From a virus: a stretch of 20,151 nt of DNA. The notes below the pieces were generated by a model. That model made no database searches, was not told the DNA's origin, and saw only the letters and a program-made list of their open reading frames with translations. Both the position numbers and the translations under genes were made by a program. Numbering within the stretch: the stretch's first letter is position 1; every line of letters starts with the position of its first letter. The stretch is from the IMG/VR virus record IMGVR_UViG_3300042430_000217, positions 1 through 20,151 of that record; one strand, given 5' to 3'. This document shows positions 1 to 20,151 of the stretch, one piece after another.

Positions 1-520
1 CACTAATATAAGTAGAAGCATTTGCAGCAACAACACCTGAAGCAGCACCGATCAATTTTACTAATCCGTCAAACTTATTTAAGTTTACGTTTACACTTGA
101 AGTATCACCCTGCCATAAAGCAGTTTCTAATTGAGCAGCAATAGTCTTCGCTTTCTTATCAGCAAACTCTTGCTCAAAAGGAATAGAATCATACATTGAT
201 CCTGTAGGTAATGCTTTTTGTAAATACTTCGCTTCTAAGTCTTTAGGACAAAGTGCTTCGTTTACTTTAATCTTACCAACTGTTACTGTTCTTTGAGTAA
301 AAGTTGTTGAACCAGATGCAGTAAATCCGCAAGATCCACCTGCTTGGAAGATTGCGTCTGTGTCCATAATGTTAATCGTTTCCGCTGACTTTACGCCAAC
401 CATAACGTTACCTGCGCTCTTAATTAAAGATGCAGTCTTTGCGCCTAATACAGAATCAGTTACCAATAAGGCTTCATTTTGCTCTGTGTATGCGGCTAAT
501 GCGTCTACGTTAAATGCCAT
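1..520 (-). CDS. Major capsid protein, N-terminal part (runs off the window)
   Basis: This reading frame starts at the ATG at 518-520 (MAFNVDALAAYTEQNEALL) and stays open for 173 codons to the left edge, so only the N-terminal part is present. The text is rich in Ala, Thr, Gly and Val, with segments such as AGGSCGFTASGSTTFTQRTV and KVNEALCPKDLEAKYLQ that resemble HK97-fold capsid proteins of Bacteroidetes phages. Its place just downstream (5 bp gap) of a scaffold-like gene, itself after an XkdF-type protease gene, is the classic protease-scaffold-capsid order and is the main support. It would form the icosahedral shell. The missing C-terminus prevents a check of the P and A domains. A tail-tube identity is less likely given the neighbours. 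Confidence 0.8.
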   Translation of the reverse strand, partial: MAFNVDALAAYTEQNEALLVTDSVLGAKTASLIKSAGNVMVGVKSAETINIMDTDAIFQAGGSCGFTASGSTTFTQRTVTVGKIKVNEALCPKDLEAKYLQKALPTGSMYDSIPFEQEFADKKAKTIAAQLETALWQGDTSSVNVNLNKFDGLVKLIGAASGVVAANASTYIS

Positions 521-525
521 TTTTA

Positions 526-1137
526 TTAATTTTTAGTGTTTAAAATTGCTTGTCTATATTTCTCTAATCTTTGACCTTTAATATCACTTGTATTTACAAA
601 TGAATTAAAACTATTTGGCTTTTGAATTGGATCTTCGCTTGGAGTATTTGAAAGTGCTTCGATTAATTCAGCTACTTGTGCAAATCCTTGCTTAACTTTA
701 TTTTCTAATTCCAAAACTTTTACATCAGATGCGTTTTTAGCTTCAACTAATTCGGCAATTTTTGCTTCAAATTGTTCTGCCATTTCAGCCATCTTTTTGT
801 CTTCTTCTTTTTTAGCTTCAACCTCTGTATCTACTTCGGGTGTTGCTACTACTTCTTTACTTTCGATTTCAACGATAATTCCGTTTTCATCTAAGGTAAT
901 TTCTGTGCCGTCCATTAATTCGTGATCCCCTGCAGGTGCAGGCTGACCTTCGATAGTAACAGAACCGCCAATTTCCAAAGCTGAAATCTCAACCTTAGTT
1001 CCGTCCATTAAAGAATATTCAGCCATTTCAACTTTAGTTTCATCAACCTTAGTTTCTTCAGCTTGCACTTCCTCAACAGGCGCGGCGTTGTCCTCAAACA
1101 AAGCCTTAATTTTTAAAATTGCTTCCTGTGCGTTCAT
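526..1137 (-). CDS. Scaffold-like head assembly protein
   Basis: A 203-residue, very acidic protein starting MNAQEAILKIKALFED. Residues about 43-92 contain two copies of a short unit beginning LMDGT (LMDGTKVEISALEIGGSVTI and LMDGTEITLDENGIIVEI), which look like small beta modules. Residues about 100-165 are Glu/Lys/Ala-rich and predicted by eye to form a coiled coil, a usual trait of phage scaffolds. The C-terminus is basic (GQRLEKYRQAILNTKN), as expected for a scaffold capsid-binding end. It lies between the XkdF-type protease gene and the capsid gene, where a scaffold or protease substrate is expected. No catalytic motif is seen. Assignment rests on position and composition, so it could instead be a head decoration protein. 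Confidence 0.6.
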   Translation of the reverse strand: MNAQEAILKIKALFEDNAAPVEEVQAEETKVDETKVEMAEYSLMDGTKVEISALEIGGSVTIEGQPAPAGDHELMDGTEITLDENGIIVEIESKEVVATPEVDTEVEAKKEEDKKMAEMAEQFEAKIAELVEAKNASDVKVLELENKVKQGFAQVAELIEALSNTPSEDPIQKPNSFNSFVNTSDIKGQRLEKYRQAILNTKN

Positions 1138-1174
1138 ACTTTTTTTATTATATAGTTAAAAAATGAAATGTTTA

Positions 1175-1768
1175 TCACTTAACTTGTGACAATATTTTTT
1201 TAATAGTATCCACCATTGATGCAACCTTATTAACCTCTTTAGGTTTGTAGTTAAATAACCCTTCAACGCTGAACCCCATAATATCACCATTCTTTACCTT
1301 AGCCCACGCATCTTCATTATCTACGATCATTGAACCAAACCAACTTCCAACAGGTGCATCTTCAAACCCTTTCATTGGCATAATACCACGCGAAGGATCA
1401 GAAATGAAACTCTCGAATAATGTAACTCCTTCAAATTGTGCGTTTGAATTATGCATTAAATTGACGTTGCTTTGGAATCCTTTTTTGAAAAACTTTTGTA
1501 CAATTTTAAGAATAGTATCAGCACTAAAAGCCACATAGTAGTCGCCATAAGTAGCGTCAGACCTAAAAATAGGCGTATCAGCCAACATAATAGCGCCCGA
1601 AATAATACGACGATCTTCATTTGTAACTTCAAATTTTTGACTTTTATTAAATGCGTTCCAATTCTTTTGAATTGCAGGTCGATCTACCAATGCAATAAAG
1701 TCGACTTGTGAATCGTCTTCAATATTCTCGGTAATATCTAACATATATATTGGTAATTCTGTATTCAT
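1175..1768 (-). CDS. XkdF-type prohead protease
   Basis: A 197-residue protein resembling the putative phage serine protease XkdF family. The N-terminus (LVDRPAIQKNW, residues 28-37) and the core fit that family. A candidate catalytic His lies in LMHN (residue 106), followed by ESFI (119-122) and GSWFG (141-145). A candidate nucleophile Ser lies in GFSVEG (residue 167), preceded by AWAKVKNGD. Such enzymes cleave scaffold and capsid N-termini during prohead maturation. It sits immediately upstream of the scaffold-like and capsid genes with a 37-bp gap. The start at 1766-1768 is the first ATG and gives the expected N-terminus. The catalytic assignment is inferred from family pattern and not from an alignment. 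Confidence 0.8.
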   Translation of the reverse strand: MNTELPIYMLDITENIEDDSQVDFIALVDRPAIQKNWNAFNKSQKFEVTNEDRRIISGAIMLADTPIFRSDATYGDYYVAFSADTILKIVQKFFKKGFQSNVNLMHNSNAQFEGVTLFESFISDPSRGIMPMKGFEDAPVGSWFGSMIVDNEDAWAKVKNGDIMGFSVEGLFNYKPKEVNKVASMVDTIKKILSQVK

Positions 1769-1802
1769 ATCCTTAAATAGTTTTTATTTATATATTTATC
1801 AT

Positions 1803-4157
1803 TTATTCAAATCTTGCTCTATTCTGTATTTCACTTTCTCTTTGCTGCGCGTCTTCAATATCACTTTGAACTACATAAGCGCGAACAGTTCCACCCCCAC
1901 CGCCATTACCACCACCACCTGTATTTCCACCCCCACCGCCACCGCCGGTATTTGGTGGAGTGCCACCGCCTGTAGTTGGCATTGATCCACCGCTTCCGCT
2001 ACCACCACCGGTATTTGGTGGCGTTCCACCACCGCCCGTATCAGGAACAGGAACAGAATCACCTTGTGAATTAATTTCTTGAATTGCATTTTTAGTTTGC
2101 AATACAACCGCAGCCGTACTTAATGCTGCACTAATAGTATTAATTGCAGTCCAAGGCAAACCACCTGTAATCCAAAATGTTGCGACCGCCTTTGCATTTG
2201 CAATAGCATTATTAGCCCAAATCATTGCAACTGCTGCTGCTTTCTCAATAATTAATCCGGCAATAACAGTTGACTTATTTTTTTTATTTACTTGTTGTAA
2301 TAAACTACCAAATTGTTGAACTACTTGTAATTTTGCTATTTCAATTTCTTTTTTAGCAACATAAGCCTGTAATTCAATATTTTTCATATTGGCATTATGT
2401 TCTTTATTTATTCTTTCAATTTCCTTAGCATTACCTTTGGCATTATTTATTTTTAATTTATATGCAGCTTCTTCAATTTCAATAGAATTTTTTACCCACG
2501 CTTCAGATCCAACTATTAATGCTTTTTGCTGCGCTTGTAAAATATCTAATTCTTCTTCTAACCCTTTCTTTACAATTTCATTTTTACTTTTTTGTGCTTC
2601 AGCTTCAGATGCATCAATTAAATCCTTTTTAATTTTAGCCTGTTCTTCTTGTGATAATTTTATAAATTCTTTATCTTCTTCTAATTCTTTTATATTTTTT
2701 TCAAGTTCAGCTAATCTTTCTGCTTCTGCTCTTTCATTATCATCTTTAATTGCAGCAATTCTAATGTCTTTAATTTTCTCATTAAATGCATCAAGATTAT
2801 CTTGTTCTTCTTCTTGCTTTTTATCCCTATCTTCTTTTGCCTTTTTTTCTAATTCAATTTTTTCAGCTTCATATGCTTCATTATTAAGTTTAATTAATTC
2901 ATCTTTAACTTTTTGGCTTACTTTTAATTGCTCTATTTCTGCATCCTTAGCAGTCTTATCAATTTCTAATTGTTTTAATGCTTTATCATTTTCATCTGCA
3001 AGTAATGCTTTATTCTTTTCATTCTGCAAATCAATAAGCATTTTATTTGCCGTCTTAGTATCTTCTTCAACTTTTTTATTAGCTTCATCACGATCCTTTT
3101 GTGATTTCTCATTTGTCTTTTTAGTTTCTTCTGCGCTTTTCTTATTATAGTCAGCAGTTAAAACTAATTTCTCGTTATTTAAATCTTTCCATTTTTTAGC
3201 ATCTTCACCATATAGCTTTCCACTCGCATCAACTTTTGTTTTTAATACGGCTAAATCATTATTAATTAATTCGGTTCTTTTCTTATAAATTTCTGATTCT
3301 TGCCCACCCTGTGCAGATAATAATTTAATATCCCTTTCAATCTGCTCATTTCTTAATTTAGATGAAGCGGTTAAACTTTCTATATTTCTTTTAGCTTGAC
3401 TTGTAATACCAACAAAGTCTGTAAATTGTTCTACTAATGAACCAACGCTTTTAGCAAATGCACCAAATGGACTTTTTTTAATCCAATCAGAAATAGCGTC
3501 GAAATTAGCAATTACAGATCCTAATAAAACCACTAATGCACCGATTCCTGTTGCTACTATTGCACCTTTTAAAACTTTAAATCCAACGCTTGTTTCTACA
3601 ACCGCAATTCCAAACGCTTTTTGAATAACCGCAGCCGTTTTAGTAGCTGCATTATTTAAGTTCATATACGTTGTACTTGCTCGTATCTGTGTACCTAAGT
3701 TTGTAAAGCTATCGATCGAATCACCTAATGCGTTTAAGCCCTGTGATAAAGCCATTGCCGCATTTACTTTTAATAAAGCCGCTTCTACGTTTTTATTCTC
3801 TTTACCAAATAAAGCCATTGCACCCTGTAAGGCACTAAATCCACCCGCTACTCCGGACAATGCACCCGCAACCGCTTTAAACTTTGCATCCGGATTAAAG
3901 GCATCTGTTAAAGCCTTAGCATCACCGATACGATCTTTTAATTCAGCCGCACGTTTAGCAGCATTGATTGCTTCCTTTGATGTAGCACCAAATTTATCAG
4001 CCATAATAGCAACGTTTGCGGTTGCTTCTTTTAGCTGCGTTCTTAAACTCTTTACCGAATCATCTGTTGCCTCAAATGCTTTGTCTAATTTTTGAACTTC
4101 TGCGGTTGCCTGCGCGGCGTCGGTGGTTACCTTTATACCAATTATTTCGTCTGCCAT
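1803..4157 (-). CDS. Tail tape measure protein
   Basis: A 784-residue protein with tape measure layout. An Ala-rich helical N-terminal domain (1-195) precedes a hydrophobic segment (about 199-219, GAIVATGIGALVVLLGSVI). A long Lys/Glu coiled coil follows (about 255-620), then a second hydrophobic Ala-rich region near 625-695, a Gly/Pro-rich linker (about 701-757) and a short C-terminal motif beginning RAYVVQSDIEDAQQRESEI that is common at the end of Bacteroidetes phage tape measures. It would set tail length and probably take part in DNA passage through the envelope. Its ATG overlaps the stop of the upstream tail gene (TAATG at 4155-4159), implying translational coupling. A plus-strand frame of 253 codons inside it is antisense to the coiled coil and not a gene. 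Confidence 0.85.
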   Translation of the reverse strand: MADEIIGIKVTTDAAQATAEVQKLDKAFEATDDSVKSLRTQLKEATANVAIMADKFGATSKEAINAAKRAAELKDRIGDAKALTDAFNPDAKFKAVAGALSGVAGGFSALQGAMALFGKENKNVEAALLKVNAAMALSQGLNALGDSIDSFTNLGTQIRASTTYMNLNNAATKTAAVIQKAFGIAVVETSVGFKVLKGAIVATGIGALVVLLGSVIANFDAISDWIKKSPFGAFAKSVGSLVEQFTDFVGITSQAKRNIESLTASSKLRNEQIERDIKLLSAQGGQESEIYKKRTELINNDLAVLKTKVDASGKLYGEDAKKWKDLNNEKLVLTADYNKKSAEETKKTNEKSQKDRDEANKKVEEDTKTANKMLIDLQNEKNKALLADENDKALKQLEIDKTAKDAEIEQLKVSQKVKDELIKLNNEAYEAEKIELEKKAKEDRDKKQEEEQDNLDAFNEKIKDIRIAAIKDDNERAEAERLAELEKNIKELEEDKEFIKLSQEEQAKIKKDLIDASEAEAQKSKNEIVKKGLEEELDILQAQQKALIVGSEAWVKNSIEIEEAAYKLKINNAKGNAKEIERINKEHNANMKNIELQAYVAKKEIEIAKLQVVQQFGSLLQQVNKKNKSTVIAGLIIEKAAAVAMIWANNAIANAKAVATFWITGGLPWTAINTISAALSTAAVVLQTKNAIQEINSQGDSVPVPDTGGGGTPPNTGGGSGSGGSMPTTGGGTPPNTGGGGGGGNTGGGGNGGGGGTVRAYVVQSDIEDAQQRESEIQNRARFE
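1887..2057 (-). repeat. Low-complexity Gly/Pro/Thr-coding repeats in the tape measure gene
   Basis: This stretch is a degenerate triplet array rich in CCA, CCG and CCC on the plus strand. It encodes runs of glycine broken by two units of the form GGGTPPNTGGG. It links the hydrophobic part of the tape measure to the conserved C-terminal RAYVV motif. Its GC content is visibly above the surrounding coding DNA. Repeat slippage could change its length between related phages. Confidence 0.8.
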
Positions 4158-6232
4158 TAATTCGTGTTTATTACTTTTAATAAATTAACCTGTGTAGTTT
4201 TATACTCCATAGGATTATATCCGTCTACCTTATTAAGCCTAAATAAAATTCCATTGATCCATACATATTTACTAAAATCTAAATTGTAAATATCTAACTC
4301 ATTTAAATAAACTTTACAACTTAATAACTTACTTTCCATATCTGTAATTTCTAAAAGATATGGCTTATGATATGTATTAAATAGATTATTAGTTGGATAT
4401 GTAGTTGCAGGAAATTGTAATTCCTTAGGTGCGCCAAAGTTTATATCAATTGTAGGATTTGCAGGATCATCTAAGTGTCCCGCATATCCGTATGAAGTTA
4501 AAGTTGCTAAAATAGAACCACCACCACCGCCGCCTGAATCACTTCTTATATGCCAACTTGATACACCTGTGATTTTCTTAGCCATCAAAATACGAATAAC
4601 GCTATCCATTGGATCTTCTTGTGTATTATTATTTGATAGTTTATAAATTTCACTATGATATTTATCTTGACCTGTATGCAATCTTAATACAGAAGGCGCA
4701 AATATAATCTGCGTTGATGCTGTTTCTTTTACGAAATCAAATTCAGAATCATAAATAAAATCCCCGTATGATTGACCATATTTTTTTAAATAGTTGTCAT
4801 TATAATAATCGGAATCAGTGCTATATCTATAAGCGTAATATCTTGCATTTAATTGCGACATTGGTTTAATAGATATACTTGCATTCATATCTATTTTTTG
4901 CGACCAATCTAAACTATTAGTAACGGCATCTGAATAGAAGTCAATATATGGCGCTATGTTTATTTGTTTCTCATTTATATTATCCTGATAAACGTACAAA
5001 TTAAACATTTTACAAACAGACAAAAAGAAATCCTTTTGGAATATACCTTTTGGCAAGTTATCATTTATTGATATTGTACCATTATAAACAACGCTTGCTA
5101 ACTGCGCAGCTAATTGGTTAAAAGTAAAGTTTGCACTTGATACGCTTACAATATAAGTATTAGCCGTTACAGGAACGCTTATTTCTATTCTAACTTGGTT
5201 TGTATTAGATATATTACCCGTCCAATCTAAGTTAAAAGTAAAAGGATTGTTTGCAGAAATTGTTGTTTGCGTTAATGTTTGAACCGCTACGCCTGCAACG
5301 TATAAGGTCGCATTAATAGATGAAGCCGCATCCGTTTGATAAACACCGGTTATTGAAGCCATTGCTCTAACCGTCTTTGTGCCATCAGTATAAGTAAATA
5401 TGCTCTTACTTCCATTTTCCGTAAAGTAAAGTAAAGTCGTATTATCAAAAGGTATATCAATGTTTCGTGCCGTTGGGGTATTACTATTTAATATTGTTTT
5501 TGTTGCACTAATTGTGCCTAAAATAAACCTGTCATTTGTTCCCTGAATACCTTGCGCATTATTAGGGATTATTAATTTTTTAAAAAAATCAGTATTAAAG
5601 AAATCACAATTTAAAGTATAAGAAGTCCCTTCAAATATTTTTTCAATATATTGCTTTACATAAAGCGCAGGTCTAAAAGCTGAAACGTGGAAGTCATCTT
5701 TATTTGTTGATACGTCTCCATAATCAATTAAAGGATAATAATAACCCGATCCTGTAATACTATTCCAACTATTTTGAATTGAAGTTACATTCCAAGTATG
5801 GTTATATTCGCTGAAGTCTAAATCCTCTAAACGCTTGTTTCCTAACTCTGTAATAAATCCACCTAATTCTCCAAATACGGCGCACTGATATTGAATGACA
5901 TTATTATTGATCACTATTTCAAGCATACGAATAACGCCCTTAAATATTTGTATCTTATCAATATAAACCTCGCACTTTGCAGCCTGTGAAGGCGTAAAGT
6001 TTGTATTTACATTAGGCAAATCCATATTATGTTCGCTTGCCATTCCTAAGTCAAAAGCAAACCCTAATATTTTATTGTTCTTAGCGGTTGCCGGTATTGT
6101 AATTGTTTTACTAAATGATGTATTGCGACTTCCAAAATCACGGACGTCATCAATAGTATAAGTAAAGTCTGCACTAATATCCTGCAATAAATCAATTAAT
6201 TGATCTTCGACATATATTTCAGTTCTTATCAT
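4157..6232 (-). CDS. Large tail protein, probable tail tip/baseplate component
   Basis: A 691-residue protein starting MIRTEIYVEDQLIDLLQDI. The first 100 residues (SFSKTITIPATAKNNKIL, residues about 38-55) have the pattern of structural proteins found beside tape measure genes in Bacteroidetes siphophages. The rest is beta-rich with many Asn, Thr and Tyr, which suits an extracellular virion protein. A glycine run near residue 565 (SGGGGGGS) probably links two domains. The C-terminus returns to a folded domain (LEITDMESKLLSCKVYL and WINGILFRLNKVDGYNP). The gene is coupled by TAATG overlaps to both neighbours. No enzymatic motif is visible. Role is inferred from size, composition and position; a tail hub or receptor-binding subunit are both possible. 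Confidence 0.6.
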   Translation of the reverse strand: MIRTEIYVEDQLIDLLQDISADFTYTIDDVRDFGSRNTSFSKTITIPATAKNNKILGFAFDLGMASEHNMDLPNVNTNFTPSQAAKCEVYIDKIQIFKGVIRMLEIVINNNVIQYQCAVFGELGGFITELGNKRLEDLDFSEYNHTWNVTSIQNSWNSITGSGYYYPLIDYGDVSTNKDDFHVSAFRPALYVKQYIEKIFEGTSYTLNCDFFNTDFFKKLIIPNNAQGIQGTNDRFILGTISATKTILNSNTPTARNIDIPFDNTTLLYFTENGSKSIFTYTDGTKTVRAMASITGVYQTDAASSINATLYVAGVAVQTLTQTTISANNPFTFNLDWTGNISNTNQVRIEISVPVTANTYIVSVSSANFTFNQLAAQLASVVYNGTISINDNLPKGIFQKDFFLSVCKMFNLYVYQDNINEKQINIAPYIDFYSDAVTNSLDWSQKIDMNASISIKPMSQLNARYYAYRYSTDSDYYNDNYLKKYGQSYGDFIYDSEFDFVKETASTQIIFAPSVLRLHTGQDKYHSEIYKLSNNNTQEDPMDSVIRILMAKKITGVSSWHIRSDSGGGGGGSILATLTSYGYAGHLDDPANPTIDINFGAPKELQFPATTYPTNNLFNTYHKPYLLEITDMESKLLSCKVYLNELDIYNLDFSKYVWINGILFRLNKVDGYNPMEYKTTQVNLLKVINTN

Positions 6233-7446
6233 TATCTATATTGACTATTTAAATATTTACCAACTTCTATTTCTAAATCAAAATTAAATAACCCGTCTGC
6301 TATTTGATATTTATATTGATAGTTTGTATTCCTTATTGTGATAGGGAAAAACGCACCTTGCACTTCCATATAAACTATTGGCGAAGCTACTAATTGAGCA
6401 AGCCACGCATAGTCTTGATCATCAAGCCAATCAGCCGTTAGATTATAATAATCCGAATGCTGAATAGCAAAGTTATACGTTGTTTCATTATACTTATTGT
6501 AAGTATCTATATTGGTCATTTGACCATTTGATAATTGATAAGGATTTCGTCTGTATGAAGTCCTTTGAAATTCAGATCTTCGCCTATTGACAAGCCTGAA
6601 TGCCATTGTATCATATCCCCCAAGTCGGTTAAGAAAGTGAAGGTTATATTGTCTGTACTTAGGGTTACATACTTGCCTGAATCGTAATACCCTTGTAACG
6701 GCTGCACCAAGCGTAATATAAACATTGTATCCATAAGTTGATTGTGTAATAATATCAGATCCTGCCCACGTATTAATTGCCGCAGCTTGAAAATTAAATA
6801 AATTAAATTCTCCTGCCATAGTTAAACCGCCACTAACCGCAGTTCCAAAAGTCCCGTCTTCATTCGTAGGTTGCACCCAAAGTTTATATGCGCCGCCTGT
6901 AATTTTTAAGAATGTAATAAAGAATTGATCCCCGTATTCAATCGTAATATCTGAATTGTCGCGGTCGCTTAACCAATCGTCTGTATAATTTTCAATCAAT
7001 AAATTATCATAGTAATTTGATAGCACCAAAGGAACGTTTCCATTCTCTGTAAATATATCACCGAATAAAGGTGAATAATAATTATAAGCCGAATAACTCC
7101 CTGAAGCTAAGTTAGTTACAACCGCACCGCTAACTTCTTCACCTATCCTTACTTGATAGTCTACTTTTATTTTATTATTAGAAGCTACTAATACGCTGCC
7201 ACCTGAAGGTTCAAAGTAATTAGTAACGTATGCGCGCACCATTGGCGAAGCGTTAAAAACTCCATAGCTACCTTCCGCACTTGGCGAAGGATATATTTTA
7301 TTTCTACTAACCTGTGCGCCATCTATGTAAACGTCATAAACGAACTTAAAGTTTGTAACCCCTACGTTTGTAGATGAAGCCACAAACCAAAGGTCTTCGT
7401 GCATACTCGGATAAGTTGCCGGTGTACTATTTATTGTTATAGCCAT
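6232..7446 (-). CDS. Tail protein, probable distal-tail-like structural component
   Basis: A 404-residue beta-rich protein starting MAITINSTPATYPSMHEDLW. Such an N-terminus, with STPATY and LWFVASS, recurs in tail proteins of Bacteroidetes phages in my experience. The middle has many aromatic residues (SAYNYYSPLFGD), and an Arg/Tyr-rich stretch (FRLVNRRRSEFQRTSYRRNP, near residues 282-301) lies before the C-terminal domain. The C-terminus (GLFNFDLEIEVGKYLNSQY) resembles a closing beta-sandwich strand pair. The start overlaps the preceding gene by 20 bp and the stop overlaps the next start as TAATG, so the tail genes form a translationally coupled block. No signal peptide or catalytic motif is seen. 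The exact tail role is not determined. Confidence 0.55.
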   Translation of the reverse strand: MAITINSTPATYPSMHEDLWFVASSTNVGVTNFKFVYDVYIDGAQVSRNKIYPSPSAEGSYGVFNASPMVRAYVTNYFEPSGGSVLVASNNKIKVDYQVRIGEEVSGAVVTNLASGSYSAYNYYSPLFGDIFTENGNVPLVLSNYYDNLLIENYTDDWLSDRDNSDITIEYGDQFFITFLKITGGAYKLWVQPTNEDGTFGTAVSGGLTMAGEFNLFNFQAAAINTWAGSDIITQSTYGYNVYITLGAAVTRVLRFRQVCNPKYRQYNLHFLNRLGGYDTMAFRLVNRRRSEFQRTSYRRNPYQLSNGQMTNIDTYNKYNETTYNFAIQHSDYYNLTADWLDDQDYAWLAQLVASPIVYMEVQGAFFPITIRNTNYQYKYQIADGLFNFDLEIEVGKYLNSQYR

Positions 7447-8152
7447 TATTTTCCATTTTATTTCCTATTTGTCTAATTTGTATTTTCATATCCCCACCGA
7501 ATGCCGTAGCCATTGCAGCAAAAAAGTCTTTATTAAAAACCGCCTTTATTGCATTATCAAAAAATGAAGTGGTCTTTAAACCATCCCTTTTTATAGCAGC
7601 CGCAGTCATATAAGATATTTGCATCAAAGTTAAAGGCTTTGGAACTACGTTCTTCAAACTTTTGTTTTTCTTTTCCATTTCGGTTAATGGATTTTTCTGT
7701 GTATCTGTTCTTGCCTTTGCCTTTCCTAACTTATACCATTCCATTATAGAAGTTGCCATTTTCTTATTTGGGAACGGCGTTTTATATTTATATGGCGTAC
7801 TTGATTTGACACTTTTAGGCTTAGCATTTAAACCGCCAACGCCTTTAACCCCTTTATTTACGAACTTATAATAAACGGAAGCGGGATTATCTTTTTTATA
7901 ACCTAAATACATTTCATAGTTATTCCCGAACTTATTCACTTTTGGAACGGCTAACTCACCAATCTTACCGGAAGCAATAGATCCGCTTATTTTTAATTGT
8001 TCTTTTATTTCATCATTAAATATCTTTCCGTAATATATGAACATCTGTTCAGCAACAGGAAAATCACTTGGATCAAACTGATCATATGTTTCCCCAATAG
8101 ATTGTAAAAATCCATTAGCTAAGGATTCCGCCTGTGCTTTTGCTTCACTCAT
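7427..8152 (-). CDS. Probable neck/tail-completion protein
   Basis: A 241-residue basic protein starting MSEAKAQAESLANGFLQSIG. I chose the ATG at 8150-8152. The frame extends to a GTG at 8186-8188, but that GTG lies at the end of the terminator T-run, so it would not be in a usable leader. The N-terminal half is helical; the middle has a Lys/Pro-rich stretch (KPKSVKSSTPYKYKTPFPNK). The C-terminus has MTAAAIKRDGLKTTSFFDNA, which recalls HK97 gp10-like or Mu-like morphogenesis proteins that end with a free helix pair. It is the first gene after the 8187-8218 terminator and leads the tail block. Function is inferred from position and weak resemblance only. Confidence 0.45.
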   Translation of the reverse strand: MSEAKAQAESLANGFLQSIGETYDQFDPSDFPVAEQMFIYYGKIFNDEIKEQLKISGSIASGKIGELAVPKVNKFGNNYEMYLGYKKDNPASVYYKFVNKGVKGVGGLNAKPKSVKSSTPYKYKTPFPNKKMATSIMEWYKLGKAKARTDTQKNPLTEMEKKNKSLKNVVPKPLTLMQISYMTAAAIKRDGLKTTSFFDNAIKAVFNKDFFAAMATAFGGDMKIQIRQIGNKMENNGYNNK

Positions 8153-8186
8153 ACCTTTAAATAGGTAAAAGCCTTTTAAATACCGC

Positions 8187-8218
8187 ACAAAAAACCCCCG
8201 CCATAGAAATAGCAGGGG
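8187..8218 (-). terminator. Rho-independent terminator
   Basis: On the minus strand a 7-bp stem (CCCCTGC at 8218-8212 with GCGGGGG at 8201-8195, one G-U pair) encloses a 10-nt loop and is followed by six T residues (8194-8189). It lies 21 bp after the end of the tail-chaperone-like pair and 34 bp before the next start. It probably separates the small-gene block from the tail block, although read-through must occur unless an unseen promoter serves the tail genes. Confidence 0.85.
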
Positions 8219-8239
8219 ATCACTTTATGTCAAAACTCC

Positions 8240-8326
8240 TTATTTTAATCTTTTCATTTCCTCACGATCATATGAATTTTTTGCCTTCATATAAGCCATA
8301 GCGTTTAAAAACTCTATTGTCTTCAT
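8240..8326 (-). CDS. 28-residue ORF after the tail-chaperone-like gene
   Basis: A short frame (MKTIEFLNAMAYMKAKNSYD plus EEMKRLK-type tail) whose ATG overlaps the stop of the 224-codon gene as ATGA (8323-8326). It is charged and helical. The frame stays open upstream to 8494, but that extension (GGNNEGGDDEETSGYGGG) is antisense-like nonsense within the upstream gene, so I keep the coupled ATG. In many siphophages the tail assembly chaperone gene is followed by an overlapping second frame reached by ribosomal frameshift; I see no convincing slippery heptamer here. Reinitiation of a small separate protein is the simpler reading. Its function is unknown. Confidence 0.5.
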   Translation of the reverse strand: MKTIEFLNAMAYMKAKNSYDREEMKRLK

Positions 8327-8997
8327 TTCAAATACTTCTTTAATTCTAATATTTTCTTGGGCGGCAACAAGATAACAGGTGTAGTGCCATCCATAGATTC
8401 GGATAAAAGATCCACCACCATAGCCGCTTGTTTCTTCGTCATCCCCGCCTTCGTTATTTCCGCCATCATATAATCCCGTGAAACTTCGATCCAATTTTTG
8501 AAGACTTGATAAAAAAAAACAAGCGAATGATAAATATGAACAAAGTTAGCTTCTTGCATATCGGCTGCATATTCCTCGTGCTTGCTCGCATCATAGTCTT
8601 GATCCACCCATTTGCCTAACCAATTACGTTTCTGTGGGATCACCATAGAAGCTGCTATTTTATGAAGGTTAGCCAATGTATCTTTGCTAAATACTTTGCT
8701 TTCTATATACCTTGCTGAAGGCATATTTTTAATATCATAATTAATCCGATAGCGCTTGCCATTTGTTACTATATAATTTACAGGCTTGCCATCAATAGGT
8801 TCGCTTAAAAAAGCTAATTCTTTGCGCAGTTCTTTTAATGCAGTTAATGAAAGGCTATCTATTTGGTATTCTGTAAGCCCTGTTACAATGCAAAGTTGTT
8901 TAACTTCTGCATCTAATTCAGTCCAATCTTTGTCAGGATTGGTTATTGTAGGCATCAATTGCTGATATTGCCAAAGCGTTAGTTCATTCCATTTCAT
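8323..8997 (-). CDS. Tail-assembly-chaperone-like protein
   Basis: A 224-residue mostly helical protein beginning MKWNELTLWQYQQLMPTITN. The opening, with an xLTLxQYQxL pattern and then a short acidic region and helices, resembles conserved proteins found upstream of tail genes in Bacteroidetes phages, where tail assembly chaperones lie. Residues about 65-95 (DGKPVNYIVTNGKRYRINYD) look like a beta hairpin; the C-terminal half has aromatic helices (HIYHSLVFFYQVFKNWIEVS). It overlaps the upstream 52-codon gene by 14 bp and the downstream 28-codon frame by 4 bp. Position between terminase and tail genes supports a tail morphogenesis role, but no catalytic or known binding motif was seen. Confidence 0.5.
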   Translation of the reverse strand: MKWNELTLWQYQQLMPTITNPDKDWTELDAEVKQLCIVTGLTEYQIDSLSLTALKELRKELAFLSEPIDGKPVNYIVTNGKRYRINYDIKNMPSARYIESKVFSKDTLANLHKIAASMVIPQKRNWLGKWVDQDYDASKHEEYAADMQEANFVHIYHSLVFFYQVFKNWIEVSRDYMMAEITKAGMTKKQAAMVVDLLSESMDGTTPVILLPPKKILELKKYLK

Positions 8998-9142
8998 AAC
9001 ACGAAGTTAAATATATTTCTTCAATATCTGTGTCCTTTTCTAAGATTTCATCAATCTTATTCAATACGTCAGCGCAGTTAAAAGGTTGCCCTGTTTTACA
9101 TTGCTGATCCACCCAATCCCTAAGTTCAATTAATTCTTTCAT
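8984..9142 (-). CDS. Small acidic protein of unknown function (52 aa)
   Basis: A 52-residue frame (MKELIELRDWVDQQCKTGQP ... YLTSCYEME) that fills the space between two larger genes exactly. Its ATG overlaps the upstream stop as ATGA (9139-9142), and its end overlaps the next start by 14 bp. Two helices are likely, separated by a GQPFNCADVL turn. Three cysteines are scattered and do not form a zinc motif. The tight coupling on both sides and normal amino acid composition make it a real gene in my judgement. I do not recognise a family. Confidence 0.65.
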   Translation of the reverse strand: MKELIELRDWVDQQCKTGQPFNCADVLNKIDEILEKDTDIEEIYLTSCYEME

Positions 9143-9495
9143 AAAAATTTTTTTAATCCGTTAGCGCTTGACATTATTGCCTCTGATCTTTGCGTTAGGC
9201 TTTCAATTTGACTTTCTAATTCTGACCGATCCTTTGTAACATAATAGCCGTTTGACGTACCCATAACAGGAAGGATACTTTCAGCCCTAATAAAGTTAAT
9301 TATTTTTCTTAAACGTGGTTCAGAAAATAATTTAATCCCGTACTTATCCTTTTGGCTATTGATTGCGCTGACTATTTCCGCGCCTTTAATCGGGTTTTCT
9401 TTTGTCCTTGTACTTAATCCGCGAATAATCAAAGGAACAAGTTTCTTTTCGTCCTCTGTCATTTCCTTTGTAATTTCTTCAAAATTTTTAATCAT
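9139..9495 (-). CDS. Small phage protein with winged-helix-like middle (118 aa)
   Basis: A 118-residue protein beginning MIKNFEEITKEMTEDEKKLV. Residues 16-95 read like a helix-turn-helix fold: an N-terminal helix (EKKLVPLIIRGL), a second (IKGAEIVSAINSQ), a recognition-like helix (EPRLRKIINFIRAESI) and a following beta pair (LPVMGTSNGYYVTKD). The C-terminus is a helix (ELESQIESLTQRSEAIMSS). The pattern with LRKIINFIR and SNGYYV is common in small proteins of Bacteroidetes phages, where a winged-helix role is assumed. It may be a DNA-binding regulator or a structural adaptor. It begins just after the 9505-9573 hairpin, 10 nt after its T-rich tail. Confidence 0.55.
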   Translation of the reverse strand: MIKNFEEITKEMTEDEKKLVPLIIRGLSTRTKENPIKGAEIVSAINSQKDKYGIKLFSEPRLRKIINFIRAESILPVMGTSNGYYVTKDRSELESQIESLTQRSEAIMSSANGLKKFL

Positions 9496-9504
9496 ACTAT
9501 TAAT

Positions 9505-9573
9505 TTAAAAATACCCCCGCCCTTGACATACCTAAACACCCCTGTTTAAAATGATTGTTGAATTTGGACGGGG
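9505..9573 (-). other. Structured leader: GC-rich stem with inner hairpin before the 118-aa gene
   Basis: On the minus strand CCCCGTCC (9573-9566) can pair with GGGCGGGG (9522-9515) as 8 bp with one G-U pair. The 43-nt interior holds a second hairpin, TAAAC (9548-9544) with GTTTA (9537-9533). A T-rich run (TATTTTTAAA) follows directly and the ATG of the 118-aa gene comes soon after. It could be a terminator, a mRNA stabiliser or a processing site. The long loop makes it a weak terminator. Confidence 0.5.
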
Positions 9574-9581
9574 ATAATCTT

Positions 9582-9743
9582 TTATGAATTTACTTCTTTT
9601 TTCTGAATTTCCCTTTTTAGATCCCTTATTTCTTTTTCCTTTAATCCGATTTCCTTTTCTAATTTCAATATTTTCTCTATAAGACATTCATTTTCAATTC
9701 TTAATAAATATTCCTGTCCCATTAGATAGTTATTCTTTGTCAT
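9582..9743 (-). CDS. Small coiled-coil protein (53 aa)
   Basis: A 53-residue frame with ATG at 9741-9743: MTKNNYLMGQEYLLRIENEC, then a long Lys/Glu heptad-like helix (EKILKLEKEIGLKEKEIRDL). Leucine and isoleucine recur at coiled-coil spacing from residue 13 to residue 48. Short stand-alone coiled coils of this kind are common in phage accessory blocks, and their roles are not known. It lies between two structured RNA segments (9505-9573 and 9751-9824), so it may be expressed as its own unit. An in-frame second Met at residue 8 is an alternative start. Confidence 0.6.
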   Translation of the reverse strand: MTKNNYLMGQEYLLRIENECLIEKILKLEKEIGLKEKEIRDLKREIQKKEVNS

Positions 9744-9750
9744 AAAATAG

Positions 9751-9824
9751 ATTTAAAAATGCCGCCCAAAGTTACCCAAATTACTACCTTTGTTTTTTTA
9801 ATATTAAAAAATCCTTCAGGCGGC
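9751..9824 (-). other. Structured intergenic RNA with three-way-junction potential
   Basis: The plus strand reads GCCGCC (9761-9766), CAAAG (9767-9771), a 16-nt loop, CTTTG (9788-9792), an 18-bp perfect palindrome (9794-9811, TTTTTTAATATTAAAAAA) and GGCGGC (9819-9824). The outer 6-bp GC stem, the CAAAG hairpin and the palindrome can therefore fold together as a junction. On the minus strand the outer stem is followed by ATTTTTAAA and then an ATG 11 nt later. It fills the 87-bp gap between two small genes. Function is unknown; a bidirectional terminator is possible. Confidence 0.5.
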
Positions 9825-9830
9825 GTGCGT

Positions 9831-9986
9831 TTATAATTTGTTTAGTTTATCCTGTTCGATCTTAGTGTCTGTATCCTCGTCATCATCTTCGTCTTCTTCT
9901 TCCCAATCACAATGTTCTAAGCAATCAGGGCAAATATCTATTTCGTCAAAGTTAGTGTGCGCACCGCAACAAGTTGAATATGGCAT
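9831..9986 (-). CDS. Small zinc-finger-like protein with acidic tail (51 aa)
   Basis: A 51-residue frame starting at ATG 9984-9986. Cysteines lie at residues 6, 7, 19, 22 and 26 (STCCGAH, then CPDCLEHC), which is a compact zinc-ribbon pattern. A run of Glu and Asp follows (residues 29-41) and then a short basic end (KIEQDKLNKL). Similar tiny proteins that open MPYSTCCGA occur in Bacteroidetes phages and prophages as I recall, with no known function. It starts 3 bp after the upstream membrane peptide gene ends, so the two are probably co-translated. A 151-codon plus-strand frame across it is its antisense and is not supported. Confidence 0.65.
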   Translation of the reverse strand: MPYSTCCGAHTNFDEIDICPDCLEHCDWEEEDEDDDEDTDTKIEQDKLNKL

Positions 9987-9989
9987 AAA

Positions 9990-10118
9990 TTATAGATTTT
10001 CGATTAAAGCCGTTAATAATAAAGCGCCGCCCATTATATACCAAAACCATTTTCCGCTTAGGCTTTCCGCTTTGTATTGCTCGTTTCTTTTTTCCTGTAA
10101 TGTTTTCAATCTGTTCAT
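9990..10118 (-). CDS. Small single-pass membrane protein (42 aa)
   Basis: A 42-residue frame from ATG 10116-10118. The N-terminal half is charged and helical (MNRLKTLQEKRNEQYKAESL) and the second half is one clear hydrophobic segment (WFWYIMGGALLLTALI, residues 24-39). The charge pattern suggests a cytoplasmic N-terminus. Its place away from any visible endolysin does not prove a lysis role, but small single-span proteins of this type include holin-like and antiholin-like proteins. It starts 13 nt downstream of the 10131-10163 hairpin and precedes the zinc-finger-like gene by 3 bp. Confidence 0.6.
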   Translation of the reverse strand: MNRLKTLQEKRNEQYKAESLSGKWFWYIMGGALLLTALIENL

Positions 10119-10130
10119 AAAGTTAATTTT

Positions 10131-10163
10131 AAAAGTGCGTTGGGCAGTCGCACCCCTGCGGGG
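10131..10163 (-). terminator. Probable terminator hairpins after the LPD29-like gene
   Basis: Two adjacent hairpins on the minus strand begin 2 bp after the stop of the 111-aa gene: CCCC-GCA-GGGG (10163-10153) and GTGCG (10153-10149) with CGCAC (10139-10135) around a 9-nt loop. They share one base, so they are probably alternatives. The second is followed by TTTTAAAATT. Position and T-run support a terminator; the stem is only 5 bp. Confidence 0.55.
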
Positions 10164-10164
10164 A

Positions 10165-10500
10165 TTAATTATGAATATATGGTTTATTAAATTCTCCGAT
10201 CTTGATATTTACATAAAAGTCAGGTTGCGTTCCGTAGTCGCCTGTTTCTCTATATGTAATTCCTTCGCTTGCTATTGTATTAATAACATTTAATACATTT
10301 TTTTTAACTCCTTCAGGTTGCTCGCTAATATAATAAATATTTACATTCTCGTAACCTTGTTCAGTTAGCTTTGCCGGTCCGGATAAGATTTGAATGCTTA
10401 CTCCGTTGTAATGTCTTTTAGTTACTGAAAATTTGTACGCAGGTAAAGCGTTTTTCAATTCGTTTCTGATTGTTCTTACTCTTTCGGTTGTAGTTTTCAT
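10165..10500 (-). CDS. LPD29-like domain protein
   Basis: A 111-residue protein starting MKTTTERVRTIRNELKNALP. I chose the ATG at 10498-10500. An earlier in-frame ATG at 10527 lies inside the promoter -7 element and cannot be in the transcript. The pattern of a short helix, RNELKNALPAYKFSV and then a basic strand pair (HYNGVSIQILSGP) resembles large polyvalent protein associated domain 29, often found in phage and plasmid small proteins. A second helix (VKKNVLNVINTIASEG) and a C-terminal strand (DFYVNIKIGEF) follow. It has its own promoter at 10525-10532 and a terminator-like pair just after, so it may be a one-gene unit. The molecular function of this domain is not known. Confidence 0.65.
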   Translation of the reverse strand: MKTTTERVRTIRNELKNALPAYKFSVTKRHYNGVSIQILSGPAKLTEQGYENVNIYYISEQPEGVKKNVLNVINTIASEGITYRETGDYGTQPDFYVNIKIGEFNKPYIHN

Positions 10501-10524
10501 AAAGTGTTTTTTTGTTTTGTTATA

Positions 10525-10532
10525 CAAATATA
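10525..10532 (-). promoter_or_regulatory. Bacteroidetes-type promoter -7 element
   Basis: The minus strand reads TATATTTG here, an exact match to the TAnnTTTG -7 consensus of Bacteroidetes housekeeping promoters. It is 24 bp upstream of the chosen ATG of the LPD29-like gene, leaving a leader of roughly 15-20 nt. A clear TTG-type -33 element at the expected spacing is not seen. It follows a long AT-rich gene-free stretch, which strengthens the call. Confidence 0.65.
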
Positions 10533-10735
10533 CATCTTTTGTTCATATTCTACACATTTTATACAATTATTTTTAAAAATAATCATAAAACATTCATTTA
10601 CAATAGATTATAAAGCTAAAAAATATTAAAAAAATGTAGTTTTTAGGCTAAAAAGCCGTTTATCAATCAAAAATGATCCGTTTATCGGTCATATTCGGCT
10701 CAAATATTGCCCTTTAGTGATCCTTTTATGATCGA
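10533..10735 (-). other. AT-rich intergenic region with two direct repeats and a small hairpin
   Basis: This gap of about 200 bp after the large terminase gene has no supported gene. It contains the 9-bp direct repeat CCGTTTATC at 10656-10664 and 10678-10686, start-to-start 22 bp or about two helical turns. A small hairpin GGCT-AAAA-AGCC lies at 10646-10657, and a partly symmetric GATC-rich segment lies right after the terminase stop. The part nearest the promoter (10533-10620) is almost all A and T. The repeats could be operator sites for the 10525 promoter or part of a terminator region. Confidence 0.5.
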
Positions 10736-11887
10736 TTAAGCAAAGGCGTAACGCCCTGATCCTCTTTTAAGATTATGATTTTGCCACGCTAAAGCTAAAG
10801 CCATCACGCAATCGTCGTGGAATCCTGAAGGCGCTGAATAGCGAACGCCATTCGCGGTGAATTGATATTCAAAGACGTCAAGTTCATCAACTATAACTCC
10901 ATCCGGATAACTTATTTTGCCCTGTTGAATTGCCTGCGCTAAGCCTTCCATAAGTTGCTGCTTAGATTGACTTGTAAATTTTAAACCTTCTATATTTACA
11001 CCTTCTCTTATTAGATCTTCGAGGATAGGATCACCAACTCCCGTGCTATCTGCTAATATAGGCGCAATAGGAAGCCTTTTAATTGTTGCCTTAGTATTAT
11101 GCCAATCCATTTGAAAGCGGTCAAAATAAGCCACGCAGCCATCTTTATCAAGCCCTATGATAACGGTGAAGTCAACAGACTTAGCCAAATCAATTCCATA
11201 GGATACAATCTGTTGCGAAGATACCGGTTTAATGCAGCGCCTAATAAATGCGTTGCCAAATGGGTTAGCGCTATTTTCTGCGGGGTTAGCCATATATTCC
11301 TGCTCGAATACAACTTCCGGTAATTGCATTTTTGCCTCGTCTATTTCCTTTCTGTTTATATATGGATTGTCATAGGTAGTAAATTTAAAACTTTTCCAAT
11401 CATTCTCACCTTCTTTCATAAACATTGAATAAAAGAAATTCTTTCCTCTCGGCGTGGATAAGAAAACCGCCTTACCTTCATAATCTGTAAGCGTTGGTCG
11501 AATGCTATTTTGCCATCCGCTTTCAAGATCAGGTATAAAAGCAGCCTCGTCTATTATTACTAAATTGAACTTTCGCCCTCTTAAATTGTCAAGCCTTTCG
11601 CCTGTAAAAAATTCAATAGATCCATTATTAGGACAATAGATCTTTAGGTTCGATATGTTATTCTTAAAAGGTATTGCTGAAGTTAGCTTTTCAAAAAAGG
11701 TTTTTGCTAACTTATACGTTGGTGTAATATAGGCAACTTGCCCGCCTGTAATTGCTTCTTTGATTCCTATGATCTGTGATATTTCTGACTTACCAAATCG
11801 ACGCCCGCACATTACGACAATAAACCGCTTTTCGCATTCTAATATCTTTTTTTGATTGATATGTGGGTTTGGTAATTCTATGCGCAT
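10736..11887 (-). CDS. terL: Terminase large subunit
   Basis: A 383-residue packaging motor ATPase/nuclease. Walker A is GRRFGKSE (residues 28-35) and Walker B is NLVIIDEAAF (108-117) with catalytic Glu 114. Motif III is LSTPRG (143-148). The nuclease domain shows GIDLAKSVDFTV (231-242, Asp 233), ILADSTGVGDP (277-287, Asp 280) and FHDDCVMALALA (356-367, Asp 358/359), the three acidic positions of the RNase H-like fold. The protein pumps DNA into the prohead and cuts the concatemer. It is shorter than many large terminases (often above 420 residues) but all core motifs are present. It follows the small terminase gene, with a tiny hydrophobic ORF between. Confidence 0.95.
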   Translation of the reverse strand: MRIELPNPHINQKKILECEKRFIVVMCGRRFGKSEISQIIGIKEAITGGQVAYITPTYKLAKTFFEKLTSAIPFKNNISNLKIYCPNNGSIEFFTGERLDNLRGRKFNLVIIDEAAFIPDLESGWQNSIRPTLTDYEGKAVFLSTPRGKNFFYSMFMKEGENDWKSFKFTTYDNPYINRKEIDEAKMQLPEVVFEQEYMANPAENSANPFGNAFIRRCIKPVSSQQIVSYGIDLAKSVDFTVIIGLDKDGCVAYFDRFQMDWHNTKATIKRLPIAPILADSTGVGDPILEDLIREGVNIEGLKFTSQSKQQLMEGLAQAIQQGKISYPDGVIVDELDVFEYQFTANGVRYSAPSGFHDDCVMALALAWQNHNLKRGSGRYAFA

Positions 11888-11896
11888 ATTTATTTA

Positions 11897-12016
11897 TTAC
11901 AAAAAACAATAAATTATTAAAGAAGCATATAAAATTAAACAATTTTTGTCTATATCTGTAAAATAAGAAACCCCAAAAAATATGTAAATAAAATTATTTA
12001 TTATTTTGTTTTTCAT
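11897..12016 (-). CDS. Putative 39-residue hydrophobic protein between the terminase genes
   Basis: A frame of 39 codons starting at ATG 12014-12016 occupies almost all of the 138-bp gap between the terminase subunit genes, leaving 9 bp on each side. It encodes a Lys/Asn start (MKNKIINNF), a hydrophobic segment (IYIFFGVSYF), a polar turn (TDIDKNC) and a second hydrophobic segment (LILYASLIIYCFL). The fit to the gap favours a real gene. Against it, AT-rich noncoding DNA readily yields Ile/Leu/Phe-rich frames. If expressed, it would be a hairpin-like membrane peptide. No family is recognised. Confidence 0.4.
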   Translation of the reverse strand: MKNKIINNFIYIFFGVSYFTDIDKNCLILYASLIIYCFL

Positions 12017-12025
12017 TTGGTTTGT

Positions 12026-12388
12026 TTACAGAATTGTTTTGCCGTCAACAAATACAACTTCAATTCGTGAATCCTGTTGTACGTCAACCTGTTCTTTTGG
12101 CTTGCCATAAACGCGGCTTAATAAAGTATCTAAGCTATAAAGGCTGCCCTTAATTAAACTTTTATTCATAGCGCCTGCAATTGTCTTTTCAAGTATTGTG
12201 GCTTTTGGGTTATCGTAAACTTCTTTTAATTCGGTTGTATTCATTGACATCATTACTTGAATCGTGTCATTTATTTCGCTTAGCTTATACCCTTGCTCTT
12301 TTAGAAGGGTTACATATTTACGCGGACGCCCGTTTGGGTTTCTTATTTCGCCTTTTTGAACCGGTATTAAATTCTGCTCGTTTGCCAT
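12026..12388 (-). CDS. terS: Terminase small subunit
   Basis: A 120-residue basic protein. The N-terminus GEIRNPNGRPRKYVTLLKEQ (residues 13-32) has the NPxGRP motif seen at the start of many small terminases and DUF5681-type phage proteins. A helical oligomerisation region follows (about 33-100), with TELKEVYDNPKATILEKTIA and DTLLSRVYGKPKEQ. The last part (RIEVVFVDGKTIL) is a short beta end, likely the large-subunit contact. It would recognise phage DNA and load the large terminase, whose gene lies downstream. Expression is probably shared with the rest of the late transcript. Confidence 0.75.
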   Translation of the reverse strand: MANEQNLIPVQKGEIRNPNGRPRKYVTLLKEQGYKLSEINDTIQVMMSMNTTELKEVYDNPKATILEKTIAGAMNKSLIKGSLYSLDTLLSRVYGKPKEQVDVQQDSRIEVVFVDGKTIL

Positions 12389-12417
12389 ATTCTCTTATTT
12401 CCTTCTTTGTTATTTTG

Positions 12418-12487
12418 AGCGGCAGGGTGGTATTGCACCCCTTCTTTAGTCTGGAAGACTAACGCATTACTTTTATGCTTCTGCCGC
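12418..12487 (-). tRNA. tRNA-Gly(TCC)-like RNA with noncanonical D and T arms
   Basis: The minus strand folds as a 70-nt cloverleaf. The acceptor is GCGGCAG (12487-12481) pairing with CTGCCGC (12425-12419). The D stem is GCAT/ATGC with a 7-nt loop. The anticodon stem is TTAGT/ACTAA with loop CTTCCAG, giving anticodon TCC for glycine. The T region reads GGTGCAATACC, near the GGTTCRANNCC consensus. The discriminator is T. Odd points: position 8 is A, the D loop lacks GG, T55 is G, CCA is not encoded, and the T stem needs either mismatches or a 6-nt loop. The 5' 15 nt overlap the end of the mom-like gene. It could be a functional divergent tRNA, a decoy or a decayed gene. Confidence 0.55.
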
Positions 12488-13177
12488 TTGTTGTCTTTCT
12501 GCCAAAGTTACTTTATTTCCTTTATACATCCCCGCACCAAGTTCATCTATCTTAGAAAATGGAATTACAGGAACTGCTATTTTACAGGTTTTGTCAATCA
12601 AATAAATATACCTAAGCTGAAAGCCTTTAATTTTTTGCCACCCAATATGCTCTGTATCCAAATATTTTTTCCAATTCCCGTACTTATTCATTATAGTTTT
12701 ACTTGACTTTATAGTCATAGAATGAATCTTTTTTCCATTAGGCAACAGAAATAGATCACTATTTTCTTTTATTAAAGTCAAATTAAACCCGCTTGCCCTG
12801 TATATAGTTCCATCCCCGCAATCACATCCATCTGAATAAGATAAAATCCACTTTATATTAGGTGCATTTTTTTTAATTAGCTTTATACTAATTGCAATGC
12901 ATCTGCTTTCACTATACTTTGGCAAATATTCATCAAATGCCATTCTATTTAATTCTAAATAATCGTGCCAATTTGTATTTTCAACTAAGCCAATTGTTTT
13001 GCTTTTATCTAAACTTGATCCATAGCTAAGAACCCCGTGTAATTTTTCATCTAAAAAGCACCCAAAATGTAACTTACTATTAGGCACTACCTTGCCTGAA
13101 TAATGATTAATTTTAATAAATTCATTAGCAATCTTGCTCGGTATAACCTTAACAATTATTTCCTTTGCTCTGCCCAT
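12473..13177 (-). CDS. mom: Mom-family adenine hypermodification protein
   Basis: A 234-residue GNAT-fold enzyme of the phage Mu Mom type, which converts adenine in phage DNA to N6-(methylcarbamoyl)adenine and so blocks many restriction enzymes. Family segments are NHYSGK (residues 24-29), HFGCFLDEKLHGVLSYGSS (37-55), LELNRMAF (74-81), SESR (89-92), KWILSYSDG (109-117) and GDGTIYRASGF (121-131). The C-terminal RYIYLIDK and PVIPFSK are also as expected. Length matches Mu Mom. The start overlaps the ParB-like gene by 22 bp, so both are probably coupled. In Mu, mom is under tight control by Com; no Com-like zinc protein is seen beside it. The end overlaps a tRNA-like RNA. Confidence 0.9.
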   Translation of the reverse strand: MGRAKEIIVKVIPSKIANEFIKINHYSGKVVPNSKLHFGCFLDEKLHGVLSYGSSLDKSKTIGLVENTNWHDYLELNRMAFDEYLPKYSESRCIAISIKLIKKNAPNIKWILSYSDGCDCGDGTIYRASGFNLTLIKENSDLFLLPNGKKIHSMTIKSSKTIMNKYGNWKKYLDTEHIGWQKIKGFQLRYIYLIDKTCKIAVPVIPFSKIDELGAGMYKGNKVTLAERQQAAEA

Positions 13178-13746
13178 TGCATTACGATTAAATATAAAGC
13201 GTTACCATTTGAATTTTCATTGCCCATTGTTTCAGCGTATTTATATTCCTCTGTTCTTTTGATTTCCTCAATAGCATTTTTTATCTGCTCTGCCTGTTCA
13301 TCTGCCAAAGTGAAAGTCATTTGTTGAAATGGCGACTTATCCCCGTTCGGTAAACTAAAATCTTCACCCAAGTCTTCAACATTACTAAACCCGATTATAT
13401 CAACTCCCCAATCTGTAAGTTCTTCAGAATCCCAATTATTAGCCAAATCTGACCAATCCCATTCACCGAAACTTGCATTGTCTTTTACTATAAATTGTTT
13501 TTGCTGATCCTCTGTCCAATCAACTATTTCAATTGCAACCTCTGTATGACCTGCTTCTTTAATTGCTTTTAGACGCATATTCCCACCAAGTACAACCATA
13601 TCTTTATTAACTACAATAGGGCGGACGTTTAACATATCAGGAAATTCCTGTATTGACTTTACAAGTTTTCTAAACTTATCGTCTTTAATTAAACGGGGAT
13701 TGTTCGGGTTAGGTTTAACTTCCGCAATCTTTACTTTTTTTATCAT
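13156..13746 (-). CDS. ParB-like nuclease-fold protein
   Basis: A 196-residue protein with an N-terminal ParB/sulfiredoxin-like domain. The key features are KPNPNNPRLI (residues 11-20), with the NPR motif, RPIVVNKDMVVLGGNMRLKA (42-61), with GGxxR, and EAGHTEVAIEIVDW. A second region (78-120) with ASFGEWDWSDLANNWD is typical of phage ParB-like proteins that accompany or are fused to DNA-modifying enzymes. The C-terminal part (ADEQAEQIKNAIEEIKR) is helical. It is not a partition protein by context, since no ParA is present. The coupling to the Mom gene suggests a role in DNA modification or a nuclease/NTP-binding role in packaging. Length is less than in ParB-methylase fusions. Confidence 0.8.
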   Translation of the reverse strand: MIKKVKIAEVKPNPNNPRLIKDDKFRKLVKSIQEFPDMLNVRPIVVNKDMVVLGGNMRLKAIKEAGHTEVAIEIVDWTEDQQKQFIVKDNASFGEWDWSDLANNWDSEELTDWGVDIIGFSNVEDLGEDFSLPNGDKSPFQQMTFTLADEQAEQIKNAIEEIKRTEEYKYAETMGNENSNGNALYLIVMQWAEQRK

Positions 13747-13757
13747 AGGTTTTTTAT

Positions 13758-13880
13758 TTACCTGCCCTGACCTCTATATGCTTTCGGTTTTGGGCTATGT
13801 TTATTAAAGGATTTCTTAGCGTGTCCGCATTTCCTTTTACCAAAGTTAACCTTTTTTGAATCACTTTTAACCTTTGCCAT
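13758..13880 (-). CDS. Small highly basic protein (40 aa)
   Basis: A 40-residue frame starting at ATG 13878-13880: MAKVKSDSKKVNFGKRKCGH, then AKKSFNKHSPKPKAYRGQGR. About one third of residues are Lys or Arg, with the recurring pattern KKVNFGKR and NKHSPKPK that I recognise from very short proteins beside terminase genes in Bacteroidetes phages. It overlaps the HNH gene end by 14 bp and is followed by the ParB-like gene after 11 bp, so translation coupling is likely. The composition suggests nucleic acid binding. The function is unknown. Confidence 0.7.
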   Translation of the reverse strand: MAKVKSDSKKVNFGKRKCGHAKKSFNKHSPKPKAYRGQGR

Positions 13881-14124
13881 TTATTTTTTTATTATGGATT
13901 TCTTTTAAATAATCATAGTGCGTCTTTGTATCACCCATTACAACGTGGCATTGTCTACATAATGCCTGCAAATTTTCAATCGTATCTGCCTTTTTAGATC
14001 CGCCCATTCCCCTTGCGTCTATGTGGTGAATATCCACCGCTTTCTGTCCGCAAACCTCACAAGGTATAAAATCCTCTATTCCATAATCAAAATAATCAAG
14101 ATATATTTTAACGTGCTTTTTCAT
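13867..14124 (-). CDS. HNH endonuclease
   Basis: An 85-residue HNH nuclease. I chose ATG 14122-14124 (MKKHVKIYLDYFDYGIEDFI) because the in-frame ATG further upstream would overlap the preceding gene by 68 bp and adds a non-family segment. Zinc-binding cysteines are C22 and C25 (PCEVCG) and C56 and C59 (CRQC). The catalytic part is VDIHHIDARGMGGSKKAD (residues 30-47) with His 33/34, then NLQALC with Asn 51 and His 60. Free-standing HNH proteins beside terminase genes are often needed for DNA cutting in packaging of HK97-like phages. It overlaps the upstream gene by 17 bp. A homing nuclease is less likely because no intron is seen. Confidence 0.9.
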   Translation of the reverse strand: MKKHVKIYLDYFDYGIEDFIPCEVCGQKAVDIHHIDARGMGGSKKADTIENLQALCRQCHVVMGDTKTHYDYLKEIHNKKINGKG

Positions 14125-14530
14125 TATCAATTTGTTCAAGTTTCTTTTGCGCCCAAGCAACGCCTTCATCACCACCCCAAGCCAACCACATCAAAGCGCC
14201 GCAATCCTTTTTAGGATCACCTTTTGAATTTTCTCTATGCCTTTCAAAAGATGACATCCTTGCAATCGTGTCCCTTGTAATATTTTCACCCTTCGCTAAT
14301 TGATTTGCACGCGCCCATCCAACAGGCGTTCCGCATTTACGATCATATTGTTCTCTTATATTGATTGCTCTTTGTGCGTTTACTCTTGCTGCCTGTGGGT
14401 AATCATTATAACTATCCACCATTGAAACCCTTATTGCAGCCCATACGCTTTGCGCCTTTTCTTCGGTTTCATAGATGCAAGCACCTGATCCTATTCTATA
14501 TTTCCCGTTTGAACATTTAATTACCGGCAT
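14108..14530 (-). CDS. Conserved two-part phage protein of unknown function
   Basis: A 140-residue protein. The first 33 residues (KCSNGKYRIGSGACIYETEE at 5-24) form a small motif with Cys 6 and Cys 18 that is often found as a terminal module in Bacteroidetes phage proteins. Residues 42-135 hold a second conserved unit, DYPQAARVNAQRAINIR, then CGTPVGWARANQLAKGE, ITRDTIARMSSFERHREN and CGALMWLAWGGDEGVAWAQ. This unit occurs alone or fused to other proteins in many phages as I recall; I cannot name a proven activity. Its start overlaps the GT-B gene by 14 bp. Packaging or structural role is possible from position near HNH and terminase. Confidence 0.55.
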   Translation of the reverse strand: MPVIKCSNGKYRIGSGACIYETEEKAQSVWAAIRVSMVDSYNDYPQAARVNAQRAINIREQYDRKCGTPVGWARANQLAKGENITRDTIARMSSFERHRENSKGDPKKDCGALMWLAWGGDEGVAWAQKKLEQIDNEKAR

Positions 14531-15524
14531 TGTCTATCAATTTACTATAAATAGCAAACCTGTGCTTATTTACTTCGTGCAAATTAAAGTTCTTATTGCA
14601 ATAATCGTACAAGGCGTTCCCGTAATGCTCGCGCGCTTGCCTATCATTGACTAACATCTTGATCCAATAATACCAATCTTTTTGACTATTGACGTGGCAG
14701 GCGGGATAAAATCCCTTGTACGGATGCACGTTGCTAACTATTGCAGGATTCTTTTTTGATGCCGTTTCTAATACCTTCAAATTAGACTTCATTGAATTAA
14801 ACTTAGAATCGATTAAAGGAATTAGACTTATATCAGAATCACAATAAGCCGCCATATATTCCGTAACTTGATTATAGTTATAAATTGTAGGATTTAATTT
14901 TAAGCCATTTGTGAAGGCTGCAATCATTCCGTCCCAAATAGGTTTCTCTTGTTCATTATACCCTGCTATGATTGTACGAACGGGGAAATTAATTCTCTTC
15001 ATTGGATTGCGTAATATTTCCAAATCCTTTCCGTGCGTTCCTGATCCTGACCAAAATAGCCTAATTAGATCCGAATGCTTTTTATCTAAAAGGAATTGTT
15101 CCTCGCCGTATGGAATTGCATTCGGAACTATTTCCACGTTTTGATTGTATTGATATATTTCCTCTGCTAATCTTTCGTGCGTACAGGTGCAAAGGTCTGC
15201 TATCTGTATCCAATTTATAATTTGTTGCGGCACGCTATTTAGAATATATCTTTCGTAAAGTATATGCGAAGCGTCTAAATGCCAATAGTCGTCATTATCA
15301 ACTATTAATTTAAACCCGTACTTTTTTCGCCATTCGATCATTTGATCAGGTGTAATATTGGCAAGCATCCTGTTCAGGATCACAATATCATATTTCCCTT
15401 CAAAAGTTTCTTCGCTTATTGTATCCGTCATTAAGCAATAATCTTTTTTCATATTGACTATTGGCATAATGATCCTGTGATAAGCTACTCCACTTGTCTT
15501 GCTCGTAATTGCTAAAATTCGCAT
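14517..15524 (-). CDS. GT-B fold glycosyltransferase (GT1/GT4-like)
   Basis: A 335-residue protein with two Rossmann-like halves. The N-terminal half begins MRILAITSKTSGVAYHRI, with VDNDDYWHL (residues 75-83), and ends in EIVPNAI (131-137). The C-terminal half holds LFWSGSGTHGKDLEIL (156-171) and the donor-binding segment SNLKVLETASKKNPAIVS (247-264), which matches the usual xxKxxExxxxGxPxIxS pattern of GT4 enzymes, although the Gly is replaced by Lys-Asn. It would transfer a sugar from a nucleotide donor to an unknown acceptor. It follows the GT2 gene with a 13-bp overlap, and both follow the LpxA-like gene. The cassette suggests glycan or lipopolysaccharide alteration, or virion glycosylation. 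Confidence 0.8.
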   Translation of the reverse strand: MRILAITSKTSGVAYHRIIMPIVNMKKDYCLMTDTISEETFEGKYDIVILNRMLANITPDQMIEWRKKYGFKLIVDNDDYWHLDASHILYERYILNSVPQQIINWIQIADLCTCTHERLAEEIYQYNQNVEIVPNAIPYGEEQFLLDKKHSDLIRLFWSGSGTHGKDLEILRNPMKRINFPVRTIIAGYNEQEKPIWDGMIAAFTNGLKLNPTIYNYNQVTEYMAAYCDSDISLIPLIDSKFNSMKSNLKVLETASKKNPAIVSNVHPYKGFYPACHVNSQKDWYYWIKMLVNDRQAREHYGNALYDYCNKNFNLHEVNKHRFAIYSKLIDNAGN

Positions 15525-16186
15525 CTAAGGTTTTTTTCTGTATGGTAAATAGGTTGGTATTTTTCCCAAACCGCCTGCGCCCTTTGTAGGCTCGCGTCTT
15601 TCATTGCTCTATATTCTGTTCCATTACCAACGTCGTGACCAATATGCTCACTTTTTAGATCCGGCAAATAATAATTAGTAAAACCTGCTATGGTAGCCCT
15701 TTCTGCATAATCCCTGTCTTGCATTCCGTATGGATCATATTCTATATTATAACCGCCGATCGTATCAATCAACTCCCTTGTTAAAAAATTATTCCCAAAT
15801 GGCGTATGCGTTTTATGTATTCCGTCAACTAATGGTGGTAAATTTTCTACGCAATGTATGCCAATAATGCCCGTTTTTGACACACGTTTTGAAAACATAA
15901 CCCAATTTTGCAGCCAATTGGTGGGTAATAATATATCATTTGCTAATAAACAAACGCCGTCATATCCTCTTGTCATTCTTAGCCCTGCATTAACTCCCGC
16001 ACCTATCCCTCTTTTATAACCTACATTGCAGTTTGTCCAATTGTATAATTCATAAGGTACTTGATCACTTCCATTGTCTACTAAAAAGCAATCGGCGTCA
16101 TATCCTGAATTATGAAAATTCTGATCAATTACGCGCTTCGTTAAATCGTTTCTATTTAGGGTTAATAAGATTACGGCTATATTCAT
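15512..16186 (-). CDS. GT2 family glycosyltransferase
   Basis: A 224-residue GT-A fold enzyme. The family landmarks are ILLTLNRNDLTKRVIDQ (residues 6-22), FLVDNGS (34-40), NVGYKRGIGAGVNAGLR (54-70), the metal-binding position LLANDILLP (80-88, where the DxD is reduced to AND), and GMQDRDYAERATIAGF (154-169), which carries the likely catalytic base. These match rhamnosyl/glycosyl transferases of GT2. The start overlaps the LpxA-like gene by 35 bp and the end overlaps the GT-B gene, so the three are probably translated together. Likely a sugar transferase acting on a host or phage surface polymer; donor and acceptor are not visible. Confidence 0.85.
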   Translation of the reverse strand: MNIAVILLTLNRNDLTKRVIDQNFHNSGYDADCFLVDNGSDQVPYELYNWTNCNVGYKRGIGAGVNAGLRMTRGYDGVCLLANDILLPTNWLQNWVMFSKRVSKTGIIGIHCVENLPPLVDGIHKTHTPFGNNFLTRELIDTIGGYNIEYDPYGMQDRDYAERATIAGFTNYYLPDLKSEHIGHDVGNGTEYRAMKDASLQRAQAVWEKYQPIYHTEKNLRCEF

Positions 16187-16655
16187 TTGTTCCTATTTTT
16201 CTTGCAGGCACGCCCGCGTATTTACTAAATTCTTCTGTTGCGCCTTTAATGAAAGCACTCGCACCGATCATACAACCGCGTTCTATTGTGGTAAATTGAT
16301 GAAGCACCGCGTTTAATCCAATATTTGAATGTTTATCAATTATAGAATGACCACCTATCTTTGCACCGCAACTTATTGTAACATTATCATTTATTTTACA
16401 ATCGTGTCCAATATGTGCGTGTTTCATTATAAAGCAATTATCCCCTATATATGTTATTTGTTCTGTACCTGCGTCAATGGTAACCAATCCTGTTATTATA
16501 TTGTTATTCCCAATCAATACTTTTCCTAATTGTTTATTCCAATACTTTTTATGTTCTGCCTGATCACCTATAATACAATAAGCGCCAATATAATTATTGT
16601 CGCCTAAGATAACATTGTCGCCAATGATAGCGGTGGGGTGTATAAAATTAGCCAT
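16152..16655 (-). CDS. LpxA-like hexapeptide-repeat acyltransferase
   Basis: A 167-residue left-handed beta-helix protein close in plan to bacterial UDP-N-acetylglucosamine acyltransferase. I chose ATG 16653-16655; the frame extends 5 codons to a TTG. Hexapeptide repeats start at FIHPTAIIGDNVILGDN (residues 4-20). The segment MKHAHIGHDCKINDN (77-91) matches the catalytic LpxA stretch, with His 81 and His 84, where His 84 corresponds to E. coli His 125. His 103 (GGHS) and His 119 (AVLHQF) also match conserved positions. The end GVPARKIGTN (148-157) matches the AxPARxxGxN tail. The LpxA C-terminal helical domain (about 60-90 residues) is missing. It could acylate a nucleotide sugar or another amino sugar. 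Confidence 0.85.
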   Translation of the reverse strand: MANFIHPTAIIGDNVILGDNNYIGAYCIIGDQAEHKKYWNKQLGKVLIGNNNIITGLVTIDAGTEQITYIGDNCFIMKHAHIGHDCKINDNVTISCGAKIGGHSIIDKHSNIGLNAVLHQFTTIERGCMIGASAFIKGATEEFSKYAGVPARKIGTNEYSRNLINPK

Positions 16656-16878
16656 TGTTATTATTTTCAAACCAATTATATAATCTCATAATCATATCAA
16701 ACTTGCAAGCGCCGCACCAAACTGATAAAATAAAGTTTGCGTCTAAATAAGTCCGATATATATGCTCGTACATTTTTAATTCATTCAGATCAAGGTTTCT
16801 AATATAACCATTCTTTGCACTTTCATAATTACTAATATTAGCAATTAGCCATTCTTTATGTTCTTGTTTTATTTCCAT
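16648..16878 (-). CDS. Small CxxC protein of unknown function (76 aa)
   Basis: A 76-residue frame. I use ATG 16876-16878 (MEIKQEHKEWLIANISNYES); an upstream GTG at 16890 is less likely. The protein is helical and has the motif VWCGACKFDMIMRLYNWFE (residues 53-71), with Cys 55 and Cys 58. The segment with WCGAC recalls thioredoxin-type or iron-binding motifs but lacks the surrounding fold. It overlaps the membrane-protein gene by 10 bp upstream and the LpxA-like gene by 8 bp downstream, so it is part of the same cassette. I do not recognise a named family. Confidence 0.6.
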   Translation of the reverse strand: MEIKQEHKEWLIANISNYESAKNGYIRNLDLNELKMYEHIYRTYLDANFILSVWCGACKFDMIMRLYNWFENNNNG

Positions 16879-17111
16879 AAATAGTTCCACATTAATTTAG
16901 TTATTATTGGCGCTAAAAATCCCGCTATAAACATAGTCGAAGTTATATTTTGGATTAATTCAGGTAAGAAATAGTGTATTGGTGCAAGCCACGCAGCCAA
17001 ACAACTTCCGCAATTAAAGGGCTTGAAATTGATTCCCCATTTATGGTGCAGGTTATGAATTTCAGTAAAAAATAATGATGCACAGATAGCAGTTAAAATT
17101 GATAAAATCAT
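16869..17111 (-). CDS. Small polytopic membrane protein with CxxC (80 aa)
   Basis: An 80-residue protein with two or three hydrophobic spans: ILSILTAICASLFFTEI (2-18), SCLAAWLAPIHYFLPELI (36-53) and TMFIAGFLAPIITKLMW (59-75). Between the first two is KPFNCGSCLAAW with Cys 34 and Cys 37, a motif that recalls DUF1360-like membrane proteins. The ATG overlaps the stop of the sigma-like gene (ATGA, 17108-17111). It is followed by the CxxC protein, and both precede the LpxA-like and glycosyltransferase genes. It could be a membrane partner of the cassette, a superinfection-exclusion factor or an envelope protein. This is inferred from topology only. Confidence 0.6.
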   Translation of the reverse strand: MILSILTAICASLFFTEIHNLHHKWGINFKPFNCGSCLAAWLAPIHYFLPELIQNITSTMFIAGFLAPIITKLMWNYLWK

Positions 17112-17602
17112 TTTCTAATATTTGTTTTCATTTGTTTTTTGGTTTTATTTATAGTTCTAACTAATGACATATAAGGGATTCCTGTTTTACGACTTAACTC
17201 TTTTGCGTTCTTTTTAAAGTCAATAGCGTAAAGTTTTAAAATCTCTTTATTATACCAATGCAGTCCTTCTAAATTCTTTTCAAGTTTATCAATTAGATCC
17301 ATTTTATCATAATTAATAATTTCAAAATCCTTATCAACATCCACAAACTCAATATGATTTCTGTAATTTTTATAAAACGTACTTCGATCACTTTTAATCA
17401 TATTAAGCATAATTCGTACTATATAGAATTTCAATTCATTCCTTTCGTACATCCCCTTTAATTTATCTTCATTCATTTCACAAAGAACTAAAAAAACTTC
17501 TGCCTTTAAATCATATTGTAATTCTTCAGGCTGCATCTTAGCAAACGCATCATTGACTTCTTTTAAGTCCCAATATTCTGCTAAAATTTCATTTTTGACC
17601 AT
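17108..17602 (-). CDS. Sigma-70-like RNA polymerase factor-like protein
   Basis: A 164-residue protein. Residues about 30-80 (DLKAEVFLVLCEMNEDKLKG, then YIVRIMLNMIKSDRSTFYKN) resemble region 2 of sigma factors, where a core-binding helix pair is expected. The C-terminal 50 residues (HWYNKEILKLYAIDFKKNAK and ELSRKTGIPYMSLVRTINKT) look like region 4 helix-turn-helix. The hydrophobic pattern is preserved, but region 2 is poorly conserved. It may redirect host polymerase to phage late genes. It overlaps the VRR-NUC gene by 22 bp and the membrane protein by 4 bp. An alternative is a plain HTH regulator. Similar genes occur in Bacteroidetes phages. Confidence 0.6.
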   Translation of the reverse strand: MVKNEILAEYWDLKEVNDAFAKMQPEELQYDLKAEVFLVLCEMNEDKLKGMYERNELKFYIVRIMLNMIKSDRSTFYKNYRNHIEFVDVDKDFEIINYDKMDLIDKLEKNLEGLHWYNKEILKLYAIDFKKNAKELSRKTGIPYMSLVRTINKTKKQMKTNIRK

Positions 17603-17895
17603 TCTACTAATGTGGGTTTAGAATCGACTTCAGTACAAATATACACAATTCCGCCACATTCGTAAATATCTTTTAAACGATCCTTTTGTTCAAGGCTTAA
17701 TTTATCACCTATCTTTTTAACTTCCACCGCTACATAAATACCTTTTTCGGTGTAGCCTTGCAGATCCGCCCACCCTTTTTGTATTGTTCCTTTACGTTTC
17801 CCAAATGGAATATTGTTCACCCTATTTAACCGCCAACCGATTAATTCAAGGTTTTTTTTCGCCCACTTTGTTAAATCGTTTGCTGATATATCCAT
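17581..17895 (-). CDS. VRR-NUC (PD-(D/E)XK) nuclease
   Basis: A 104-residue nuclease of the VRR-NUC type. Motifs in order: an N-terminal helix, NNIPFGKRKGTIQKGWADLQ with Asp 44 (residues 27-46), IYVAVEVKK with Glu 58 and Lys 60 (53-61), LSLEQKDRLKDIYECGG with Gln 70 (66-82), and the strand IVYICTE. This arrangement of D, ExK and a following Q is that of structure-specific nucleases related to Holliday junction resolvases. Phage versions are thought to process replication or recombination intermediates before packaging. It follows the zinc-ribbon gene after 2 bp and overlaps the sigma-like gene by 22 bp. Confidence 0.9.
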   Translation of the reverse strand: MDISANDLTKWAKKNLELIGWRLNRVNNIPFGKRKGTIQKGWADLQGYTEKGIYVAVEVKKIGDKLSLEQKDRLKDIYECGGIVYICTEVDSKPTLVEWSKMKF

Positions 17896-17897
17896 AA

Positions 17898-18059
17898 TTA
17901 AAATGCTTTTATAGTTCCTTCTTTAATCCTATTTGCATATAAAGTCTGTGATGCTTTAGAACACTCTTTGCAATATGAATAATACCCGTCCATATTTCTT
18001 CTGTCTTTTCTAAACTTCTCCCAATCTAAGGTCTTTTTGCACTTGTTGCACTTTTTCAT
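17898..18059 (-). CDS. Small zinc-ribbon protein (53 aa)
   Basis: A 53-residue protein beginning MKKCNKCKKTLDWEKFRKDR, with Cys 4 and Cys 7 and then Cys 30 and Cys 33 (SYCKEC), a clean four-cysteine zinc ribbon. The end is basic. I chose the ATG at 18057-18059 because it starts directly at the zinc-binding motif; the frame extends to an upstream ATG and TTG inside the 61-aa frame. It overlaps the end of the 61-aa frame by 50 bp. Such ribbons resemble the zinc-binding half of phage HNH-type proteins that have lost the catalytic part. It could bind DNA or help the VRR-NUC enzyme encoded next. Confidence 0.7.
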   Translation of the reverse strand: MKKCNKCKKTLDWEKFRKDRRNMDGYYSYCKECSKASQTLYANRIKEGTIKAF

Positions 18060-18195
18060 AAAATTCTTTTTTAAATAATAACCTATTCTTTTTTGTTTCC
18101 ACTTCCGGATAATTTGCATAAAAGTCAATAAAATTGTCTGTATAGCAATACTTTGTAGTCCCGTAGTGCGTGTATTTAACTTGATAAATTTTCAA
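18010..18195 (-). CDS. Small protein of unknown function with TTG start (61 aa)
   Basis: A 61-residue frame starting with TTG at 18193-18195: KIYQVKYTHYGTTKYCYTDN, then FIDFYANYPEVETKKNRLLF. There is no in-frame ATG or GTG that would keep the Tyr-rich N-terminal strand pair. It overlaps the 247-aa gene by 20 bp upstream and the zinc-ribbon gene by 50 bp downstream, both in different frames. The amino acid composition is protein-like, with an alternating strand pattern. I do not recognise a family. The unusual start and double overlap lower confidence. Confidence 0.5.
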   Translation of the reverse strand: MKIYQVKYTHYGTTKYCYTDNFIDFYANYPEVETKKNRLLFKKEFYEKVQQVQKDLRLGEV

Positions 18196-18919
18196 AATAT
18201 TTGACTAATGCTAATTTTTTACATTGTGATTCAATATAATCCTCTTTTTTTATTTGCTTACTAAACTCCTTAGCTTCTAATGGATGCATTCTATTTAGCC
18301 TGTATAAGTTGTCTTCCCTTACTACCTTGATTGTTTCTAATATCTGATCCTGCGTAAATTTCAGCTTGCCTTGTTTTAATAGGATCATAAAAACTTTATC
18401 AGCATTAAATACTCGATTAAAGTCTTCCCGCTTCCCATTTAGCCATTCATTTTTTGTAAAGTCCACAATTTCCTCGTCTGTTAATTGCTTAACCGGTTCT
18501 TCGGGTGGCGGTGGTAAATTCTTTCTCACTTGATTTGCTTTTGTTTTATAGGCGTTCATAATTCCTGAAATATACTTAGGGCTAAACTTTTCATAATGTT
18601 CGATATTGCAATCAAACTTACCTTGCACCGCCATCTTGAAAGCTATTCTCATTTCCTGAATAGTGAAAAAAGGATAGGTCGTTCGTATATAATCTTCAAT
18701 CACTTCTAATTCAACTTTATCCGGAAGGCGGGTTAATCCTATTAGGGTAAAAATATATGCTAAGTTTTCCCTAAGCGTTACAGGGCTAATAAGGTTTAAT
18801 TTATCCCCTTTAAATGCTTCTATGATCGGAAGGTCAGCCTGCTCTATTAACCCAATTGGCAAGGTCTTCCATTCGCTTGCGGCTTGTGGCAGTTGGGTCA
18901 GTATTTTTTGAATTTCCAT
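18176..18919 (-). CDS. Replication-region protein of unknown function (247 aa)
   Basis: A 247-residue protein starting MEIQKILTQLPQAASEWKTL. It is helical, with a middle segment TYPFFTIQEMRIAFKMAVQG, then GKFDCNIEHYEKFSPKYISG, and a proline run (LPPPPEEP) near residue 135 that separates two domains. The first half pattern (LRENLAYIFTLIGLTRLPDK, IEDYIRTTYP, FSPKYISGIMNAY) recurs in proteins beside DUF1376-like genes of Bacteroidetes phages, so a replication accessory or helicase-loader-like role is possible. Its ATG lies 86 bp inside the upstream gene, in another frame. The next in-frame ATG would remove the first 94 residues or so. No catalytic motif is visible. Confidence 0.65.
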   Translation of the reverse strand: MEIQKILTQLPQAASEWKTLPIGLIEQADLPIIEAFKGDKLNLISPVTLRENLAYIFTLIGLTRLPDKVELEVIEDYIRTTYPFFTIQEMRIAFKMAVQGKFDCNIEHYEKFSPKYISGIMNAYKTKANQVRKNLPPPPEEPVKQLTDEEIVDFTKNEWLNGKREDFNRVFNADKVFMILLKQGKLKFTQDQILETIKVVREDNLYRLNRMHPLEAKEFSKQIKKEDYIESQCKKLALVKYFENLSS

Positions 18920-19460
18920 ATTTATTTTTATTTTGTAACCAAGTATTTACTCGGCGTTTAATATCAAAAAACTTTTGTGCTTCATAGCGTAATTTACCGC
19001 TTTTTGATGGTTCTGTCCAATAATCAATAAATTCCTGATATGATTCACTTAATAAATTTTTAAAAGGTTCTATATTATTTATAAATATATCTTTATTTAC
19101 ACTTATAGTTTCAGTTTCAGTTTCCATATGCATAGGCATATGCTTAGCACTTGCTTCGCTTATGCTATCATTTTTAACTGATTTTGCGTTATTGCGCCTG
19201 CTTTCTGTAAATTTTGACCTTCTAATTGATTCATTATACATACGATCGTTAAGAAAAAACCCGTCAACCTGATCAAATTTTTCCCATATTTCGTTATCAT
19301 ATGCTTTGCATATGCTTAACATATCCTTTTCGGTTAGCTTTCCTTTTTGATGCTGAAGGCATAAAAGCCTGATATATTTACCGACTTGCTCGTCTGTCAT
19401 TGTGAATGTACCACTTAAAAAATCGCTTGTATAAAATAGCACGGCGGGATCTTTTGACAT
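18834..19460 (-). CDS. DUF1376-like phage replication protein
   Basis: A 208-residue protein. The N-terminal 90 residues (DPAVLFYTSDFLSGTFTMTD, then EQVGKYIRLLCLQHQKGKLT) match the winged-helix start of DUF1376/replisome-organiser proteins. A Ser/Asn/Lys-rich linker (SRRNNAKSVKNDSISEASAK) leads to a C-terminal unit (FIDYWTEPSKSGKLRYEAQK, then FFDIKRRVNTW) of the kind seen in phage DnaD/DnaB-like proteins. It likely binds the origin or brings a helicase to it. The start lies only a few bases after the T-run of a hairpin (19466-19518), so expression may be attenuated. The last 86 bp overlap the next gene. Confidence 0.8.
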   Translation of the reverse strand: MSKDPAVLFYTSDFLSGTFTMTDEQVGKYIRLLCLQHQKGKLTEKDMLSICKAYDNEIWEKFDQVDGFFLNDRMYNESIRRSKFTESRRNNAKSVKNDSISEASAKHMPMHMETETETISVNKDIFINNIEPFKNLLSESYQEFIDYWTEPSKSGKLRYEAQKFFDIKRRVNTWLQNKNKYGNSKNTDPTATSRKRMEDLANWVNRAG

Positions 19461-19463
19461 AAA

Positions 19464-19544
19464 TTAAAAAAGGATCGCAGGCTCACAGATAATGGTACTA
19501 CCTGCTCGCCCTTGATCCAATATATTTAAACTACGTTGTACCAT
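19464..19544 (-). CDS. Possible 26-residue leader peptide
   Basis: A short frame, ATG 19542-19544, encodes MVQRSLNILDQGRAGSTIIC and EPAILF. It runs through the entire hairpin at 19466-19518 and stops at the T-run, 3 bp before the start of the DUF1376-like gene. A ribosome translating it would melt the hairpin, which is the arrangement of a transcription attenuator. The composition does not show a run of one amino acid as in classical attenuators. It may be only an open frame within a structured RNA. Confidence 0.3.
   Translation of the reverse strand: MVQRSLNILDQGRAGSTIICEPAILF
19466..19544 (-). promoter_or_regulatory. Structured leader/terminator before the DUF1376-like gene
   Basis: The minus strand has GGATC (19518-19514), an 8-nt bulge, GCAGG (19505-19501), a 19-nt loop, then CCTGC (19481-19477) and GATCC (19476-19472) without a break, and six T residues. 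A second 7-bp inverted repeat, ATGGTAC (19544-19538) with GTACCAT (19498-19492), joins the upstream arm to the hairpin loop, so it can form a pseudoknot or an alternative fold. The segment is clearly more GC-rich than its surroundings. It reads as an intrinsic terminator with a possible antiterminator; translation of the small ORF may modulate it. Confidence 0.6.
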
Positions 19545-19554
19545 AACGTTTTCT

Positions 19555-19980
19555 TTATTCTTTTACAAAGTTACTAAAATTTTCAATTTCTTTCTCAATT
19601 TCATCAACTTTTTCTTTATACCATTCTTCGGTATCCATTAGATTTTCCGCAGTTTTTATGTTATAAATCACGGTTGTATGATCTCCCACTCCTATATGCT
19701 TAGCTATTTCATTAAGTGATAATTGAGTATATTTTTTAAGAATATAAGCCGCCGCCTTTCGTCCAAAAATTACGCTTTGGCTTCTGTTCTTAATTTGAAT
19801 ACTTGTATCAAAAACATCCTCAACTAATTCAACTAATCTATGCGGAAGGATACTTGTAGAAACTGAACCTATTGCAAGATCATCTGTTATTAATTTAGCT
19901 TTTACTAATTCTTTATGAAACATTCGTAAACTCTGCAATTGATCTTTGTAACATTGTATTAAATTGTTATTAAATTCCAT
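19555..19980 (-). CDS. Stand-alone DnaA domain IV-like DNA-binding protein
   Basis: A 141-residue protein. Residues about 65-130 match domain IV of the bacterial initiator DnaA: FGRKAAAYILKKYTQLSLNE (72-91), then IAKHIGVGDHTTVIYNIKTA (92-111) with the signature GDHTTVIYN, the recognition helix that contacts DnaA boxes. The ATPase domains (I-III) are missing, and the N-terminal 60 residues are a helical region of no known family. It could bind DnaA boxes in the phage or host origin, and so compete with or recruit host initiation. It follows the partial SSB-tail gene by 3 bp and precedes the structured leader. Similar DnaA-C proteins are known in Bacteroidetes phages. Confidence 0.85.
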   Translation of the reverse strand: MEFNNNLIQCYKDQLQSLRMFHKELVKAKLITDDLAIGSVSTSILPHRLVELVEDVFDTSIQIKNRSQSVIFGRKAAAYILKKYTQLSLNEIAKHIGVGDHTTVIYNIKTAENLMDTEEWYKEKVDEIEKEIENFSNFVKE

Positions 19981-19983
19981 AGC

Positions 19984-20151
19984 TTAAAATAAATCGTCAT
20001 CTGTTAATGTTTTAGTTTCCTGTATTTGACCTGTTGGTGCTACATAATTGTCCTCATAAATCTTATAGTCAGGCTGCGAATTTTTATCCTTATAGGAATT
20101 AACCCACATATTATACCTTTGACCATTAATTGTAAATTTAATTACTTCTTT
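19984..20151 (-). CDS. Small protein with acidic SSB-like C-terminal tail (C-terminal part)
   Basis: The last 55 codons of a gene that begins beyond the right edge. The visible text is KEVIKFTINGQRYNMWVNSY, then KDKNSQPDYKIYEDNY, and ends in TDDDLF. The central segment resembles a small beta-rich domain seen in short phage proteins with FVNxYK and PDYxI patterns. The final DDDLF recalls the DDDIPF tip of single-stranded DNA-binding proteins that recruits replication partners. A position at the head of a replication block fits that. Truncation and the short length make this a tentative reading. Confidence 0.6.
   Translation of the reverse strand, partial: KEVIKFTINGQRYNMWVNSYKDKNSQPDYKIYEDNYVAPTGQIQETKTLTDDDLF

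Follow-up and report, generated by a model that had tools for sequence, protein, structure and literature searches.

The closest solved relative of the phage protein described here is Pcryo_0615 from Psychrobacter cryohalolentis (PDB 8e62), which its entry title describes as an N-acetyltransferase required for a diacetamido-2,3-dideoxy sugar, namely 2,3-diacetamido-2,3-dideoxy-glucuronic acid. In the UDP-GlcNAc3NA pathway, N-acetylation of this compound with acetyl-CoA leads to UDP-GlcNAc3NAcA, and the Psychrobacter work is cited in the account of that pathway (PMC10622841). The roles of the LpxA residues, including the catalytic His125, have also been described (PMC6408518; see also PMC6820557). 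Phage genes that modify glycans are known in general. Virion glycosyltransferases have been reported for the mycobacteriophages Che8, Corndog and Myrna (in the part of PMC12363180 drawn on here), and the glycosyltransferase genes of GtrABC systems have the potential to alter the surface glycan. Environmental surveys list viral 'lpxA' among auxiliary genes and, in the portions drawn on here, make no distinction from lipid A enzymes (PMC9529941, PMC10653327).

The phage protein falls into the same clade and length class as Pcryo_0615, and the E-x-K motif, the catalytic His-Asp pair, GGH, HQ and a terminal G-x-N are common to both. The two differ in their surroundings, as the phage genes adjoin glycosyltransferases and not genes for a sugar-nucleotide dehydrogenase or aminotransferase. 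They also differ at the place of LpxA H122, where Pcryo_0615 has Tyr but most of the phages have His, and at that of LpxA Gly173, which is Met in 8e62 and Ala in the DNA analysed here. What is new is an acetyltransferase clade that is mainly viral and is paired with glycosyltransferases open to exchange.

The locus and its phages

The analysed DNA (the window) is a whole IMG/VR virus record of 20,151 bases, in which almost every long ORF lies on the minus strand, the genes overlapping in a single run. Read in transcriptional order, this run starts with a DnaA-like gene, replication-type genes, a 164-aa gene, two 80-aa genes and the cassette. It continues with a 140-aa gene, HNH, ParB-N and Mom-like (PF25680, 175 bits) genes, the latter two 1-2 kb downstream of the cassette, and then the terminase and the tail genes. 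By eye, the 164-aa gene resembles a sigma-type regulator. Both 80-aa genes are core in the relatives. The first (16869..17111, minus strand) encodes a small protein that has a hydrophobic stretch at its N terminus and a motif resembling FNCxxCLxxW; the second (16648..16890, minus strand), of unassigned function, lies immediately upstream of the cassette.

The cassette itself consists of three overlapping genes, whose originally predicted positions and overlaps were confirmed. A hexapeptide acyltransferase of LpxA-like type with a predicted short left-handed beta-helix (16152..16655, minus strand; ATG start, 167 aa) shares 8 bases with the gene upstream. An alternative in-frame TTG start at 16670 would give 172 aa. 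The next gene, for a GT2-like glycosyltransferase of the GT-A fold (15512..16186, minus strand; 224 aa, PF00535 and PHROG 2456), begins within the acyltransferase gene, the overlap being 35 bases (16152..16186, minus strand). It overlaps by 13 bases with the gene for a GT-B glycosyltransferase (14517..15524, minus strand; 335 aa, PHROG 7162, as in phage phi92), which shares 14 bases with the gene that follows. Among relatives at 80-97% identity, the median dN/dS is 0.11 for the LpxA-like gene, 0.07 for the GT2 gene and 0.06 for the GT-B gene, near the terminase value of 0.05. This strong purifying selection indicates that the three genes, all of them intact, are functional and are not chance ORFs.

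The genomes of the relatives appear to be about 31.6-36 kb long, as suggested by a 63,203-base contig that contains two similar units at a spacing of about 31.65 kb. Another relative, a contig of 32.9 kb, was found within a Chitinophagaceae metagenome bin, and the portal protein of one relative has 23% identity to the portal of the Nonlabens phages P12024S/L. The host is thus probably a member of the Bacteroidota, on the basis of binning and one distant portal match. An integrase was found in none of 38 related records, many of them incomplete, which suggests a lytic lifestyle; the lineage apparently consists of lytic tailed phages.

Placement of the 167-residue protein

Hexapep (PF00132) matches three stretches of the 167-residue protein with 78 bits. 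Its top NCBIfam matches are LpxA models at about half their cut-offs (116.3 bits vs 226 for PRK05289; 114.4 vs 231 for TIGR01852). While LpxA membership failed on these profiles, the protein may have LpxA-like chemistry. NeuD/PglD membership was also set low: the score of 91.4 bits, with the best stretch at profile positions 100-202 of 202, is below the cut-off of 160.8, and although the His-Asp(Glu) catalytic pair and the GxPA(R/K) end of the beta-helix are shared with that family, its N-terminal sugar-binding domain is missing from the phage protein.

Compared with the PDB, both the single protein (123.7 bits, 45% identity over 156 residues) and the family profile (210 bits) score highest with 8e62. 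LpxA structures score 92-132 bits, LpxD about 56-74 and the VioB/PglD types 51-57. Maximum-likelihood phylogeny unites 8e62 with 22 phage proteins in a single clade (support 96/98), separate from LpxA (12 rows), LpxD and NeuD. The best reading of these comparisons is a predicted UDP-sugar acetyltransferase of the Pcryo_0615 type, although one solved neighbour at 45% identity does not fix the substrate. The original prediction had named placement among acetyl-CoA-dependent PglD/NeuD-type acetyltransferases as the finding that would speak against it. Such a placement was found in substance, in a family that is Pcryo_0615-like and not PglD/NeuD. Two AlphaFold2 models are not taken as evidence on the fold: the one from a shallow alignment, probably wrong-handed, matched no beta-helix acyltransferase, and the one from a 44-row alignment had 8e62 as its best match, with a TM score of about 0.3-0.4 and an rmsd of about 12.

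The protein has the central hexapeptide coils of LpxA, and the expected active-site histidines are in place: by alignment, H81, H84, H103 and H119 are the equivalents of E. coli LpxA H122, H125, H144 and H160. The equivalents of D126, Q161 and N198 are also kept, as is an E-x-K motif at D74-x-K76. On the minus strand, the codon of His84, the equivalent of the catalytic His125, lies at 16404..16406; Glu34-x-Lys36 is at 16548..16556; and the codon of His119 is at 16299..16301, followed by that of the invariant Gln120 (LpxA Gln161). The equivalence at E34 and K36 is taken from this alignment, as a cellular LpxA included in the relatives' column counts (L085) is misaligned there. Across 43 phage relatives all these residues vary little or not at all: His84 and His119 are invariant in 43 of 43, Lys36 is kept in 42 of the 43 and His103 in 40, while position 81 is His in 39 and Tyr in the other four. 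At the place of the acyl-ruler Gly173, the 43 phage proteins have Ala or Met.

In agreement with the original prediction, the C-terminal helical domain of LpxA with R204/R205 is missing, the phage protein ending about 10 residues past the equivalent of Asn198. The alignment adds to this a loss of 36 residues of the N-terminal coils.

The supposed rarity of LpxA-like proteins in phages did not survive the counting of environmental contigs: IMG/VR holds 381 close relatives by a first scan and at least 457 by a second. An annotated collection of 50,697 phage records yields seven weak matches with around 30% identity each, which were set aside since several resemble bacterial contigs. The phage contig of the Chitinophagaceae bin provides the single close match among cellular genomes. 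The remaining hits in 396 Bacteroidota genomes (E <= 1e-21) are proteins of ordinary LpxA length, the best with 84 bits. Two cellular candidates were rejected: L085 belongs to an lpxD-lpxC/fabZ-lpxA cluster and is an ordinary LpxA, and L086 resembles a gamma-carbonic anhydrase. The abundance in IMG/VR together with the lack of close cellular matches indicates that, within what was searchable, the family is mainly viral, and its carriers are abundant uncultured phages, probably of Bacteroidota. Viral genes annotated as 'lpxA' in environmental surveys need not, then, be lipid A genes.

Linkage and exchange of the two-gene module

The search of other phages for the same three-gene order, which had been proposed, found it in 80 of 80 close relatives. 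Among 21 representatives with less than 80% mutual identity, all have a GT-A-like gene 3' of the LpxA-like gene; it is the direct neighbour in 19, and a GIY-YIG-like ORF intervenes in the remaining two. The two genes overlap by 1-68 bases in most divergent relatives.

The two glycosyltransferases are indeed different enzymes, as had been predicted. The GT2 protein matches PF00535 with 24.8 bits (cut-off 23.3) and carries ANDI at the expected place of the DXD metal site. The GT-B protein matches PHROG 7162 'glycosyltransferase' with 210 bits (E 8.7e-62), its Pfam GT4-type score of 16.3 bits being under the cut-off of 27. Identity of the GT2 protein among relatives is bimodal, at about 28-36% or 60-99%, and the partners are diverse. 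Of the 13 that were scanned, PF00535 and PHROG 2456 each have six matches, the others having been classed by resemblance, and only Asn66 and Asp84 (first-row numbering) are invariant columns in the GT-A alignment. Several GT-A-like partners in other phages were likewise assigned by resemblance, with no family match. The GT-B gene is downstream in phages like that of the window and upstream in others, and it was not detected in some phages with the LpxA-like gene, the largest phages included.

To avoid selection by the cassette, loci were also picked by the terminase (TerL), giving 30 phages with at least 7 kb upstream. The LpxA-like and GT2 genes are both present in 23 of these and both absent from seven, with no discordant case, while the GT-B gene and the upstream 80-aa gene (16648..16890) are each present in all 30. 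Many of the 30 phages are close kin. In six of the seven module-free phages, and in one further record (L305), the 80-aa gene is joined directly to the GT-B gene. In L257, the slot is instead occupied by a methyltransferase gene, a weakly glycosyltransferase-like gene and one that looks GT-A-like by eye. The seven module-free records contain no LpxA-like gene elsewhere; one of them, at 31.7 kb, is near full length. As six of the seven absences look like close kin, they represent perhaps only two events.

These observations show that the LpxA-like and GT2 genes make up a module that can be swapped as a pair, next to a core GT-B gene and with the 80-aa gene as the left border of the module. Of the originally predicted three-gene cassette the gene order stands, whereas the unit that comes and goes jointly comprises two genes. 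The literature that was searched yielded no description of a virus-specific pair of an acetyltransferase and a glycosyltransferase. Natural pairs of phages that differ in the module, with a clean junction where it is missing, would allow a direct comparison of the identity and location of the glycan.

Proposed role and target of the module

The best explanation overall, and a fairly probable one, is that the two genes form a glycan-modification module that decorates its target with an acetylated sugar. We infer the use of acetyl-CoA, the substrate, the order of the steps and the cytosolic site as follows. The module, inserted between the core small gene and the core GT-B gene, would supply a hexapeptide acetyltransferase, probably a trimer as in its family, with His84 as the general base. 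The donor would be acetyl-CoA or another short acyl-CoA; the loss of the C-terminal domain suggests CoA rather than acyl-ACP. The acceptor would be a UDP-sugar supplied by the host, modified at the position-3 amine, as in Pcryo_0615, or at the 3-hydroxyl. A point against this reading is that neither the aminotransferase PF01041 nor the 3-dehydrogenase PF01408, which would make the amino-sugar, was found in any of 45 phage records, so the amino-sugar would need a host source, or else the enzyme would act on a hydroxyl in the manner of LpxA. The GT-A enzyme of the overlapping gene would then transfer the acetylated sugar to a glycan or acceptor whose synthesis in the cytoplasm is begun or continued by the core GT-B enzyme. 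That the GT-A enzyme uses the product of the acetyltransferase is suggested by their pairing and joint loss. If this is true, common freshwater phages come with an enzyme of their own for acetylating sugars, which is matched to a glycosyltransferase and exchanged jointly with it, and glycan capping is a variable trait of lytic phages. An acylated (amino-)sugar glycan had been predicted, with virion glycosylation among the named alternatives; this much is supported in part, in contrast to the lipid A part of that prediction.

The target is slightly favoured to be a virion protein over a host surface polysaccharide, since an integrase and a GtrA flippase were missing from the related records and no membrane segment was found in the LpxA-like, GT2 and GT-B proteins. 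That the glycan sits on capsid or tail proteins is a strong possibility, though one short of probable. The enzymes are soluble and no export machinery was found with them, and the core GT-B gene is present in every close relative examined. Che8 and Corndog also encode soluble glycosyltransferases for their virions. However, these phages are unrelated and the part of PMC12363180 drawn on here mentions no acetyltransferase partner, and the virion glycan of the present phages is a predicted one.

Alternatively, and somewhat more tentatively, the enzymes might remodel the host surface by modifying the repeat units of LPS or capsule on the inner face of the membrane late in infection, which would block the adsorption of sibling phages or the loss of progeny to debris. 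Soluble glycosyltransferases can act on lipid-linked precursors, and the exchange of GT-A variants at one locus is expected if they are matched to host glycans. Pcryo_0615 and other sugar acetyltransferases serve the synthesis of surface polysaccharides (8e62 entry title; PMC10622841), and the Wbp pathway makes A-LPS in a species of Bacteroidota (PMC4031482). Against this, the enzymes lack membrane segments, and exclusion of other phages is of less benefit to a lytic phage. Unlike in GtrABC systems, neither GtrA over its cut-off nor an integrase occurs in the 38 related records, many of which are fragmentary. Gtr-type serotype conversion was set low, and the superinfection exclusion that had been suggested would, in this form, be short of its customary components.

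In a more specific form of the virion reading, which we consider unlikely, the enzyme would acetylate the 3-hydroxyl of host UDP-GlcNAc with acetyl-CoA. The resulting UDP-3-O-acetyl-GlcNAc would be put on virion proteins by the paired glycosyltransferase, and cassette exchange would give related lytic phages different capped glycans. This variant is suggested by the lack of amino-sugar genes in the phages.

It is very improbable that the protein is a true lipid A enzyme, that is, an LpxA of the phage by which UDP-3-O-acyl-GlcNAc would be supplied or diverted. The catalytic and sugar-site residues of LpxA are kept and LpxA models are the best in NCBIfam, but the low scores, the separate clade shared with a sugar N-acetyltransferase, and the missing C-terminal domain, arginines and coils all argue against it, and members of the Chitinophagaceae, as candidate hosts, have an LpxA of their own. 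Just as improbable is decoration of phage DNA bases by these enzymes together with the products of the Mom-like and ParB-like genes nearby, for no base-hydroxylating enzyme was seen in the one relative contig listed gene by gene, and the Mom slot is variable, most relatives keeping the cassette without Mom and one having a TET-associated glycosyltransferase, itself a point for such a role, in that slot.

Replacement and insertion at the module slot

In the related loci L061-L082, the slot of GT2, the glycosyltransferase gene that partners the LpxA-like gene, is occupied by either of two divergent alleles, one encoding about 224-236 residues and the other about 193-196. The two alleles are roughly 30% identical, while the flanking genes remain similar. 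Judged from these sequences, such an arrangement points to replacement of the GT2 gene at this position. In L257, a phage devoid of both the LpxA-like gene and GT2, the slot of the module carries a replacement block (L257:2549-4372), in which a GT-A-like gene is accompanied by a SAM methyltransferase and by a further gene with weak resemblance to glycosyltransferases.

In two other loci, L144 and L165, GIY-YIG-like ORFs directly follow the LpxA-like gene and separate it from the GT-A gene, in the manner of mobile endonuclease genes. The 63,203-base contig IMGVR_UViG_3300043436_001856 (L024/L038) contains two closely similar, non-identical copies of a unit of roughly 31.65 kb, and represents either a concatemer or two strains joined in assembly.

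Small genes upstream of the module

Two small proteins of 80 residues each are encoded upstream of the module. The first (16869-17111), which has no Pfam match, combines an N-terminal hydrophobic stretch with an FNCxxCLxxW-like motif, and is kept beside the cassette even in distant phages. The second (16648-16890) has a WCGxCK motif close to its end and no match in Pfam or PHROG; in close relatives its gene lies directly 5' of the module or of GT-B.

Tail and DNA modification genes

The tape-measure-like gene of 784 residues and the tail-type genes (1803-7446), present also in relatives, matched nothing in PHROG at the threshold applied, and the lineage is therefore poorly represented among isolated phages.

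Positions 12473-13746 hold a Mom-like gene for DNA modification (PF25680, 175 bits) and an adjoining ParB-N-domain gene. The Mom slot differs between relatives: in the contig of the related locus L084 it is occupied by a TET-associated glycosyltransferase (TAGT, PF20691), close to which a Dcm-like methyltransferase gene was noted by eye.
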